DNA of 64,000 nucleotides from Paraburkholderia largidicola (GTDB lineage Bacteria; Pseudomonadota; Gammaproteobacteria; Burkholderiales; Burkholderiaceae). Positions 1 to 64,000 of this stretch are shown here, piece by piece. Position 1 is the stretch's first letter. The number at the start of each line of letters is the position of its first letter. Location: assembly GCF_013426895.1 (NCBI RefSeq), contig NZ_AP023175.1, positions 1,302,001 through 1,366,000 on the forward strand, in the 5' to 3' direction. A model generated the notes under the pieces. The model did no database searches. It had not been told where the DNA came from and was given only the letters and a program-made list of their open reading frames with translations. The translations under genes were made by a program, and so were the position numbers.

Positions 1-1
1 G

Positions 2-367
2 ATCCTCGAAGTCCTGCGCCATCACGATCTGGACGGCGTGCTGGCCGCTGTCGTGCGCTATTACGGCGGCGTGAAGCTCGGCGCGGGCGGCCTCGTGCGC
101 GCCTATACCGACGCGATCGCCACCGCGTTGCAGGACGCGCCGCGTGTCGAGCGGATCGCGCTTGCGTCCTTGCAGGTCGAGATCGGCTATCCCGACGAAG
201 CCCGCGTGCGACGCTGGATCGAACAGGAAAACTACGCGCTCGAAGCGAGCGCGTACGACATGAACGTGCAACTGACGATACGCATGCCCGTCACGGCCAT
301 CGACGCCGCGCGTGAAGCCTTGCGCGATATGACGCAAGGCCGCGCAATTTTCCCCGAAAGCCTCTGA
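2..367 (+). CDS. yigZ: YigZ/IMPACT-family protein, 3' part only
   Basis: The open frame enters from the left edge and ends at TGA 365-367, so only about 121 C-terminal residues are present and the true start is outside the window. The visible part carries the family signature (RYYGGVKLGAGGLVRAY) that closes the N-terminal IMPACT fold. It is followed by a roughly 65-residue ferredoxin-like domain of the DUF1949 kind, rich in short acidic/hydrophobic strands. Members are about 200 residues long and are linked to translation or stress by homology with eukaryotic IMPACT; the bacterial role is not settled. It converges on the minus-strand dehydrogenase gene across a strong hairpin. Confidence 0.85.
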   Translation: MLEVLRHHDLDGVLAAVVRYYGGVKLGAGGLVRAYTDAIATALQDAPRVERIALASLQVEIGYPDEARVRRWIEQENYALEASAYDMNVQLTIRMPVTAIDAAREALRDMTQGRAIFPESL

Positions 368-380
368 GCAGAACCAGAAC

Positions 381-420
381 AAAACGGCCGCGTGCCGGAA
401 AAGTACCGTGCACGCGGCCG
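381..420 (-). terminator. Rho-independent terminator for the minus-strand catabolic operon
   Basis: A perfect 11-bp stem (cggccgcgtgc, 385-395, pairing with 410-420) encloses a 14-base loop. It is preceded on the plus strand by aaaa, so a minus-strand transcript reads stem-loop then UUUU. It lies just past the stop of the GMC dehydrogenase and between two convergent genes. Confidence 0.75.
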
Positions 421-448
421 CTCTGGAAGGCCTGTAACTTGTCGATGC

Positions 449-2116
449 TCAATGCGCCGCAGCAAACACCTTCGCCGATTGCTTCGCTTGCGCACCCGCC
501 GCTGCCAGCGCATCTTCGAGAATCATCTCGGCGCCCTTCTCCGCGACCATCATCGTCGGCGCGTTGATATTGCCTGACGTGATGTTCGGGAAGATCGACG
601 CATCGACGATCCGCAAGCCCGACATGCCATGCACGCGCAGCCGCTCGTCGACGACCGAGTTGCCATCGTCCGGCCCCATCGCGCACGAACCGCACAGGTG
701 ATAGATCGAACCCGACTGTTCCCGGAAGTACTGCAGGAAAGCTTCGCGATCGTTCACTTGCGGGCCGGGCGATATCTCTTCGACAGTGATGTCCTTGAGC
801 GCCGCCGTCGACATGATCTTGCGCACCAGTTCGCAGCCTTCGATGGCTTCGTCGATATCTTTTTGCGTCGTCAGCGCGTTGATGCGAATCTTCGCGGCAT
901 CTTCCGCACGGTCGGACGCGATCTGGATCGAGCCGCGGCTACTCGGACGGCACGGATTGAAGCACAGCAGGAAGCCCGAATACGGTTCGGGTTCGAGGCT
1001 CGCCTTGTTGCTCTTCGGAATGCGATACGACAACGGGTTGAAATAGAGCTGCAGGTTAGGCAACGCTTCTTTCTCGCTGCTTTTGAAGAAGCCGCCAGCC
1101 TGGTTCACGCTCATCGCAAGCGGGCCTTTGCGCGTCAGCAGGTATTGCAAGCCGAGCTTGAGCTTGCCCAGCAACGGACGCATTTCGTCATTCAGCGTCT
1201 TCACGTTCGAGCGATAGTAGAAGCTCACGCAAAGATGATCCTGCAGATTTTGCCCGACTGCCGGCAAATGATGCACGAGAGGAACGCGATGCTCCGCGAG
1301 CAGCGCGCTATCGCCGACACCCGACAGTTGCAGCAGCTTCGGCGTATCGACGGCGCCCGCCGAAAGAATCACTTCCCGCTTCGCGGTGAAATGACGCGCA
1401 CTGCCGTTCTGCTTCACGACGACGCCCGTCGCGCGCCGGTCCGCGTCGAACAGCACCTGCGTGACGAGCACTTCACGCTCGACCGTCAGGTTCTTCCGGT
1501 TGAGCACCGGGTGCAGGTATTCGAAGCTGCTCGACGAACGCTGGCCATTACGCGTGTTCACGTCGTAAATGCCCGCGCCTTCGAACTGCGCACCGTTGAA
1601 GTCGTCAGTGCGCTTGTAGCCCGCCTGCTCGCAGCCCTTGATGAACACGTGACAGATGGGATGCGCCGCATCCTTCATCGGGGAAATGCCGATCGGGCCA
1701 TTTGCGCCGTGATACTCCGTGTTGCCGAGCGGATGCGCTTCGAGCTTGCGGAAATACGGCAGTACGTCGCGATACGACCAGCCCTTGTTGCCCGCCTCCG
1801 CCCAGTCGTCGTAATCCTGCGCCTGGCCGCGCACGTAGATCATTGCGTTGATCGAACCGGAGCCGCCCTGCACCTTGCCACGCGGGCAATACAACGAGCG
1901 GTTGTCGAGTTCCTTCTCCGGCTCGCTGTAGTACATCCAGTTGTAGGTTTCGTTGTAGTACGTCTTCGTGAAACCGACTGGAATTTTGAACCAGAACGAA
2001 TCGTCGGCTTTGCCCGCTTCGAGCAGCAGCACCGAGTACTGGCCGGACGCCGACAGCCGGTTGGCGAGAATGCAGCCCGCAGATCCCGCTCCGACGATGA
2101 TGTAGTCGTAATTCAT
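449..2116 (-). CDS. GMC-family FAD-dependent dehydrogenase (choline dehydrogenase-like)
   Basis: 555 residues, normal for the glucose-methanol-choline oxidoreductase family. The N-terminus holds the Rossmann FAD motif GAGSAG followed by an acidic LLLEAG strand end. The GMC signature around GGSGSINAMIYVRG is near residue 85. The C-terminal part has the catalytic His region (IYHLCGSCAMG) and the FAD-contacting ending NINAPTMMVAEKGA. These enzymes oxidise primary or secondary alcohols and pass electrons to quinone or another acceptor. It is the last gene of a minus-strand set with an enolase-superfamily dehydratase (47 bp upstream), an MFS permease and an aldehyde dehydrogenase. The substrate is therefore more likely a polyol or sugar derivative than choline, but this is inference. 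Confidence 0.9.
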   Translation of the reverse strand: MNYDYIIVGAGSAGCILANRLSASGQYSVLLLEAGKADDSFWFKIPVGFTKTYYNETYNWMYYSEPEKELDNRSLYCPRGKVQGGSGSINAMIYVRGQAQDYDDWAEAGNKGWSYRDVLPYFRKLEAHPLGNTEYHGANGPIGISPMKDAAHPICHVFIKGCEQAGYKRTDDFNGAQFEGAGIYDVNTRNGQRSSSSFEYLHPVLNRKNLTVEREVLVTQVLFDADRRATGVVVKQNGSARHFTAKREVILSAGAVDTPKLLQLSGVGDSALLAEHRVPLVHHLPAVGQNLQDHLCVSFYYRSNVKTLNDEMRPLLGKLKLGLQYLLTRKGPLAMSVNQAGGFFKSSEKEALPNLQLYFNPLSYRIPKSNKASLEPEPYSGFLLCFNPCRPSSRGSIQIASDRAEDAAKIRINALTTQKDIDEAIEGCELVRKIMSTAALKDITVEEISPGPQVNDREAFLQYFREQSGSIYHLCGSCAMGPDDGNSVVDERLRVHGMSGLRIVDASIFPNITSGNINAPTMMVAEKGAEMILEDALAAAGAQAKQSAKVFAAAH

Positions 2117-2163
2117 GTTCTATTCGCCCGCAGGCGTCCAATACGTGGAATACGTGTTCGCGT

Positions 2164-3381
2164 TTAGCCCTTGGCGGGCGCGAGATCCTTCACGTCGGCC
2201 GGTTTCGACGCCATCTGTAGATGCAGGCGCTCGCCCTTGTACGGCGTGTGCTGATTGACCACTTCCATATTCAGCTCGACACCCAGGCCCGGTTCCGTCG
2301 ACGGAATGATGTAGCCGTCTTCCCAGCGGATCGGCGTCTTCAGCACTTCCGCATGGAAACCGCCCCACGTGCCGATGCTTTCCTGAATCAGGAAGTTCGG
2401 CGTGCAGGTTGCAAGCTGAATGCTCGCGGCGGCGCCGACCGGACCGTTGTAGAGGTGCGGCGCGATCTGCGCGTAATACACCTCGGCGAGGGTGGCGACC
2501 TTCTTCGCTTCGAGCAGGCCGCCGACGCGCGCCACGTTCAGTTGCAGGATCGACGCGCCGCCCGCTTCCAGCAGCTTGTGGAATTCGTATTTCGTGGTGA
2601 GGCGCTCGCCAGCCGAAATCGGAATGCTCGTGTGCCGCGCGACTTCGGCCATTGCCTCATGCTGTCCCGGCGGCACGGGCTCTTCGAACCACAACGGGTC
2701 GTATTTTTCGAGGCGCTTCGCCAGACGGATCGCCGACGCCGGCACCATTTGCCCATGCGTGCCGAACAGCAGGTCAGCCTTGCTGCCCACGGCTTCGCGC
2801 ACCTTGCGGCAGAACGTTTCGCAACGGTCCATCACTTCGAGCGACAGATGATGGCCCGAGTAAGCCGTATAAGGGCCAGCAGGATCGAACTTCACCGCGG
2901 TAAAGCCGCGCTTGACGTTTTCCGCCGCGCATTCGGCTGCGAGATCGGGATCGTCGTAGTCGTATTCGCCGCGGCGGTTCTTCGGGTACAGATACGTGTA
3001 AGAACGCAGGCGTTCATGCACGCGGCCGCCGAGCAGCTCGTACACGGGCTTGTTCGCCGCCTTGCCGATGATGTCCCAGCACGCCATTTCGAGGCCGCTG
3101 ACGACGCCCATCATCGTCAGGTCGGGGCGCTGCGTGAAGCCGCTCGAATACGCTTCACGCCACAGACGTTCGACGTGGTGCGGGTCTTTGTCGAGCAGAT
3201 ACCGCGAGAACACGTCGTCGATGATGGGCGCCATCGCATTCGGATGAAACGTGGCCGAATAGATTTCGCCGACGCCTTCAATCCCGCAATCCGTCTTCAG
3301 CTTGACGAAGATCCAGTACATGCCGCCGATATGCGGCGGCGGCACGGCGACGATATGCGTTTCGAGCGAGACGACTTTCAT
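2164..3381 (-). CDS. Enolase-superfamily (mandelate racemase/muconate lactonizing) sugar-acid dehydratase-like enzyme
   Basis: 405 residues with the two-domain enolase layout: an N-terminal capping region (1-125, with GVGEIYSATFHP) and a TIM barrel. Visible catalytic-end motifs are KFDPAGPY near residue 165, GTHGQ near 215, the Glu ligand region WFEEPVPP, the second Glu region SAGERL and the late His region QIAPHLYNG. This arrangement is typical of acid-sugar dehydratases of the galactonate/galactarate group. The usual first metal-ligand Asp (as in DxHG) appears to be replaced in GTHGQ. The ATG directly abuts the stop codon of the upstream MFS permease gene (zero-base spacing), so transporter and enzyme are almost certainly co-expressed and probably share a substrate. 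The exact sugar acid cannot be read from the sequence. Confidence 0.88.
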   Translation of the reverse strand: MKVVSLETHIVAVPPPHIGGMYWIFVKLKTDCGIEGVGEIYSATFHPNAMAPIIDDVFSRYLLDKDPHHVERLWREAYSSGFTQRPDLTMMGVVSGLEMACWDIIGKAANKPVYELLGGRVHERLRSYTYLYPKNRRGEYDYDDPDLAAECAAENVKRGFTAVKFDPAGPYTAYSGHHLSLEVMDRCETFCRKVREAVGSKADLLFGTHGQMVPASAIRLAKRLEKYDPLWFEEPVPPGQHEAMAEVARHTSIPISAGERLTTKYEFHKLLEAGGASILQLNVARVGGLLEAKKVATLAEVYYAQIAPHLYNGPVGAAASIQLATCTPNFLIQESIGTWGGFHAEVLKTPIRWEDGYIIPSTEPGLGVELNMEVVNQHTPYKGERLHLQMASKPADVKDLAPAKG

Positions 3382-4701
3382 TTACGCTTCCTTCCTGTTA
3401 AGCATATTGCGCAGCACGAGGCCCGCGCAGCCGCCGACGGCGGATACGGCGGCCACGTAGCCGAAGTACATTTGATAACCATGCACGCCCGGATAGTTCT
3501 GGGTCAGATATCCGTTGATGAGCGGCAGGAAAACATCGGGCGAATAACCGAGTACCGAAATCAGGCCAATCGCGAGACCCATCGTCTCGACGGGCACGTT
3601 GCAGCGATCGAGCAGCGACCAGTAGAGACCGCGAATTGCATACGTCAGCACGCCGATGAAGAGCACCAGAAACACCAGCATCACATGGCTGCTGATCTGC
3701 GGCGCAGCGACCAGGCCGATCAGCGAGAGCGACGCGAGGAAGAGCGCGATGATCAGCACGGTCACTTTCGAAAAGCGGTCGCCGAGAAAGCCGCCGCCAA
3801 TGCCGCCGATGGGACGCATCCACAGCTTGAGCGTCGTAATCATGCCCGCCATCACCACGGACAAGCCAATCTCGCCTTCATGCAGATACGCGGAGAAGCT
3901 GTAGGTCGCCCAGAACACCTGATAGCCGCAGAACACGATTGCCGCGACGAGCCACAGTTCGGGAATCTTCGCGAGCGTGATCAGATCGGCGATCACGTTG
4001 CTGCGTTTGGCGGCTTTCGCGCGGCTCGATTGCTCCGCTTTCGACGACGGATCCTTCACCAGTGCGAGCACCACGCCCAGGCCGATGCACAGGAACGCGT
4101 ACATATAAACGACGACCTTGAAGCCGACAGCCGCCGGTTCGCCTTTCGTCTGCGTGAGCCATGCGAACAGCGTGATGGCGATCGTCGCGAGCATCGCTTC
4201 GATCAGCCCGCGGCCGCCGTCGAGAAAACCGAAGAAGCGGCCCTGTTCGTCCGCACCCGCGATCATCGACACGCGCTTGATGACGGCCGCCCAGAACGTC
4301 AGACCCGTCGAGAGACCCCAGCCGCCGAAGATCATCAGCAGCAGATTGAACGACGGCGCCGTCGAATACACCAGGCCGAGCAGACCCGTGGCGACGAGCG
4401 AGAAGCTGATCAGCAGGCGCGGCGCGATGCGGTCCGCGAGCCAGCCGCTCGGCAGATAGCTCAGCAGAAAGATCGTGCCGAGCATCGAATACAGGTAGCC
4501 GAGCTGGCTTTCGCTGATGTGGAAAACTTCCAGCATCGTCGGCTGATAGACCTGGCGCAGATAGAGAATCGGATAGATTGCGCCGGCGGCGATGACGAGC
4601 AGCAACAGTTGCACATAGCGCTGTGCCTTGTTGCCGGACTGGTCGGTTGCGCTGGCGGAACGGCGCGTCGAAGCGTCCGTTTGAAGAGGTTGGCTTGCCA
4701 C
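3382..4701 (-). CDS. MFS permease, probably sugar-acid or organic-acid uptake
   Basis: 439 residues with about 12 hydrophobic segments, beginning after a polar 28-residue N-terminus. The loop 2-3 signature is present as LPSGWLADRIAPRLL, and there is a long charged central loop (KDPSSKAEQSSRAKAAKRS) between helices 6 and 7, as expected for the major facilitator superfamily. The stop TAA is immediately followed by the ATG of the dehydratase gene. Its upstream neighbour is an aldehyde dehydrogenase on the same strand, 154 bp away. By context it imports the substrate of the downstream enzymes; the subfamily resembles YihN-like carriers, but that assignment is by eye only. Confidence 0.88.
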   Translation of the reverse strand: MASQPLQTDASTRRSASATDQSGNKAQRYVQLLLLVIAAGAIYPILYLRQVYQPTMLEVFHISESQLGYLYSMLGTIFLLSYLPSGWLADRIAPRLLISFSLVATGLLGLVYSTAPSFNLLLMIFGGWGLSTGLTFWAAVIKRVSMIAGADEQGRFFGFLDGGRGLIEAMLATIAITLFAWLTQTKGEPAAVGFKVVVYMYAFLCIGLGVVLALVKDPSSKAEQSSRAKAAKRSNVIADLITLAKIPELWLVAAIVFCGYQVFWATYSFSAYLHEGEIGLSVVMAGMITTLKLWMRPIGGIGGGFLGDRFSKVTVLIIALFLASLSLIGLVAAPQISSHVMLVFLVLFIGVLTYAIRGLYWSLLDRCNVPVETMGLAIGLISVLGYSPDVFLPLINGYLTQNYPGVHGYQMYFGYVAAVSAVGGCAGLVLRNMLNRKEA

Positions 4702-4855
4702 TGAAATGCTCCTAAGAGACGCGCGAGGAGCACGGCATGCGCCGTGGCCGTCGTGTCTCCGTTACTTTGTTATGAATGCAGCGTGTGCTTTTTATGGTTA
4801 AAAAAGAGAGCGCATTCCGCGTTGCTTTTCGCAGGCGGCATGCGCCCTGACAGGA

Positions 4856-6280
4856 TCAGTACTTCATGACGACCAGACGCGTCTGCGTGAATTCGAGCAT
4901 GCCGTGCTTGCCGTCGTCGCCGCCGAGACCCGAGCGTTTCCAGCCTGCGTGGAAGCCCTGGTACGGATCGGCAGGCGTGCGGTTCACGTAGAGTTCGCCC
5001 GCTTCGATGTTGTTCGCGACCTTCATCGTGGTGCGGTAGTTCTCGGTGTAGAGCACCGACGACAAACCGAACTGGTGGTCGTTGGCCATCTGCAGTGCTT
5101 CGTCGAGCGTGCTGTAGCGCACGACGGGCATGATCGGGCCGAACGTTTCTTCCCGGATGATCTCCATCTCCTGACGGCAATTCGTCAGCAGCGTGGCCGG
5201 ATAGAAGAAGCCCTTGCCCTCAGGCGTCACGCCGCCCGTTTCGAGCGTTGCGCCATCGGCTACCGCGCGCTGGACCATTGCGTGAATCGACTGGCGCGAG
5301 ACTTCGTTGACGAGCGGACCCATCAATGAAGCATCCGTGCGGCGGTCGCCGCTCTTCACGGCGCTCATATGCTTTTTCAGCAGCGCGACGAACTGGTCAT
5401 GCACGCTCTCGTGGACATAGACGCGCTCGATTGCCGTGCAAAGTTGGCCGCAGTGCGTCGTCTTCGAACCGACGAGTTCGCGGGCGGCCTTTTCCAGATC
5501 CGCATCCGGCTCGATGATGGCAGGCGTCTTGCCGCCCAGTTCGAGCGACGGCTTCGCAATGTTCTCTTTGCAGTAGTCGAGCACCTTGCGACCGGCGCCG
5601 ACGCTGCCCGTCAGCGTAATCATGCCGACGGCGGGATGCGTGCAGACGGCTTCCGCCGTTGCGTGGCTCATCGCGAGAATGTTGACCACGCCCGCCGGCA
5701 ATTCGGCGCGGATCACCGCCTTGGCGATTTCGAATGCGGAAGTGGGCGTGTTGTTGCTCGGCCGCACCACCACCGTATTACCCGCGATCAACGCCGGCGC
5801 GATCTTGCGCATGAACGTATACACGGGGTAATTGAACGGAATCAGGCACGCGACGACGCCGATCGGCTCGCGATGCATCACGAGGTTCTCGTCGGGGGTG
5901 TCGCTGGGAATGACTTCGCCTTCGATGCGGCGCGCCCACTCGGCGTGATAGCGCGTGATCTGGCCGGCGTAGATGGCTTCGTTGGTCGCGTCGGCGACGC
6001 TCTTGCCCGACTCCAGCGCGAGGGCCGCGCCGATGGCGGGCGCGCAGTCGGTCAATGCGTCAGCGAGCTTGTGAAGATAAGTAGCGCGCTCCGCAGCGGG
6101 CAGCTTGCGCCAGCTCTTCTGCGCGGCGGCGGCTGCAGCGACTGCTGCTACGGCCTCTTCGCGGGACGCGCCCGATACCTGGGCAATCTGCGCCTCGGTA
6201 GCGGGGTTATAGACGGAGATGAGTTCGTCCGTTGCGGGTTCGACGAACTGGCCGCCAACGAAATTCCGGTCGAGTCGCAT
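4856..6280 (-). CDS. Aldehyde dehydrogenase, AldA (lactaldehyde/glycolaldehyde dehydrogenase)-like
   Basis: 474 residues, the length of E. coli AldA. Substrate and cofactor landmarks are present: the catalytic base region LELGGKTPAI, the catalytic Cys in HCGQLCTAIERVYVH, and EETFGPIMPV near the C-terminus. The Cys neighbourhood resembles the AldA type rather than the betaine-aldehyde type. NAD(P)-dependent oxidation of a short hydroxyaldehyde, such as the aldehyde released by aldol cleavage of a 2-keto-3-deoxy sugar acid, would fit the neighbouring dehydratase and permease. It appears to be the first gene of this minus-strand group. Confidence 0.88.
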   Translation of the reverse strand: MRLDRNFVGGQFVEPATDELISVYNPATEAQIAQVSGASREEAVAAVAAAAAAQKSWRKLPAAERATYLHKLADALTDCAPAIGAALALESGKSVADATNEAIYAGQITRYHAEWARRIEGEVIPSDTPDENLVMHREPIGVVACLIPFNYPVYTFMRKIAPALIAGNTVVVRPSNNTPTSAFEIAKAVIRAELPAGVVNILAMSHATAEAVCTHPAVGMITLTGSVGAGRKVLDYCKENIAKPSLELGGKTPAIIEPDADLEKAARELVGSKTTHCGQLCTAIERVYVHESVHDQFVALLKKHMSAVKSGDRRTDASLMGPLVNEVSRQSIHAMVQRAVADGATLETGGVTPEGKGFFYPATLLTNCRQEMEIIREETFGPIMPVVRYSTLDEALQMANDHQFGLSSVLYTENYRTTMKVANNIEAGELYVNRTPADPYQGFHAGWKRSGLGGDDGKHGMLEFTQTRLVVMKY

Positions 6281-6668
6281 GGTGTTTACCTGGTGACGCG
6301 TGCGCGAAGCACATTACCGGCGGCGAGTTAGAGCAAGGCGAAACATGCAGCCGGCGCATGACCCGGATTCTTCTCTGCGGCCTAATGACGCGCAAGCGAG
6401 TATTTCGACCGCCAAACATTCGTAAAACTCATGTTTGTAGGGAGATATGACAGGCACGCGAACGATTCGCCAGAGGTTGCGGCGGATATGTGGAAATGCG
6501 TCTTTTCAGGGAAGCGTGAGGAGTGCGCCAGGGCAGCGATTTCGCCCTTGCGCGAGCCGGCATTGCACCGGCTGCGAACGAATGGCGCGGCGGCTTGAGC
6601 GCCGCGCGTTGGAACGGTCCGGCAGCATGTCGCCGAACCGGATTACTTGAAAGCCGTTTCGAAGCGGA
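6281..6668. other. Gene-free stretch upstream of the aldehyde dehydrogenase
   Basis: 388 bases between the start of the minus-strand aldehyde dehydrogenase and the stop of the H-NS gene. It should hold the promoter of the catabolic set. I see no convincing open frame, terminator or operator. Confidence 0.5.
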
Positions 6669-7457
6669 TCAAGCCTCGCCCGTCGCGGGCGCTGGCGTCT
6701 GCACTGTCACCGGCGTTTCGACGACGGGCGCAACGCTTTTCACGGCGGCCTTCTTTGCGGCGGCCTTCTTTGCAGCGGCCTTTTTCGCAGGCGCCTTGCT
6801 CGCGCCCGGCTTCTTTGCAGCGGCTTTCTTCGCAATGACGCGCTTGCCGGCAGTCGGCGCGGCAGACTTCGCAGCAACCTTTTTCGCAGCAACCTTTTTC
6901 GCAGCAACCTTTTTAGCAGCCGTCTTCTTGCCGGCGGATTTCGCGGTGGCTTTCTTCGCCGCGACTTTCTTCACAGCGGCTTTTGCGCCTGCCGCCGATG
7001 CCTTTTTCGCAACCTTGCGAGCCGCCGACTTCACTGTTACAGCTTTCTTCGCCGCCGCCTTCTTGGTAGCAGCCTTTGCAGTCACCACGGGTTCTGCTGC
7101 AGCCGCAGCAGCATCGATCAAAAACTTGGTACGGTCTTTCACGTTCTTGATCCATGCCGGCGGCCGGGCATGACCGCTCCACGTTGCCCCCGTCTTGGGA
7201 TCGCGATACTTGGGCGGCAATTTGCCTTTTGCGGCCGATGCAACACCCGCCTTGCCGCTACTGACACCAAGACGCGCTTTGCGCTCGCGTTCGCGCCGTG
7301 CCTTTGCGCGACGCTCGATGTCTTCCGTCGTGAGACCGTGCTTGATCATCAGTTCACGGATCTGGTCCAACGCACCTTGCGCGCCTTGAGCAATGAGCGT
7401 TTCGGCCTGGGTCTGCAGTTTCTTTATACGTGCCTGGATGATTTCCAATGTAGCCAT
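6669..7457 (-). CDS. H-NS-family nucleoid protein with a long Lys/Ala histone-like tail
   Basis: 262 residues, more than twice the usual H-NS length. Residues 1-65 are a charged coiled-coil-like oligomerisation region. Residues 83-103 carry the H-NS DNA-binding signature (KYRDPKTGATWSG, then PPAWI). Residues about 115-262 are almost entirely Lys, Ala, Thr and Val in short repeats such as KKAAAKK and AAKKVAAKKVAAKK, like the tails of histone H1 or bacterial HC2/AlgP-type proteins. A strong GGGAGG ribosome site precedes the ATG. The protein should bind AT-rich DNA through the core and add non-specific backbone binding or compaction through the tail. The tail repeats are prone to slippage, so its length may vary among strains. 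Confidence 0.88.
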   Translation of the reverse strand: MATLEIIQARIKKLQTQAETLIAQGAQGALDQIRELMIKHGLTTEDIERRAKARRERERKARLGVSSGKAGVASAAKGKLPPKYRDPKTGATWSGHARPPAWIKNVKDRTKFLIDAAAAAAEPVVTAKAATKKAAAKKAVTVKSAARKVAKKASAAGAKAAVKKVAAKKATAKSAGKKTAAKKVAAKKVAAKKVAAKSAAPTAGKRVIAKKAAAKKPGASKAPAKKAAAKKAAAKKAAVKSVAPVVETPVTVQTPAPATGEA

Positions 7458-7807
7458 TATTGCCTCCCTTTGAATTGCATACGCGGACTATGCCACGGAA
7501 TTGCTTAGAAGCGCTATGGTTTTAAAGCTTGAGTAAGAAAACCGTTGCCCATCGATACGCTGTTTCTCTTAAGCCTCGCATAAGACTCGTCACACGCAAT
7601 TGCTGAAGCGGCTTTTGCGATTGCATTGCATGCCGCGAGAATAACGACCCGCCTTCAAACGTTAATTCCTTCGACCGCCAATTGCTGCATGGCCGCACGC
7701 CTGCGCCCAATGGGAGGACACTGATAAACTTTCAGCGTCCCTTTCCTTTGCGCTCGCATGCGCGTCGCCGTGCTCTTTGATGGCCGCTTCAACACCTGGA
7801 GATATTG
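7458..7807. other. Divergent intergenic region
   Basis: 350 bases between the H-NS start (minus) and the DedA/PAP2/LssY start (plus). It must contain both promoters. GGAGA at 7798-7802 is the ribosome site for the plus-strand gene. No RNA gene or clear operator was seen. Confidence 0.5.
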
Positions 7808-9823
7808 ATGGAGCACGCGTACGTCCAGCTTCTGCACCTGCTTGCAGGCCACACTGCGTGGACGCTGGTCGTGGTTTTTCTTGCTGCGTTTCTCGAAGCC
7901 GTCGCGATCATCGGCACCTTCGTGCCGGGTAGTACAGCGATGTTTATCGCCGGCGCGCTGGTCGGCACGGGCACACTGAATCTCGGCTGGCTCTTTGCGA
8001 GCGCGATCGTGGGCGCCGTGGCGGGCGACGGCATGAGCTACTGGTTCGGCCGTCGCTATAAAGACACGATCAGCAAACTCTGGCCGTTCAGCACGCATCC
8101 GGGGCTGCTCGAAAGCGGTCAGAAGTATTTCGACAAACATGGCGCGAAGAGCGTCGTATTTGCGCGCTTCGCCGCACCGCTTCGCGCAATCGTCCCCGTC
8201 GTCGCTGGCATGCTCGAAATGCCGCCCATGCGCTTCTACGCGATGAACGTGCTGTCCGCGTTGCTGTGGGCGCCCGCGCATATTCTTCCCGGCGTCGTAT
8301 TCGGTGCGTCCATCCAACTGGCGGGCGCGGTGTCGTTCCGTCTCGTCGCGGCGCTGGCGATCGTCGCGGCCATCGTATGGGTGTGCTTCTGGGTGATGCG
8401 CGTGGTCGTCTCGCACGCCCGCGCATGGGCGGGTGCATCGCGCAGCGGCCTCGTGAAGTGGGCGCGCGATCACGAAGCGCCGTATGGCAAGCTGGTCTAT
8501 CGGATCGTCGATCCCGAGCGAGCAGCTATCGGCCTGCTGGTTGGCATTTCGGTTTTCGTGCTGGTGTGTGCAGGGATTTTCTTTGGCGTCATGCAGGACG
8601 TCGTGTCGGGCGATCCGCTGGTTCAGGTCGACATGTCGTTCTATCGCTTCCTGCAATCGGCGCAGGCGCCGTGGATCGGCGAAGCGCTCGCGCGCGCCTC
8701 GACGCTCGGCAGCGTTCCGACGCTCGCCGCGCTGGTCATTGCGTCGACCATCATGATCGCCTTCGAGAAACGCTGGCGCATGCTGATCTATTGGCTCATC
8801 GCAGTGATCTTCTCGCAGGTGCTGATCTTCGCGATTCAGGTGATCGTGCCGCATGCGCCGCCTGCCGCTGCGCCATCGGACCTCTATGCGTTTCCCAGCA
8901 ATCACGTCGCCGCGAGCGTCACGGTGTATGGCTTTCTTGCGTTCGTCGTGGCGCGCCGCGTCGGCATGCTGACGGGCATCGCCGTCACCGCGCTCGCGAG
9001 CCTGATCGTGATCGCCGTCGCGTTCGCGGGCCTGTATTCCGGGCGTTTCGCATTCTCCGATGCCGTAGGCGGCGCAGCATTCGCGGCCGTGTGGGTCGCT
9101 GTCGTCGCGCTGACGGCCGTATGGCGGCATCCCGAAGCGCCGCCCGCTCGCGAGTACATGCCTGCCGTTTTGCTGATCGTGTTGTGCGCGAGCGTCGGCT
9201 TGCAGATCGCCTTGGGGCGTCAGCCGGATGCTGAACCGCAGGTGCGCCAGCGGCCGCCCGTGGTCGTGACGCAGGCGCAATGGACAGACTCGCTGTGGAA
9301 GCAGTTCCCCTGCTATCGCTCCGACATGAAGGGCGACCGGCGCGAACCGATCACCGTGCAATGGACGGCCGACCGGCAGCAGATCGTCGCGCAACTGCGC
9401 AGCCGAGGTTGGCTCGAGGGCACGCGTTTCAATGCGCGCAGCCTGTTCTCGCTCGTGTCGCCCGATGTGCCCGTGATGGATCTGCCCGTGTTGCCCAAGC
9501 TCAACGACGGCGAACCGTCGACTCTCGTCTTCAGCCGTCAGCGCGCCCGCAGCGACGAACGCGACGTGCTGCGCTTCTGGCGCACGGGCTATGCCGTTGC
9601 GCGTCGCAACGGCATGACGCCCGCACCGATCTGGCTCGGCTCGCTCGTGCATGAGCGTCTGCTACGCCCGTCGTGGCCGTTCAATGTGCTGCGCACCGAC
9701 AGGCAACTCGATCCGCTCATTTCGCCAAAATCGGTTAGCGGCGAATGGCGCGAGCTCGAATTGTCGAGCAGCATGGGATGCACCGACATTCCCGTCACGC
9801 TGATTGCATCCACGGAACGTTAA
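7808..9823 (+). CDS. Three-domain membrane protein: DedA + degenerate PAP2 phosphatase + LssY C-terminal domain
   Basis: 671 residues from the ATG at 7808, preferred over the TTG three bases upstream because GGAGA lies five bases before the ATG. Residues 1-170 are a DedA/SNARE-associated domain (FVPGSTAMFIAGALVG, GDGMSYWFGRRYG-like, then a FARFAAPLR segment), the fold linked to lipid scrambling or flipping. Residues about 265-440 are a PAP2-like membrane domain with PSNH but with substitutions at other catalytic positions. The final 190 residues match the soluble LssY C-terminal type (WTADRQQ, RGWLEGTRFN, LPVLPKLNDGEPS). It is followed by a second DedA gene 121 bp downstream. A role in envelope lipid recycling is likely; phosphatase activity is doubtful. 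Confidence 0.88.
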   Translation: MEHAYVQLLHLLAGHTAWTLVVVFLAAFLEAVAIIGTFVPGSTAMFIAGALVGTGTLNLGWLFASAIVGAVAGDGMSYWFGRRYKDTISKLWPFSTHPGLLESGQKYFDKHGAKSVVFARFAAPLRAIVPVVAGMLEMPPMRFYAMNVLSALLWAPAHILPGVVFGASIQLAGAVSFRLVAALAIVAAIVWVCFWVMRVVVSHARAWAGASRSGLVKWARDHEAPYGKLVYRIVDPERAAIGLLVGISVFVLVCAGIFFGVMQDVVSGDPLVQVDMSFYRFLQSAQAPWIGEALARASTLGSVPTLAALVIASTIMIAFEKRWRMLIYWLIAVIFSQVLIFAIQVIVPHAPPAAAPSDLYAFPSNHVAASVTVYGFLAFVVARRVGMLTGIAVTALASLIVIAVAFAGLYSGRFAFSDAVGGAAFAAVWVAVVALTAVWRHPEAPPAREYMPAVLLIVLCASVGLQIALGRQPDAEPQVRQRPPVVVTQAQWTDSLWKQFPCYRSDMKGDRREPITVQWTADRQQIVAQLRSRGWLEGTRFNARSLFSLVSPDVPVMDLPVLPKLNDGEPSTLVFSRQRARSDERDVLRFWRTGYAVARRNGMTPAPIWLGSLVHERLLRPSWPFNVLRTDRQLDPLISPKSVSGEWRELELSSSMGCTDIPVTLIASTER

Positions 9824-9944
9824 GGCCTTTAGATCGGTTGTACCGGTTCTGTGGCCGCTTGTGGAGTACGCGGCCCCTTCAGCCGTGCAACAATGAACAG
9901 CCAGCGCGCGTCGAAGCAATGCAGTGCGCAAGGAGCGATTGCAA

Positions 9945-10988
9945 TTGGTCGATTTCAATCCGTCGGCAATTTCTACATGGGGCGCAGCCGTCGTCTTCCT
10001 GAACGTGCTGCTCACGCGCCTCGGCATTCCCGTGCCTGCCGTCCCCGTACTGCTGCTCGCGGGTACGGCGATTGCCAACGGCCATCTGTCCTTCTGGCAT
10101 GTACTGACAGCAGCACTTGCCGCCGCGCTGATTGGCGACGGGATATGGTTTACGGCGGGCCGCATGCTCGGACGCCGGCTGATCCATGCGCTAGCGCGGC
10201 TGTCGGCCGCTGTCGAAACGCGCGTGCGCAAGGCGCGTGCCCTCTTCATGCGCTTTGGACCGGCAATCGTGTCGGTCTCGAAGTTCGTCCCGGGACTTGC
10301 CATCATCACGCCGCCGCTAATGGGCACCACGCGCGTCGGCGTGGTCATCTTCTTCGCGTGGGACGCCGTCGGTATCGTCGCTTGGGCAACGTTCTGGCTG
10401 CTCGGCGGCGCGATATTCGAACGGCAGCTGAGCTTGCTGATTCACGAAGTGCGGGCACATGGCTGGACGATCATCGATGTGCTGACCGCTATCGCCGCGA
10501 GCTATCTGGCGTTCCGCTTCGTGCAGCGGTGGCGCCTGCAGCGGCCGCTGTCGCTTGCGGCTGTCTCGCCGGAGCAGATCGACGCGTTGATGCGTCCCGA
10601 CAAGCCGCCCATCGTGCTCGACGCCCGCCCCGAGCATATGAAACAACAGACGCCGCAGCCCATTCCTGGTGCGCTGCCGCTCGATGTGCATTCACCCGGC
10701 ACGATCGACGCCGCCTTGCTGGCGCGCGATGTCGTTGTCTATTGCGTCTGCGCCGACGGCGTCACGGCAAGAACGCTGTCGCAGCAGATGCGCAGCGCAG
10801 GCTTTACGCGGATTCGCGCGCTAAGAGGCGGACTGGACGCGTGGGAACGGCGCGGCTATACGGTCGAGCCCTTGACTGAACCTGACAATGCCACTGCGCA
10901 GCCCAGGCGCGAGAAAAGCCATGCGTTGCCGCAGGAACGTGGCATTACCTTGCGCGGCATTGCACCAAGAGGCGCCGTCTCCGGTTAA
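9945..10988 (+). CDS. DedA-family membrane protein with C-terminal rhodanese domain
   Basis: The frame is open from a GTG at 9924, but AGGAG at 9931-9935 lies inside that version and sits nine bases before TTG 9945, so I chose 9945. About 347 residues. The first 200 form a DedA domain (LLTRLGIPVPAVPVLLLAG, GDGIWFTAGRMLGRR, VSKFVPGLAIITPPLMG) with four or more membrane segments. Residues about 220-310 are a rhodanese-like domain (PPIVLDARPEHMKQ, VVVYCVCADGVTAR, LRGGLDAWERRGY) with a Cys in the active-site loop. DedA-rhodanese fusions are common in proteobacteria, but the combined function is not established. The stop is followed by an unrelated 227-bp spacer before the lpxO-like gene. Confidence 0.85.
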   Translation: MVDFNPSAISTWGAAVVFLNVLLTRLGIPVPAVPVLLLAGTAIANGHLSFWHVLTAALAAALIGDGIWFTAGRMLGRRLIHALARLSAAVETRVRKARALFMRFGPAIVSVSKFVPGLAIITPPLMGTTRVGVVIFFAWDAVGIVAWATFWLLGGAIFERQLSLLIHEVRAHGWTIIDVLTAIAASYLAFRFVQRWRLQRPLSLAAVSPEQIDALMRPDKPPIVLDARPEHMKQQTPQPIPGALPLDVHSPGTIDAALLARDVVVYCVCADGVTARTLSQQMRSAGFTRIRALRGGLDAWERRGYTVEPLTEPDNATAQPRREKSHALPQERGITLRGIAPRGAVSG

Positions 10989-11215
10989 ATCGCGTGAGTT
11001 CTCACGCATCTGTTTGCCCCATTAAGCAGCACCCAACGCTAAAGAAAAGCGGTCGCGCTAAAGCGCCGCTAAGACGAAGCCTTTAGCGTATTGGCGGACT
11101 GCATTCAATTGCATACCCCTTGAAAGCAAGCTGGCGCGGTTCTAGCTAAACTTCTTTCTTTAGGATCCGGTTACTTAAAGACCGATTGTTCAGGTAAATC
11201 CTGGAGATCAACGGT

Positions 11216-12118
11216 ATGCGCTGGCTATTTATCGTCTGGTTTATCTTAAGCGTCACGTATGTAGCAAGGCGCGGCAATGCCCGCTTCACCTTCGGACGCC
11301 AACTTTCAGATCATTCGACCTTTCTGGCTCCAATTAACTGCCTGTGCTATCTGTTCTCACCGCTTAGGGCCAAGGCTTATATCGACGAGAATCATTTTCC
11401 GGAATTGACGCCCCTCAAGGCAAACTGGGAAGTCATCCGTGAAGAAGCGCTTGCCGTCGACGCTGCGCAGAAAATATCCGCGTCGACCAATTACAACGAC
11501 ATCGGCTTCAATTCATTCTTTAAGACCGGTTGGCGTCGCTTCTATCTGAAATGGTATGACGCGCCGCATCCATCGGCGCAATCGCTTTGCCCCGTGACCA
11601 CGCGTCTGCTTCAGGACATTCCGACCGTCAAGGCCGCGATGTTCGCGCAATTACCGCCCGGCGCAAGCCTCGTGCGGCATCGCGATCCCTATGCGGGGTC
11701 GGTGCGCTATCACCTCGGGCTCGTCACGCCGGCCAGCCCCAAATGCTATATCGACGTGGACGGCCAGCAATACTATTGGCGCGACGGCGAAGCGGTGATG
11801 TTCGACGAGACCTTTATCCACTACGCGAAGAACGAGACCGACGTATCGCGCATCGTGCTGTTCTGCGATGTCGAACGGCCCATGTACTTCCGCTGGGCCG
11901 CCGCATTGAACCGGATGTTCTCGAATGTCGTGATGCGCGCGGCCAGTTCGCCGAATGACGCAGGCGACCGAACCGGCTTCCTGAACCGCGCATTCAAATA
12001 TGTGTACGCGATTCGCCGCGTCGGCAAGCGCCTTAAGGCATGGCATCGGCCGACTTACTATCTCGTCAAATGGGTGCTGTTCGGTTCGATCTTCGCCGGC
12101 ATCATTTACGCGCTGTAA
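11216..12118 (+). CDS. lpxO: LpxO-like aspartyl/asparaginyl beta-hydroxylase (lipid A hydroxylase)
   Basis: 300 residues, the usual LpxO length, with a hydrophobic N-terminal anchor (residues 2-17) and a C-terminal hydrophobic helix (about 280-300). The Fe(II)/2-oxoglutarate ligands are visible as RHRDPYAGS (first His and Asp) and FDETFIHYAKNET (second His), with RIVLFCDVERP supplying the 2-oxoglutarate Arg. LpxO hydroxylates the 2-position of a secondary acyl chain of lipid A at the inner membrane. A GGAGA ribosome site precedes the ATG. It converges on the diguanylate cyclase gene with only 37 bp between stops. Confidence 0.88.
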   Translation: MRWLFIVWFILSVTYVARRGNARFTFGRQLSDHSTFLAPINCLCYLFSPLRAKAYIDENHFPELTPLKANWEVIREEALAVDAAQKISASTNYNDIGFNSFFKTGWRRFYLKWYDAPHPSAQSLCPVTTRLLQDIPTVKAAMFAQLPPGASLVRHRDPYAGSVRYHLGLVTPASPKCYIDVDGQQYYWRDGEAVMFDETFIHYAKNETDVSRIVLFCDVERPMYFRWAAALNRMFSNVVMRAASSPNDAGDRTGFLNRAFKYVYAIRRVGKRLKAWHRPTYYLVKWVLFGSIFAGIIYAL

Positions 12119-12155
12119 AGCGCGACGCTGCCTGCTCCGGCGCGCTCTGGCACGC

Positions 12156-13229
12156 CTAGCCTCGCGCCACTTCCTGAACGGGCGCCAGACCGCCTACGAC
12201 AATCCGGTCGCGCCCCGTCGCCTTCGCCTGATAAAGACTGCGGTCGACTTCCTGCAGCCACGTGTGATAGTCGGGCAAGTCGTCGGTCAATTGGGCAATG
12301 CCGACGCTGATCGTGCACGGGCATTCCGCCGACGCTTCTTTCGTCTTCTCTCTCACGCGCTGCACCAGCACCTTCGCGACCGTATGCGCCTCGCGCAGTG
12401 TCGCGCCCGGCAACACGACGCCGAACTCCTCGCCGCCATAACGGCCAATGCTGTCGCCCGCGCGGAAATGGCTGCGCAGCAGATCGGCGAACGCCTGCAA
12501 CACCGCGTCGCCGGCGGGATGACCGAGTGTGTCGTTGATCCGCTTGAAGTGATCGAGGTCGATCAGCAGCAGGCACGACGCGTAGCGATTTGCGCGGCAG
12601 CGCTCGAATTCGTCGGCAAGCATCCCTTCCCAATGCCGGCGATTCCAAAGACGGGTCAGGCCGTCCGTGCGGCTCAGATGCTCGAGTTCGCGCGTGCGCT
12701 GGGCGAGCTTGAGCGACAACCGGTAACTCGTAAAGCCCAACGCTAGCGGATAAATAATGAGGAACGGCAGGCACGCCAGGATAGTCGGCATTTGCGACAT
12801 CGGCGAAAACACGAAGCCGACCGTCACGAGCCCCGCCAGCACACCGAGTACATGCGCGAGCACGCCGCGCGCAAAGAGCCGCAGGCCGCCCGCGCCGATG
12901 TTGTCCATGCTGAGCATCGCGAGAATCAGCACGCTGGGAAGCACGTTGAACTGCATCGCCACGACCCAGAAGCCGCCGAGCATCGAATCGGCCATCAGGT
13001 TCAGGCGTTCGCCGCGAAACGGCACCTCGCAGGCAAGCGCCGCGCGGCGCGCGACATGCGGCCAGACGAATCCATGAAACACCAGTAGCGACCACAGCAC
13101 GAAGCCGCGATGCTGTAGCGCGAAAACGGAAGCGACGCAGAAGAAGCCAAGCCCCAGCCCGGCAATGCGCAAGCGGTAAATGCGCTCGACAAAGCTCTTC
13201 CCTTGCCCGGCCCTGCTTTTCGTTGCCAA
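12156..13229 (-). CDS. MASE2-GGDEF diguanylate cyclase
   Basis: 357 residues. Residues 10-175 contain six hydrophobic segments beginning with the MASE2 signature (RIYRLRIAGLGLGFF, then FVWPHVARR), as in AdrA/DgcC-type membrane cyclases. Residues 185-350 are a GGDEF domain. The active-site loop is GGEEF (265-269), so it should make cyclic-di-GMP from two GTP. An RxxD inhibitory I-site (RAGD, 256-259) lies exactly five residues upstream, so product feedback inhibition is expected. DLDHFKRIND and the ISVGIA strand are intact. No neighbour indicates a specific output pathway. Confidence 0.92.
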   Translation of the reverse strand: MATKSRAGQGKSFVERIYRLRIAGLGLGFFCVASVFALQHRGFVLWSLLVFHGFVWPHVARRAALACEVPFRGERLNLMADSMLGGFWVVAMQFNVLPSVLILAMLSMDNIGAGGLRLFARGVLAHVLGVLAGLVTVGFVFSPMSQMPTILACLPFLIIYPLALGFTSYRLSLKLAQRTRELEHLSRTDGLTRLWNRRHWEGMLADEFERCRANRYASCLLLIDLDHFKRINDTLGHPAGDAVLQAFADLLRSHFRAGDSIGRYGGEEFGVVLPGATLREAHTVAKVLVQRVREKTKEASAECPCTISVGIAQLTDDLPDYHTWLQEVDRSLYQAKATGRDRIVVGGLAPVQEVARG

Positions 13230-13595
13230 CGTTATCGATCCCCGAGCAAGTGACTGCGAGAATTGGGCCGCGCGCGTTCATGCGCCGCGTGCCGCAGAGT
13301 CCCGGTTTTGCACCAAGCTTTGTAGAAACGTTGCGCGTTTCGATGCGGGCGCAACGTCATGGATTGGTATAAAAAAATGATACCAGTATCCGCAGTGGGC
13401 AATTAGTCCATTTGCGCGGTGGAAGCGTTTCTGTCGTTTTTCGGTGTGCTCGCACAAGCCGCGATGAACGTTTAACGTTTGCGTCGCACTGTGATGGACG
13501 TCAATGGTGCTAACGGGTTGAATTGCTCCAGCAGAACAACATGAAGCAAATGAATCAGATGAAGTGAGTCAAAAGCGCTGCACGCGATGCCCGAA
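13230..13595. other. Gene-free stretch between cyclase and LysR genes
   Basis: 366 bases upstream of the minus-strand diguanylate cyclase and downstream of the LysR gene. Small open frames here lack ribosome sites. I see no terminator or recognisable regulatory element. Confidence 0.5.
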
Positions 13596-14537
13596 TCAAT
13601 GACCACTGATCAACGGCACCCGCGCAGCCGCGGATGTTTCGACGCTGCGCTGCGTCAGCCACACTTCCTGTTGCAGCCAGTCGCGAAACACCGTCACGTG
13701 AGGCAACTCGCCCTGCTCGGGACGCGTCACGAGCCAATACGACTGGTGTCCGTCGACATGCACGTTCAGTACTTGCACGAGTTGTCCATTGGCGAGTTCG
13801 TGCGCAATCATATGACGATCGGCGATCGTGATACCGAGGCCGTCGATGGCAGCGCGTATCGCGTGATCGAGCAGATCGAATTCAAAACCGCCCGACGTAT
13901 CCACGCCTTCGATGCCCGCCGCTTTCAGCCAATGCTGCCAGGTCAGATAACGCTGGTTATCGCCCGCTAAAACATGCAGCAAAGTGAATTGATTGAGATC
14001 GATGACTTCATTGCCCGCCTGGCGCGCGAGCAACGCGGGCGAGCACACGGCGATATGCCGCTCGTTCATCAGCAGCAGATTATCCAATCCTTCCCATTCG
14101 CCATTGCCGAAGCGGATCGCGCAATCGAGCACGCTCGACTCGGCCAGATTGTCCTCCAGCCGCGTCGACAGGCTCAATTCCAGTTCGGGATGTTCGGAGT
14201 GCAAGCGCCCGAGACGCGGCAAAAACCAGCGGCTCGCGAAAGTCGGCGGCGCGTTCACCCGCAAGCGATTCAGATGCGTCTTTTCCTGAATCGAGCGCAC
14301 GGTCCATTCGATCTTGTCGAACGAATGCTGCAAGGCCTGTAGCAGCACGCGGCCCGATGCGGTCAGATCCAGATGATGATGCCTGCGCTGCAATAGCGTT
14401 TCGCCGAGTTGCTCTTCGAGTTGCCGCACCTGGCGGCTCACCGCGCTTTGCGTGACGTTGAGCAATTCCGCCGCGCGCGTGAAGCTGCCCGTGCGCCCGG
14501 CAACTTCGAAGGCTTTGAGCGCATTGAGCGCTGGCAT
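13596..14537 (-). CDS. LysR-family transcriptional regulator, GcvA-like
   Basis: About 313 residues from ATG 14537; the frame could extend 16 codons further to 14585, but the family N-terminus (PALNALKAFEVAGRTGSFTR) begins at the chosen ATG. Residues 5-65 are the winged helix-turn-helix (AAELLNVTQSAVSRQVRQLEE), followed by a periplasmic-binding-like effector domain (RLRVNAPPTFASRWFLPRL, DCAIRFGNG, DHAIRAAIDGLGI). This is the subgroup often named GcvA, whose targets vary. It is divergent from the phosphate transporter gene and could regulate it, but the 232-bp gap shows no clear TN11A site that I can defend. Confidence 0.88.
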   Translation of the reverse strand: MPALNALKAFEVAGRTGSFTRAAELLNVTQSAVSRQVRQLEEQLGETLLQRRHHHLDLTASGRVLLQALQHSFDKIEWTVRSIQEKTHLNRLRVNAPPTFASRWFLPRLGRLHSEHPELELSLSTRLEDNLAESSVLDCAIRFGNGEWEGLDNLLLMNERHIAVCSPALLARQAGNEVIDLNQFTLLHVLAGDNQRYLTWQHWLKAAGIEGVDTSGGFEFDLLDHAIRAAIDGLGITIADRHMIAHELANGQLVQVLNVHVDGHQSYWLVTRPEQGELPHVTVFRDWLQQEVWLTQRSVETSAAARVPLISGH

Positions 14538-14769
14538 TTTTCTTTTCAAGGAGGTCTCGATTCCGGATCGGCGCGCTGGCGCCACGCGCTCATTTTAGCG
14601 TCTGGGCCGCGCGGGCCTTGTTCCGACGTACCGGCAATGCGCGGCATCTGACAGCGCGTGACGCGGCGCACAAATGTTAAGGGGCATATCCGTCACGCGT
14701 TTGTCATCGTATCGACATGCTGGGCTTGCAGGATCGGAGATCCCCCCGACCATCCCCGAGGCCCAGGCC

Positions 14770-16359
14770 ATGCCGGAACTCTCATATCCGCAGACAGGCA
14801 CCTCAAGTGCCAAAAACCGCAACTTAGGACTCGCAGTCTTTGTGATTGCGCTGGTCGCTGGCGCGATCTATTGCGCGTTTCAGTTGGTCGGCGACCTCGA
14901 ATCCGTTCGCACCGGTTCTGTCCTCGCTTATCTGCTGCTAGGCGTCGCCCTTTTGATCGCGCTCGGCTTCGAGTTCGTCAATGGCTTTCACGACACGGCC
15001 AACGCCGTCGCGACGGTGATCTATACGCACTCGCTCTCGCCTAACGTCGCGGTCGTGTGGTCCGGCACGTGGAATTTCCTTGGTGTGCTGACCTCGAGCG
15101 GCGCAGTCGCATTCGGCATTCTCCAGTTGCTGCCCGTCGAACTGATTCTGCAAGTGGGCAGCAGCGCAGGCTTTGCGATGGTGTTCGCGCTGCTGATCGC
15201 CGCGATCATCTGGAATCTGGGCACGTGGTGGTTCGGCCTGCCGTCTTCGAGCTCGCATACGCTGATCGGCTCGATCATCGGCGTCGGCCTGATGAACCAG
15301 CTGCTGCATGGCGCGGACGGCACGAGCGGCGTCGATTGGGGGCAAGCTGCCGGCGTCGGCAAGTCGCTGCTGTTCTCGCCGCTCATCGGCTTCCTGCTCG
15401 CGGGTCTTCTGCTGCTGGTCCTCAAGGCGCTCGTGCGCGTGCCCGCGCTGTACGCCGAGCCGAAAGGCAAAGCGCCGCCGCCGTTCTGGATTCGCGGGCT
15501 GCTGATTCTGACCTGCACGGGCGTGTCGTTTGCGCACGGTTCCAACGATGGTCAGAAAGGCATGGGCCTCATCATGCTGATCCTGATCGGCACCGTGCCG
15601 ACGGCCTACGCGCTGAATAAGGCAGTCACGGCAAGCGAAACGCAAACCTTCCTCGCGGTTTCGCAGCAGGCTTCGGCCGCGCTCGGCAAGTATGCGACGC
15701 CAGGCGTGCCGCCCGTCGTCGCGCCGCGCAACGAAGTGGAGAACTACGTGCGCACGCGGCAGCTCGCGCCCGCGACGGTGCCCGCGCTGCAGAAGCTGAT
15801 GGAGCAGATCGGCCAGCAGGTCAGCTCGTCGGGCACGATGGCGAACGTGCCGCAGGACAACGTCGATAACGTGCGCAACAACATGTACGTCGCGTCGGAA
15901 GCAATCCGTCTGATGGAAAAGGCCAAGCAGCCCGCGTTCGCAACTGACGACGCCAAGGCCATCGACAACTTCAAGAAGCAGATGGACCACGCAACCAAGT
16001 TCATCCCGACATGGGTGAAAGTGGCCGTGGCGATCGCGCTGGGTCTCGGCACGATGGTCGGCTGGAAGCGCATCGTCGTGACGGTGGGCGAGAAGATCGG
16101 CAAGCAGCATCTGACCTATGGACAGGGCGCATCGGCCGAACTCGTCGCGATGGTCACGATCGGCGCCGCCGACATGTACGGCCTGCCGGTGTCGACCACG
16201 CACGTGCTGTCTTCGGGTGTGGCAGGTACGATGGCCGCCAACGGCTCAGGTCTGCAATGGAGCACCGTGCGCAGTCTGGTGCTCGCGTGGGTGCTGACGC
16301 TGCCTGCATCGATCGCGCTGTCCGCGGGACTGTACTGGTTGTTCCGTCACCTGTTCTGA
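14770..16359 (+). CDS. pit: Low-affinity inorganic phosphate transporter, Pit family
   Basis: 529 residues from ATG 14770, chosen because GAGG at 14758-14761 lies eight bases upstream; the open frame extends 32 codons further without family-like sequence. Pit signatures occur twice, as expected of its internally duplicated fold: GFEFVNGFHDTANAVATVIYT near residue 60 and a matching SFAHGSNDGQKGMGL segment near 255, plus SSSHTLIGSIIG and the second-half VSTTHVLSSGVAG. A long hydrophilic insert (about 300-415) separates the halves and is characteristic of the longer Burkholderia-type proteins. The substrate is expected to be metal-phosphate or phosphate with H+. It faces the polyphosphate kinase gene tail to tail, which suits a shared phosphate theme. 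Confidence 0.92.
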   Translation: MPELSYPQTGTSSAKNRNLGLAVFVIALVAGAIYCAFQLVGDLESVRTGSVLAYLLLGVALLIALGFEFVNGFHDTANAVATVIYTHSLSPNVAVVWSGTWNFLGVLTSSGAVAFGILQLLPVELILQVGSSAGFAMVFALLIAAIIWNLGTWWFGLPSSSSHTLIGSIIGVGLMNQLLHGADGTSGVDWGQAAGVGKSLLFSPLIGFLLAGLLLLVLKALVRVPALYAEPKGKAPPPFWIRGLLILTCTGVSFAHGSNDGQKGMGLIMLILIGTVPTAYALNKAVTASETQTFLAVSQQASAALGKYATPGVPPVVAPRNEVENYVRTRQLAPATVPALQKLMEQIGQQVSSSGTMANVPQDNVDNVRNNMYVASEAIRLMEKAKQPAFATDDAKAIDNFKKQMDHATKFIPTWVKVAVAIALGLGTMVGWKRIVVTVGEKIGKQHLTYGQGASAELVAMVTIGAADMYGLPVSTTHVLSSGVAGTMAANGSGLQWSTVRSLVLAWVLTLPASIALSAGLYWLFRHLF

Positions 16360-16409
16360 CAACGCGTATCTTGCCGCCGCGCCGATTCGATCCGGCGGCG
16401 GCAAAACAG

Positions 16410-16437
16410 AAAGCGCGGCATTTTCATGCCGCGCTTT
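16410..16437. terminator. Bidirectional terminator between pit and ppk2
   Basis: An 11-bp stem (aaagcgcggca, 16410-16420, with its complement 16427-16437) around a six-base loop, flanked by A-rich sequence on the left and TTTT on the right. It can terminate both converging transcripts. Confidence 0.8.
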
Positions 16438-16461
16438 TCATTTCAGCCCTTCAAACAGGGA

Positions 16462-17478
16462 TCAAAACACGTCGGGAACGATCATCGTGTCCGGCACGGG
16501 ATGCCGGCTGTAGTCCTCGTGGAAGACCCGTTCCGGCAGTACGATGGACGGGTGTTCGATCTCGTGATACGGCACCTGGCTCAGCAGATGATGAATGCAG
16601 TTCAGCCGCGCGCGCTTCTTGTCGACGGCCTGCACGACCCACCACGGCGCTTCGGGAATGTGCGAGCGCTGCAGCATCACTTCCTTCGCCTGCGTATAAC
16701 GCTCCCAGCGGCGACGGCTTTCGAGGTCCATCGGGCTCAGCTTCCATTGCTTGAGCGGATCGTGGATACGCGCCTGAAAGCGGATTTCCTGCTCTTCGTC
16801 GGTGATCGAGAACCAGTACTTGATGATCTGAATACCGCTGCGCACCAGCATCTTCTCGAACTCGGGCACTGAGCGGAAGAATTCGTCGTATTCGTCGTCG
16901 GTGCAGAAGCCCATCACGCGCTCGACGCCCGCGCGGTTGTACCAGCTGCGATCGAACAGCACCATTTCGCCGCCTGCGGGCAGGTGGCTGACATAGCGCT
17001 GGAAGTACCATTGCGTGCGTTCGCGGTTGTTCGGCGCGGGCAGCGCCGCGACCCGGCATACGCGCGGATTCAGCCGCTGCGTGATGCGCTTGATCGCACC
17101 GCCCTTGCCAGCCGCGTCGCGGCCTTCGAAGATCACGACAAGGCGATGCCCTGTCTTGACGATCCAGTCCTGCAGCTTGACGAGTTCGCCTTGCAGACGG
17201 AACAGCTCGCGGAAATACTGCTTGCGCAATTCGCGCGCTTCGGGCGTGAAGCCCTCGCCGCCGTCGAGGATGCGATCGTCGACTTCCATTTCGAGTTCTT
17301 CGTCGTACGCATCGACGAGGTCCTCTTCGAAGCGGCGCTGCCGTGCGGCGAGCGACTCGGCGTCAAGTTCCTGTTCGGATTCCTTCATCACAGTAGCTCC
17401 TGTTGCTTCCCTTGCGCGGAAAAGGGTGGACGCGGCGCGTGGGCTCGTGTGATTGTCAGCTTTCTTGGTGTCAGTCAT
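16462..17478 (-). CDS. ppk2: Polyphosphate kinase 2 (PPK2)
   Basis: 338 residues from ATG 17478; the longer frame upstream overlaps the VOC gene and does not look like the family. A roughly 80-residue charged N-terminal extension precedes the P-loop kinase domain. Walker A is GRDAAGKGG (119-127), Walker B is DRSWYNR (176-182), and the lid and later motifs include NRERTQWYFQRYVSHLP and MDLESRRRWERYTQAKE. The enzyme transfers phosphate between polyphosphate and nucleoside diphosphates (class I PPK2, mainly NDP to NTP). The position opposite a Pit transporter suggests phosphate storage and use. Confidence 0.92.
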   Translation of the reverse strand: MTDTKKADNHTSPRAASTLFRAREATGATVMKESEQELDAESLAARQRRFEEDLVDAYDEELEMEVDDRILDGGEGFTPEARELRKQYFRELFRLQGELVKLQDWIVKTGHRLVVIFEGRDAAGKGGAIKRITQRLNPRVCRVAALPAPNNRERTQWYFQRYVSHLPAGGEMVLFDRSWYNRAGVERVMGFCTDDEYDEFFRSVPEFEKMLVRSGIQIIKYWFSITDEEQEIRFQARIHDPLKQWKLSPMDLESRRRWERYTQAKEVMLQRSHIPEAPWWVVQAVDKKRARLNCIHHLLSQVPYHEIEHPSIVLPERVFHEDYSRHPVPDTMIVPDVF

Positions 17479-17530
17479 ATTACTCTTTTCGCGTGGCGTG
17501 CTGCGCTTCAAGCAGGCGTCCACTGCGCCT

Positions 17531-17917
17531 TCAAAGCCTCTTCGCAATACTGATCTCGTGGCCGTCGGGATCGCTGATATGAAAGTAGCGTTCGCCCCAT
17601 GAAGCATCGGCGGGTGCGGCGTCGGGCTGGTATCCCGCCGCCAGCGCCTTTTGATAAACGGCGTCCACGTCGGACACGTGAACAATCACACGCCCCCACC
17701 ATAGTACCGGGCCTCGCGTGTCGAGAATCAGGTTCAGATAGGTGCCGCCGAACGCAAACGACGTGAACGCCTCGAAAGGGCCTCCGTACGAAAGCGGAAA
17801 GCCAAGCGCGAGGTAAAACGCAACGGCGCGCTCCATGTCATGCGTGGCGAGCGTGACAGCACTGAGTGCTTCGAATCGCGGCGCTTGCGCATCGCTTTGT
17901 GATTCCGGCTGATTCAT
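17531..17917 (-). CDS. VOC-family (glyoxalase/bleomycin-resistance-like) protein
   Basis: About 128 residues from ATG 17917 (GGGAG just upstream). It has the vicinal-oxygen-chelate fold pattern: VTLATHDMERAVAFYLALGF at the start, a mid VIVHVSDVDAVYQKAL strand-helix, and the terminal FHISDPDGHEISIAKRL. These small enzymes or binding proteins act on varied substrates. His and Glu ligands are partly present, so metal binding is plausible, but no substrate can be named. It lies 52 bp upstream of ppk2 on the same strand and may be co-transcribed with it. Confidence 0.85.
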   Translation of the reverse strand: MNQPESQSDAQAPRFEALSAVTLATHDMERAVAFYLALGFPLSYGGPFEAFTSFAFGGTYLNLILDTRGPVLWWGRVIVHVSDVDAVYQKALAAGYQPDAAPADASWGERYFHISDPDGHEISIAKRL

Positions 17918-18035
17918 CGCTGACTCCCGCTCCAGAAAGTGAAAACAGCGGACACCGCCCACGGGCGAGGTCCGCTGCAAAGCGAATCGACGTGGCGTCG
18001 CGTGATTGACTGCGACGCCAACGCATGCCGCGAGA

Positions 18036-19766
18036 TTACGGTATCACACGCGACACGCCGCGTCCGCGCGGATCGGATACGGCATCCGGCCGCTCGCCGT
18101 CGATCTTGATCGCCTGAATGTCGCCGTTGAAGTCCTGCGCCTTCAGCGTATAACCCTTCGCTTCGACCTGCTTCGCGAGATCGCCTTCGATAGGCGCATA
18201 CGGCTCCCAGAAGATCGTATTCGGCGGCAACAGCTGATGATGGAAACGCATTGCGCTAACTGCGTCTTTCAGCGGCATGTTGAAGTCGTACACGTTGTTG
18301 ACCACCTGGAAGATCGACGTGAAAATCCGCGATCCACCCGGCGTGCCGATCACCAGCGACACCTTGCCGTCCTTCGTCAGAATGGTCGGCGACATCGACG
18401 ACAACGGGCGCTTCTTCGGCTCGATCGAGTTCGCGTCGCTGCCTACCACGCCGAACATGTTCGGCACGCCGGGCTTCGATGCAAAGTCGTCCATCTCGTC
18501 GTTCAGCACGATGCCTGTGCCTTCCGCGACGACGCCGGAACCGAAATAGCCGTTGATCGTGTACGTATTCGACACGGCATTGCCCCACTTGTCGACCACC
18601 GAGAAATGCGTCGTCTCCGCTTTCTCGGGCATCGACGTGCCGAGGCCAGGCTGCACGCTCTTCGTGTCCGACGGCGTGTTTGGATTGACTTCGGCCGCGC
18701 GTTTCGCGATGTAGGCATCGTCCGTCAGTTGCGCGACGGGAACCTTATAGAAGTCCGGGTCGCCCAGGTATTGCGCGCGATCTGCAAAGACCCGCTTTTC
18801 GATTTCCGAAATCAGGTGAATGTACTGCGGCGAGTTGAGATCGACATTCGTGAAGTCGCTCTTCAAGTCCGCCTTCATCTTCAGCAATTGCACGAGGCCA
18901 ATGCCGCCCGAACTCGGGGGCGGTGCCGTGATCACGTGATAGCCATTCCAGTCCGCCTGAACGGGTTGACGCCACACGGCCCGATAGTCTTGCAGATCGC
19001 GCTTCGTGATGAGGCCATGCCCCTTCATCGACGCTGCAATCAGATCAGCCGTCTTGCCGTTATAGAACTCGCGTGCGCCCTGATTCGCAATGCGTGTGAG
19101 CACGGCCGCGAGATCCGGCTGCTTGAAATTGACGCCCTCTTTCAGATTGCCGAAATAGGTGTCGAAATTCGTTTTGCCCTCGAAGTCCTTTTCGGCAGCT
19201 TCGCGGCGCCTGGCAAGCTGCTCGTCGACTACGAAACCGTCACGCGCATATTTGATGGCGGGCGCCAGAACCTGTTTCCATTTCAGCTTGCCGAAACGAT
19301 GCTGTGCTTCCCACATGCCCGCCACGGTTCCCGGCACACCTGCCGCGTAATAGCCGAAAAGGCTCTTGCCCTTGATCACATTACCCTGATCGTCGAGATA
19401 CATATTGCGCGTCGCAGCCAGCGGCGCGCGCTCGCGATAGTCGATGAAATACGGCTTTCCATTCACGTATAGCGTCATGAAGCCGCCGCCGCCGATATTG
19501 CCTGCTTCAGGGTACGTGACGGCCAGCGTGAACGCGATAGCGACCGCGGCGTCGACGGCATTGCCGCCTTCCTTGAAGATCTGCTCGGCAGCATCGGCGC
19601 TGTACTTGTCCGCGACGGCAACGGCCGATGCGGTCAGTACAGGTTGTTGCGGCGGGGGCGCTTTCGCGTATGCAGGTGCGGACTCAAGAAAGCCCGCGGA
19701 CGTGGTGAAGAGCCCTGCAACGGCCAGTGTTGTTGCGGAGAATTTCGCTTTATCGATTAGTTTCAA
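18036..19766 (-). CDS. ggt: Gamma-glutamyltransferase precursor
   Basis: 576 residues, standard for bacterial GGT. The N-terminus is a signal peptide (FSATTLAVAGLFTTSAGF, likely cut near APAYA), so the enzyme is periplasmic. The large-subunit motif GGGGFM is near residue 92. Autoprocessing should occur before the catalytic Thr of TTHFSVVD (about residue 385). Small-subunit motifs GSGVV, SSMSPTI and IGTPGGSRI follow. The enzyme hydrolyses or transfers the gamma-glutamyl group of glutathione and related peptides. It lies 157 bp downstream of doeD on the same strand, but no functional link with ectoine use is evident. Confidence 0.95.
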   Translation of the reverse strand: MKLIDKAKFSATTLAVAGLFTTSAGFLESAPAYAKAPPPQQPVLTASAVAVADKYSADAAEQIFKEGGNAVDAAVAIAFTLAVTYPEAGNIGGGGFMTLYVNGKPYFIDYRERAPLAATRNMYLDDQGNVIKGKSLFGYYAAGVPGTVAGMWEAQHRFGKLKWKQVLAPAIKYARDGFVVDEQLARRREAAEKDFEGKTNFDTYFGNLKEGVNFKQPDLAAVLTRIANQGAREFYNGKTADLIAASMKGHGLITKRDLQDYRAVWRQPVQADWNGYHVITAPPPSSGGIGLVQLLKMKADLKSDFTNVDLNSPQYIHLISEIEKRVFADRAQYLGDPDFYKVPVAQLTDDAYIAKRAAEVNPNTPSDTKSVQPGLGTSMPEKAETTHFSVVDKWGNAVSNTYTINGYFGSGVVAEGTGIVLNDEMDDFASKPGVPNMFGVVGSDANSIEPKKRPLSSMSPTILTKDGKVSLVIGTPGGSRIFTSIFQVVNNVYDFNMPLKDAVSAMRFHHQLLPPNTIFWEPYAPIEGDLAKQVEAKGYTLKAQDFNGDIQAIKIDGERPDAVSDPRGRGVSRVIP

Positions 19767-19923
19767 TGCGTGCCTCCAAAGACAATCATCCAGTGACGGA
19801 ACTACAAGCTTGTCTTTGGGCTTATAACACGCAACGAGTGCATTTGCGAAGCAACCCCTTATGTTGCAGGCGCATCGAGTTGCTTCGCGCGATTACTCCA
19901 ATTGCAATACGGTTGCGAGGCTG

Positions 19924-21321
19924 CTAGGCAGCAGCAGATTCCTTCAGCACCTGCGATGCCACTTCATCCACGGCTGCCTGGGTCAGCTTGATGATCTCGT
20001 CGACTTCCGCACGCGTCGTCACGAGCGGCGGCGCAAACCCGAGAATGTCGCCATGCGGCATCGCGCGCGCAATGAGTCCGTGTTGCAATGCAGCGGCTGA
20101 CACGCGCGGGCCGACTTTCAATGCGCTATCGAATGGGCGACGCTCTTCTTTATGCGCCATGAATTCGATCGCGGCAAGCATGCCGCATCCGCGCACTTCA
20201 CCGACGAGCGGATGCGAATCGAACGCTGCATGCAACTGCTGCTGCAGATAGCCGCCAACTTCCGCCGCATTCTGCGAGAGGTTCTCGCGCTCTAGAATGT
20301 CGAGATTCGCAAGCGCCGCGGCTGCGCAGACCGGGTGTCCCGAATAGGTCCAGCCGTGACCCATCGGACCGTGATCCTGCGAGCCCTGCGCGATCACGTC
20401 CCAGACCTTCTCGCCGACGATCACGGCCGACAGCGGAGCATACGCGCTCGTCAAACCCTTCGCGACCGTGATCAGATCAGGTTCGATGCCGAAATGCTGC
20501 GCACCCATCTTCGAACCGAGCCGCCCGAAGCCGCACACCACTTCATCGCTGATCAACAGAATGTCGTGCTTCTTCAGGACTTTCTGGATTGCGGGCCAGT
20601 AACCCGTGGGCGGCGGCAGGATGCCGCCCGTACCCATCACCGGCTCGCCGATGAACGCGGCGATCGTATCCGCGCCTTCCTTTGCGATCAGCTTCTCCAG
20701 TTCTTCGACGCAATAGTCGACGAACTGCGCTTCGCTCATGCCAGCGGGCGCCTGACGATACCAATGCGGACATACCGTGTGCTTGACGCGATCGATCGGC
20801 AAATCAAAGTGCTGATGGAAGCTCGGCAGGCCCGTCAGGCTACCTGTGACGATGCCGGAGCCGTGGTAGCCGCGCTGGCGCGAAATAATCTTCTTCTTGT
20901 TCGGTCGGCCCTTTACATTGTTGTAGTACCAGACGATCTTGATCTGCGTTTCGTTTGCGTCTGAGCCGGACATGCCGTAGTACACCTTCTTCATGCCCTT
21001 CGGCGACCAGTCGATGATGCGCGACGACAGTTCGATGATCGTGTCGGTCGAATGTCCGACATAGGTGTGGTAGTAAGCGAGCTTCTTTGCCTGCTCATAG
21101 ATCGCGTCGGCCACTTCCGTGCGCCCATAGCCGATATTCACGCAATAGAGGCCTGCGAATGCATCGATGAACGACTTGCCTTGATGATCCTCGATGCGGA
21201 TGCCTTTAGCGCCTGTGACGATACGGCCCGGCAGCGCGCCGCTGGCGTGATCGTGAGCGTGCGTCGACGGGTGCATGAAATGCGCGCGGTCCGCGCTGAA
21301 CAGGTGATCGAACTGGGTCAT
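19924..21321 (-). CDS. doeD: Class III aminotransferase, probable diaminobutyrate transaminase DoeD
   Basis: About 465 residues from ATG 21321, preceded by GGAG at good spacing. Class III PLP aminotransferase features are present: GLYCVNIGYGRTEVADA, the YYGMSGSDANETQIK segment, DEVVCGFGR, and the PLP Lys in ITVAKGLTSAYAPLSAVIVG. In ectoine degradation DoeD transaminates L-2,4-diaminobutyrate to aspartate semialdehyde. Alone, the sequence would support only an omega-amino acid:pyruvate or putrescine aminotransferase. The assignment rests on the neighbouring dehydrogenase (38 bp upstream) and the doe/eut/enuR/ehu block. Confidence 0.85.
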   Translation of the reverse strand: MTQFDHLFSADRAHFMHPSTHAHDHASGALPGRIVTGAKGIRIEDHQGKSFIDAFAGLYCVNIGYGRTEVADAIYEQAKKLAYYHTYVGHSTDTIIELSSRIIDWSPKGMKKVYYGMSGSDANETQIKIVWYYNNVKGRPNKKKIISRQRGYHGSGIVTGSLTGLPSFHQHFDLPIDRVKHTVCPHWYRQAPAGMSEAQFVDYCVEELEKLIAKEGADTIAAFIGEPVMGTGGILPPPTGYWPAIQKVLKKHDILLISDEVVCGFGRLGSKMGAQHFGIEPDLITVAKGLTSAYAPLSAVIVGEKVWDVIAQGSQDHGPMGHGWTYSGHPVCAAAALANLDILERENLSQNAAEVGGYLQQQLHAAFDSHPLVGEVRGCGMLAAIEFMAHKEERRPFDSALKVGPRVSAAALQHGLIARAMPHGDILGFAPPLVTTRAEVDEIIKLTQAAVDEVASQVLKESAAA

Positions 21322-21359
21322 GGGACACTCCATTTTTAGTCGATAGTTGAATGAGAGAC

Positions 21360-22865
21360 TCACGCGGCAAGCGGCCGGCGAGCAGAAGCAGCGGCGTCGG
21401 TTAGCGGCAAGCCCAATTGACCGAGGCAGAAGTAATGCGTTTCAACGAATGGCTCGAAACCTTCGAGTCCGCCTTCACGGCCCAGACCCGATGCCTTCAT
21501 GCCGCCGAATGGAACCGGCGCGCCCGTGAATTTCGCGCCGTTCACGGAGACCATCGCGAAGTCCAGTTGGCGAATCACCTGAAAGACCGTGTTCAGGTCT
21601 TTTGCGCACAGATAGGCGGCGAGACCGTATTCGGTGTCGTTCGCGCGCGCGATCGCTTCTTCGAGCGAATCGAACGGCGATACAGCCGAAATGGGCGCAA
21701 AGTTCTCTTCGTCGTAAATACGCATGCCCTTCTCTGCATCCGCGATCACGGTCGGCTCGAAGAACCAGCCGCCGCGCTCGTGCGGCGCGCCGCCGACCAG
21801 AACACGCGCGCCTTTCGCGCGCGCGTCCTCGACGCGTTGGACGGTCACATCGAATGCGGCCTGATGCATCAGTGGACCGACTTCGACGCCCGGCTCGAAG
21901 GCCGGGCCGACTTTCAGCTGGCGCACCGCCTGCGCATAGCGCTCGACGAATGCGTCGTAGACGGGACGCGCAACGAGTATGCGATTCGCCGCGCAACAGT
22001 CTTGCCCTGACGTCTGAAACTTCGCCGCCACGGCCACTCGCACCGCCTGATCGATGTCGGCGTCCTGCGTGACGATGAAGGGCGCGTTGCCGCCGAGTTC
22101 GAGCGCCGTCTTCTTGATGCCGCTTTGCGCGACGGCCTGCATGACGAGTCCCCCGACGCGCGTCGAGCCCGTGAAGCTCACGGTGCGTACCCGCGGATCG
22201 CGCACCAGTGTTTCCATCGTCATTTGCGGCTCGCCGAGCACGACATTGAACACGCCCGGCGGGAAGCCGGCTTCTTCTGCGAGCTGCGCGAGCGCTAGCG
22301 CGGAAAACGGCGTCTCATGGGCGGGCTTCACGACGACCGTGCAGCCCGCTGCAAGCGCCGCCGCTGCCTTGCGGGTGATCATCGCGTTGGGGAAATTCCA
22401 CGGCGTGATCAGTGCGGCGACGCCGACGGGCTCTACTATCGTGCCGAGATGTGCGCCGTCGATATGTGTGGGGATCGTGCGGCCGTTCAGGCGTTTTCCT
22501 TCGTGCGCGAACCATTCGATGAAGCTCGCGCCGTAGATGATTTCGCCGGTTGCCTCGGCGAGTGGCTTGCCCTGTTCCAGTGCCAGGATGCCTGCCAGGT
22601 CCTGTTGGTGGCGTTGGATGAGTTCGTGCCAGCGTAGCAGTAGGGTGGCGCGTTTTGCGGCTGGGACCCAGCGCCAGGTTTCGAATGCGCGATGCGCGGC
22701 GTCGACTGCCTGAGTGATCTGTTGGGCTTCCAGCATCGGGACGTGGCCGATTACTTTTTGATCTGCGGGGTTCTGCACCGCTACCGTGGAGGCTGTTTCG
22801 CTGTGGACCCAGCGGCCGTCGATGTAACACAGTGATTTGAATAGAACGGGATGGCCAAGCAGCAT
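21360..22865 (-). CDS. doeC: NAD(P)-dependent aldehyde dehydrogenase, probable aspartate-semialdehyde dehydrogenase DoeC
   Basis: About 501 residues from ATG 22865 (AAGGAGAT upstream). It is very similar in pattern to succinate-semialdehyde dehydrogenase GabD: PWNFPNAMITRKAAAALAAG, VSFTGSTRVGG, the Glu base in LELGGNAPFIV, the catalytic Cys in TSGQDCCAANRI, and YDEENFAPISAV. In the doe pathway DoeC oxidises aspartate semialdehyde to aspartate. It is cut off from doeX by a 657-bp inverted-repeat element just upstream, so it may have its own promoter in or beside that element. A general GabD function cannot be excluded. Confidence 0.85.
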   Translation of the reverse strand: MLLGHPVLFKSLCYIDGRWVHSETASTVAVQNPADQKVIGHVPMLEAQQITQAVDAAHRAFETWRWVPAAKRATLLLRWHELIQRHQQDLAGILALEQGKPLAEATGEIIYGASFIEWFAHEGKRLNGRTIPTHIDGAHLGTIVEPVGVAALITPWNFPNAMITRKAAAALAAGCTVVVKPAHETPFSALALAQLAEEAGFPPGVFNVVLGEPQMTMETLVRDPRVRTVSFTGSTRVGGLVMQAVAQSGIKKTALELGGNAPFIVTQDADIDQAVRVAVAAKFQTSGQDCCAANRILVARPVYDAFVERYAQAVRQLKVGPAFEPGVEVGPLMHQAAFDVTVQRVEDARAKGARVLVGGAPHERGGWFFEPTVIADAEKGMRIYDEENFAPISAVSPFDSLEEAIARANDTEYGLAAYLCAKDLNTVFQVIRQLDFAMVSVNGAKFTGAPVPFGGMKASGLGREGGLEGFEPFVETHYFCLGQLGLPLTDAAASARRPLAA

Positions 22866-23025
22866 GGTGATCTCCTTTCTTTGGCTTTCCTTGATATCTC
22901 TGTGTGTCACTTTAAAGGCTGCGCGGGCTCCGGTTTTTTTGTTCTCGGGGTGGTTTGGTTTTGGCTTTTTCTGTTTTCTGATCGTAGGTGGGTGGTTTTT
23001 TTGGTTTTGGATTGCTCGTGTCTAC

Positions 23026-23682
23026 GCTGGCATCCGCGATATGACTTACCACTTCAAGCGTTGCCCCTGTGCGGGGCGGCACCTACTTTTCTTTGCCGCC
23101 GCAAAGAAAAGTAGGCAAAAGAAAGCGGCTCACACCGCCAGCACGTGTTCCTATCCACGGGCCCCAACGTCCCCACGCTTCACACGGCAGTGCCCTGGTC
23201 GGTGCTTGTTGCCAGCGCTTTGAATGAACGCCTCACCCGCTTCGAATACCCCTACTTGAACCAGCGGCAGCGAATGGTATATGCCGCCCAGGTGGCAAAC
23301 TGTGTGTAGGTTGTCGCGTCGTATAGCCTGGCGCTCTTACAGGGTGGAACGCGTGTGCTATCGGTCCGAAGTGAGGCGTGCGAGGTACTACGCTCTACAC
23401 ACAGTTTGCCACCTGGGCGGCGGTGGACCATCTGGCGCGGCGTGCTGTAGCGCGGGAGCGTGAAGCGGGTGAGGCACTCTTTTAGAGCGCTGGCAGCGGA
23501 CGTGGGTCACGTGGTTGCCGTATGAAGGATAAGAACCTTTGGGGGCCCTCAGGCAAACATAAGAACTGGCGGTGTGAGCCGCTTTCTTTTGCCTACTTTT
23601 CTTTGCGGCGGCAAAGAAAAGTAGGTGCCGCCCCGCACAGGGGCAACGCTTGAAGCACCAGTAACAAAACGCGGATGCCAGC
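23026..23682. repeat. Large inverted-repeat (MITE-like) element, copy 1
   Basis: The ends (gctggcatccgcg at 23026-23038 and its complement at 23670-23682) bracket a nested palindromic structure. Outer arms of about 110 bp each contain the small stem gcccc/ggggc and a 15-bp perfect hairpin (cctacttttctttgc, 23082-23096, loop cgcc, complement 23101-23115). Inner arms (gccgcccaggtggcaaactg at 23283 and its complement ending 23421) frame a variable core of about 85 bp. T-rich, low-complexity sequence flanks the left end. The same element occurs at 35118-37060 and 52076-52730. It encodes no credible protein. It separates doeC from doeX and could terminate transcription in both directions. Confidence 0.85.
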
Positions 23683-23787
23683 AAAAACACAAATCACAGA
23701 CGCCAGCGCAAGCCCCCAAAAAACCAAACCAGCCGCACAGCGGCAAAAAAAAACAAAACTCAAAACCAAAGTCAAAAACGAGAACCA

Positions 23788-24264
23788 TCACCCAAACTCA
23801 GCCCAGTCGGGCACCGACTCACCCGTCTCCTTAACGACCTTAGTCACGACATAAGTAAAATACCGCTCAATCCCGACCTCATCGATAAGCAGCGAATCAA
23901 TAAACCGCTGATAGTGGTCGATATCCCGCGCCACCACGTGCAAAACGTAATCGACACCACCGCCGGTGGCATAACACTGCACGACCTCAGACGAAGAACC
24001 CACACGTTCCTCGAACCGCCGCATATCATGCGCCGTATGCCGGGCAAGGGTCACCTCAACAACAATCCTGCTACCCTTAAAAGCCTTCGTCCAGTCGATA
24101 TCCGTCCGATAACCACGAATCAGGCCACTCTCTTCGAGCCGCCTCACCCGCTCCCACGCAGGTGAGATCGACAGATTCACTTCCTCCGCGAGCCGCGACT
24201 TCGTAATACGTCCATCTCGCGCAAGAATGCGAAGAATCGCAAGATCATAGCGATCGAGTTTCAT
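23788..24264 (-). CDS. doeX: Lrp/AsnC-family regulator, DoeX
   Basis: 158 residues, typical of the family. Residues 1-60 hold the Lrp helix-turn-helix (LDRYDLAILRILARDGRITKSR, VNLSISPAWERVRRLEESGLI) and the rest forms a RAM effector domain (VVEVTLARHTAHDMRRFEE, CYATGGGVDYVLHVVARD). The ATG overlaps the stop of doeB upstream by four bases, so it is translated with the degradation genes. In Halomonas DoeX is the Lrp-type regulator that binds in the doe region; the same task is inferred here. The adjacent repeat element begins about 105 bp past its stop. Confidence 0.9.
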   Translation of the reverse strand: MKLDRYDLAILRILARDGRITKSRLAEEVNLSISPAWERVRRLEESGLIRGYRTDIDWTKAFKGSRIVVEVTLARHTAHDMRRFEERVGSSSEVVQCYATGGGVDYVLHVVARDIDHYQRFIDSLLIDEVGIERYFTYVVTKVVKETGESVPDWAEFG

Positions 24265-25280
24265 ACCCGAATGCCGCGTTCTACGACATCAGCCACCACG
24301 GCCACCGTATCGCCAATCCGCACGAGCCCCGGAAAATGCCGCGCAGCAAGCAACCCGCCGCGCCGCGCGCGGTATTCGACAGCCTTGGTGCCCGTACGCG
24401 TCATGTCGTGAACCCGCGCGATCACTTCGCCCGCTTCGACACTGTCGCCAAGGTCCTTGCACATCTCGAGTAGCCCGTCGTGCTCGCTCGTCGTATAGCA
24501 AGTACCGTCCGGCATATCGAGCAAGGTCGTCGTGCGCGGCGCCACATCATCGCCATCATGCAACGACAACACACCCACATTCGCAAGAAAGCCGCGTACG
24601 CCGCGTTCGGCGACAGCGACGCTCGCCACCGTCGCGGTGCCGCCGCCGCCCAGTTCCGTCGAGACGAATACCTTGCCCGCTTCTTCGACAGCCGTGTCGA
24701 ACAAGCCGACGCTATCCAGCTCCAGCATCCGCATCGAATACGGTGCGCCGAATGCACACATCGCCGCTTCGCAACGCGCCTGCTGCTTCGCATCCTTCAA
24801 CACATGCACGGCGGCGAACGGCACGAAGTCGAGCGTGCGGCCACCCGCGTGCAGGTCTAGCACATAGTCCGCGAGCGGCAGCAAGTAGCGCTGAAAGTAG
24901 TCGGCAATCTTCTCTGTGACGGTGCCGTCCGGCTTGCCCGGAAAGCTGCGGTTGAGATTGCCGCGATCGATGGGCGACGTGCGGCTGCCCGCGCGAAACG
25001 CCGGATAGTTCATGAACGGCACGATGATCACGCGCCCCGTCACATCGCTCGTCTTCAGTGTCGATGCGAGCTTCGACAGCACGATGGGACCTTCGTACTC
25101 GTCGCCGTGATTGCCGCCCGTCAGCAAGGCGGTCGGCCCATCGCCATTGCGGATCACCGTGATGGGAATCATCACGGCGCCCCACGCGGATGCATCATGC
25201 GAATGCGGCAGCTTAAGGAAGCCATGCTGTTCGCCGTCGGCCTCGAAATCGATCGTGGCGGAAATGGGTGAAGCCCGCAT
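24261..25280 (-). CDS. doeB: N-alpha-acetyl-L-2,4-diaminobutyrate deacetylase DoeB
   Basis: 339 residues of the succinylglutamate desuccinylase/aspartoacylase (M14-like) fold. The Zn site is visible as GGNHGDEYEG (His and Glu, near residue 58) and LDLHAGG (second His, near 145). NRSFPG and STELGGGG follow, the latter supplying the probable catalytic Glu. The enzyme removes acetate from the N-acetyl-diaminobutyrate made by DoeA. It overlaps doeX by four bases and starts five bases after doeA stops. Position and motifs together support the DoeB call well. Confidence 0.93.
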   Translation of the reverse strand: MRASPISATIDFEADGEQHGFLKLPHSHDASAWGAVMIPITVIRNGDGPTALLTGGNHGDEYEGPIVLSKLASTLKTSDVTGRVIIVPFMNYPAFRAGSRTSPIDRGNLNRSFPGKPDGTVTEKIADYFQRYLLPLADYVLDLHAGGRTLDFVPFAAVHVLKDAKQQARCEAAMCAFGAPYSMRMLELDSVGLFDTAVEEAGKVFVSTELGGGGTATVASVAVAERGVRGFLANVGVLSLHDGDDVAPRTTTLLDMPDGTCYTTSEHDGLLEMCKDLGDSVEAGEVIARVHDMTRTGTKAVEYRARRGGLLAARHFPGLVRIGDTVAVVADVVERGIRV

Positions 25281-25284
25281 TGCC

Positions 25285-26514
25285 CTACTCCTTGACGAAC
25301 AGCTTGCGCGGCGTATTGCAAAACGTCTCGACGCCCGACTCGGTAATCAGAATGCTTTCCGTGATTTCGAGTCCCCAGTCGTCGAGCCACAGCCCCGGCA
25401 TGAAGTGAAACGTCATGCCGGGTTCGAGGACAGTCTTGTCCCCCGGACGCAGGCTCATCGTGCGCTCGCCCCAATCGGGCGGATAACTCGCGCCGATGGG
25501 ATAACCGCACCGGCTATTCTTCTCGATGCCCGATTTGCGCAGCACGGCAAAAAACGCATTCGCGATGTCTTCGCAGGTATTGCCGGGCTTCGCCGCAGCA
25601 AGACCCATTTCGATGCCTTCAACCACGGCCTTTTCGGCATCGATGAAATGCGTCGGCGGCTTGCCGAGATAGACGGTGCGCGACTGCGGGCAGTGATAAC
25701 GCTTGAAGCACCCGGCGATTTCGAAGAACGTGCCCGCGTTCTTTTCAAAAGGCGAGTCGTCCCATGTGAGATGCGGCGCGGCGGCATCGGCGCCTGTAGG
25801 CAGCAGCGGCACGATTGCCGGATAGTCACCGCCATACCCGTCGACACCCGTAATCCCGGCCGAGAAGATCTGCGCGACGAGATCGCTCTTGCGCATGCCA
25901 GGCTCGATCCGCTCGACGATCTGCGCATGCATCTTCTCGACGATGCGCGCAGCAATGCGCATGTATTCGATCTCACGCGGCGACTTCACGGCGCGCTGCC
26001 AGTTGACGAGCGCCGTCGCGTCGCGCCACGCCACATTGGGCAGATTGCGCTGCAACGATGCAAATGCGGCCGCGCTGAAATAGTAGTTATCCATTTCGAC
26101 GCCGATACGGCGTGCCTGCCAGCCGCGCGCAGCGATCACTTCACGCGCGAGATAGTCCATCGGATGACGCTCGGTGGACTGCACATAATGATCCGGATAG
26201 CCGACGATGTTCTCGCGCCTCATGAACACCGTGCGCAGCGCGCCGTTCGCGTCCTGTCCACGGCCATACCAGACGGGCTCGCCGTCCAGTGCGAGCAGCA
26301 CGCACTGATGCACATAGAACGACCAGCCGTCGTAACCGGTGAGCCATCCCATGTTGGTCGGGTCCGTCACGATCAGCAGATCGATCTGGGCCTTCTCCAT
26401 CGCGCGGCGTGTCTTCGCGATGCGCGCATCGTACTCGCTGCGATCGAACGGCAAGCGAACTACGGGTGCCGCCAGCTTCACATCGTCCCGCTCCAGTTGA
26501 GGTGTATCTGACAT
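25285..26514 (-). CDS. doeA: Ectoine hydrolase DoeA
   Basis: 409 residues of the M24/creatinase fold: an N-terminal creatinase-like domain (1-165, with NMGWLTGYDGWSFYVHQ) and a C-terminal pita-bread domain. Metal ligands of true M24 peptidases appear to be replaced (FEIAG and PQSRT where Asp residues are usual), matching the metal-independent creatinase/DoeA subgroup. It opens the ectoine ring to N-alpha-acetyl-L-2,4-diaminobutyrate. It lies nine bases after eutC and four before doeB, on the minus strand. Confidence 0.93.
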   Translation of the reverse strand: MSDTPQLERDDVKLAAPVVRLPFDRSEYDARIAKTRRAMEKAQIDLLIVTDPTNMGWLTGYDGWSFYVHQCVLLALDGEPVWYGRGQDANGALRTVFMRRENIVGYPDHYVQSTERHPMDYLAREVIAARGWQARRIGVEMDNYYFSAAAFASLQRNLPNVAWRDATALVNWQRAVKSPREIEYMRIAARIVEKMHAQIVERIEPGMRKSDLVAQIFSAGITGVDGYGGDYPAIVPLLPTGADAAAPHLTWDDSPFEKNAGTFFEIAGCFKRYHCPQSRTVYLGKPPTHFIDAEKAVVEGIEMGLAAAKPGNTCEDIANAFFAVLRKSGIEKNSRCGYPIGASYPPDWGERTMSLRPGDKTVLEPGMTFHFMPGLWLDDWGLEITESILITESGVETFCNTPRKLFVKE

Positions 26515-26523
26515 GGTCTCCTC

Positions 26524-27525
26524 TCAGCGCTTCATGTCGTTGCGGAAAAGGGTGCCTGCATTGGCCGCGCGTGCACGCGCGACGGCAAGCGTCGCAATGG
26601 CCGTGTCTTGCGCGCCCGTGCCCGTGAGGTCGCATAGCGTGATGTCGCTGTCATTCGTGCGGCCCTGGGCCTGTCCTGCGATGATCTGTCCGAGTTCGGC
26701 ATGCGGTGCATTCGCGTCGACGACGCCCGCTTCAACGGCGTGATGAAGCTCGCCGAGCACGCGCGTCTGCGCGACGCGGTCGCACACATAGCGCGCCGCC
26801 ACCAGTGCTTGCGGCGCGATCTCGTTCTTGTGCTCCGCATCCGAACCCATCGCCGTGATGTGCAGGCCCGGATGCAGGTCGGCCGCGTGAATCAGCGGCT
26901 CGGTGCTGGGAGTGGTCGTGATCGCGATGTCCGCTTCGGCGAGCGCGTGATGCACGTCGCGCGCCACTTCGCACGCGATCTGCAATTGCGCGGACATGTC
27001 GGCGGCGAATCGTTCGGCGTTCGCGCGATTGCGCGCCCACACTTTCACGCGCTCGACCTTTCTCACCATCGCGAGCGCCTGCAATTGCAGACGTGCCTGT
27101 TCGCCTGCGCCGATCAACGCAACGTTTGGCGTGTGCTGTTTCGCAAGCCAGCGCGCCGCGACGGCGCCCGCGGCCGCTGTACGCACGGCCGTCAGATAAC
27201 CGTTATCGAGCAGCACCGCTTCCGTGAGTCCCGTTTTCGCCGACAGCACGAGCATCAATCCATTGAGACTCGGCAGTCCAAGCTTCGGGTTGTCGAAGAA
27301 TCCGGGGCTGACCTTGATCGCGAAGCTGTCGAAGCGCGGCAGATACGCGGTCTTCACATCGACTTCGCCGCGATGCTCGGGCAAATCGAGCCGCAGGATC
27401 GGCGGCATCGCAACGGCTTCCGTGGCGAGCGCCAGAAACGCGGATTCGATCTGATCGACGGCGGCGAGGTCGAGTGGCACGAGTGCTCTGAGTTGCGCTT
27501 CGCCGAGCAAGGTAATGGCTGTCAT
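26524..27525 (-). CDS. eutC: Ornithine cyclodeaminase-family protein EutC (hydroxyectoine utilisation)
   Basis: 333 residues of the ornithine cyclodeaminase/mu-crystallin family: N-terminal dimerisation part, then a Rossmann domain (VALIGAGEQARLQLQALAMVR near residue 135) and ITTTPSTEPLI, with GSDAEHKNEI near residue 230. In characterised loci EutC acts with EutB in the conversion of 5-hydroxyectoine to ectoine. Short spacing on both sides (13 bp to eutB, nine to doeA) shows a single operon. By sequence alone it could be any OCD-family amino-acid enzyme. Confidence 0.88.
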   Translation of the reverse strand: MTAITLLGEAQLRALVPLDLAAVDQIESAFLALATEAVAMPPILRLDLPEHRGEVDVKTAYLPRFDSFAIKVSPGFFDNPKLGLPSLNGLMLVLSAKTGLTEAVLLDNGYLTAVRTAAAGAVAARWLAKQHTPNVALIGAGEQARLQLQALAMVRKVERVKVWARNRANAERFAADMSAQLQIACEVARDVHHALAEADIAITTTPSTEPLIHAADLHPGLHITAMGSDAEHKNEIAPQALVAARYVCDRVAQTRVLGELHHAVEAGVVDANAPHAELGQIIAGQAQGRTNDSDITLCDLTGTGAQDTAIATLAVARARAANAGTLFRNDMKR

Positions 27526-27538
27526 CCGTCACTCCATA

Positions 27539-28528
27539 TCAGGCTGCACCGACGATGCGGCGATGCTGGTTCATGTCGATATTGGCGCCCGTCACGATCA
27601 GCACGATCGGGCCGTGTTCAACCGCCCCATTGCCGAGACGCCCCGCGAGCAGCGCAGCGATGCCCACTGCGGCAGCGCCTTCGAGCACCAGATGTTCGGC
27701 TTCATATGCGTGCACGATGCCGCGCGCAATCGACGCCTCGTCGAGCAATACGACCTCGTCGATCAGTTCTCGCGATAGAGAAAACGTATGCCGGTTGTCG
27801 AGCCCGATGCCGCCGCCCAGCGAGTCTGCGAGCGTCACCAGCTCATCGACGAGTACGGGCTTGCCCGCCACGAGACTCGCGTGCATCGCGGCGCCGCGTT
27901 CCATCGTCACGCCCGTCATGCGCACGCTCGGCGCGATCTGCTTCGCGGCGAACGCGACACCGGAGAAAAGTCCGCCGCCCGACAGTGGCACCGCGATATG
28001 CGCGACGTCGGGCAAGTCTTCCGCGATCTCGATGCCAATGGTCGCCTGCCCGGCGATCACGTCGAGATGATCGAACGGCGGCACGTACGCATAGCCTTCT
28101 TCGCGTACGAGTCGTTGCGCTTCATGTTGCGCATCGTCCTGACTCTTGCCGACGATGTGCGCCTGGGCACCCAGCGCGCGCACGGCCTCGACCTTGTTCG
28201 ACGGCACCAGCGACGACATGCACACGGCCGCCTCGATGCCGAGCGCGCGCGCCGCGTGTGCGACGGCTCGCCCGTGATTGCCCGTCGACGCCGTGACCAC
28301 CCGTGTGCATCCCGCTTCGGCAAGGCGCACGAGCGCGTTCGTCGCGCCGCGCAGCTTGAAGCTGCCCGTCGGCTGGACGGTTTCGAGTTTCAGATAGACG
28401 GGCGCCTTCGCAACAGCCGACAAGGCGTGCGATTCGACGAGCGGCGTGCGCAGCACGCGCCCCTCCATACGCCGTCGGGCGGCATAGACATCGGCGAGCG
28501 AAAGTTCGGACATGGACGGCCCTTGCAC
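27539..28528 (-). CDS. eutB: PLP-dependent threonine dehydratase-like EutB (hydroxyectoine utilisation)
   Basis: 329 residues of the fold-type II PLP family. The PLP Lys lies in PTGSFKLRGATNAL (near residue 52), and the cofactor phosphate loop is PLSGGGLFSG. The length and ASTGNHGRAVAHAAR segment match catabolic threonine dehydratase/serine racemase-like enzymes. EutB is thought to remove the hydroxyl group of 5-hydroxyectoine as water, with EutC. It is the first enzyme gene after the 141-bp gap downstream of enuR, where a candidate EnuR site lies. Confidence 0.88.
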   Translation of the reverse strand: MQGPSMSELSLADVYAARRRMEGRVLRTPLVESHALSAVAKAPVYLKLETVQPTGSFKLRGATNALVRLAEAGCTRVVTASTGNHGRAVAHAARALGIEAAVCMSSLVPSNKVEAVRALGAQAHIVGKSQDDAQHEAQRLVREEGYAYVPPFDHLDVIAGQATIGIEIAEDLPDVAHIAVPLSGGGLFSGVAFAAKQIAPSVRMTGVTMERGAAMHASLVAGKPVLVDELVTLADSLGGGIGLDNRHTFSLSRELIDEVVLLDEASIARGIVHAYEAEHLVLEGAAAVGIAALLAGRLGNGAVEHGPIVLIVTGANIDMNQHRRIVGAA

Positions 28529-28622
28529 CTGTTCACGACCGCTGCGGCACGCGTCGCAGGGATTCGACGCGGGCTGCAGCGGACTCAGTGCGGCCAGTCT
28601 AATGTTCTAAATATTGTTTTCT

Positions 28623-28637
28623 ATTGTCCTGGTACAT
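28623..28637. promoter_or_regulatory. Candidate EnuR operator upstream of eutB
   Basis: attgtcctggtacat, about 95 bp before the eutB start in the enuR-eutB gap. The decamer attgtcct(g/a)g recurs at 30151 in the only other control region of the cluster. It is preceded by an AT-rich stretch suitable for a promoter. The match is observed; binding is inference. Confidence 0.45.
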
Positions 28638-28669
28638 TTCGTTTTGCCCGTTCGCATGCGGTGACGCGT

Positions 28670-30067
28670 TCAGCCAAAGTCATGCACCTGCGGGTATTGC
28701 TCGAACACGTCGCGCATCGTTTCAAGTGCTTCCTGATAGACCTCGTCGCTCACTTCCGCGCCCACGCAAAGGCGCACCGCATTGGGCCGATCCGCGCCGC
28801 GCACGAGAAACGGATCAGGCGACGTCACGGCGATATTGCGGTTGCGCAGCTCGCGCACGAGCCGATCCGCCTGCCAGTGATCGGGCACGCGCAGCCATAC
28901 CGACAGCCCTTGCGGATGCGAGCCGAGCACATACGGCTCCAGTATTTTTCGCGCGATCGCCTGACGGATCGCCAGCCGCCCGCGCTGCATGTCCACGAGC
29001 CTCGCCGCCGTGCCGTCGTTGATCCAGCGCGTCGCCACTTCCGCCATCGGCGAGGTCGCCATCCAGCTGCTCACGCGCAATACGCTCTCGGCGCGCAGCG
29101 CGAGCCGGCGCGGCGTCGTCAAATAACCGATGCGCAAGCCCGCCAACACCGACTTCGACATGCTCGTGCAGTAGAACGACAGGTCCGGAATATGGCTCGA
29201 AATCGGCGCAGGGCGTGACACGGGCAACGGCCCATAGACGTCGTCCTCGATCACGAACACACCGTAGCGTTCCGCGATCCGCGCAATCGAACGGCGTCGC
29301 GACTCCGGCATCATCGCGACCGTGGGATTGTTCAGCGTGGGTGTGCAGACGAGCGCCGTAATGCGCTCGCTGTCGCACATTTCTTCGAAATGCTCGGGGT
29401 GTATGCCGTACTCGTCGATCTCGAGTCCTTTCAGCGTAAATCCCAGCACGTTCGCGGAGCCGATCACGCCGTGATCGGTCAGGCTTTCGCATAGCACCGT
29501 ATCGCCGGGACCGACCAGCGACGCGAGCGCGAGAAAGATGCCGTGCGCGGCGCCATTGGTGACGAGCATCGTATCCATCGAAGCGGGCATGCCCATTGTC
29601 TGCAGCCACGCAATGCCCGCCTGGCGGTGATGCTCGAAACCCGCAATCGGCCTGAACGCGCGGATCCACGGCTGGTCTTCGATCTTCGAGAGTGTCGCGC
29701 ACACCTTGCGCCACATCGCGTCGTGCTCGGGCGTATGGATGATGCGTGCAATTGAAAAGTCGATGACAGAGCGCTCCGCCGTATCGAGCATGTAGTTCGA
29801 CATCGTCTCCGTGACGCGTTCGGCGACGAAGCTGCCCCGCCCCACTTCGCAGCGAATCAACCCCTGCCGCTCCAGTTCCTTGTATGCATTCGTCACGGTC
29901 TGCACGCTGATCGACAGCTCGGAAGCGACGTCGCGCTGCGGCGGCAGGCGCGCGCCCGCGCGCAGCGACTCGCTTTCGATATCCGTCGCAATCGCCTTTA
30001 CCAGCCGCTTGTACTTCGATTCGACGCCATGTACTGCGCCGACCGCTTCCCGCCATTGCTCGATCAC
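28670..30067 (-). CDS. enuR: MocR/GntR-type regulator EnuR of ectoine utilisation
   Basis: 465 residues with the MocR layout: a GntR winged helix (about 15-80, with LPPQRDVASELSISVQTVTNAYKELE) joined by a linker to an aminotransferase-fold domain. The PLP-binding Lys is in YCTSMSKSVLAGLRIGYL (near residue 300), preceded by the VIEDDVYGPL Asp/Tyr pair. EnuR represses ectoine catabolic genes and is relieved when PLP forms adducts with degradation intermediates such as diaminobutyrate. It is divergent from ehuB and upstream of eutB, the position expected for a regulator of both transcripts. Confidence 0.92.
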   Translation of the reverse strand: MIEQWREAVGAVHGVESKYKRLVKAIATDIESESLRAGARLPPQRDVASELSISVQTVTNAYKELERQGLIRCEVGRGSFVAERVTETMSNYMLDTAERSVIDFSIARIIHTPEHDAMWRKVCATLSKIEDQPWIRAFRPIAGFEHHRQAGIAWLQTMGMPASMDTMLVTNGAAHGIFLALASLVGPGDTVLCESLTDHGVIGSANVLGFTLKGLEIDEYGIHPEHFEEMCDSERITALVCTPTLNNPTVAMMPESRRRSIARIAERYGVFVIEDDVYGPLPVSRPAPISSHIPDLSFYCTSMSKSVLAGLRIGYLTTPRRLALRAESVLRVSSWMATSPMAEVATRWINDGTAARLVDMQRGRLAIRQAIARKILEPYVLGSHPQGLSVWLRVPDHWQADRLVRELRNRNIAVTSPDPFLVRGADRPNAVRLCVGAEVSDEVYQEALETMRDVFEQYPQVHDFG

Positions 30068-30150
30068 CTGCTGACTCCCGTCTCATGCAAAGCCGCTCAT
30101 GCAGCGCGCCCGACACCATGCATAGTGCGACAAAAGAGGCTGCAAAAATT

Positions 30151-30166
30151 ATTGTCCTAGAGCAAT
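30151..30166. promoter_or_regulatory. Candidate EnuR operator in the enuR-ehuB divergent promoter
   Basis: ATTGTCCTAGAGCAAT is a nearly perfect 16-bp palindrome midway between the enuR start (30067) and the ehuB start (30327). It shares attgtcct(a/g)g with 28623. It lies where a repressor of both promoters should bind. This is inference from symmetry and position. Confidence 0.5.
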
Positions 30167-30326
30167 CGCAACAAAAAAATGGCTTTGTATGCTGCGTTCA
30201 TGGGTCGCATCACGGGACATCTCGAACGCCCCGGAAGTGCATGCCACATCGGGTTTTCCCGGGTTCATGGCGCACGCCGCACTGCGCCATTCATCACTCT
30301 CCTTTTCGTCCTCATACGGAATCGCC

Positions 30327-31181
30327 ATGAAATCGAAGCGCACGTCAGTCATGCTCGGCGCCCTCTGCCTCGCGGCAGCGAGCCTCGCCATGCACACCCA
30401 GTTCGCGTCGGCTGAAACGACGTTGCAGCGCATCCAGCGCACCGGCGAGGTGCGCATCGGTTACGCGAACGAAGCGCCGTTCGCGTACACGCAGCCGGAC
30501 GGCAAGGTGACGGGCGAGTCGCCTGAAATCTCGCGCAAGATCTTCGAAAAGCTCGGTGTAAAGAAAGTGGATGCCGTGCTGACGGAATGGGGTTCGCTGA
30601 TTCCGGGCCTGCGCGCAGGGCGCTTCGACGTCATCGCTGCGGGCATGTACATCACGCCCGAGCGATGCAAGCAGGTTGCGTTCGCCGATCCGCAATACCA
30701 GATCCAGGACACGCTGCTCGTGATGAAGGGCAATCCGAAGAATCTGCACAGCTATGGCGATCTCGCGAAGCAGCCGGACCTCAAGCTCGCGGTGATGGCA
30801 GGCGCCGTCGAAGTCGCCAATTCGCGCGATGCGGGCGTCAAGGACGCGCAATTGCTGCAAGTGCCCGACACCACAGCGCAGTTGCAGGCAGTGCGCACGC
30901 GCCGCGCCGACGCTGCAGCCGGTACCGCGCTGACGATGAAGGGGCTTGCATCGAAAGATGCAGGCCAGGTCGAAACCGTCTCGTTCTTCAAGGACGATCC
31001 GAACCACACGGGCTACGGCGCGCTCGCGTTCCGTCCAGAAGACACCGAACTGCGCGATGCCGTGAACAAGCAACTGCATCAATGGCTCGGCACACCCGAT
31101 CATCTCGCCACCGTCGGACCCTTCGGCTTCGACAAAACGAATCTGACCAGCAAGACAGCCGCGCAAATCTGCGGCCAGTGA
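30327..31181 (+). CDS. ehuB: Ectoine/hydroxyectoine ABC transporter, substrate-binding protein EhuB
   Basis: 284 residues from ATG 30327, which gives a clean signal peptide (KSKRTSVMLGALCLAAASLAM, cut near FASA); the upstream extension to 30189 lacks such a start. The mature part is a family 3 solute-binding protein: RIGYANEAPFAYTQPDGKVTGESPEI, FDVIAAGMYITPERC, and FRPEDTELRDAVN. EhuB captures ectoines in the periplasm with high affinity. It heads a four-gene plus-strand transport operon that diverges from enuR. Confidence 0.93.
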   Translation: MKSKRTSVMLGALCLAAASLAMHTQFASAETTLQRIQRTGEVRIGYANEAPFAYTQPDGKVTGESPEISRKIFEKLGVKKVDAVLTEWGSLIPGLRAGRFDVIAAGMYITPERCKQVAFADPQYQIQDTLLVMKGNPKNLHSYGDLAKQPDLKLAVMAGAVEVANSRDAGVKDAQLLQVPDTTAQLQAVRTRRADAAAGTALTMKGLASKDAGQVETVSFFKDDPNHTGYGALAFRPEDTELRDAVNKQLHQWLGTPDHLATVGPFGFDKTNLTSKTAAQICGQ

Positions 31182-31369
31182 TGCGTCGCGACGGGTACGT
31201 AAAGTGAATGCGTAACCCAGTGCGGGGCACGCGAATCTCACGCGCCGCAAACGCCAGACATTGCTTGCGGTGCAATGCGGATCGCGCACGCCAGGGAGGC
31301 ACCGAGATTGCTTCCTGCATCTAAACCCGGGCGCATTCGTGCGCCAATCATGCAAGCGAGGCAACCGCC

Positions 31370-32050
31370 ATGCGTGAACTATTTCCTCTGCTGCTGCAAG
31401 GCACGCTCGTGACCATCGAGATTGCCGCGCTCGGCACGCTGCTCGCCATCGCCATGGCCTTCGTCGCCACGGCTGCAAAGCTCGCGACATGGGCGCCGTT
31501 GCGCTGGGTCGGGAACGTGTATGTCGAAGTCTTTCGCGGCACGTCGCTGCTCGTGCAGTTGTTCTGGTTTTTCTTCGTGCTGCCGCTGCCGCCGTTCCGG
31601 ATCGAACTGACGCCTTTCACCGTGGCTATCGTAGGCCTTGGCCTGCACTACGGCGCGTACGGCTCGGAGATTCTGCGCGGCGCGCTGCGCTCGGTGCCGG
31701 GGGGCCAGTTCGAAGCAGCCGTCGCGCTGAACATGTCGGCCTTCTCGCGCATGCGCCGCATCATCCTGCCGCAGGCGATGATCAACGCGCTACCGCCCGC
31801 GACCAACCTGATGATCGAGCTGTTGAAGGGCACCTCGCTCGTCTCGCTGATCACGCTGTCGGATCTCACGTTCCGCGCGCGCCAGCTCGACGAGGCAACG
31901 TTCAAGACAGCGGAGATCTTCTGCCTCACGCTCGTCATCTACTTCGTGCTCGCGCAATTGCTCGTCACGCTGATGCGTCATTTCGAGCGGCGCATGAGCC
32001 ACGGCATCATCGCGCACAGTTCGCGTCAGACCACGCAAAAGGCGGCGTAA
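31370..32050 (+). CDS. ehuC: Ectoine/hydroxyectoine ABC transporter permease EhuC
   Basis: 226 residues with about five membrane helices and the His/Glu/Arg/Opine-type permease coupling loop (GGQFEAAVALNMSAFSRMRRIILPQAM). FRGTSLLVQLFWFFFVLPL near the middle is typical of this family. It starts 188 bp after ehuB, and its TAA overlaps the ATG of ehuD (TAATG). EhuC and EhuD should form the membrane heterodimer energised by EhuA. Confidence 0.92.
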   Translation: MRELFPLLLQGTLVTIEIAALGTLLAIAMAFVATAAKLATWAPLRWVGNVYVEVFRGTSLLVQLFWFFFVLPLPPFRIELTPFTVAIVGLGLHYGAYGSEILRGALRSVPGGQFEAAVALNMSAFSRMRRIILPQAMINALPPATNLMIELLKGTSLVSLITLSDLTFRARQLDEATFKTAEIFCLTLVIYFVLAQLLVTLMRHFERRMSHGIIAHSSRQTTQKAA

Positions 32051-32709
32051 TGAATCACTTCTTCGATCTGCAATACGCCGCGCATATCCTGCCTGACCTT
32101 GCGCGCGCGTCTATCTACACGATCCTGATCACGCTGGTCGGCTTTGCGATTGCGCTGGTACTCGGCCTCGTGCTCGCGATCCTGCGGCGCAGTCCGATCA
32201 AAGCCGTGTCGCGTACGGTCGGGTTCATCGTCGAATTCATCCGCAGCACGCCGCTGCTGATCCAGGTCTACGTGCTGTTCTATGTGCTGCCGGCATACGG
32301 CATCACGATGTCGGCGCTTATGGCTGGCACGATCGGTATCGCGCTGCATTATGCGTGCTACACGTCGGAGGTGTATCGCGCGGGTTTGAACGGCGTTGCG
32401 CGTGGCCAGTGGGAAGCGGCGTGCGCGTTGTCGCTGTCGCCGTGGCGCACGTATAGCGGTGTGATTCTGCCGCAGGCCGTGCGGCCCATCATTCCCGCGC
32501 TCGGCAACTATCTCGTCGCGATGTTCAAGGACACGCCCGTGCTATCGGCCATCACCGTGGTCGAACTCATGCAGCAGGCGAAGAACGTCGGCTCGGAAAC
32601 GTTCCGCTACCTGGAGCCGATCACGCTCGCGGGTTTGTTCTTCCTCGTCATCAGCGTAACGTTCGCCCAACTCGTGCGGCAGCTGGAATTCCGCCTGAGG
32701 CTGCCATGA
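32050..32709 (+). CDS. ehuD: Ectoine/hydroxyectoine ABC transporter permease EhuD
   Basis: 219 residues from the ATG at 32050 that overlaps the ehuC stop by one base. The family coupling segment is GQWEAACALSLSPWRTYSGVILPQAVRP, and the first half has FIRSTPLLIQVYVLFYVLPAYG. Five hydrophobic helices are visible. Its stop overlaps the ehuA ATG by four bases. Partner of EhuC in the membrane channel. Confidence 0.92.
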   Translation: MNHFFDLQYAAHILPDLARASIYTILITLVGFAIALVLGLVLAILRRSPIKAVSRTVGFIVEFIRSTPLLIQVYVLFYVLPAYGITMSALMAGTIGIALHYACYTSEVYRAGLNGVARGQWEAACALSLSPWRTYSGVILPQAVRPIIPALGNYLVAMFKDTPVLSAITVVELMQQAKNVGSETFRYLEPITLAGLFFLVISVTFAQLVRQLEFRLRLP

Positions 32710-33584
32710 AAACACACGACACCCCTTTGCAGTCCGAGTCCCCCGTGATGGAGAAAGAGATGAAGCGAGACCCCGTTGCCGCGTTGAGCGAAACATCGAA
32801 CCCGATTGGCGAACAGCCGATGGTCCGGTTCGCCGGCGTGACGAAGCGCTACGGCGCGCTCACCGTGCTCGACGAACTCGATCTGGAAATCGCGCCGAAC
32901 GAGAAGGTGGCGATCATCGGGCCCAGCGGCTCGGGCAAGTCGACGCTATTGCGCGTGCTGATGACGCTCGATCCGCTGACGAGCGGCATGATCGAAGTGG
33001 ACGGCGAACCGCTCACCCACATGCGCAAGAACGGCGTGCTCGTGCCTGCCTCGCTCGCGCATCTGCGCCGCGTGCGCAGCAAGATCGGCATGGTGTTCCA
33101 GAGCTTCAACCTGTTCCCGCACATGACAGCCCTCGCCAATACGATCGAAGCGCCGATGCAGGTGCTCGGCCTGTCGCGCAAGGAAGCAACGGAACGTGCG
33201 CGCGAGTTGCTTTCGCTGGTGGGTCTCGCGGACAAGTGCAATCACTATCCGTCGCAGTTGTCGGGCGGTCAGCAGCAGCGCGTAGCGATTGCGCGCGCAT
33301 TGGCAATGCGCCCGAAGGTGATGCTGTTCGACGAAGTGACGTCCGCGCTCGATCCCGAGCTATGCGGCGAAGTGCTGAACGTGATCCGCCGGCTCGGCGA
33401 AGAACACAACCTGACGATGCTGATGGTGACGCACCAGATGGGTTTCGCGCGTGAATTTGCCGACCGCGTGTGCTTCTTCTCGCAAGGCAAGATCATCGAG
33501 CAGGGACCGCCGCAGCAATTCTTCACATCGCCGCAGCACGAACGCACGCAGCAGTTCCTGCGCGCGGTTCGCGAAGCGGTCTAA
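32706..33584 (+). CDS. ehuA: Ectoine/hydroxyectoine ABC transporter ATP-binding protein EhuA
   Basis: 292 residues from the ATG overlapping ehuD, with a polar N-terminal extension of about 35 residues not shared by most amino-acid transporter ATPases; translation from an in-frame ATG at 32748 is possible. Walker A is GPSGSGKST, the signature LSGGQQQR, Walker B LFDEVTSALDP, and the switch His is in MVTHQMGFA. It energises uptake through EhuCD. The gene converges on the MFS exporter with only 40 bp between the stops. Confidence 0.92.
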   Translation: MKTHDTPLQSESPVMEKEMKRDPVAALSETSNPIGEQPMVRFAGVTKRYGALTVLDELDLEIAPNEKVAIIGPSGSGKSTLLRVLMTLDPLTSGMIEVDGEPLTHMRKNGVLVPASLAHLRRVRSKIGMVFQSFNLFPHMTALANTIEAPMQVLGLSRKEATERARELLSLVGLADKCNHYPSQLSGGQQQRVAIARALAMRPKVMLFDEVTSALDPELCGEVLNVIRRLGEEHNLTMLMVTHQMGFAREFADRVCFFSQGKIIEQGPPQQFFTSPQHERTQQFLRAVREAV

Positions 33585-33598
33585 AGCGTTTTGCGCTG

Positions 33599-33634
33599 AC
33601 GCGTGACGTTCGCAAAGGAGCGCGTCACGCTTTC
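33599..33634. terminator. Probable terminator between ehuA and the MFS exporter
   Basis: The stem gcgtgacg (33601-33608) pairs with cgtcacgc (33623-33630) and is followed by tttcc, which lets the plus-strand ehu transcript end here. The hairpin overlaps the last codons and stop of the opposing minus-strand gene. The U-tract is short. Confidence 0.5.
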
Positions 33635-35028
33635 CCTCTTCCGCCGCGCGCGAGTTCTTCGCCGCTGTTGTGCGGCAGCTTTGCCGTCACGGGAATCGAC
33701 GCGAGCGAGAACAGGCCGACCACCAGGAACGCGGGCCAGAAGTCACTCCACACGATGGTGGGGTGCCCTTGCACGTTGTGCGAGATCTGCAGCACGATGC
33801 CCGCGATCGTCACGCCGAGACCGAGTGAAATCTGTTGCACCACGCTCGCGACGCTCGTCGCGCGGCCCACATCGCGGCCTGGAATGTCAGCGTAGGCGAG
33901 CGAGTTCAGCGACGTGAACTGCAACGACGGGAACACGCCGCCGAACAGCACGACGAACCAGATCACAGCGTGCGGCGTTCCTGGACCGAACAGACCATAA
34001 CTCGCGATCGCGCAACCGGCCAGCACCGCGTTGAACATCAGCACGCGTCGAAAGCCGAAGCGCGCAAGCACCGGCGACACGATCGTCTTCATGAAGATCG
34101 AGCCGAACGCCGATGCGCAGGTGATCGTGCCCGCCGCGAACGGCGTCATGCCGAGCCCTTCCTGCAACGCGAGCGGCAACAGGAACGGCACGGCCCCCAG
34201 GCCGATCCGGAACAGCGAGCCACCTGCGACGCTCGCGTGAAAACTCGGGATGCGCAGCAGCCTGAGATCGAGCACCGGACGTTCGACGCGGCTCGCGTAG
34301 CGCCAGTAGACGAGCAGCAACACGGCGCCGAGCACGCACATCGCCGTCGATAGTCGGTCCGATACCAGTTCGCCGCCGACCAGCGACAAGCCGAGCATGA
34401 ACAGCGACGCGCCGCTGGCCGACAGCACGAAACCGGTCCAGTCGAGCGGTCCGGGATGCGCTTCGCGCACGTTGGCGATGTGTCGGTTCGTGAGCCAGAT
34501 GCCGAACAGGCCGATCGGAATGTTGACGATGAAGATCAGCCGCCAATGCAGATAGGTCGTGATGAAGCCGCCGAGCGGCGGCCCGACGACGGGCCCGAGC
34601 AGCGCGGGCACGGTCAGATAGTTGACGGCGCGGATGAAGTCCGACTTCGGCACCGACCTGAAGATGATGATGCGCCCGACGGGCACCATCATTGCGCCGC
34701 CGATGCCCTGCACGAAACGCGCGGCGACGAAGAGCGGCAGATTCGTCGAGGCAGCCGCCATCAGCGAGCCGGCCATGAAGATGCCGATTGCCGTGCGAAA
34801 TACGGAGCGTGGGCCGTAGCGGTCGGCTACCCAACCGCAGACGGGGATGAAGACACCGAGGCCGATCACGTAGGCCGTGATGGCGAGTTTCAGTGTGATT
34901 GGGTCGTGACCCAGGTCCCGGGCCAGCACGGGTAGTGACGTGACGAGGACTGTCGAGTCCACGTTCTCCATGAACATCGCGCAGGCGACGATGAGGGGCA
35001 CGATGAAGGTGCCGATTGCCAGAGGCAT
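33625..35028 (-). CDS. MFS exporter, DHA2 (EmrB-like) family
   Basis: 467 residues with at least 12 hydrophobic segments. The opening (ENVDSTVLVTSLPVLARDLG) and motif A-like CGWVADRYGPRSVFRTA, plus the antiporter motif C-like GPVVGPPLGGFI in helix 5, mark a drug:H+ antiporter of the DHA2 group. The N-terminus begins about 90 bp from inverted-repeat copy 2, so the promoter must lie in or next to the repeat. The substrate is unknown; no regulator gene sits beside it. Confidence 0.88.
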   Translation of the reverse strand: MPLAIGTFIVPLIVACAMFMENVDSTVLVTSLPVLARDLGHDPITLKLAITAYVIGLGVFIPVCGWVADRYGPRSVFRTAIGIFMAGSLMAAASTNLPLFVAARFVQGIGGAMMVPVGRIIIFRSVPKSDFIRAVNYLTVPALLGPVVGPPLGGFITTYLHWRLIFIVNIPIGLFGIWLTNRHIANVREAHPGPLDWTGFVLSASGASLFMLGLSLVGGELVSDRLSTAMCVLGAVLLLVYWRYASRVERPVLDLRLLRIPSFHASVAGGSLFRIGLGAVPFLLPLALQEGLGMTPFAAGTITCASAFGSIFMKTIVSPVLARFGFRRVLMFNAVLAGCAIASYGLFGPGTPHAVIWFVVLFGGVFPSLQFTSLNSLAYADIPGRDVGRATSVASVVQQISLGLGVTIAGIVLQISHNVQGHPTIVWSDFWPAFLVVGLFSLASIPVTAKLPHNSGEELARGGRGKA

Positions 35029-35706
35029 GGTGTTTTGGTGTTTTTTTGTCTGCGACGCTGTTGGGGGTTGGTTGGGTTTTTGTGGTGCGTGGGCGGGTTG
35101 GTTGTTCTGGCCTTGGCGATGGCATCCGCGCTTTGCCTTCGTGCTTCAAGCGTTGCCCCTGTGCGGGGCGGCACCTACTTTTCTTTGCCGCCGCAAAGAA
35201 AAGTAGGCAAAAGAAAGCGGCTCACACCGCCAGTTCTAGTGTTTGCCTGAGGGCCCCCAACGGGTCTTACGCTTCAAACGGCAGCACCTTGTTTCGCGTT
35301 CGTTGCCAACGTTCTCTCCGTACGCCTCACCCACTTCACGCACCCGCATCACAGCACGCCGTGCCAGATAGCCCGCCGCCGCCCAGGTGGCAAACGGTGT
35401 GCAGGTTGTCGCACCGTACAGATCAGCGCTCTTACCAGAAACACCAATCCTGCTACACAGTCCGGAGTAATGCGCCTATGGCGCGAATGCCTACACATCG
35501 TTTGCCACCTGGGCGGCACGAACCGCTCGCTGTCGCTCGCCCTTGTGCGGGTGTCTGAAGCGGCTGAGGCATCCGTTCGAAGCGTTGGCAACGGACGTCG
35601 GCCAGCGCGATGCAGTGTGAGGTGTAGGACCGGTTGGGGGCCCTCAGGCAGGAAGTAGCACTGGCGGTGTGAGCCGCTTTCTTTTGCCTACTTTTCTTTG
35701 CGGCGG

Positions 35707-36984
35707 TGTACAGACTGGAGACATGGTTGACACATGTACAGAGACATCGCTGACACATGATGGTCAGGGTTTTACTGTCTTCAGGTCAAGTTTTGCGACT
35801 CGCTGATGGGCGAACCAGATCTCGATCACCCCGTCGTCTTCTTCGCTCGGGCGGGCTGCCACCTGCAGCCCCTTGAGCGCAATCGAGAGCTTCACTTTCT
35901 CGCCTCGCACGCGCACCACGCCGCTTGCATTGACCTGTAGCACTTCATCGCCGCAACCGTATTCGGGCTCGGGCAGCCGCTCCGGCATCCTGCGCAGGCT
36001 GCACGCGTAGCGGGTGACCGGCACCGCCATCCCCAGTGCCTCGTGCGGTCGTTCGGTGTTGTACACCTGCCGCCAGCGATCCAGTGCCTGCTGCACGTGC
36101 GCGTGCGTGGTGAACGTGTGCCGCTCCAGCACTTCAGCCTTCAGCGAGCGGTGAAACCGTTCATCCTTGCCATTGGTCTGCGGGTGATATGGGCGGCTGT
36201 AGCTCACCTGGATGCCCAGCCGGATCAGCCAGACCGCGAGCTCGGTGAGCTGCCCCGGCGCACTGGGCGAGCCCCACGGCGCGCCGTTGTCGGTGTTGAT
36301 GCGCGATGGCAGTCCGTAGCAGCGAAACGCCCGCTCAAGCTCTGCCTGCACGATCCCGGTGGTGGTGCGCGCGCAGGCGCTCAGCACGATGTTGTAGCGC
36401 GAGTGGTCATCGATGACCGTCAGCGGCGCGCAGCGCCCGCTCTCCAGGGTCGGGAAGTCGCCCTTGAAGTCCATCTGCCACAACGAGTTCGGATGCTCGT
36501 GCTCGAAGCGTTGCCAGTGCTGGCGCTGGCGGGACGCCTGTTCATCAATGAGCCCGTGGCGTCGCAGGATCTCGGTGATGGTGGCGGGCGCGGGAACCTC
36601 AATCTGGCCCAGATCGCGCAGGCGCCGTGCGATCTTGCGTCCGCCCCAGCCATGCTGGCGGCGCAGGTCCAGCACCAGTGCCTCGATGTGCTCCGGTGAG
36701 CGTGTGGGGCTGTGATGCGGGCGCCGGGAGCGGTCGGCCAGCCCCTTGCTACCCTCAGACTTGTGGCGGGCGAGCCACTTGTAGCCGGTCTGGCGGGTGA
36801 TCTTGAATTTACGGCATAGCTCGCTGAACGGGACCGCCTGTGTGGCGGCCTCGCAGACGAAATCTTCGCGACGATTCATGGTGTCTTTTACATCCCAGGG
36901 CATGGTTGGAATCCGGGCGTTTGATTACCCGAAAGTGTCAGTCATGTCCCTGTACACCTGTCAGCGATGTCTCCAGTCTGTACA
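35707..36984 (-). mobile_element. IS481-family insertion sequence, complete
   Basis: 1278 bp bounded by perfect 16-bp terminal inverted repeats (tgtacagactggagac); weaker similarity continues to about 50 bp inward. A 6-bp target duplication cggcgg flanks it (35701-35706 and 36985-36990). Both ends begin TGT, as in IS481 elements. One intact transposase gene fills the minus strand. The perfect ends and intact reading frame indicate a recent insertion. Confidence 0.92.
35764..36903 (-). CDS. IS481-family DDE transposase
   Basis: 379 residues. The N-terminal part has helix-turn-helix segments (FSELCRKFKITRQTGYKWLARH) and the IS481-type linker (RSRRPHHSPTRSPEHIEALV). The rve catalytic core contains the acidic triad: Asp in WQMDFKGDF, Asp in INTDNGAPWG, Glu in NGKDERFHRSLKAE. 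A C-terminal beta-rich tail follows. All catalytic residues and both ends are present, so it is probably active. Encoded on the minus strand within the 1278-bp element. Confidence 0.95.
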   Translation of the reverse strand: MPWDVKDTMNRREDFVCEAATQAVPFSELCRKFKITRQTGYKWLARHKSEGSKGLADRSRRPHHSPTRSPEHIEALVLDLRRQHGWGGRKIARRLRDLGQIEVPAPATITEILRRHGLIDEQASRQRQHWQRFEHEHPNSLWQMDFKGDFPTLESGRCAPLTVIDDHSRYNIVLSACARTTTGIVQAELERAFRCYGLPSRINTDNGAPWGSPSAPGQLTELAVWLIRLGIQVSYSRPYHPQTNGKDERFHRSLKAEVLERHTFTTHAHVQQALDRWRQVYNTERPHEALGMAVPVTRYACSLRRMPERLPEPEYGCGDEVLQVNASGVVRVRGEKVKLSIALKGLQVAARPSEEDDGVIEIWFAHQRVAKLDLKTVKP

Positions 36985-37084
36985 CGGCGGCAAAGAAAAG
37001 TAGGTGCCGCCCCGCACAGGGGCAACGCTAGCAGACCAAAAACATCACGCGGATGCCAGCAAAAACCCAGACAAACCCAAACCC

Positions 37085-37849
37085 TTACCGCGCAGCACCC
37101 ACCATCGGCTGCAACATCGGAAGAATCTCAGCCGCCGCCCGCTTAACATCATTCGGAAAATCAATCTCGATCCACGGCGCGCCGGTGACATCCGCCGTAT
37201 CAAACACATGACTCCGCTCGAGCAGCAAATCCCGCACAGCCTCTTCATGAGGCATATTCGCGCGCCCGCTATCGACATACCCCGCCACGATCTCGGCAAA
37301 TCGCTTTGCCGTCTCTTCCCGCAGCCGGAAGAACCCAACCGACTCGCCAATCGTGTCGTACTCGAGCCCCACAGCCAGTTGCTTACGCAACTCAACCGGC
37401 ACGCCATCCTTCAGACACAACTTGACAGGCTCATCGCCTGCCTCGAAGTCACGATCGATCAACAAACGGTTCACATGCTCGCCCGCGACGAGCGCGCTCA
37501 AGATACGCTCGTCATACAGCACGTCAGCATCCATCACCAGCACGTCGCCGCCGCCCGTCACCGCATCCGCGACGGTATGCACCGTCAGCACACTGCCAAG
37601 GTCAAAACGCGGGTTCAGCTTGATCTCGACCTTGTGCGGCCACTGAATCCGCTCAAGTTCAGCTTCGACCAGTTCCGGCTGAAAGCCGAGCGCCAGCACG
37701 ACGTCCGTGACGCCCGCTGCGTCGAGCATCTGCAAATGACGCTCGAGCAGGGTCACGCCGTCGAAACGCAGCAGGCATTTGGGAAACTGTTCTCCGACAG
37801 GTTGCTGGAGACGCAGGCCAAGACCTGCAGCAAGAATGATGGCGCGCAT
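37085..37849 (-). CDS. Nucleotidyltransferase (LicC/PntC-like NTP transferase)
   Basis: 254 residues of the sugar-nucleotidyltransferase fold. The N-terminal nucleotide loop is ILAAGLGLRLQ followed by FPKCLLRFDGVTLLERH. A metal-binding acidic motif MDADVLYDE is near residue 105. The size and compact domain resemble cytidylyltransferases for phosphocholine, phosphonates or inositol phosphate rather than the longer glucose-1-phosphate enzymes. It would activate a head-group as a CDP derivative. It is the last gene of a four-gene operon with a CDP-alcohol phosphotransferase, which would use just such a product. The substrate is unknown. Confidence 0.82.
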   Translation of the reverse strand: MRAIILAAGLGLRLQQPVGEQFPKCLLRFDGVTLLERHLQMLDAAGVTDVVLALGFQPELVEAELERIQWPHKVEIKLNPRFDLGSVLTVHTVADAVTGGGDVLVMDADVLYDERILSALVAGEHVNRLLIDRDFEAGDEPVKLCLKDGVPVELRKQLAVGLEYDTIGESVGFFRLREETAKRFAEIVAGYVDSGRANMPHEEAVRDLLLERSHVFDTADVTGAPWIEIDFPNDVKRAAAEILPMLQPMVGAAR

Positions 37850-37870
37850 TCGCGGTCCTTTCTAAAAAAA

Positions 37871-38875
37871 TCAATCGACAGCAGGCAGACGCGAATCGCG
37901 CCGCCGCTGCCAGCTACGTTCGCTGAAATGCAGATAAAGCAGACCGGGCAGACCCAGCAGCAACTCGCGTGCGCGCTTCACCAGCGACAACGCCAGCGCC
38001 GCCTCGGGCGGCAGGCCGACCAACGGCGCCAGCAGCAGATAGCCGCCTTCCTGGATGCCCAGCGAGCCGGGAATCGCGAAAGCCGCGCCGCGTATCGCCT
38101 GGCCGAGACTCTCGAGCAGCAACGCATCGACCCAGCCAACGGGATGACCAAGAAAGCGCAGCGCCAGCCACACTTCCACCGTGCCGATGATCCAGCCCGC
38201 GAGGCTCAGTGCGAAGCTCGCCGCAACCTTGCCGCGCTGGTCATACAGTTCGCGCACGGCGACATCGACGGCATCGGCACGCGTGGTCAGTGCCGACCAG
38301 TCGCGCTTGCCGAACACCTTCGACACGACGCGCAGTGCCTTGCCAAACAGGCCGCGCCGCTGCGCCATATAGAAGCCGACGATCATCGCCGCCAGCACGC
38401 CCGTTGCAATCAGCGCAGCCGTCTGCAAGTCTTGCATCGCGCCGTGCGCGGCCGACGCGCCGAACAGCAGCAGGCCAAGCATCGCGAAGACGATCTGCGC
38501 AAGCGCCTGCAACGTGGTGCTGACGGTGATCGCAGCCGCGGCGTCGCGCATGCGCAAGCCGCGTTGCGACAACTGACGCACCATCATCACGGGCCCGCCG
38601 ATCTGACCAGCCGGCAACAGGCTGTTCACCGATTCGCCGATCCATCGCGCGAACACCGCGTCGAGTTCGGTGACTTCCTTGCGGCGTCGGTCGAACATCA
38701 CGGAGATCGCGCCTGCATCGAGCACGAGCGGCAACAGATGGAACGCGGCGACGACGGCGAGACCCCAGCCGGCCGCCATTAACGTCGAGACGACCGAGCC
38801 GAAGCCCTGCCATGCGAGTAACGCGACGAACAGTCCGCCGCCGATCGTCAACAGGATGACGGCGGCACGCGTCAC
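37871..38875 (-). CDS. HpnL/lysylphosphatidylglycerol-synthase-type flippase-like membrane protein
   Basis: 334 residues with about seven to eight hydrophobic helices. GESVNSLLPAGQIGGPVMMVRQL near residue 80 and AFAIPGSLGIQEGGYLLLAPLVG near 265 are the conserved segments of this family. No soluble aminoacyl-transferase domain follows, so it corresponds to the membrane-only proteins proposed to move lipids or their precursors. The gene overlaps the oxygenase stop by four bases and is followed after 21 bp by the nucleotidyltransferase. A role in translocating the lipid made by the operon is a reasonable inference. Confidence 0.82.
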   Translation of the reverse strand: MTRAAVILLTIGGGLFVALLAWQGFGSVVSTLMAAGWGLAVVAAFHLLPLVLDAGAISVMFDRRRKEVTELDAVFARWIGESVNSLLPAGQIGGPVMMVRQLSQRGLRMRDAAAAITVSTTLQALAQIVFAMLGLLLFGASAAHGAMQDLQTAALIATGVLAAMIVGFYMAQRRGLFGKALRVVSKVFGKRDWSALTTRADAVDVAVRELYDQRGKVAASFALSLAGWIIGTVEVWLALRFLGHPVGWVDALLLESLGQAIRGAAFAIPGSLGIQEGGYLLLAPLVGLPPEAALALSLVKRARELLLGLPGLLYLHFSERSWQRRRDSRLPAVD

Positions 38876-39729
38876 GCGCCTTCTCCTTTGGCGTTACGGC
38901 GCGCAAACTGGCTGAACACCTGACGGAAGCCAAAGTACGCAATCGCGTCCTTGAAGTTCGAAATCACGCGGCGCCACGGGCGCATGTTCGGATCCGTGAC
39001 GTATTCGAACGTCAGCGAGACGCGCATTTCGTTTTCGAGCGCGGGCGTGATGCGGTGGCGCAGCTTGTCGCCGTCGAAGAACACGAGACCGCCCGGCGGA
39101 ATCTGCACCGAGCCCGGCAAGTCCGCCTTGTTCGGGTCGCGCGTGTGCAGCTCGTAGTCGAGACGGCACGACGATTCGTCGATCACGCCGAGCAGCAGCG
39201 TATAGCGGCGGCCGTCATAGTAAGACGTGTCGTAGTGCCAGCCGATATGGTCGCCCGGCTTCGTGTAGTAGTAGAGCGCGTACGCATGCGGATCGTCGGC
39301 CGGCGACAGCAGCAGCTTGTCGCCCGTCAGGTTCTCCAGAAAGCCGATCAGCTCCTTCGAGCGATACAGCTGCGCGATAAACGGCGCAAGGCGATCGATC
39401 GTATGGCGGCTGACGCTGCCGCCCTGCTTGTGGCCCGGCAGATAGTTGCGGTTCACATCAGGCAGCAGCCCGCGCGCCGCGGCGACCAGTTGTGCAGTCA
39501 CTTCGGGCGCAAGGAAATCTTCGAGGTACAGAAACGCGCTCTGGTCGTCGAAGTCCTTGCGCAACTGCGCGTTGTCGAAGGTGCGGACGCGGCTCGCGAC
39601 AGCGCGATCCGCATCAGGCACGCCGCTCGAAGCAGCGGCCCCAGAAACGGCAGAAGCCGGCGCGAGGCCGGCAGCGGGTTCCATCGAATTGCTTGTAATC
39701 ACGTTTTCTTCTGCGGGCACACTCATCAA
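38872..39729 (-). CDS. 2-oxoglutarate/Fe(II)-dependent oxygenase
   Basis: 285 residues. A roughly 45-residue Ala/Ser-rich, low-complexity N-terminus precedes the double-stranded beta-helix. The iron ligands are HxD in GWHYDTSYYDGRRYTLLLG (near residue 163) and the distal His in FFDGDKLRHRITPA, with the 2-oxoglutarate Arg in EMRVSLTFEY. The intact HxD argues for hydroxylation rather than halogenation. Four-base overlaps on both sides tie it to the CDP-alcohol phosphotransferase upstream and the flippase-like protein downstream. An oxygenase inside a lipid head-group operon suggests hydroxylation of a lipid or head-group; this is inference. Confidence 0.85.
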   Translation of the reverse strand: MMSVPAEENVITSNSMEPAAGLAPASAVSGAAASSGVPDADRAVASRVRTFDNAQLRKDFDDQSAFLYLEDFLAPEVTAQLVAAARGLLPDVNRNYLPGHKQGGSVSRHTIDRLAPFIAQLYRSKELIGFLENLTGDKLLLSPADDPHAYALYYYTKPGDHIGWHYDTSYYDGRRYTLLLGVIDESSCRLDYELHTRDPNKADLPGSVQIPPGGLVFFDGDKLRHRITPALENEMRVSLTFEYVTDPNMRPWRRVISNFKDAIAYFGFRQVFSQFARRNAKGEGA

Positions 39730-40412
39730 CTCACCAACGCTTGACTGTCTTTTTGCGCCGGGCGAGTACGGCGCACGACGCGCCGGTAATCGATCACCAC
39801 GTACGCAGCAAATAACGGCGCGCCGATCGACGCAGCCACGAGAAACGGTGCGACGCCACCCGTCAGCGTGACGAGCGGCAGCAGGTAAAGCACATCCTCG
39901 GTTTCGAAGCCGCCGACGGAGGCCTGCTTCGTACCCGTCTTGCCCGCCATTTCCTCGATGCGCATGCGCAGGAAGAAAATCAGCGCGACCGCGATGCCCG
40001 CAATAGTACCAAGCAGGAACGGCGGCACGGCCAGCCCGATCAGATTGCCGACCTGCGCCGACGTCATGCCATAGCCCATGCCGCCGAACAGCAGCACCGT
40101 CACGAGCGCGTCACATGCGAGGTCGTAAAAATGACCGATGCGGCTCGTCTTGCCGCTGACGCGCGCGAGCTCGCCGTCAGTGTGATCGACGAAGTTGGAC
40201 AGCACGATCAGAAACGCGCCGACGTTGGTCCACGCGAAACCGCCGCGCGCCAGTGCCAGACCGCCTGCGAGACCGATCAGCAGGCGTACCGTCGTCAGGT
40301 GATTGGGCGTAACGGGCGTGTCCACGAGCGGCATGATGAGCCGCCGGGCAAGCCGGGCGTCCCACATCCTGGGCGGCGGAACGTTCCGGGGAGGGTGTGA
40401 TTGCGAAGTCAT
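39726..40412 (-). CDS. CDP-alcohol phosphatidyltransferase-family membrane enzyme
   Basis: About 228 residues from the internal ATG 40412; the frame could start at 40439. The family signature is perfect: DG-EL-AR, eight residues, G, three, D, three, D, within HTDGELARVSGKTSRIGHFYD near residue 85. Six hydrophobic helices surround it. Such enzymes condense a CDP-activated alcohol or CDP-diacylglycerol with an acceptor to form a phospholipid or related phosphodiester. It is the first gene of the operon; three downstream genes overlap or nearly abut. The acceptor and donor are unknown. Confidence 0.88.
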   Translation of the reverse strand: MTSQSHPPRNVPPPRMWDARLARRLIMPLVDTPVTPNHLTTVRLLIGLAGGLALARGGFAWTNVGAFLIVLSNFVDHTDGELARVSGKTSRIGHFYDLACDALVTVLLFGGMGYGMTSAQVGNLIGLAVPPFLLGTIAGIAVALIFFLRMRIEEMAGKTGTKQASVGGFETEDVLYLLPLVTLTGGVAPFLVAASIGAPLFAAYVVIDYRRVVRRTRPAQKDSQALVS

Positions 40413-40647
40413 AACCCGGAAATATATACGGGATCGCATTTTCTTGCCTTAGTCGCGCACAATTCTGTTGCTTTTCAAAGACCTACTCGTGCTCGACCTG
40501 ACAGCATGTTTTTCCGAACGCAGGTAGAGTGCACGCCGGTCGTGCCGATGTTACCGGGTCTTTCGATCCCTTTCGCGGCCTGTTTGTCGTCGATCGTCGC
40601 GGTACTTCGCGCTTTTTTCGCCTCTCTGTCCATCCGCGCCCCAGCGG

Positions 40648-41100
40648 ATGTCGTTCAAAAACATGAAACAGCTTTTTGTCCGCTCTGCCCTCATCGCCAT
40701 GCTGCTTTCGGCGTCGCCGCTCGCCGCGAACGCCGCATCGCTCGATGCCGCCCTTGCATGCGACCAATCGGCGCACAAGTTCATCGCCGATCTCGCCGCG
40801 CAACAACTGATCGATCCGAAACCGATGCGCGTCGAGAGCAATTCGATCAACGCGTTCCGACCCGTGCGCGGCGCGAATCTGGATGCGTATGGCTTCAGCG
40901 TGTTCGCTGTCGTCGGCTACGAGCAGGACGATCCGATCTTTCGCGTCGGCAGCGGCGAGCCGCTCGCGAAGTCGGCTTACGGCGCCGTCGTCTGGGGCAG
41001 CGACGAGAAGGTTCAGACAGCCGTCACCGCCGCGGGCAGCACGGCCATCGTTCATCATGTCGCGCCGCATGTGACGGCGATTTTCTGCAAGCGTAGTTGA
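40648..41100 (+). CDS. Small exported protein of unknown function
   Basis: 150 residues beginning with a signal peptide (VRSALIAMLLSASPLAANA, cut near AAS). The mature protein of about 117 residues has two Cys (near residues 39 and 147), which could form a disulfide, and no domain I recognise. An alternative start is the ATG at 40663, which shortens the n-region by five residues. It is divergent from the phosphotransferase operon across a 208-bp gap and precedes the 66-bp repeat array. Confidence 0.72.
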   Translation: MSFKNMKQLFVRSALIAMLLSASPLAANAASLDAALACDQSAHKFIADLAAQQLIDPKPMRVESNSINAFRPVRGANLDAYGFSVFAVVGYEQDDPIFRVGSGEPLAKSAYGAVVWGSDEKVQTAVTAAGSTAIVHHVAPHVTAIFCKRS

Positions 41101-41132
41101 GCACGTTCACTGGCAGCGACGCGGGCACATGA

Positions 41133-41613
41133 GTTATCAACACTTTTCGTGGGTAAGCCTGAGAGTATCCTGCGCACGGACGCGCCAAGTCATTGATGTG
41201 GCTCGGAATGTGTGTCGTGCATGCGAGGGCGCATGCATTCGCTGATCGACGGCTTTTGACGCGCGCGAGCCTGCGTTCTTGTCCACAGTTTTTGGTGACA
41301 AGCCTGTGAGTAACCTGAGCAAGACCAACGCAAGTCATTGACGCAACACGGATTGCACTCGATGCATCTACGTCGCGTCGCTCACAGACGCTTCTCCGGC
41401 GTGCGGACACGCCCCAAGGTTGTCCACAGATTTTGTTCACAAGCCTGTGAGTATCCTGCGCACGAGATCGGCAAGTGCTTGATGCGACTGAACTTAAACG
41501 CGCTGCATCCAGCAGGCAAACGCGCAAGCCCGGCGAACCGCATCCGGCTTGTCCACAGATTTTGTTCACAAGGATGTGGACAAGCTGAGCACACCACACG
41601 CAAGTGCTTGCCG
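41133..41613. repeat. Array of four 66-bp direct repeats with DnaA-box-like motifs
   Basis: Units at 41133-41198, 41278-41343, 41419-41484 and 41548-41613 align without gaps over 66 bp, separated by unrelated spacers of 79, 75 and 63 bp. Positions 2-10 read TTGTCCACA in three units and TTATCAACA in the first, each one base from the DnaA box TTATCCACA. A reversed box-like motif lies at positions 29-37 (tgtggacaa in unit 4, giving a perfect 10-bp inverted pair cttgtccaca/tgtggacaag; tgtgagtaw in units 2-3). Positions 53-63 are also conserved (gcaagtsmttg). No gene occupies 41101-41763. Confidence 0.88.
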
Positions 41614-41763
41614 CCAAAGGAAGTTCGACCTACGTTGCCGATCGATGCACCGACATTCGCGCGCGCCCCACACATTGCGTGAAAGCGCGTCGGCTAAAAT
41701 CCCCGGACCATTCATGCACGGCCTTCGACGCAAGGCCAATGCGCCTGACCACCGGAGCCTTTC

Positions 41764-42198
41764 ATGCCCTACGATCAGCAGAACCCGTTTGCCCGCATCC
41801 TGCGTGACGAATTGCCGTCCATCCGTATCTATGAAGACGAGCACACCGTTGCGATGATGGACATCATGCCGCAGGCCGAAGGCCACGTGCTGGTTCTGCC
41901 GAAAGAGCCCGCCGCCGAGCTGTTCGAACTGTCGGAAGACGCGGCGGCCGCCGCGATCCGCACCGCGCGTAAGGTCGCGATTGCCGTGAAAGCGGCGCTC
42001 AACCCGCCGGGAATGATGATCGCGCAACTGAACGGCGCGGCGTCCGGCCAGACCGTGCCGCACGTGCACTTTCACGTGATTCCGCGTCACGACGGCATTC
42101 CGTTGAAGATCCACGCAGCCGAACGCGCCGATCTCGACGAGCTGCGCGCGCTGGCCGAGCGCATCAAGACGGAGCTGAAGAAGTCCGCGTCCGCCTGA
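41764..42198 (+). CDS. HIT-family protein
   Basis: 144 residues with the histidine-triad motif HVHFHVIPR near residue 100, preceded by an LPKEPAAELFEL strand-helix and by IYEDEHTVAMMDIMPQAEGH near the start. HIT proteins hydrolyse or transfer nucleotides from nucleoside phosphoramidates or dinucleoside polyphosphates. The ATG is preceded by GGAG-like sequence in ccggagcctttc. It stands alone downstream of the 66-bp repeat array. Confidence 0.93.
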   Translation: MPYDQQNPFARILRDELPSIRIYEDEHTVAMMDIMPQAEGHVLVLPKEPAAELFELSEDAAAAAIRTARKVAIAVKAALNPPGMMIAQLNGAASGQTVPHVHFHVIPRHDGIPLKIHAAERADLDELRALAERIKTELKKSASA

Positions 42199-42224
42199 GC
42201 CGCTAACTGTAGAGATAAGCGGCG

Positions 42225-42728
42225 TCAGCCCGGCCGACGAAACTCGTTCTCGACCCACGACGCCGCGCTCGCCCTGCTGAACTTGAAGTTCGGCGCGACC
42301 TTCACTTGCGCGAGCTGCTCGCCGAAGGAATCGAACGCGGTGAGCAGCGCATAGGGATCGTCCTCGTCGGGGACGATGTCGAGCGTGACTTCGATGGTAG
42401 CGTCGCCGGACTCCACCGCCATCCGTTTGTGCAACTGCGCGTGCAGTTGCTGTTCATGCCGGCGCAGCACTTCCGAAGCCGTCTTCACGAGCGTGTTGAA
42501 TGCGCCCGTGTCCAGCGGCTTCGGATTCTTCTTGTCGCGGCCCATCGTCCACGGGCCCACCAGCGCGGGCTCGGCCTCGCCGTCCTTGATCATCTCGACA
42601 GCCCAGCCGTCGTCGTCTTCATTCTTCTTGACGCGTGCGGTCCAGCCGTTGTCGCGCCACAGGCGGTCTTCGTGCAGCGCTTCGGACGCGCTGTCCGCGT
42701 CGGGTTCGGTGAGAGGCGTATCGGTCAT
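42225..42728 (-). CDS. Conserved hypothetical protein, acidic and cytosolic
   Basis: About 167 residues from ATG 42728, chosen over the Arg-rich upstream extension to 42809. No signal peptide or membrane segment. The sequence has many Asp and Glu residues, with a central DGWAVEMIKDGEAEPALVG strand region and a terminal FSRASAASWVENEFRRPG. I do not recognise the family. It converges on the HIT gene with 26 bp between stops. Confidence 0.72.
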   Translation of the reverse strand: MTDTPLTEPDADSASEALHEDRLWRDNGWTARVKKNEDDDGWAVEMIKDGEAEPALVGPWTMGRDKKNPKPLDTGAFNTLVKTASEVLRRHEQQLHAQLHKRMAVESGDATIEVTLDIVPDEDDPYALLTAFDSFGEQLAQVKVAPNFKFSRASAASWVENEFRRPG

Positions 42729-42957
42729 TGAGAGAGGGCTCGGGTTCGTCGGGCGCCGCATCGAACCTGCGGCGCGAAACCTCCATTTTACCCAGGCGCG
42801 CCGCCGCAAAATCGGCCACGCGCACGCCTATAACCAATGGACAAAAAAAAGGCGCCTTATCGTGCAAATATGGAAAAGTTCAATTTAATTCGATATCGAT
42901 CTACGAAACAATTCATTGACGATTATTAAACTGAACGATTCCACCTTGTTTAAAGGC

Positions 42958-42982
42958 AAAAAAAAGCGGCCCGAAGGCCGCT
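42958..42982 (-). terminator. Strong minus-strand terminator with a UUCG loop, without an obvious gene
   Basis: Read on the minus strand: AGCGGCC, loop TTCG, GGCCGCT, then eight T residues (stem 42965-42971 with 42976-42982; T-run 42958-42964 and adjoining A-run). It would end a transcript coming from the right, yet no credible minus-strand gene lies between it and the porin promoter. It may mark the 3' end of a small RNA. Confidence 0.7.
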
Positions 42983-43412
42983 GAAAACAGATGAAAAAGA
43001 CAACCCTTGGTCGAGGGTTGAGACAAATTCTATAAGCAGTCACTCGCCGACGCGAGCCCATCCAGTGGAAGAGTACCTTTCCAAAAATCGCACTAATCGA
43101 GGCTTGCAAAAGCCCACGTAAACGGTTTTCAACGGGTTAACCCGGCTGACTTCTGGCTGTCACCGTCGCACTACTGCAACAATGCGACAATTGACAACAC
43201 CTCCTCCGGCGCACGCCGAATTCAAAAAACCCTTTAAAACCAAAATACTTAGCGACGTTAATCCGTCTATTCCGTTTTCTGGAAAGCATTGTTGCGCGAG
43301 ACGAAAGTAACCCGGCGATTATCAGTAATACACTTCGCTCCGGATCGACGGCACGCATTGCAGCGCGTGTTCCGTATTACGGTCTCCACGCAAAGTCTCG
43401 GAGTAATAAAGC
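42983..43412. other. Gene-free region upstream of the porin gene
   Basis: Together with 42729-42957 this makes a 684-bp gap, noticeably more AT-rich than the genes around it. It must contain the porin promoter and 5' leader on the plus strand. On the minus strand it may hold a small RNA ending at the terminator just left of it. Short open frames here (such as 43137-43358) look random. Confidence 0.5.
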
Positions 43413-44567
43413 ATGAAAAAAACCCTTATCGCCGCGGGCATTCTCGGCGCCTTCGCAGCCACCGCCCACGCGCAAAGCAGCGTTACCCTGTACGGCACGC
43501 TGGACGCAGGCCTCATCTACACGAACAACCAGGCTGGCCACAGCAACTGGCAACAAGGCAGCGGCTCGGTTTCGGACACGTACTTCGGCCTGCGCGGCAG
43601 CGAAGACCTCGGTAATGGTCTGCACGCCATCTTCACGTTGGAAAGCGGCTTCAACCTGAACAACGGCAGCCTCAAGGAAAACAACACGCTGTTCAACCGT
43701 CAGGCGTACGTCGGTCTGCAAAGCAACCAGTACGGCACGGTGACCCTGGGCCGCCAGTATGACTCCATGGTCGACTACCTCGCGCCGCTGTCGGCAGCGG
43801 GCTCGGGCTTCGGCAACAACCTGGCCGGCCACCCGTTCGACAACGACAACCTCGACAACTCGTTCTCGGTCAAGAACTCGGTCAAGTACGCGAGCCCGAA
43901 CTTCGCAGGCCTGCAGTTCGGCGGCCTGTATGGCTTCTCGAACGAAGCTAACGGCTTCGCGGACAACCGGGCATGGAGCGCGGGCGCTTCGTACAAGAAC
44001 GGTCCGCTGAACGTCGCAGCCGCTTACCTGCAACTGAACAACTCGGGCAGCAACAACACGAACGGCGCGATCTCGGCAGGCGCGGGCGGCGCAGCGCAAC
44101 TGGCTGCACAAACGCAACGCACGTACGGCGTCGGCGCGAACTATACGTACGGCCCGGCAACCGTCGGCCTCGTGTACACGCACTCGCAACTGGACAACCT
44201 GCAGAGCGCGAATGTCGGCGGCACGTTCATCAACGGCATCTCGGGCACGAACCTGCACTTGGACAACTATGAAGTCAACGGTCGCTACGCGCTGACACCG
44301 GCACTGAGCCTGGCCGCTGCGTACACGTTCACGGACGGCAAGGTCTCGGGTTCGAACGGCGACGGTTCGCCGAAGTGGCACACGGTTTCGCTGCAAGGCG
44401 ACTACTCGCTGAGCAAGCGCACCGACGTGTACCTGGAAGGCGTGTATCAGCATGCTTCGGGCGAACTCGGCAACTTCGGCGCGAACGTCGCAGCGATCAA
44501 CACGCTGACGCCGTCGTCGACGCAAAACCAGACGGCTGTCGCTGTCGGCCTGCGTCACCGCTTCTAA
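43413..44567 (+). CDS. General outer-membrane porin, Burkholderia OpcP/Omp38-like
   Basis: 384 residues starting with a signal peptide (KKTLIAAGILGAFAATAHAQ) and continuing SSVTLYGTLDAGLIYTNNQ, the opening of betaproteobacterial trimeric porins. The constriction loop region and FNRQAYVGLQSNQYGTVTLGRQYD are recognisable, and the protein ends in the classic VGLRHRF with terminal Phe needed for outer-membrane assembly. Codon use is strongly biased toward GGC/AAC/CTG, consistent with high expression. It is followed by a strong terminator and preceded by a long AT-rich leader. Confidence 0.95.
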   Translation: MKKTLIAAGILGAFAATAHAQSSVTLYGTLDAGLIYTNNQAGHSNWQQGSGSVSDTYFGLRGSEDLGNGLHAIFTLESGFNLNNGSLKENNTLFNRQAYVGLQSNQYGTVTLGRQYDSMVDYLAPLSAAGSGFGNNLAGHPFDNDNLDNSFSVKNSVKYASPNFAGLQFGGLYGFSNEANGFADNRAWSAGASYKNGPLNVAAAYLQLNNSGSNNTNGAISAGAGGAAQLAAQTQRTYGVGANYTYGPATVGLVYTHSQLDNLQSANVGGTFINGISGTNLHLDNYEVNGRYALTPALSLAAAYTFTDGKVSGSNGDGSPKWHTVSLQGDYSLSKRTDVYLEGVYQHASGELGNFGANVAAINTLTPSSTQNQTAVAVGLRHRF

Positions 44568-44638
44568 GCTCTATAGGAACGACGCCACAGGCGGCCGGAG
44601 CGGATGACGATCCGCACCGGGCTGCCGGTGTCTTCCGT

Positions 44639-44674
44639 AAAAACGCGCGCGTGCTGTCTGACGCGCGCGTTTTT
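44639..44674 (+). terminator. Porin gene terminator
   Basis: A 12-bp stem (aaaaacgcgcgc, 44639-44650, with gcgcgcgttttt, 44663-44674) encloses a 12-base loop, and T residues continue past the stem. It lies 72 bp beyond the porin stop. A textbook intrinsic terminator. Confidence 0.85.
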
Positions 44675-44841
44675 TTATGCTCGATGCGAAGACGCGAACC
44701 GGCGTACGCATACCCCGAAACATTCGTTGACACTTTTCTTTCGGTTTACTAATGATTTGATTCTGTCTGTCGTTAAATGCTTACACGCGCCAGATACATC
44801 TGACAGAACGCGCGCGATTCAATAACAAAATCGGAGAGCAT

Positions 44842-45261
44842 ATGACGACGATCAGACGGGCGGGCGCGCTCGCGCTGTTGCTGGCGGCCAGTTCGGCCGC
44901 ACACGCGGGACTCGATTGCAGCGGCTCGCGTGGCGGCTGGCGAGTGCAGTCCTCGGATAGCTGGACAGGCAGCGACAAACTCACACACTTCGCGGTATCC
45001 GCGCCGTTCGGCGCGCTGGGCGCGTACCTCGCGCGCGACACGCAACATCCCGTCGTCTACGGGACGCTGATCGGCACCGTGCCGGGCCTCGCGAAAGAAG
45101 TGTTCGACGGCACCTGCCGCACCGACGGCTTCTCCTACAAAGACCTTGCAGCCGACGCGCTCGGCGCGCTGACGGGCGCGGCGCTGACGCACTGGGCAAT
45201 CATGTACCAGCGCACGGCACGGGGCACGACGCTCGGGCTCGCGTACAGGAGTCGCTTCTAG
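44842..45261 (+). CDS. YfiM/DUF2279-like exported protein
   Basis: 139 residues with a signal peptide (RRAGALALLLAASSAAHA). The mature part carries the pattern DKLTHFAVSAPFGALG, then GLAKEVFD, then FSYKDLAADALGALTG, which is the arrangement of the YfiM family of small envelope proteins. Function unknown. Two hydrophobic segments after the signal could be membrane-embedded. The ribosome site GGAGA lies about eight bases before the ATG. Confidence 0.78.
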   Translation: MTTIRRAGALALLLAASSAAHAGLDCSGSRGGWRVQSSDSWTGSDKLTHFAVSAPFGALGAYLARDTQHPVVYGTLIGTVPGLAKEVFDGTCRTDGFSYKDLAADALGALTGAALTHWAIMYQRTARGTTLGLAYRSRF

Positions 45262-45485
45262 ACAGCACGCCCCGCGATCCGCTTCGAATTAATTTCTCAC
45301 ACGATGCGCATGCGCATCCGGCTTGCATCGGTATACTTCGGCCAGAGCCGTTTTTGCAGTCGATAACATTTCGTTCGAAGTTCATCCATCGAATGAGCGT
45401 GGCGGCGCAAGCGGTTTCGTCGCGAAGCCTTGCGCTTCGCTTGCGCCCACGTACCCCGCAGCACGGAGACGCCGACGACACAACC

Positions 45486-45824
45486 ATGAAACGACTCATC
45501 CTTCTTGCCCCTATCGCCTTGCTCGCCGCGTGTGGCTCGTCGCGCGGTCCCGACGCCAGCGCTTCTTCCCAACCGATGGTGTATGTCTCGTCAGCGCGGC
45601 CCGCGTCGGACATCGCGCGCTGCCTCGACAGCCGTCTGTCGCGCGTGCATGTATCGAAGAACAACGGCGTGACCGATCTGACCGTTGGCTCATCGTCGAA
45701 CGGTTCGTACTTCATCACGCTGACGCCTTCGAATGGCGGCTCCGTCATCAAGGTCGTGCGCGGCACGGGCGACGATCCGCCCGAAGAAGAAATGCGCTTT
45801 GCAATCGCGCGTTGCACGACCTGA
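45486..45824 (+). CDS. Small lipoprotein
   Basis: 112 residues from ATG 45486. The N-terminus MKRLILLAPIALLAACGSS contains a lipobox (LLAAC), so the mature protein of about 97 residues is probably lipid-anchored. The rest (RPASDIARCLDSRLSRV, then short beta-strand-like segments with NGSYFITLTP) has no recognised domain; two further Cys near positions 45 and 110 could pair. It sits between the YfiM-like gene and a DUF457-type membrane protein on the same strand. Confidence 0.78.
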   Translation: MKRLILLAPIALLAACGSSRGPDASASSQPMVYVSSARPASDIARCLDSRLSRVHVSKNNGVTDLTVGSSSNGSYFITLTPSNGGSVIKVVRGTGDDPPEEEMRFAIARCTT

Positions 45825-45953
45825 TGTGTAAATCTTCGTAACGGCACGACCGGTTGTCATAGCCCGCGCATGTCGCGGGCTATTTTTTTACATGCGCTTC
45901 TGCAAGAATGGCCGCCCGCGTTTTACCGCGACCTCCGTCGTCGCGCGACTTCA

Positions 45954-46463
45954 ATGGCATCGAGCAAGGCACATCACGCGACAGGCTGGGCGGCCGGCGT
46001 CATCTCCGTGGCGCTGGCCGCGCGTCATGGATTGCAAGGTCCGTTTCACGTGTGGGCGTGGCTTGCGCTCGTGGCAGGCGTCGCGGGTGCGACGGCGCCG
46101 GACTGGCTCGAGGTGGCGTGGTGGTCGCGCAGCAAGCGTCTGTGGATCACGCATCGCACGGCGACGCATTGGGGAATCGGCTGGCTCGCGGCGCTCTTCT
46201 TCTCATGGCAAGCGATGGCGCATCATCCCGCAGCCGCCGTTGCATTTGGCTTTGCATGCGGCGGCGTGATGCATCTGCTGGCCGACTGGCCGAATCCGCT
46301 CGGCGTGCCGTGGATTGTCGGACGCCATTCGTTGAAGCTCTGGAATAGCGGGCATTGCGATCTGATCGTCGTCGCCGCATCCTGGGTAGGCGCGTGGTTC
46401 GTCGTGTCGCATGTCTGGATGCCGCACGCGGCTCCGCTGACGCTATTGAGGCAACTGCTCTAG
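45954..46463 (+). CDS. DUF457/YdjM-type membrane-bound metal-dependent hydrolase
   Basis: About 169 residues from ATG 45954. It begins ASSKAHHATGWAAGV (His pair near the start), has DWLEVAWW and THRTATHWGIGW in the middle, then HLLADWPNPLGVPW, matching the membrane-bound hydrolase family in which conserved His and Asp residues could bind metal. Four hydrophobic helices. E. coli YdjM is in this family; the substrate is unknown. An upstream start at 45870 is possible but adds unrelated sequence. Confidence 0.8.
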   Translation: MASSKAHHATGWAAGVISVALAARHGLQGPFHVWAWLALVAGVAGATAPDWLEVAWWSRSKRLWITHRTATHWGIGWLAALFFSWQAMAHHPAAAVAFGFACGGVMHLLADWPNPLGVPWIVGRHSLKLWNSGHCDLIVVAASWVGAWFVVSHVWMPHAAPLTLLRQLL

Positions 46464-46514
46464 CCATCCGGTCCGCAACATCGCCTATGCGTCGATAGGC
46501 GTGCACCGGGTCCG

Positions 46515-46564
46515 TATAATGGCGACCCGCGACGGCAGCATCACGCACTCGATGCCTGCCGTCC
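46515..46564 (+). promoter_or_regulatory. Promoter -10 and leader hairpin of the AGCS symporter gene
   Basis: TATAAT at 46515-46520 is a consensus -10 box; I see no good -35. About 10 bp later a strong hairpin (gacggcagcat, 46531-46541, pairing with atgcctgccgtc ending at 46562, one bulge) lies in the expected 5' leader, roughly 65 bp before the GTG start. No U-tract follows, so it is not an intrinsic terminator. Role unknown. Confidence 0.5.
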
Positions 46565-46629
46565 GTCCCTGCACATCCCGAATACCAAACGCCTGCTCTA
46601 GACAGGTCGACGCCTGAGAGGAAAGTCCC

Positions 46630-48219
46630 GTGGAAGATCTTTTCCAATCCGTGAACGCATTCTTTGCCTTCATTGCCCCCATCTCGGATTTCCTCTGGGA
46701 CTTTCCCACCAATTTCAAAAGCTATGCGCAGATTCCCGTGCTCGGGCAATTCCCGTTCGCGATTCTTTTGCTAGTCGGCGTCGGCATCCACTTTTCCATT
46801 CGCACACGCTTCGTCCAGACGATGAATGTCGGCAAGATCGTGCGCATCATGTTGCGGCGGCAATCGTCGAATACGGGCGTCAGCGCGCTCGCGTCGTTCA
46901 TGCTCGGACTGGCGATGCGCGCGGGGCCGGGCAATATCGTCGGCATCACGGGCGCGATTTCGGTCGGCGGCCCTGGCGCGTTGTTCTGGATGTGGGTGGC
47001 CGCGTTCTTCGGCATGGCGACGGCCTTCATGGAATCCACGCTCGCGCAGCTTTTCAAGGAACGGAAACACGACGAGTTCGTCGGCGGGTTGCCGTTCTAT
47101 GGGCGGCGCGTTCTCGGCGACCGGCGCGTGGTGGGCACGTTTCTGTCGCTGGTGTTCATCGTGTATGCGCTGTTCAACGTGCCGCCGCAAACCTTCAACG
47201 TGTTCACCGCGATCGGCACGATCGCCGATACCGTCTCGGGCACGCACCTCGCGCGCCAGTCGACGGTGTACTACGCGATCGCGGCGTGTCTGATCGTCGC
47301 GTGCTCGTTCATCATCATGGGCGGCATTCGCCGCGTGACCGCGTACACCGACGTGCTCGTCCCCATCAAGGCCGCACTGTTCTGCCTGATGTCGCTGATC
47401 ATCATTCTGATCAACCTGCCGCTGATTCCGTATTTCTTTCACGAAGTGATCGTCGGGGCATTCGCGCCGCATGCGCTTTTCGGCGGCGCGATCGGCACTG
47501 CGCTCGCGCAAGGCGTCAAACGCGGGCTGATGTCGAACGAAGCGGGACAAGGGACCATCACGATGGCAGCCGCCATCGCCGATAACGATCACCCGTGCGA
47601 GCAGGGCTTCGTGCAAAGCCTCGGCGTGTTTTTCGACACGATGGTGATCTGCACGATGACGGGCTTCATCGTCGTGATGGCGCATGTGTGGACGGGCACG
47701 GTCGACGGGCAGGCGTGGGAATCGGTGCGCGCGTCGAAGATCACGGTTTATCTGGCTTCCGTGCAAACGCTCGTGCCTGCAGCGGTGGCGCAGGCCGTGA
47801 AGATCGTGATGTGCGTGTGCTACGGCCTGTTCGCCTTTACCACGCTGCTCGGCATGATTTCGTTCGCCGAGATCTCGGCGAACTTCATTTCGCGCAGCCG
47901 CGCTTTCATCACGGGCATTCGTGTGGTGGGTTCGCTCGTGTTCGTGCCGTTCGGCGCGCTGACGGTGCTGGCCGGACTCGAACTGCCCAACCTCTGGGCG
48001 CTATCCGACCTGATGAACATCGTGATGGTGTTGCTCAACGTGCCGATCGTGCTGGTCGGGCAACGCCTCGTCTATAAGGCGCTCGCGCACTATCGCGCGA
48101 CGCGCGGTGGCCCGTTCGTGTCGGAACAGATCGGCGTGCGCACCGACTACTGGACGGCCGATCAGCGCAACGGTGTTCACCAGCAAGCCGAAGCGCAGAA
48201 AGAACGCGTCGGCAGCTAA
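46630..48219 (+). CDS. Alanine/glycine:cation symporter (AGCS) family protein
   Basis: 529 residues with at least ten hydrophobic helices. Starts at GTG 46630, with GAGGAAAG five to eight bases upstream. Family signatures are RAGPGNIVGITGAISVGGPGALFWMW near residue 100, FMESTLAQLFK, SNEAGQGTITMAAAIADNDHPCEQGFVQ near 300, and the FDTMVICTMTGF segment. These carriers import small neutral amino acids with Na+ or H+. It converges with an FAD oxidoreductase gene (ten bp between stops) that could act on an imported amino acid; this is only suggestive. Confidence 0.9.
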   Translation: MEDLFQSVNAFFAFIAPISDFLWDFPTNFKSYAQIPVLGQFPFAILLLVGVGIHFSIRTRFVQTMNVGKIVRIMLRRQSSNTGVSALASFMLGLAMRAGPGNIVGITGAISVGGPGALFWMWVAAFFGMATAFMESTLAQLFKERKHDEFVGGLPFYGRRVLGDRRVVGTFLSLVFIVYALFNVPPQTFNVFTAIGTIADTVSGTHLARQSTVYYAIAACLIVACSFIIMGGIRRVTAYTDVLVPIKAALFCLMSLIIILINLPLIPYFFHEVIVGAFAPHALFGGAIGTALAQGVKRGLMSNEAGQGTITMAAAIADNDHPCEQGFVQSLGVFFDTMVICTMTGFIVVMAHVWTGTVDGQAWESVRASKITVYLASVQTLVPAAVAQAVKIVMCVCYGLFAFTTLLGMISFAEISANFISRSRAFITGIRVVGSLVFVPFGALTVLAGLELPNLWALSDLMNIVMVLLNVPIVLVGQRLVYKALAHYRATRGGPFVSEQIGVRTDYWTADQRNGVHQQAEAQKERVGS

Positions 48220-48229
48220 CTGGCGGCGC

Positions 48230-49402
48230 TCACACGACGTTCTTCTCGACGATCGGCCGGTTTTCCAGCACGCGCGCAAAACCGAGCGAAGACAGATCGA
48301 GCGTCACGTACCGGTCGTGCAGGATGAGTTCGCTGACACCGCGCCCGGTTGCGGGTCCCTGCTGCAAGCCGTGGCCGCTGAACCCGTTGGCAAAGATGCA
48401 GTTGTCGACATCCGGGTGATGACCAATGATCGCGTTCTGATCCAGCACGTTGTACTCGTAGTACCCGGACCAGCAATGCTCGACGCGCAGCGCCTCGAAC
48501 TGCGGCACGCGATGCGCGAGCGTCGGCCAGATCACATCGTCGAATAGCGCGTGATCGACTTCGTCGAGCGGCAGATCGTCAGGATCGTTGTCCGCTGAGG
48601 GCGATGTGCCGCAGATAAACGACGTACCCTCGGGCCGAAAGTAAACGCCCGTCGGATCGATCAGCAACGGACAGTGTTCGAGCTTCGCTGGCGAGCTGAC
48701 GTTGAAAATGCTGCGGCGTCGCGCGAACACGGGCAGCTCGATACCCGCCATCAAAGCCACCCGCCGCGCCCACGCGCCCGCTGCATTCACGACCACATCG
48801 CACGGAAGAGTCTCGCCGCGCGAAGTCACGACCTGTGTGACGCGCCGCCCTTCGCGATGCAGCGCTGTGACGTCATCGGCAACGTAACGCGCGCCAAGCG
48901 CCTGCGCTTTCTTGCGCAACGCCTGCACGAGCCCATAGCCGTCGAACCAGCCCTCGCCCGTCTCGCCGAATGCGCCCGCGCTCAGGTCGTCAGTGTTGAG
49001 CCACGGAAAGCGCGCGCCCAATGCCGTCTTGTCGAGCAACGTGATGTCGGCGCCGAGACGCTTTTGCAGCGCGTGATTTTCGCGCAGCGTCGCTTCGCCC
49101 GAAGGCGTCGCGAGAAACAGATAACCGCCTTCGTGCAGATCGATGGAAGGCTTCGCGCCGTCGATCTCCAGACGCTCGCCGATCGTGCGCAGAAACTCGA
49201 TGCCGAACAGCGACATCTGAATGGAAAGCGGCGTAGAGAACTGCTGCCGGATCGACGCCGCCGACAACGCCGACGACGAGCGCGCATAAGTCGGATCGCG
49301 TTCGATCACGGTGACGCTGACCGTCGGGTCCGACAGACGCAAGAAATACGCGATCGAACTGCCGATCACGCCTCCACCGACAATGACGACTTTCGAACTC
49401 AC
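48230..49402 (-). CDS. DAO-type FAD-dependent amino-acid/amine oxidoreductase
   Basis: About 390 residues from GTG 49402, favoured because GGAG lies six bases upstream; an in-frame TTG at 49435 is less likely. The N-terminus holds the FAD Rossmann motif VVIVGGGVIGSSIAYFL and an acidic VIERD strand end. DVVVNAAGAWARRVALMAG and the FANGFSGHGLQQGPATGRGVSEL C-terminus belong to the glycine/D-amino-acid oxidase (DAO) family. It follows the aldehyde dehydrogenase gene by 130 bp on the same strand. By analogy with amaA-amaB it may oxidise pipecolate, but FOXRED1/sarcosine-oxidase-like functions fit the sequence equally. Confidence 0.85.
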   Translation of the reverse strand: MSSKVVIVGGGVIGSSIAYFLRLSDPTVSVTVIERDPTYARSSSALSAASIRQQFSTPLSIQMSLFGIEFLRTIGERLEIDGAKPSIDLHEGGYLFLATPSGEATLRENHALQKRLGADITLLDKTALGARFPWLNTDDLSAGAFGETGEGWFDGYGLVQALRKKAQALGARYVADDVTALHREGRRVTQVVTSRGETLPCDVVVNAAGAWARRVALMAGIELPVFARRRSIFNVSSPAKLEHCPLLIDPTGVYFRPEGTSFICGTSPSADNDPDDLPLDEVDHALFDDVIWPTLAHRVPQFEALRVEHCWSGYYEYNVLDQNAIIGHHPDVDNCIFANGFSGHGLQQGPATGRGVSELILHDRYVTLDLSSLGFARVLENRPIVEKNVV

Positions 49403-49532
49403 AGGCCACTCCAGACGAAGCGGGTCGGCAGGCAACGAATGCCCGCGACAGGTTGAAAACGTTAAGCAGATTGATCGAAGAAAGCGCGGCGCGTTTCGAG
49501 CTTGAGAAGCCGGGACACGCCGCGCCGAAGCA

Positions 49533-51032
49533 TCAGCCGATATTGAAGTCGATGCCTTGCGCCAGCGGCAGTGCCGACGAGTAGTTGACGGTGTTCGTCG
49601 CGCGCCGCATGTACGCCTTCCACGCGTCCGAGCCGGACTCGCGACCGCCGCCCGTTTCCTTCTCGCCGCCGAACGCGCCGCCGATTTCCGCGCCGCTCGG
49701 TCCGATATTCACGTTCGCGATGCCGCAATCGCTACCCGAATCCGACGTGAAGCGCTCGGCTTCGCGCAGGTCGGTCGTGAACACGCACGACGACAGGCCG
49801 TGATGCGCCGCGTTGTTCGCCGCGATGGCATCGTCGAAGTCCTTGTAGCGCAGCACGTAGAGAATCGGCGCGAACGTTTCCTTCAGCACGACGGCCGTTT
49901 GCGACGGCATTTCGACCAGCGCCGGACGCACGTAGTAGCCGCCTTCATAGCCCTTCACTTCGACGCGCTCGCCGCCGGACACCTTGCCGCCTTCGGCCGC
50001 TGCCTGTTGCAGCGCTTCCTGCATGCGCGCGAACGACTGCTTGTCGATCAGCGGTCCCATCAGCGTGCCCTTTTCGAGCGGATTGCCGATTGGCACCTTT
50101 GCATAGAGCTGCTTCAGACGCTCGACCGTTTGGTCATACACGCTGTCGTGCACGAACAGGCGGCGCAGCGACGTGCAACGCTGCCCGGCCGTGCCGACTG
50201 CCGAGAACAGGATGCCGCGCAGCGCCAGTTCCTGGTCGGCCGTCTGCGCGACGATGCCCGCATTGTTGCCGCCGAGTTCGAGCAGCGACCGACCGAAGCG
50301 CTTCGCCACTTCGACGCCGACCGTGCGGCCCATTTCCGTGCTGCCCGTCGCGCTGACGATCGACGCGCGCGGGTCCGCGACCAGCTTCGCGCCGACATCG
50401 CGCCCGCCGTTGACGACAGCCGTGAGGCCCGCGGGCGCATCGCCGAATTCCTTCAGTGCCTCGTTGAGAATCTGGTTGACGGCGAGCGCCGTCAACGGCG
50501 TTTTCTCCGACGGCTTCCAGACCACCGCGTTGCCGCACACCAGTGCGAGCGCGGCGTTCCACGACCACACGGCTGCCGGGAAATTGAACGCCGAGATCAC
50601 GACGCAGGTGCCCATGGGGTGCCACGATTCGGCCATCCGGTGGCCGGGGCGCTCCGATGCGATGGTCAGACCGTACAGCTGGCGCGACAGGCCGACCGCG
50701 AAGTCGCAGATGTCGATCATTTCCTGCACTTCACCGAGTCCTTCCTGCAGGATCTTGCCCGTCTCCAGCGTGATGATGCTGCCGAGCGCCTGCTTCTTCT
50801 CGCGCAGACGCTGGCCAAGCAGGCGCACGAGTTCGCCGCGGCGCGGCGCGGGCACGTTGCGCCATTGCTCGAATGCCTGTTTCGCGTTGGCCAGCACCGT
50901 ATCGACTTGCGCCGCCGACTGGCTGGCCACGCGGCCAATGAGTTCGCCCGTGATGGGCGAATGGACGGCGATGTCGCCCGCTTGCGTTGCGTCTGCAATG
51001 CCGAGATCGGCAAGGATGCTCGATGCGTTCAT
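49533..51032 (-). CDS. amaB: ALDH7/antiquitin-type aldehyde dehydrogenase, probable AmaB
   Basis: 499 residues from ATG 51032. Antiquitin-type features are WHPMGTCVVISAFNFPAAVWSWNAALALVCGN, the Glu base in LELGGNNAGIV, the catalytic Cys in GTAGQRCTSLRRLFVH, and the ending EIGGAFGGEKETGGGRESGSDAWKAYMRR, in which the FGGEKETGGGRE segment is diagnostic. The enzyme oxidises L-aminoadipate semialdehyde/piperideine-6-carboxylate to aminoadipate in lysine and pipecolate breakdown. It is divergent from an XRE-cupin regulator gene. Confidence 0.9.
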   Translation of the reverse strand: MNASSILADLGIADATQAGDIAVHSPITGELIGRVASQSAAQVDTVLANAKQAFEQWRNVPAPRRGELVRLLGQRLREKKQALGSIITLETGKILQEGLGEVQEMIDICDFAVGLSRQLYGLTIASERPGHRMAESWHPMGTCVVISAFNFPAAVWSWNAALALVCGNAVVWKPSEKTPLTALAVNQILNEALKEFGDAPAGLTAVVNGGRDVGAKLVADPRASIVSATGSTEMGRTVGVEVAKRFGRSLLELGGNNAGIVAQTADQELALRGILFSAVGTAGQRCTSLRRLFVHDSVYDQTVERLKQLYAKVPIGNPLEKGTLMGPLIDKQSFARMQEALQQAAAEGGKVSGGERVEVKGYEGGYYVRPALVEMPSQTAVVLKETFAPILYVLRYKDFDDAIAANNAAHHGLSSCVFTTDLREAERFTSDSGSDCGIANVNIGPSGAEIGGAFGGEKETGGGRESGSDAWKAYMRRATNTVNYSSALPLAQGIDFNIG

Positions 51033-51088
51033 CTGGATTCCCTTGATTTCCGATACGAAACAAAAGTAAGTTCGGAAACTATACACGC

Positions 51089-51102
51089 CGTCATTTATGA
51101 CG
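51089..51102. promoter_or_regulatory. Palindrome in the amaB-regulator divergent region
   Basis: cgtcatttatgacg, a perfect 6-bp inverted repeat around two bases, 57-70 bp upstream of the amaB start. It is a candidate operator for the adjacent XRE-cupin regulator. A second, looser inverted repeat (gatgtt ... aacatc, 51305-51325) lies just before the regulator's own start. Otherwise the gap 51033-51357 shows nothing. Confidence 0.4.
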
Positions 51103-51357
51103 ACAAGCGGCACTGCGACATGAACTTGCGCGATCCGCTGAAAGGCCGAAAACGGGGAGAAATGAGGGTTTTCCCGAGTTTGTACGCGTAGCGCTTTTCA
51201 GTGCGAGGCATCATCGTGCACACTCTGCGGGTGCGTTTCAGATCGGAAATCCGCTGGCATCCATCGCCCGCCGTGCTGGCCGGGCGGCGGTCCGCGAACA
51301 GGCCGATGTTATGATCGGAAACATCAAAAGCATTACGCCGCATAGTCATTCACGCCC

Positions 51358-51984
51358 ATGGATAGCTCGCTCACCAAGACACCCGAAAGCTCGACCTCGG
51401 ACCTCGGCCGCCGCGTGCGTGCCGCACGGCTCGCGCACGATCTGACGCTCGAAACGGCCAGCCGCCTGTGCGGCGTATCACGCTCCACGCTGTCGAAGAT
51501 CGAAAACGGCCTGATGTCGCCGACCTTCGACGTGCTGCAAAAGATCGTCGTGGGTCTGAAGATCGATCTGGGCGAGCTGTTCGGCTCGACGCCGAAAGTT
51601 AACGCGAGCGGCCGGCGCGCGCTCACGCGCAAGGACGCGGGTCAGCGCCACGCGTATCGCGGGTATCAGATGGAATTGCTGGCGACGGATCTCGCGCACA
51701 AGGCGATGTTGCCGTTTCGCATTCGTATCACCGCGCATACGCTCGATGCTTTTGATGACTGGGGTCGCCACGAGGGCGAAGAGTTTCTGTATGTGATCAG
51801 CGGCAGTGTGTGCCTGTACTCGGAGCTTTATGCTCCTACGCATCTGAATGCGGGGGATAGTCTTTATTTCGATAGCCGAACGGGGCATGCCGCGGTCTCG
51901 ACGAGCGAAGAAGACGCTGAGGTCTTGTGGATGGCGACGAGTGCTGATTTGCCAGTTTCTGGTGGCACTGCATCGAAGAAATAG
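51358..51984 (+). CDS. XRE-family regulator with C-terminal cupin domain
   Basis: 208 residues. Residues 15-75 are an XRE helix-turn-helix (GRRVRAARLAHDLTLETAS, CGVSRSTLSKIENGLMSPTFDVLQKI). Residues about 110-190 are a cupin (HEGEEFLYVISGSVCLYSELY, NAGDSLYFDSRTGHAAV). This architecture is common for regulators of amino-acid, putrescine or aromatic catabolism, with the cupin sensing a small ligand. It is transcribed divergently from amaB and probably controls it and the FAD oxidoreductase. The third inverted-repeat element follows about 90 bp after its stop. Confidence 0.92.
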   Translation: MDSSLTKTPESSTSDLGRRVRAARLAHDLTLETASRLCGVSRSTLSKIENGLMSPTFDVLQKIVVGLKIDLGELFGSTPKVNASGRRALTRKDAGQRHAYRGYQMELLATDLAHKAMLPFRIRITAHTLDAFDDWGRHEGEEFLYVISGSVCLYSELYAPTHLNAGDSLYFDSRTGHAAVSTSEEDAEVLWMATSADLPVSGGTASKK

Positions 51985-52005
51985 CGACCGTTGGTGGTCG
52001 CTGGT

Positions 52006-52090
52006 GTCTGCGGTTTGCCTTTGCGCTGGCGTCCGCGGTTTGCCTTTGCGCTGGCATCCGCGGTTTGCCTTTGCGCTGGCATCCGCGTTT
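52006..52090. repeat. 25-bp tandem repeat next to element copy 3
   Basis: Three consecutive 25-bp units (starting 52006, 52031 and 52056; consensus gtccgcggtttgcctttgcg plus ctggc) and the beginning of a fourth at 52081. The last unit blends into the left end of the inverted-repeat element (ctggcatccgcg). Related sequence in reverse (gcaaaccgcggatgcca) recurs at about 52738-52755 beyond the right end. Confidence 0.8.
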
Positions 52091-52730
52091 TGTTAGCGTG
52101 CTTCAAGCGTCGCCCCTGTGCGGGGCGGCACCTACTTTTCTTTGCCGCCGCAAAGAAAAGTAGGCAAAAGAAAGCGGCTCACACCGCCAGTTCTGGTTAT
52201 TGCCTGAGGGCCCCCACAGGGTCTTACACTTCACACGGCAATCACGTCATACATGCTCGTTGCCAGCGCTCTTATGAGCGCCTCACCCGCTTCACGCTCC
52301 CGCACTACAGCACGCGGAGCCAGACAGTCCACCGCCGCCCAGGTGGCAAACTGTGTGTAGGCCCAAGTTCTCCATACGCCTCACTTCGGACCGCCTGCGC
52401 ACGCGTTCCACCCTGTAAGAGCGCGAACTTATACGACGCGACAACCTACACACAGTTTGCCACCTGGGCGGCACATACCATTCGCTGCCGTCTGCCGTTG
52501 TACGGGTGCCTGAAGCGGGTGATGCGATTGTTCGAAGCGTTAGCAACGCCCGCGAATAAGGACGCTGCCGTGTGAAAGGTGGGCACGTTGGGGGCCCGTG
52601 GACAAGAACACGGGCTGGCGGTGTGAGCCGCTTTCTTTTGCCTACTTTTCTTTGCGGCGGCAAAGAAAAGTAGGTGCCGCCCCGCACAGGGGCGACGCCT
52701 GAAGCACGCTAACAAATCGCGGATGCCAAT
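52076..52730. repeat. Large inverted-repeat (MITE-like) element, copy 3
   Basis: About 655 bp, intact, the same nested design as copies 1 and 2: ends ctggcatccgcg and complement, outer arms with the cctacttttctttgc hairpin (left about 52131-52164, right about 52642-52675), inner gccgcccaggtggcaaactg arms (about 52333 and 52451-52474). The variable core reads in the opposite orientation to copies 1 and 2, as judged from cgcgttccaccctgtaagagcg here against its complement in copy 1. It lies between convergent genes (XRE regulator and the HPPD-like gene). Confidence 0.85.
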
Positions 52731-52814
52731 GAAAGAGCAAACCGCGGATGCCAGCTCAAGAACAAGCAAACCGCACCGCTTGCGCAGCAAAGACCAAAAA
52801 CCAAAACCGGCGAT

Positions 52815-53942
52815 TCACCCCACCGCCCGCGCCTGCGCAAGTGCGCTGAGATTCCCCTCACCAAAACCGTGATGCCCCTTGCGCTGCACGATTTCGAAAA
52901 AGATATCGCCTTCCCGCCGCCGCACAAAAGTCTGAAAGAACAGCAACGGCACGCCGTCCGCGCCAATCTCCCCATCGACCAGAATCCGGCCGCGCCGCAA
53001 GCGCTCGATATCGACCCCATGCCCCGGCAAACGCGTATCGATCTGCTCGTAATAGGCAGGAGGCGGCTCAACCAGCTCGATGCCGTTGGCGAGCAACTGA
53101 TCGACGCATGCAAAGATATCCTCGGTAGCGAGCGCGATGTGCTGCACACCTTCGCCCGGATGATCCGGCAAATACTCATGCATCAGGCTCGTACGCCGCG
53201 TGCCTTCCTCATACAGCGGAATCCGGATCGCGCCGCACGGCGACACCATCACACGCGATTCCGCCGACACATGCCAGTTCGCATGCAATTCGTGAATCTC
53301 ACGGAAGTTGAGCAGCTCGCGGTAGAAGTCGATCCATTCCTGCATGCGGCCCGCGCCGACCGTTTGCGTCAGATGATCGACGGCGATCAGGCCCGTGCCC
53401 GCGTGGCTCAGATCGGCCTGCGCAGTGCTGGGTTCAATCGGTCGAAAGTCGATGTCGAAGATAGAAATATCGCCGAGGCCGCCCTTCTGGCCGCCACGCC
53501 CGCGCCAGCGGTCCACGAAGTAGATATGTGAATCGCCAATGCCCTGAATGGCCGGAATCGTGAGTTCGCCCTTACCGACCCGCTCGCCTTCGAACGACCA
53601 GGCGCCGAGTTCGGTCGCGCGGTCATAAGCGCGCTGCGCATCGGCGACGCGAATGCCGATCGCGCAAATGCCGACGCCATATTCTTCCGCATAGCGCTCG
53701 GCGAACGAATCGGGCTCGGCATTCAGCAGGAAATTCATATCGGCCTGACGGAACAGCGTCACGTCCTTGCTGATGTGGCGCGCAATCGGCTTGAAGCCGA
53801 GCTTCACGAAGGTGTCGGCGAGTGTCTGCGGATGGCGCGCGGCAAACTCGACGAACTCGATGCCGGCCGTGCCGAGCGGATTGTGCTCAGGGTCCGCGAC
53901 GGCCTTGAGCGCGTCGGCAGGGGTCGGCAGGTCGCTGGGCAT
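52815..53942 (-). CDS. hppD: 4-hydroxyphenylpyruvate dioxygenase-like VOC enzyme
   Basis: About 375 residues from ATG 53942 (GGAG seven bases upstream); other ATG codons lie six and twelve bases further upstream. Two VOC repeats: the N-terminal with FKPIARHISKDVTLFRQADMNFLLN, and the C-terminal with the iron ligands VDHLTQTV (His), VQHIALATEDI (His) and FFEIVQRKGHHGFGEGNLSAL (Glu). YFVDRWRGRGG and ISIFDIDF are typical of HPPD. The enzyme converts 4-hydroxyphenylpyruvate to homogentisate in tyrosine breakdown. Its location near pcaHG rather than hmg genes leaves room for a related substrate. Confidence 0.82.
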   Translation of the reverse strand: MPSDLPTPADALKAVADPEHNPLGTAGIEFVEFAARHPQTLADTFVKLGFKPIARHISKDVTLFRQADMNFLLNAEPDSFAERYAEEYGVGICAIGIRVADAQRAYDRATELGAWSFEGERVGKGELTIPAIQGIGDSHIYFVDRWRGRGGQKGGLGDISIFDIDFRPIEPSTAQADLSHAGTGLIAVDHLTQTVGAGRMQEWIDFYRELLNFREIHELHANWHVSAESRVMVSPCGAIRIPLYEEGTRRTSLMHEYLPDHPGEGVQHIALATEDIFACVDQLLANGIELVEPPPAYYEQIDTRLPGHGVDIERLRRGRILVDGEIGADGVPLLFFQTFVRRREGDIFFEIVQRKGHHGFGEGNLSALAQARAVG

Positions 53943-54059
53943 GTGCATCTCCATGGAACGTGCTGTTTCAACTCGGCAAGCGCGCAGATGGGCGCGCCGC
54001 GCACCGTGTTTTACACCGTGCAGCGCCACTCGTGCAACCTCGATTTTGTACTAATCGGT

Positions 54060-55190
54060 TCAAAGAGGCATCTTCCGGCGGGTCGTTCCCGAGGCTTTGT
54101 CCCCTTGTGACTTCGCGCCACGCTTGGTTGCACCATGGCTCGCGTCGCGCTTCACGTCAATACCGACGTCGACTTTGGCGTCGATCCCGGCGTCGCGTTT
54201 TGTGCGGCGCTTCCCCGAAGGCCTGGCTCGTCCCTCTTCCGCGCGCGCCTGCACATGGCGCGCGAGCCGCTCGCGCGCGACCTTGCGCACGGCCTCGATC
54301 AGCGCGCGTCCGACGGGCGTCGGCTGCGTGTCCGAGCGCAGGATCAGGCCGACGGGCTCCTCCGTGCCCGCGACGGGCAACGGCAACGTCACGAGCAAGC
54401 CGTGCGCCAGTTCGTATTCGATTGCGCTGCGCGGCACAAACCATACGGCGTCGTTTTCGAGCGCGAGCGCGCGCCCCACCGACACCGACAGCACCTCGAT
54501 GAACGACGACAGCGGCGGCACCGCCCACGCGCGCAGCAGGCTTTCCGCCGACTGCCGGATCAGCGTCCCATACGGCGGCACGACGACGGGAAACTCCAGC
54601 AAGCGCGTAGCCGACGACAGCCCGCCCGACGCCAGCGGGTGCCCCGCGCACACCACGGCAATGAGCGGCTCGCTGTACAGCTGCTCGAAGGTCAGCCCCA
54701 CCATGCGCTCCGGATCGGCCAGCCGGCCAACGGCGAACTCGATCGCGCCCGCCTTCAGGCGCTCCAGCAGTTCGGTGTTCGAACCCGTCTTGAGCCGCAC
54801 GATCGCATTGGGCCACTGCTCGCCGAACAGGCGCATCACGGGCGGCACGAGCGAGGTGGCGACAGTCGGCAGCACGCCGATATCGAGCGTCGCGGCAGCT
54901 TCGCCTTCCGCGCGCGCGAGCAGATCGACGCCCTGGCGCAGCGCGCTCACGCAGGCGCTGGCGTGCGGCATGAAAAGCTGGCCTTCGCGCGTCGGCACGG
55001 CGCCGTGCCGGCCGCGCTCGAACAGGCGCACGCCGAGAATCTCTTCCAGCTCGGCCACCGTCTTCGACACGGCAGGCTGGGTGATCGACAGGCTCTCCGC
55101 CGCCTTCTGCACGCCGCCGAACTGCGCGACGGCAAGAAAGCACTGCAAATGCCGGAACTTGACGCGGCTATCCGCGAGGCTGCGTTGCAT
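54060..55190 (-). CDS. pcaQ: LysR-family regulator PcaQ of protocatechuate genes, with an unusual C-terminal tail
   Basis: 376 residues, about 60 more than usual. Residues 8-68 are the winged helix-turn-helix (FLAVAQFGGVQKAAESLSITQPAVSKTVAELEE), and 95-300 are the effector domain (ATLDIGVLPTVATSLVPPVMRL, VGRLADPERMVGLTFEQL, ALENDAVWFVPRSAIEYEL). The family should end near residue 310. The rest is a Lys/Arg/Asp-rich low-complexity tail containing repeats like DAGIDAKVDVGIDVKRDA. It is divergent from pcaH, the usual arrangement for PcaQ, which activates pcaHG with beta-carboxymuconate pathway metabolites. Confidence 0.9.
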   Translation of the reverse strand: MQRSLADSRVKFRHLQCFLAVAQFGGVQKAAESLSITQPAVSKTVAELEEILGVRLFERGRHGAVPTREGQLFMPHASACVSALRQGVDLLARAEGEAAATLDIGVLPTVATSLVPPVMRLFGEQWPNAIVRLKTGSNTELLERLKAGAIEFAVGRLADPERMVGLTFEQLYSEPLIAVVCAGHPLASGGLSSATRLLEFPVVVPPYGTLIRQSAESLLRAWAVPPLSSFIEVLSVSVGRALALENDAVWFVPRSAIEYELAHGLLVTLPLPVAGTEEPVGLILRSDTQPTPVGRALIEAVRKVARERLARHVQARAEEGRARPSGKRRTKRDAGIDAKVDVGIDVKRDASHGATKRGAKSQGDKASGTTRRKMPL

Positions 55191-55203
55191 AACGGATCGT
55201 TAT
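55189..55203. promoter_or_regulatory. Palindrome overlapping the pcaQ start, candidate PcaQ site
   Basis: ataacg-gat-cgttat is a perfect 6-bp inverted repeat overlapping the pcaQ ATG (55188-55190) by two bases, about 100 bp before pcaH. PcaQ sites in other bacteria are described as ATAAC-type interrupted repeats, so this fits an autoregulated divergent promoter. A second ataac half-site lies near 55229. Confidence 0.5.
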
Positions 55204-55299
55204 ACGAGATGGGAAAAAACGTCATTTTGCATAACTTCTCGGCTTCTATAAAGTCACGTCATCCACTAGCCAAAATCGAATCCCCCAAGGAGACACCTG

Positions 55300-56004
55300 A
55301 TGGACGATTCCATTCTGAGTCCGCGCGACTTCCCCTCGCATCCCGCCTACGTCCATTCGCCGTATGGATCGTCCGTCAAGCGCGGCCCGACGCGCCCGCT
55401 GATTCCGCTGAAAGAGCGCCTGCGCGACCAGCGCGTGCCCGTCTACGGCGCGGAAGACCTCGGCGCGCTCGACAACGACCTGACGCGCAATGCCGCGAAA
55501 AACGGCGAGCCGCTCGGCGAACGCATCATCGTGACGGGCCGCGTGCTCGACGAAGGCGGCCGCCCGGTGCGCAATACACTGGTCGAAGTGTGGCAGGCGA
55601 ACGCCGCCGGCCGCTACGTGCACAAGAACGACCAGCATGACGCGCCGCTCGACCCGAACTTCCTCGGCGCGGGCCGCTGCCTGACCGACAACGAAGGCCG
55701 CTACCGCTTCATGACGATCAAGCCCGGCGCGTATCCGTGGGGCAATCACCCGAACGCGTGGCGCCCGAACCACATCCACTTCTCGCTGTTCGGCGACTAT
55801 TTCGGCTCGCGCCTCGTCACGCAGATGTACTTCCCCGGCGATCCGCTGCTGCAGTACGACCCGATCTTCCAGGGGACGCCCGAAGGCGCGCGCGACCGGC
55901 TGATCTCGCGCTTCACACTCGACGTGACCCAGGAAAACTACGCGCTCGGCTATGAATTCGACATCGTGCTGCGCGGCCCGAACGAAACCCCGATGGAGCG
56001 CTGA
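55300..56004 (+). CDS. pcaH: Protocatechuate 3,4-dioxygenase beta subunit
   Basis: 234 residues, the standard beta-chain length. The iron site is visible: Tyr in GAYPWGNHPNAW and the HPNAWRPNHIHFSLFG segment with the two His ligands and Tyr partner. RPLIPLKERLRDQRVPVYG at the start is characteristic. With PcaG it cleaves protocatechuate between its hydroxyl-bearing carbons to 3-carboxy-cis,cis-muconate. The pcaG ATG follows the stop after two bases. Confidence 0.96.
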   Translation: MDDSILSPRDFPSHPAYVHSPYGSSVKRGPTRPLIPLKERLRDQRVPVYGAEDLGALDNDLTRNAAKNGEPLGERIIVTGRVLDEGGRPVRNTLVEVWQANAAGRYVHKNDQHDAPLDPNFLGAGRCLTDNEGRYRFMTIKPGAYPWGNHPNAWRPNHIHFSLFGDYFGSRLVTQMYFPGDPLLQYDPIFQGTPEGARDRLISRFTLDVTQENYALGYEFDIVLRGPNETPMER

Positions 56005-56006
56005 TC

Positions 56007-56597
56007 ATGACGACGTTTAAGCAGACCCCTTCGCAAACGGTCGGACCGTACTTCGCCTACGGCCTGTGCCCCGAGCAATACAATTTCGATCTGAAGAGCC
56101 TCTTTACGAACGTCCTCGCGGATCGTGAGGCAGCGGGCGAGCACATCACGCTGGTCGGCCAGGTATTCGACGGCGACGGCGCGGTGATCGGCGACGCGAT
56201 GATCGAAGTGCAGCAGGTGGACAGCGAAGGCCGCTATCCGCAGTCACGCGAAGAAGTGGCGAAGACGGGCTTTCGCGGCTTTGCGCGCTTCGGCACGGGC
56301 ACGGACCCGCAGAAGCGCTTCATCATCGAAACGGTGAAGCCGGGCCGCGCATCGCCCGACGAAGCGCCGCATCTGAACGTGATCGTGACGATGCGCGGCA
56401 TGCTGCTGCACACGTTCACGCGCGTCTACTTCGACGACGAAACCGCCGCAAACGACAAAGACCCCGTGCTTACGAGCGTGCCCGCCGAGCGCCGCGCGAC
56501 GCTGGTCGCGAAGCGCGAAACGCAGGGCGGCAAGGCTGTTTATCGCTTCGACATCCACATGCAGGGCCCGAAGGAAACGGTGTTCTTCGACCTGTGA
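56007..56597 (+). CDS. pcaG: Protocatechuate 3,4-dioxygenase alpha subunit
   Basis: 196 residues, the usual alpha-chain length. It begins TTFKQTPSQTVGPYFAYGLCP and contains GFARFGTGTDPQKRFIIETVKPG and the MLLHTFTRVYFDDE segment of the family. The alpha chain lacks the iron ligands but shapes the substrate pocket of the heteromer. Translationally coupled to pcaH by two-base spacing. No other pca ring-cleavage genes follow; a terminator comes next. Confidence 0.95.
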   Translation: MTTFKQTPSQTVGPYFAYGLCPEQYNFDLKSLFTNVLADREAAGEHITLVGQVFDGDGAVIGDAMIEVQQVDSEGRYPQSREEVAKTGFRGFARFGTGTDPQKRFIIETVKPGRASPDEAPHLNVIVTMRGMLLHTFTRVYFDDETAANDKDPVLTSVPAERRATLVAKRETQGGKAVYRFDIHMQGPKETVFFDL

Positions 56598-56721
56598 TGC
56601 GACGCACGGTGCACGAACCTCGCATGCATTCGATGCAAGGTTCATCGCCTGTTCACAAATGAAAGTTAGGATGCGTTGCGCGAGTCAAATCGCGCAATGA
56701 AACTCCGAGCAGTTTTTGGAT

Positions 56722-56746
56722 GCCCGCTTTGACGCGGGCTTTTTTT
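56722..56746 (+). terminator. Terminator after pcaHG
   Basis: Stem gcccgc (56722-56727) with gcgggc (56734-56739), loop tttgac, followed by seven T residues. It lies 125 bp after the pcaG stop and just before the end of the opposing class II aldolase gene. Confidence 0.85.
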
Positions 56747-56776
56747 CGTCTGCGTTTCGTCACGCCGCGCCGTGCG

Positions 56777-57562
56777 TCAACTGCGGTAATCGGAAACCGA
56801 ATTGTCGATCAGCCGCAAAGCCGATTCCCACGCCAGTTCCGCGATGCCTTCTTCGTCGTCGCGTGCGAACTGGCTGGCTGTGAGCTTGCGCACGTGTTCG
56901 GGCGGCAGCGTCAATTCCGCATTGCCCGCTAGCGCGTCGATCTGGATCTGACACGCGCGTTCGAGGAAGTAAATTTCCTGAAACGCCGTCGCCACCGACT
57001 TACCGCCCGCCAGCAGGCCGTGATTGCGCAGGATCATCGCGTTGCACAAACCGAGATCGGCGACGAGGCGCTCGCGCTCGCCGAGATCGAGTGCAATGCC
57101 TTCGTAGTCGTGATACGCGAGCGCGCCGTAGAACTTCAGCGCGTGCTGGCTGATGGGCAGCAAGCCCTGCTTTTGCGCGGACACGGCCGAGCCGGCCGAC
57201 GTATGCGTGTGAATCACGAAGCGCATGTCGGGCCGCGCGGTATGCACAGCTGAATGGATCGTGAAGCCCGCCGCATTCACGCGATAGCGCTTCGGATCGG
57301 CGGCGACCTTGTCCGCCGCTTCAACCACGCGCCCGTCGCGATCGATCTTCACGAGATCCGACGCGCGCATCTCGTGAAAAAGCACGCCATAGCGGTTGAT
57401 CAGAAAGTGATGCCCGGGACCGGGCACGCGCGCGGTGATGTGCGTGTCGATCAGATCGGTCATGCGGAAATGCGCGACCAGCCGATACAGCGCGGCGAGC
57501 TCACAGCGCGTCGTCCATTCTTCGCTGCTATATCCAGCCTGTTGCGGGGTCATGTCGGACAT
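56777..57562 (-). CDS. Class II aldolase/adducin-family protein
   Basis: 261 residues. Zn-binding His residues appear in FVIHTHTSAGSAVSA (near residue 118) and in MILRNHGLLAGGKSVATAF (near 180). The N-terminal part has DTHITARVPGPGHHFLINRYG. The family includes fuculose-phosphate aldolase and decarboxylase-like proteins; the longer, soluble members of this type in Burkholderia are of unknown substrate. No neighbouring pathway gene fixes the role. Confidence 0.88.
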   Translation of the reverse strand: MSDMTPQQAGYSSEEWTTRCELAALYRLVAHFRMTDLIDTHITARVPGPGHHFLINRYGVLFHEMRASDLVKIDRDGRVVEAADKVAADPKRYRVNAAGFTIHSAVHTARPDMRFVIHTHTSAGSAVSAQKQGLLPISQHALKFYGALAYHDYEGIALDLGERERLVADLGLCNAMILRNHGLLAGGKSVATAFQEIYFLERACQIQIDALAGNAELTLPPEHVRKLTASQFARDDEEGIAELAWESALRLIDNSVSDYRS

Positions 57563-57661
57563 GGCGATGTCTCCATGAATACAGTCGCGCGGCGTGTGAA
57601 GGGAAAGCGGAAAGCGGTGACAAAAAAACGGACTCGATAATAGCGTCCGCGAATGCGGCGC

Positions 57662-57916
57662 TCAGACGCGGAAATGCTCGATGTCCTGACCCGCGTTGAT
57701 GGCGCGCGTGAGCCAGTCGGGGCGGTCGCCCTTGCCGTCCCATTCGTGCCCGAATGCATCGCGGTATTTCGGCACGGCGGCGTCGGCGATCAGCGCCTCT
57801 TCGAGCGCTTCAAGCGTAATGCCAAATTCATCCATGCGGCGACGGATCCACAAGATCAGCCGCTCTCGCGCTTGACCGTCGAGGTCGAGCGTCCGATGTT
57901 CCTCTCGCTCTTTCAT
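57662..57916 (-). CDS. Short H-NS-like DNA-binding protein
   Basis: 84 residues. The N-terminal half is a charged helix (EHRTLDLDGQARERLILWIRRRMDE), followed by EALIADAAVPKYRDAFGHEWDG and GDRPDWLTRAINAGQDIEHFRV. That C-terminal half follows the H-NS DNA-binding pattern (KYRDP..G.TW.G.G..P.W...G), with Asp for the usual Ser. It is probably a small nucleoid-associated regulator or H-NS antagonist. The assignment is by motif only. Confidence 0.7.
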   Translation of the reverse strand: MKEREEHRTLDLDGQARERLILWIRRRMDEFGITLEALEEALIADAAVPKYRDAFGHEWDGKGDRPDWLTRAINAGQDIEHFRV

Positions 57917-58241
57917 AACGTGCCGATAACGTTTCGAATTACGCGGCCAATTAGCACGCGTTAAATAGATTAATGACTTCGCACTGACAGCGAAGCCTTA
58001 ATACGGATCCACCAACTTCTGCCGAATGAAGTTGTCAGCGCGTTCCGACAGATTGAATGGCGGCGAAAAACCCGCATGGTGCGTACTGGAATTCGCCATG
58101 AACCTTGAAGAGCCAAGGTCGCTTCCCTGATTTCTCGGGATTCTAGCATTCATTCCCATGCGTGCGCGTCGAACCCGCTGCTTTGATAGCTGCGGAAAGC
58201 GGCATGGGCTCTACGTTTGCGACAATCGGACCATAAGCATG
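57917..58241. other. Gene-free stretch
   Basis: 325 bases between the small H-NS-like gene (start side) and the end of the acyl-CoA synthetase pseudogene. I see no convincing gene, terminator or operator. Confidence 0.5.
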
Positions 58242-59894
58242 CTACTTTTTTTCCGGCTCCTGATCGATTGCGCTCGACGACTTCACGCGTGCGCGCAATT
58301 CGAATTTCTGGATCTTGCCCGTCGAGGTTTTTGGCAATTCGCCAAAGAAGACCGCTTTAGGCAATTTGAATCCGGCGAGCAATTGACGGCAATGCGCAAT
58401 GATTTCCTCGGCGCTCGCGTCCACGCCGTCCTTCAGTTCGACGAAGGCGCAGGGCACCTCGCCCCATTTCGCGTCGGGCATCGCGACCACGGCCGCCACC
58501 GACACGGCCGGATGACGGTACAGCGCATCCTCGATCTCGATGCTCGAAATGTTCTCGCCGCCTGAAATGATGATGTCCTTGCTGCGGTCCTTGATGCGCA
58601 CATAGCCGTCTTCGGTAATCACACCGAGATCGCCCGTATGGAACCAGCCGCCGCGGAATGCGGCTTCCGTTGCGCGCTCGTTCTTCAGATAGCCCTTCAT
58701 GCAGATATTGCCGCGAAACATCAGTTCACCGATCGTTTCTCCATCGCGCGGCACGGGTTCGAGCGTATCGGGGTCGCGCACGTCGACGGCTGCCTGCAGG
58801 TGGTAGCGCACGCCCTGGCGCGCGTTGAGCCGCGCGCGTTCGTCGTCGTCGAGCGCATCCCATGCGTCCTACTTCGCGCAGACAGAGGCGGGTCCGTACA
58901 CCTCGGTCAAACCGTACACATGAGTCAGATCGAAACCGATCGCCTTCATGCGAGCAATCACGGCAGGCGAAGGCGCCGCGCCCGCCACCATCGTCGACAC
59001 GCGGTGCGCGATACCGTCGCGCCACTCGGCAGGAGCATTCGCGAGCGCGCTCTGCACGATGGGCGCACCGCAATAATGCGTGATGCGCTCGCGGCGAATC
59101 AGATCGAAGACGAGCTTCGGATCGAATTTGCGCAGACACACGTTGACGCCCGCGCGCGCCGCGACTGTCCATGGAAAACACCAGCCGTTGCAGTGAAAGA
59201 GCGGCAGCGTCCATAGATACACCGCATGCTTCGGCATATCCCATTCGAGGATATTGCTGAGCGCATTCAGATACGCGCCGCGATGGTGATAGACGACGCC
59301 CTTCGGCTCGCCCGTCGTGCCCGACGTGTAGTTGAGCGCGATGGCGTCCCATTCGTCGGCGGGCGGCGTCCAGGCGAACCGCGCATCGCCCTCTTGCAGG
59401 AACGCTTCGTAGTCGGTCGCGTTCGGGAAATGGCGAGTATCGGCGGGCTGCGCATCGCTGACACTGATGATGCGCAATTGCGGAAACTCGCGCGCGGCGC
59501 GCAGCGCAAGCTCTCCGTATTCGCTATCGACGATCAGCGCTTTGGCCTCGCCATGCCGCAGCATGTACAGGATCGAAGCGGCATCGAGCCGGGTATTCAG
59601 CGTATTGAGCACGGCGCCCGCCATCGGCACGCCGAAATGCGCTTCGATCATGGGCGGAATATTGGGCAGCAGCGCCGCGACGGTCTCGCCGCGCGCGACG
59701 CCCGCGCGTTGCAGCGCGCTCGCCAGACGCCGTGTGCGCTCATACGTTTCGCGCCACGTACGGCGCACGTCGCCATGCACGACGGCGAGCCGGTCGCCAT
59801 AGACTTCGGCGGCCCGCGCGATGAAATCGATCGGCGTCAGCGGTACATGATTGGCCTCGCGACGGGCGAGTCCCGCGTCGTACATATGCGTCAT
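58242..59894 (-). pseudogene. Acyl-CoA synthetase interrupted by an in-frame amber codon
   Basis: A 550-codon frame coding for an AMP-forming acyl-CoA ligase (AFD class I). The first 341 residues contain LNYTSGTTGEPKGVVYHH (ATP loop), LFHCNGWCFPW and HVYGLTEVYGPAS. Codon 342 is TAG (58869-58871), most simply a CAG (Gln) mutated to TAG. After it the same frame continues without shift: GELMFRGNICMKGYLKN, TGDLGVITEDGYVRIKDRSKD and the catalytic Lys region LPKTSTGKIQKFELR. Without readthrough the product lacks the C-terminal lid and is inactive. The sequence resembles the 3-methylthiopropionyl-CoA ligase type, but the substrate is not assignable. Confidence 0.88.
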
Positions 59895-60139
59895 GGCTGT
59901 GTCTCCTCCGAAGCGTGCGGCCCCGTCGATTTAGTTGTTTTGTGGCAATGGATATCGGGTTCGAATGCGTAATGCACGTGCAAAAGCATTGCATGAATCA
60001 GCGCCGCCAATGCCCGGGCGCAAGATTTTGTGCGAAGCCGCAATGCAGCGCGGAACGCGCGGCAGCCGCGTCGAACGCGGCCCGCGCGCGCAAACCGGAA
60101 ATCGGGCTGTCGCCCTCAGAACATCGCGCGCCTGAAAAA

Positions 60140-60448
60140 TCAGACGCGCGGCAGATCGTCGATGAACTTCTCGACGTGGCCATCCGGCACGTCGGTGTCG
60201 ATCCCGTCGTTGCCGTCGGCGTGCGAAACCGTTTTGATCTTGGGGCCCAGCAGATGCAGGCCGCCCAGCGTGAAGAACGACCAGACGGCATTACCCGCAT
60301 GAATTGCCGTCACGACGTCCGCGACTTCGACAATTTCATGTGGCGAGAGCCATTCATTCGTTTTTGGATTGACGAGAGCCCAACGGACGTGGGTGACGCG
60401 GTCAGTCATAGGGTTAATGCGTACGGCATCGATAGCATAGGTCGCCAT
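60140..60448 (-). CDS. Small conserved hypothetical protein
   Basis: About 102 residues from ATG 60448, which has a strong GGAGGT ribosome site. AIDAVRINPMTDRVTHVRWALV opens the protein, and HEIVEVADVVTAIHAGNAVWS follows; the pattern is close to DUF3892-type small proteins. No signal peptide or membrane segment. I cannot assign a function. It stands between the acyl-CoA synthetase pseudogene and the DUF72 gene. Confidence 0.75.
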   Translation of the reverse strand: MATYAIDAVRINPMTDRVTHVRWALVNPKTNEWLSPHEIVEVADVVTAIHAGNAVWSFFTLGGLHLLGPKIKTVSHADGNDGIDTDVPDGHVEKFIDDLPRV

Positions 60449-60803
60449 TTCCACCTCCATCGTCGTCACCCAGGCATCGTAGCACTTATGTCTGGTTAGA
60501 CGAAGTGGACACGCGTCGACCTATATAGACGGACCCATTCGAAGAGCACCGCTCCGTTGCACGCTACTATCCGGATGTACTCTGCGGCGCCGACCGCCGC
60601 GTGACAGTTCAGTGCGTGGAATGACTGCGTCTTCGAATGGCTTCCACTTTCTATAACGGTCGTGCGTAAATGGTTCTGAACCCGGGGTTTGCACCAATGC
60701 GGCGCGGCGCACATAGCGGCCCGCGCTGAGTACTCAGCATGCTGATGAACCGCGCGCGCATGCAGTACGATGGCCGCACTGACCTGCACGGGGAAGACGA
60801 GCC
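60449..60803. other. Gene-free stretch
   Basis: 355 bases forming the divergent promoter region of the small minus-strand gene and the plus-strand DUF72 gene. No recognisable element beyond the ribosome sites. Confidence 0.5.
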
Positions 60804-61703
60804 ATGTCGATCGAAGTCGGAACGGCGTCCTGGACGGACGCCACGCTCATCAAATCCGGCCGCTTCTATCCGAAGGGATGCACGAGCGCCGAGGCACGCC
60901 TGCGTTTCTATTCGAGCCAGTTTCCAATGGTCGAAGTCGATGCGTCGTACTACGCGATGCCCAGCGCGGCGACCAGCACGCTATGGGCCGAACGCACGCC
61001 TGAGCACTTCACGTTCAATGTGAAGGCATTCCGGCTTTTCACCGGGCATCAGACGGAGCGCAAGTTCTTCCCGCCGGACATTCAGCCGCTGCTGCCGCAA
61101 AACGACAAGAAGAACCTGTACTACCGCGACGTGCCGCCCGACATCATCGACGAGATGTGGCGGCGCTTCTTCGAGGCCCTCGAGCCGCTGCGCACGGCTG
61201 GCAAGCTCGGCGCGGTGCTGTTCCAGTTCGCGCCGTGGATCTCCACTGCGCCGCGCGACAAATCGCACGTGCGGCACTGCGCGGACCGGATGACGCCTTA
61301 TCTGACGGCATTCGAATTCCGCAATGCCAGCTGGCTCGACGACCGGAATCGCGAATCGACGCTCGCATTCGAACGCGAGCACAGCCTCGTGCACGTGGTG
61401 ATGGATGCGCCCGAAGGCGTGCCGAACCGCGCGCATACCGTGTGGGAAGCGACGTCGCCGGAACTGGTGATCGTGCGGTTGCACGGCCGCAATGCGGAAA
61501 CCTGGAGCGGCAGCACGACGGCAGCGGGCCGCTTCAATTACGACTACACCGAGCGCGAACTGGAAGAGATCGCCGTGCCCGTGCGCGAGATCGCGAAACG
61601 CGTGGGGCGCACCCATGTGGTGTTCAACAACTGCTTTGAAGACGCCGCGCAACGCAATGCGCATTCGATGATCCGTATCCTTCAGCAAGAGCGCTTTGCG
61701 TAA
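60804..61703 (+). CDS. DUF72-domain protein
   Basis: 299 residues. The DUF72 TIM-barrel family begins GTASWTDATLIKSGRFYPKG with the typical W(T)D opening; other landmarks are QFPMVEVDASYYAMPS, FTFNVKAFRLFTGH, GAVLFQFAPW, FEFRNASWLD and HVVFNNCFEDAAQRNA. Members are widespread and structurally known but lack a confirmed enzymatic role. The ATG has an AGACGAGCC context with weak ribosome-site pairing. Confidence 0.92.
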   Translation: MSIEVGTASWTDATLIKSGRFYPKGCTSAEARLRFYSSQFPMVEVDASYYAMPSAATSTLWAERTPEHFTFNVKAFRLFTGHQTERKFFPPDIQPLLPQNDKKNLYYRDVPPDIIDEMWRRFFEALEPLRTAGKLGAVLFQFAPWISTAPRDKSHVRHCADRMTPYLTAFEFRNASWLDDRNRESTLAFEREHSLVHVVMDAPEGVPNRAHTVWEATSPELVIVRLHGRNAETWSGSTTAAGRFNYDYTERELEEIAVPVREIAKRVGRTHVVFNNCFEDAAQRNAHSMIRILQQERFA

Positions 61704-61837
61704 ATACGCGTCGTGCATCTTTAAACACGCAATGCACTAAAGCCTTTTCCGGTTGCAATTCAGTTTGCATCGACTAGCCTCGTCTTATTCGAACCAGACA
61801 AATAGCTTTCATAAGACGAAAAAGACAAGGTGCACCG

Positions 61838-63301
61838 ATGCTATTGACGGCTTATGTGCAGGCCAGCAAACCGGGCCTGTTGCAGCTATGGATCGGCATG
61901 TTCGGCGTTGCTGCGCCGCCCGTGCCGCAGGTTTCCATCGACCGGCAAGCGGCCGTGCCGCTCGATCCGCCCGCGTTTTTCCCGATTCGCGATTTCAGCG
62001 TCGACGACAACGGCCAGTCCATCAATCATCAATGCGTGCTGCGCTTCGACGTGCCAGACGAATCGCGGCCGCGTCAGATCGTCATCAACGCAGGTGGCGA
62101 ACAGTTCGAATTCGCCAGTACTTCATTGCCGAAAGAAGTGCCGACGCTGATGGACGGCAGCTTCAATATCCTGCTGTCGTCGTGCTATTCGCAGCCGGAA
62201 GACATCGACGGATTGCTCGGCACGATCGTCTCGCAGATCAAGGTGCAACCGCATCTGACCGTGCTCGCGGGCGACCAGGTGTACCTCGACCTGCCGCTCA
62301 CGCAGCGCGTGCCCGATCAGAACCCCGACCGCGCGCGGCTGCTCGCCAACAAGTACTACCTCAACTGGCTCTCCGGCGCGTTGCGCGTGCCGGGGTTGCA
62401 ATCGGTGCTGGAGCGCGCGCCCGTCGTGTGCATTCCCGACGATCACGAGTTCTGGAACAACTATCCCTTTGCACAAAAGCAGTTGCCCGATACGTGGACG
62501 GACGGATCGCGCCAACTGCTCGGCGATACGGCGCGCGCGCTTTACGAGGACTACCAGATCGGCGGTGCGCCGGGCGGCGCGGGCGGTGCGATCCGGCTGG
62601 ACGTCGAGCCGTTGAAGATGCTGTTCGTCGATATGCGCTGCGACCGCGACAGTACCTTCAAGTCATTGATGGGCCCCAAAGCCGTTGCGGCGATGCAGGC
62701 ATGGGAAAAAGATCTCATCGATGCACACGCCGCAGGGCAACCCGCTGTCGGACTGCTCGCTTCCGGGCAGGCGCTCTTCATCGATCCGCCCGAGAGCAAC
62801 TGGCGCAAGAAGACCTTCGACGCCGAAATGCCGAACTACGCGCAATTCGACGTTCTGCAAGCGACCCTCGGGCGGCTGGCGGACAACGGCGTCCCGATCG
62901 TCTATATGACGGGCGACGTGCATTGGGGACGCGTCGCATCGGGTCACGATCTGCAGACGAGCACGGCGCTCTACGAAGTGATCGCCTCGCCGTCGCGGCT
63001 GATCCGCACGCCGTTGCTCGACACCGCAAAAGAAGCGGCCAATTCGGTCAAAGGGATTTTCGGCGGCGGCACTGCGTGGCCGCGTCATTCCGATCCCGAG
63101 GATGTGCCCGACCGCTTCGGCGTGAATCACCGCTTCGCACTCAAGCAGGAATTCGGGCGACGCGGCGATCAGGTTGCGATCCTGTCGTTCACGCGCGTCG
63201 GCAGTGGGGTCGACATGCAGGTCATGTATTACGGCATTTCCAGCGATAAAGCGCTTTCACAATCGGAATCCACGGCGCGCTTCGAACTGCGCGCGCGTTA
63301 A
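61838..63301 (+). CDS. PhoD-like metallophosphatase
   Basis: 487 residues without a Tat or Sec signal, so apparently cytosolic, unlike classical PhoD. Metal-binding motifs of the calcineurin-like fold are present: LSSCYSQ, LAGDQVYLD (near residue 148), PDDHEFWNN (near 200) and MTGDVHWGRVASGHD (near 360). It most resembles PhoD-type phosphodiesterase/alkaline phosphatase proteins. The next gene begins 20 bp later and is probably co-transcribed. The substrate is unknown. Confidence 0.82.
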   Translation: MLLTAYVQASKPGLLQLWIGMFGVAAPPVPQVSIDRQAAVPLDPPAFFPIRDFSVDDNGQSINHQCVLRFDVPDESRPRQIVINAGGEQFEFASTSLPKEVPTLMDGSFNILLSSCYSQPEDIDGLLGTIVSQIKVQPHLTVLAGDQVYLDLPLTQRVPDQNPDRARLLANKYYLNWLSGALRVPGLQSVLERAPVVCIPDDHEFWNNYPFAQKQLPDTWTDGSRQLLGDTARALYEDYQIGGAPGGAGGAIRLDVEPLKMLFVDMRCDRDSTFKSLMGPKAVAAMQAWEKDLIDAHAAGQPAVGLLASGQALFIDPPESNWRKKTFDAEMPNYAQFDVLQATLGRLADNGVPIVYMTGDVHWGRVASGHDLQTSTALYEVIASPSRLIRTPLLDTAKEAANSVKGIFGGGTAWPRHSDPEDVPDRFGVNHRFALKQEFGRRGDQVAILSFTRVGSGVDMQVMYYGISSDKALSQSESTARFELRAR

Positions 63302-63321
63302 TTAAAAGACGAGGCAAGCTC

Positions 63322-64000
63322 ATGCTGAAGATCGTACGATCGACGACGACACAATCGAATCCGCAGTTCACGCCATTCGAGCGCAAGGACGGCGAGAGCA
63401 ATACCGCATGGGGCGAGCGCGCGGTACTCGATATGAAAGCGGGCGGGCCGGATGAATGGACCTATGTCGTGCTGCTAGGCGGCAGCGATACGCTGGCGTT
63501 TCGCGTGCGGGTCGCGCAATCGCATCTGCGCAATGACATGTTGCCGTCGTTCTGGTCCGAGTCGATACTCGTGCGGCTCGGCGGCGCGACGCTCAAGAAT
63601 GCCGAAGCATTGCATGTGCCTTTGCATCAGCCGGAAGGGCCCGCGTTTGCGGCGCGCGTGAACGGCGTGGTCGCCCGCCCATTGACGGATTTCGACGACA
63701 CGTCGCGCTTTCCGAATATCGCCGTGATCGCATTGCCCGTGGCGCAGGACAAGGTGGTCGACAAGGTGGCGAGTTTCGAGCAGTCGCGCGCGACGCTCGA
63801 TGCGCTCGAACATGTCTTGCGCTGGCTCGCCTTTGCATGGGGCGCGGCACGTACGCCGAATCCGCTGCACGACAACTACGGCTTGCCGTCTACCTGCATG
63901 ATCGAAACCGTGTGCGCCGCTGCGAATTTCGACCTGACGCCGGGGCTCGAATCGCGAGCATCATGTCCAGAAGCAATCTGGGCTGCAGCGAATTACTGGC
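63322..64000 (+). CDS. Unrecognised protein, truncated by the right edge
   Basis: At least 226 residues from ATG 63322 (GAGG about nine bases upstream), with no stop before the window ends. The visible part has mixed alpha/beta content (DEWTYVVLLGGSDTLAFRVRVAQSHLR) and no signal peptide. I recognise no domain. It lies 20 bp after the PhoD-like gene, so the pair probably acts together. Confidence 0.7.
   Translation, partial: MLKIVRSTTTQSNPQFTPFERKDGESNTAWGERAVLDMKAGGPDEWTYVVLLGGSDTLAFRVRVAQSHLRNDMLPSFWSESILVRLGGATLKNAEALHVPLHQPEGPAFAARVNGVVARPLTDFDDTSRFPNIAVIALPVAQDKVVDKVASFEQSRATLDALEHVLRWLAFAWGAARTPNPLHDNYGLPSTCMIETVCAAANFDLTPGLESRASCPEAIWAAANYW

Follow-up and report, generated by a model that had tools for sequence, protein, structure and literature searches.

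In Escherichia coli, DARS sites carry opposed DnaA boxes I and II that let ADP-DnaA molecules meet head-to-head and lose their ADP, and DARS2 also needs IHF and Fis, as set out in passages of PMC8682772 and PMC4245941. The core spacing is equal at DARS1 and DARS2, with box I running opposite to boxes II and III (excerpts of PMC5742627). The DARS2 core is described as conserved in gamma-proteobacteria related to E. coli (excerpts of PMC4245941), and a passage of PMC5742627 states conservation of the DARS core for beta- or gamma-proteobacteria; therefore, a DARS core in a beta-proteobacterium would not be unprecedented. DARS-like sites also exist outside E. coli, in Vibrio cholerae, where they are described in the two gene contexts known from E. 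coli, and arrays are not mentioned in the excerpts of PMC6090056. For Burkholderia cenocepacia, a plot along c1-c3 shows where boxes with at most one deviation from TTATCCACA cluster; the excerpted text of PMC4948915 discusses only the clusters at origins, and the plot may include arrays away from origins. In the open-licence literature that was searched, we found no description of DARS or of such arrays in Burkholderia. Here, we describe repeated units in Paraburkholderia largidicola and its relatives that are probably arrayed, IHF-linked DARS-type sites that would assemble DnaA and most likely recycle ADP-DnaA, a reading to which we assign a probability of about 0.6. Such sites may bear on the timing of DNA replication in these bacteria.

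A four-unit array between two genes

The window, a stretch of 64,000 nucleotides from chromosome 2 (C2), contains four ungapped 66-bp units on the forward strand, placed by pairwise alignment and by a family pattern at 41134..41199, 41279..41344, 41420..41485 and 41549..41614. Each begins with a shared TT, one base after the unit start given in the preliminary description, and spacers of 79, 75 and 63 bp separate them. The six pairs of units agree at 46, 48, 35, 52, 49 and 50 of 66 positions. The best pair (52/66) exceeds the best pair of every one of 300 first-order Markov versions of the 663-bp stretch 41101-41763 (maximum 38), which bears out the initial claim of gap-free units with 63-79-bp spacers. 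A degenerate family pattern with up to three mismatches, drawn from an alignment that includes the window units themselves, hits only the four array places in the window and none in 100 shuffles.

The array is intergenic. The preceding ORF (40648..41100, forward strand, 150 aa) belongs to no Pfam family and has relatives beside the same array in loci L083, L156 and L341. The following gene (41764..42198, forward strand) encodes a HIT-domain protein of 144 aa (PF01230, E 3.5e-27) with relatives in L083, L156, L284 and L341, and the neighbourhood of the array is kept in synteny between species. Several overlapping ORFs that run across the array are mechanical, and no plausible gene covers it, in agreement with the gene-free stretch noted at first.

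Each unit has a forward DnaA-box-like 9-mer at offset 0 and reverse ones at offsets 14 and 26, followed by an IHF-like half-site at +52; box mismatches were counted against TTWTNCACA. In unit 1, box I (41134-41142, +), box II (41148-41156, -) and box III (41160-41168, -) have 1, 2 and 3 mismatches, and the half-site (41186-41198) deviates once from the IHF consensus. Unit 2 comprises box I at 41279-41287 (+), box II at 41293-41301 (-) and box III at 41305-41313 (-), with 1, 3 and 1 mismatches, and a half-site with two mismatches (41331-41343). The corresponding boxes of unit 3 are found at 41420-41428 (+), 41434-41442 (-) and 41446-41454 (-), with 1, 2 and 2 mismatches, next to a half-site with one mismatch (41472-41484), and those of unit 4 at 41549-41557 (+), 41563-41571 (-) and 41575-41583 (-), with 1, 2 and 1 mismatches, next to a poor half-site with three (41601-41613). 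The middle box of the window units is thus two to three mismatches away from the consensus.

The near-DnaA-box 9-mer that was reported to open each unit is present, as TTGTCCACA in three units and as TTATCAACA in one, and so is the inverted pair of unit 4 (41549(+)/41575(-)). The middle box at +14, the half-site at +52 and the copies elsewhere in the genome were absent from that report. Domain IV of the DnaA protein encoded by the window's genome shares ARPRQ and GGRDHTTVLHA with PDB 1j1v, which we take to be E. coli DnaA on its box, and this DnaA should therefore read the same 9-mer. The same is stated for the DnaA of B. cenocepacia (excerpts of PMC4948915).

A structured repeat acting as RNA, one of the roles originally proposed, was rejected: none of its four predicted pairs has both sides changed over 24 units, and the window contains no Rfam match at gathering score.

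The three-box core and the IHF half-site

A box scan of E. coli located boxes at 160(+), 174(-) and 186(-) in the bioD-uvrB gap, which contains DARS1, and at 158(+), 172(-) and 184(-) in the stretch before mutH, which contains DARS2. DARS1, DARS2 and the window units have identical box orientation and identical steps of 14 and 12 bp. Primers for deleting DARS2 boxes I-III are given in the excerpts of PMC4585315, and the segment between their arms comprises 39 bp that hold exactly the three scanned boxes. We trained a 35-bp matrix on 36 cores taken from outside the window's family but within the order, presumably the Burkholderiales, and scanned 9 kb of E. coli chosen for holding both sites. 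DARS1 ranked first (34.7) and DARS2 second (26.9), with the third place at 15.7; the maximum among about 10 million simulated sites was 22.4. By contrast, and weighing against this match, a full-length model built from 150 units (R2) detected neither DARS1 nor DARS2 at E<=10.

The units resemble DARS in having three boxes with box I opposed to boxes II and III, in the intergenic placement of the window array, and in lying between the origin and the presumed terminus. DARS2 also requires IHF; the IHF half-site of the units is conserved across the family but has one to three mismatches in the window. The systems differ in that E. coli has two DARS loci, whereas the window's genome contains arrays and ten strong units. 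Furthermore, the half-site is fixed at +52 in the units, while the nearest good IHF consensus is found at +93 from the DARS2 core, and the middle box is degenerate in the units, unlike in DARS1 and DARS2. As for the initial statement that no element of this form had been described, it may be true of the array, but the core is that already known from DARS. What is apparently new is the arrangement in arrays, the constant position of the IHF site, the degeneracy of the middle box and the polarity towards the origin. The proposal of a datA/DARS-like role is well supported by the core geometry, by the retrieval of both E. coli sites with a matrix from other families, and by the family-wide half-site.

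Conservation was analysed in 149 distinct units, obtained from 150 aligned of 157 matches at 63 chosen loci. Information is concentrated in TTnTCCACA, a middle GT....AA stretch, TGTGgRtA and AA....TTGA. The latter block fits the IHF consensus TAAnnnnTTGATW (excerpts of PMC8682772), and the half-site YAAnnnnTTGAT is found at +52 across the family. Its AA and TTGA letters carry 1.7-2.3 bits per column, compared with 0.2-0.8 for the loosest three of the four N positions; two of these four are partly conserved (0.8 bits). The opposed boxes are spaced by 26 in 397 pairs, with at most two pairs at any other spacing from 20 to 32, a count that is not independent evidence because the loci were fetched by models of the same geometry.

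The middle box is degenerate in the window's family. In the 36 cores from other families (taken from 61 matches after weaker, reverse-strand and own-family ones were dropped), it is a perfect DnaA box in 12 and has one mismatch in four, and 20 of the 36 have an IHF half-site at +51/52. A good middle box is seen in 2 of 20 order-level units with the half-site versus 14 of 16 without (p 4e-6; p 2e-4 for the first unit of each of 25 loci), although three of these 16 (L263, L265 and one of L261) have a near form of the half-site with one extra base. The contrast is weak in 101 non-redundant cores (p 0.013), a set that includes loci fetched by a pattern demanding the half-site. A strict choice between a good middle box and an IHF half-site was rejected on account of this weak signal and of units with both, in metagenome-assembled genomes (MAGs) labelled Coxiella and elsewhere; the trade-off is a tendency only.

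Being multi-copy, intergenic and partly palindromic, the units could also have nothing to do with DnaA and be dispersed repeats, RNAs or binding sites of another protein. This is very improbable, as the constraint falls on DnaA-box and IHF letters, the middle box is a perfect DnaA box in a third of the other-family cores (12/36), synteny is kept between species, and the units face the origin. The lack of compensatory pairs and of any exact pattern match in viral contigs also speaks against it, and the latter result led us to reject a phage repeat.

The comparison with E. coli datA offers another reading. In the datA stretch, a forward box is followed at +65 by a perfect IHF consensus on the same strand and at +162 by the next forward box, and the 14/12 three-box core was not found in the stretch examined. 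In the arrays, the IHF half-site at +52 is followed by the next box mostly at 118-230 bp (range 117-246), and two neighbouring units therefore have a box-IHF-box order on a similar scale. IHF between neighbouring units could loop the array, and ATP-DnaA assembled across units would then hydrolyse its ATP. We consider this rather unlikely, because the three-box core with 14/12 spacing is the DARS core, and because a two-unit loop leaves the common single units and one-unit clusters unexplained.

Spread of the unit

In the window's genome, a sequence-only model built from 24 units (R1) had 19 matches with E<=10, of which ten are strong copies, with most of R1 covered at E<=3.2e-8: two on chromosome 1 (C1) at 1.208 Mb, two on C1 at 1.544-1.548 Mb, the four of the window (C2, 1.343 Mb) and two on C2 at 2.433 Mb. 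Weaker, core-only places occur on C2 at 1.794 Mb, on C4 and on C1. The first of these (L208 14049-14083; G000:C2:1794049) is located 3.5 kb from parA, near the C2 origin; it has box mismatches of 0, 1 and 1 and keeps the 14/12 geometry without an IHF half-site at +52. The half-site is likewise missing from the core-only places L061 and L063 (both C4), L064 (C1) and L065 (C2), and the L063 core has almost the same sequence as the L208 core.

The units would be expected in related genomes if the element was conserved, and R1 matched, at E<=0.01, every one of the 39 genomes sampled from the genus, with 2-16 matches each, and 108 of 150 genomes of the family at E<=1e-4, representing 13 of 25 genera. 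It did not match the remaining 42; among the 20 of these that were listed, most are smaller than 3 Mb, but one has 6.0 Mb and one 5.4 Mb. In the order, R2 matched 146 of 300 genomes (83 of 139 genera) at E<=1e-3, with many single weak matches and rough E-values.

Clustered one-mismatch boxes in so many copies would also suit plain titration, in which the units would sequester DnaA and have no catalytic effect, and DnaA titration in E. coli is supported by excerpts of PMC12371093. Titration, however, calls for no set spacing of three boxes and no IHF half-site at a constant distance, and we regard it as distinctly unlikely, though it is still, like datA-type hydrolysis, a competing reading.

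In named genomes, the exact pattern occurred at no fewer than 80 loci (>=80); among those listed, most are from Burkholderia, Paraburkholderia, Caballeronia and Pararobbsia, and MAGs labelled Coxiella, Rudaea, Gammaproteobacteria and Acidobacteria are also present. The contigs of the Coxiella-labelled MAGs (L337 4555 and 4766; L347 3988) carry the three-box core with both a good middle box and the IHF half-site, and the two units of L337 are 211 bp apart.

Position, polarity and possible role

The sampled GC skew of C2 has two turning points, one near 0.39 Mb and one at about 1.79-1.81 Mb; parA and parB (Pfam) are located at the latter. The C2 parB lies 0.455 Mb from the window array and 0.635 Mb from the second C2 array, the two arrays being on opposite arms; neither the GC skew nor the par genes place a replication origin at the window array. 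RepA (PF10134) was discarded as a mark of ori2, being found in 3 of 22 genomes only, and the chromosome-2 ParB (18 of 20 genomes) was used instead. The origin was thus marked by dnaA or by the chromosome-2 parB. A dif consensus gave no match at three mismatches, and termini were therefore taken as opposite the origin. On C1, a single perfect DnaA box was found in 7.9 kb preceding dnaA and 4 kb from dnaA onwards (L038 and L039, the end and start of C1), so that oriC of C1 is not obvious.

All ten strong units of the window's genome face the origin of their own replicon. Across genomes, 115 of 125 units do so (26/30 on chromosome 1 and 89/95 on chromosome 2), counted raw with respect to gene strand and after 32 of 157 units with missing origin or contig extent were dropped; the binomial p of 4e-7 overstates the effect because related genomes are not independent. 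By cluster, 46 of 56 are wholly origin-facing, nine face away and one is mixed. G and C are nearly balanced within the unit. Given the position of oriC in E. coli, DARS2 presumably faces oriC and DARS1 faces away, so that, in contrast to the units, they lack a common polarity; therefore, polarity is not a general DARS trait.

Secondary chromosomes hold 95 of the 125 placed units. Clusters are located at 0.32-0.97 of the arm on chromosome 1 (19 clusters) and at 0.01-0.89 on chromosome 2 (37 clusters; p 6e-4). This spread of the 56 clusters over 0.01-0.97 of the arm on both chromosomes does not support a replication origin or segregation site, which had also been suggested. Single units and one-unit clusters are common, and in five genomes of one genus (g12, probably Burkholderia) chromosome 2 carries 6-9 units within 2.9-4.6 kb. 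Helical phasing of the units was rejected, since an apparent phase in 72 redundant spacings was lost after redundancy removal (Rayleigh p 0.099, 0.56 and 0.75 for 53, 21 and 10 pairs at period 10.5; 0.026 for the 53 pairs, then 0.45 and 0.64, at period 11.0).

If the units are DARS-type sites, boxes I and III would be occupied by DnaA, as would, more weakly, the degenerate box II, and IHF at +52, which is 17 bp past box III, would supply a bend next to the core. Judging from DARS1 and DARS2, ADP-DnaA placed head-to-head on the box I-box II pair would release its ADP and reload ATP, and arrays of up to nine units could form an IHF-gated source of ATP-DnaA. The units, their geometry and conservation, the core match to E. 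coli DARS, the family half-site, the locations and the polarity are observed; binding of DnaA and IHF, ADP release and any effect on initiation are what we infer from them. Against the DARS reading count the degenerate middle box, the imperfect half-sites of the window, the greater distance of IHF from the core in DARS2, the failure of R2 to detect the E. coli sites, and the 42 family genomes that R1 did not match.

Should the arrays function as DARS, the recycling of DnaA would be a repeatable 66-bp module, beyond the two loci of E. coli and its kin, with a copy number that varies by genome (2-16 model matches within the genus) and a location largely on secondary chromosomes in the genomes placed here. 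More speculatively, and still doubtful, the Burkholderia group may keep much of its DnaA-reactivating capacity in origin-facing, IHF-gated DARS arrays on chromosome 2, so that array duplication during chromosome-2 replication raises ATP-DnaA and feeds back on the chromosome-1 oriC. Chromosome 2 is a replicon with a plasmid-type initiator, and the feedback would provide a dosage link between chromosomes, opposite in direction to crtS of Vibrio; how the replicons of B. cenocepacia are coordinated is posed as an open question in the excerpts of PMC4948915. A compact unit with natural variants of the middle box and the IHF site would also make the head-to-head DnaA model directly testable.

A separate observation concerns the base after box I, which is G in 76% of weighted units. 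Box I and this base contain CACAG at 41279-41288, 41420-41429 and 41549-41558 of the window, and CACAG is an adenine-methylation motif of B. cenocepacia (excerpts of PMC7364216); its methylation could mark newly copied units.
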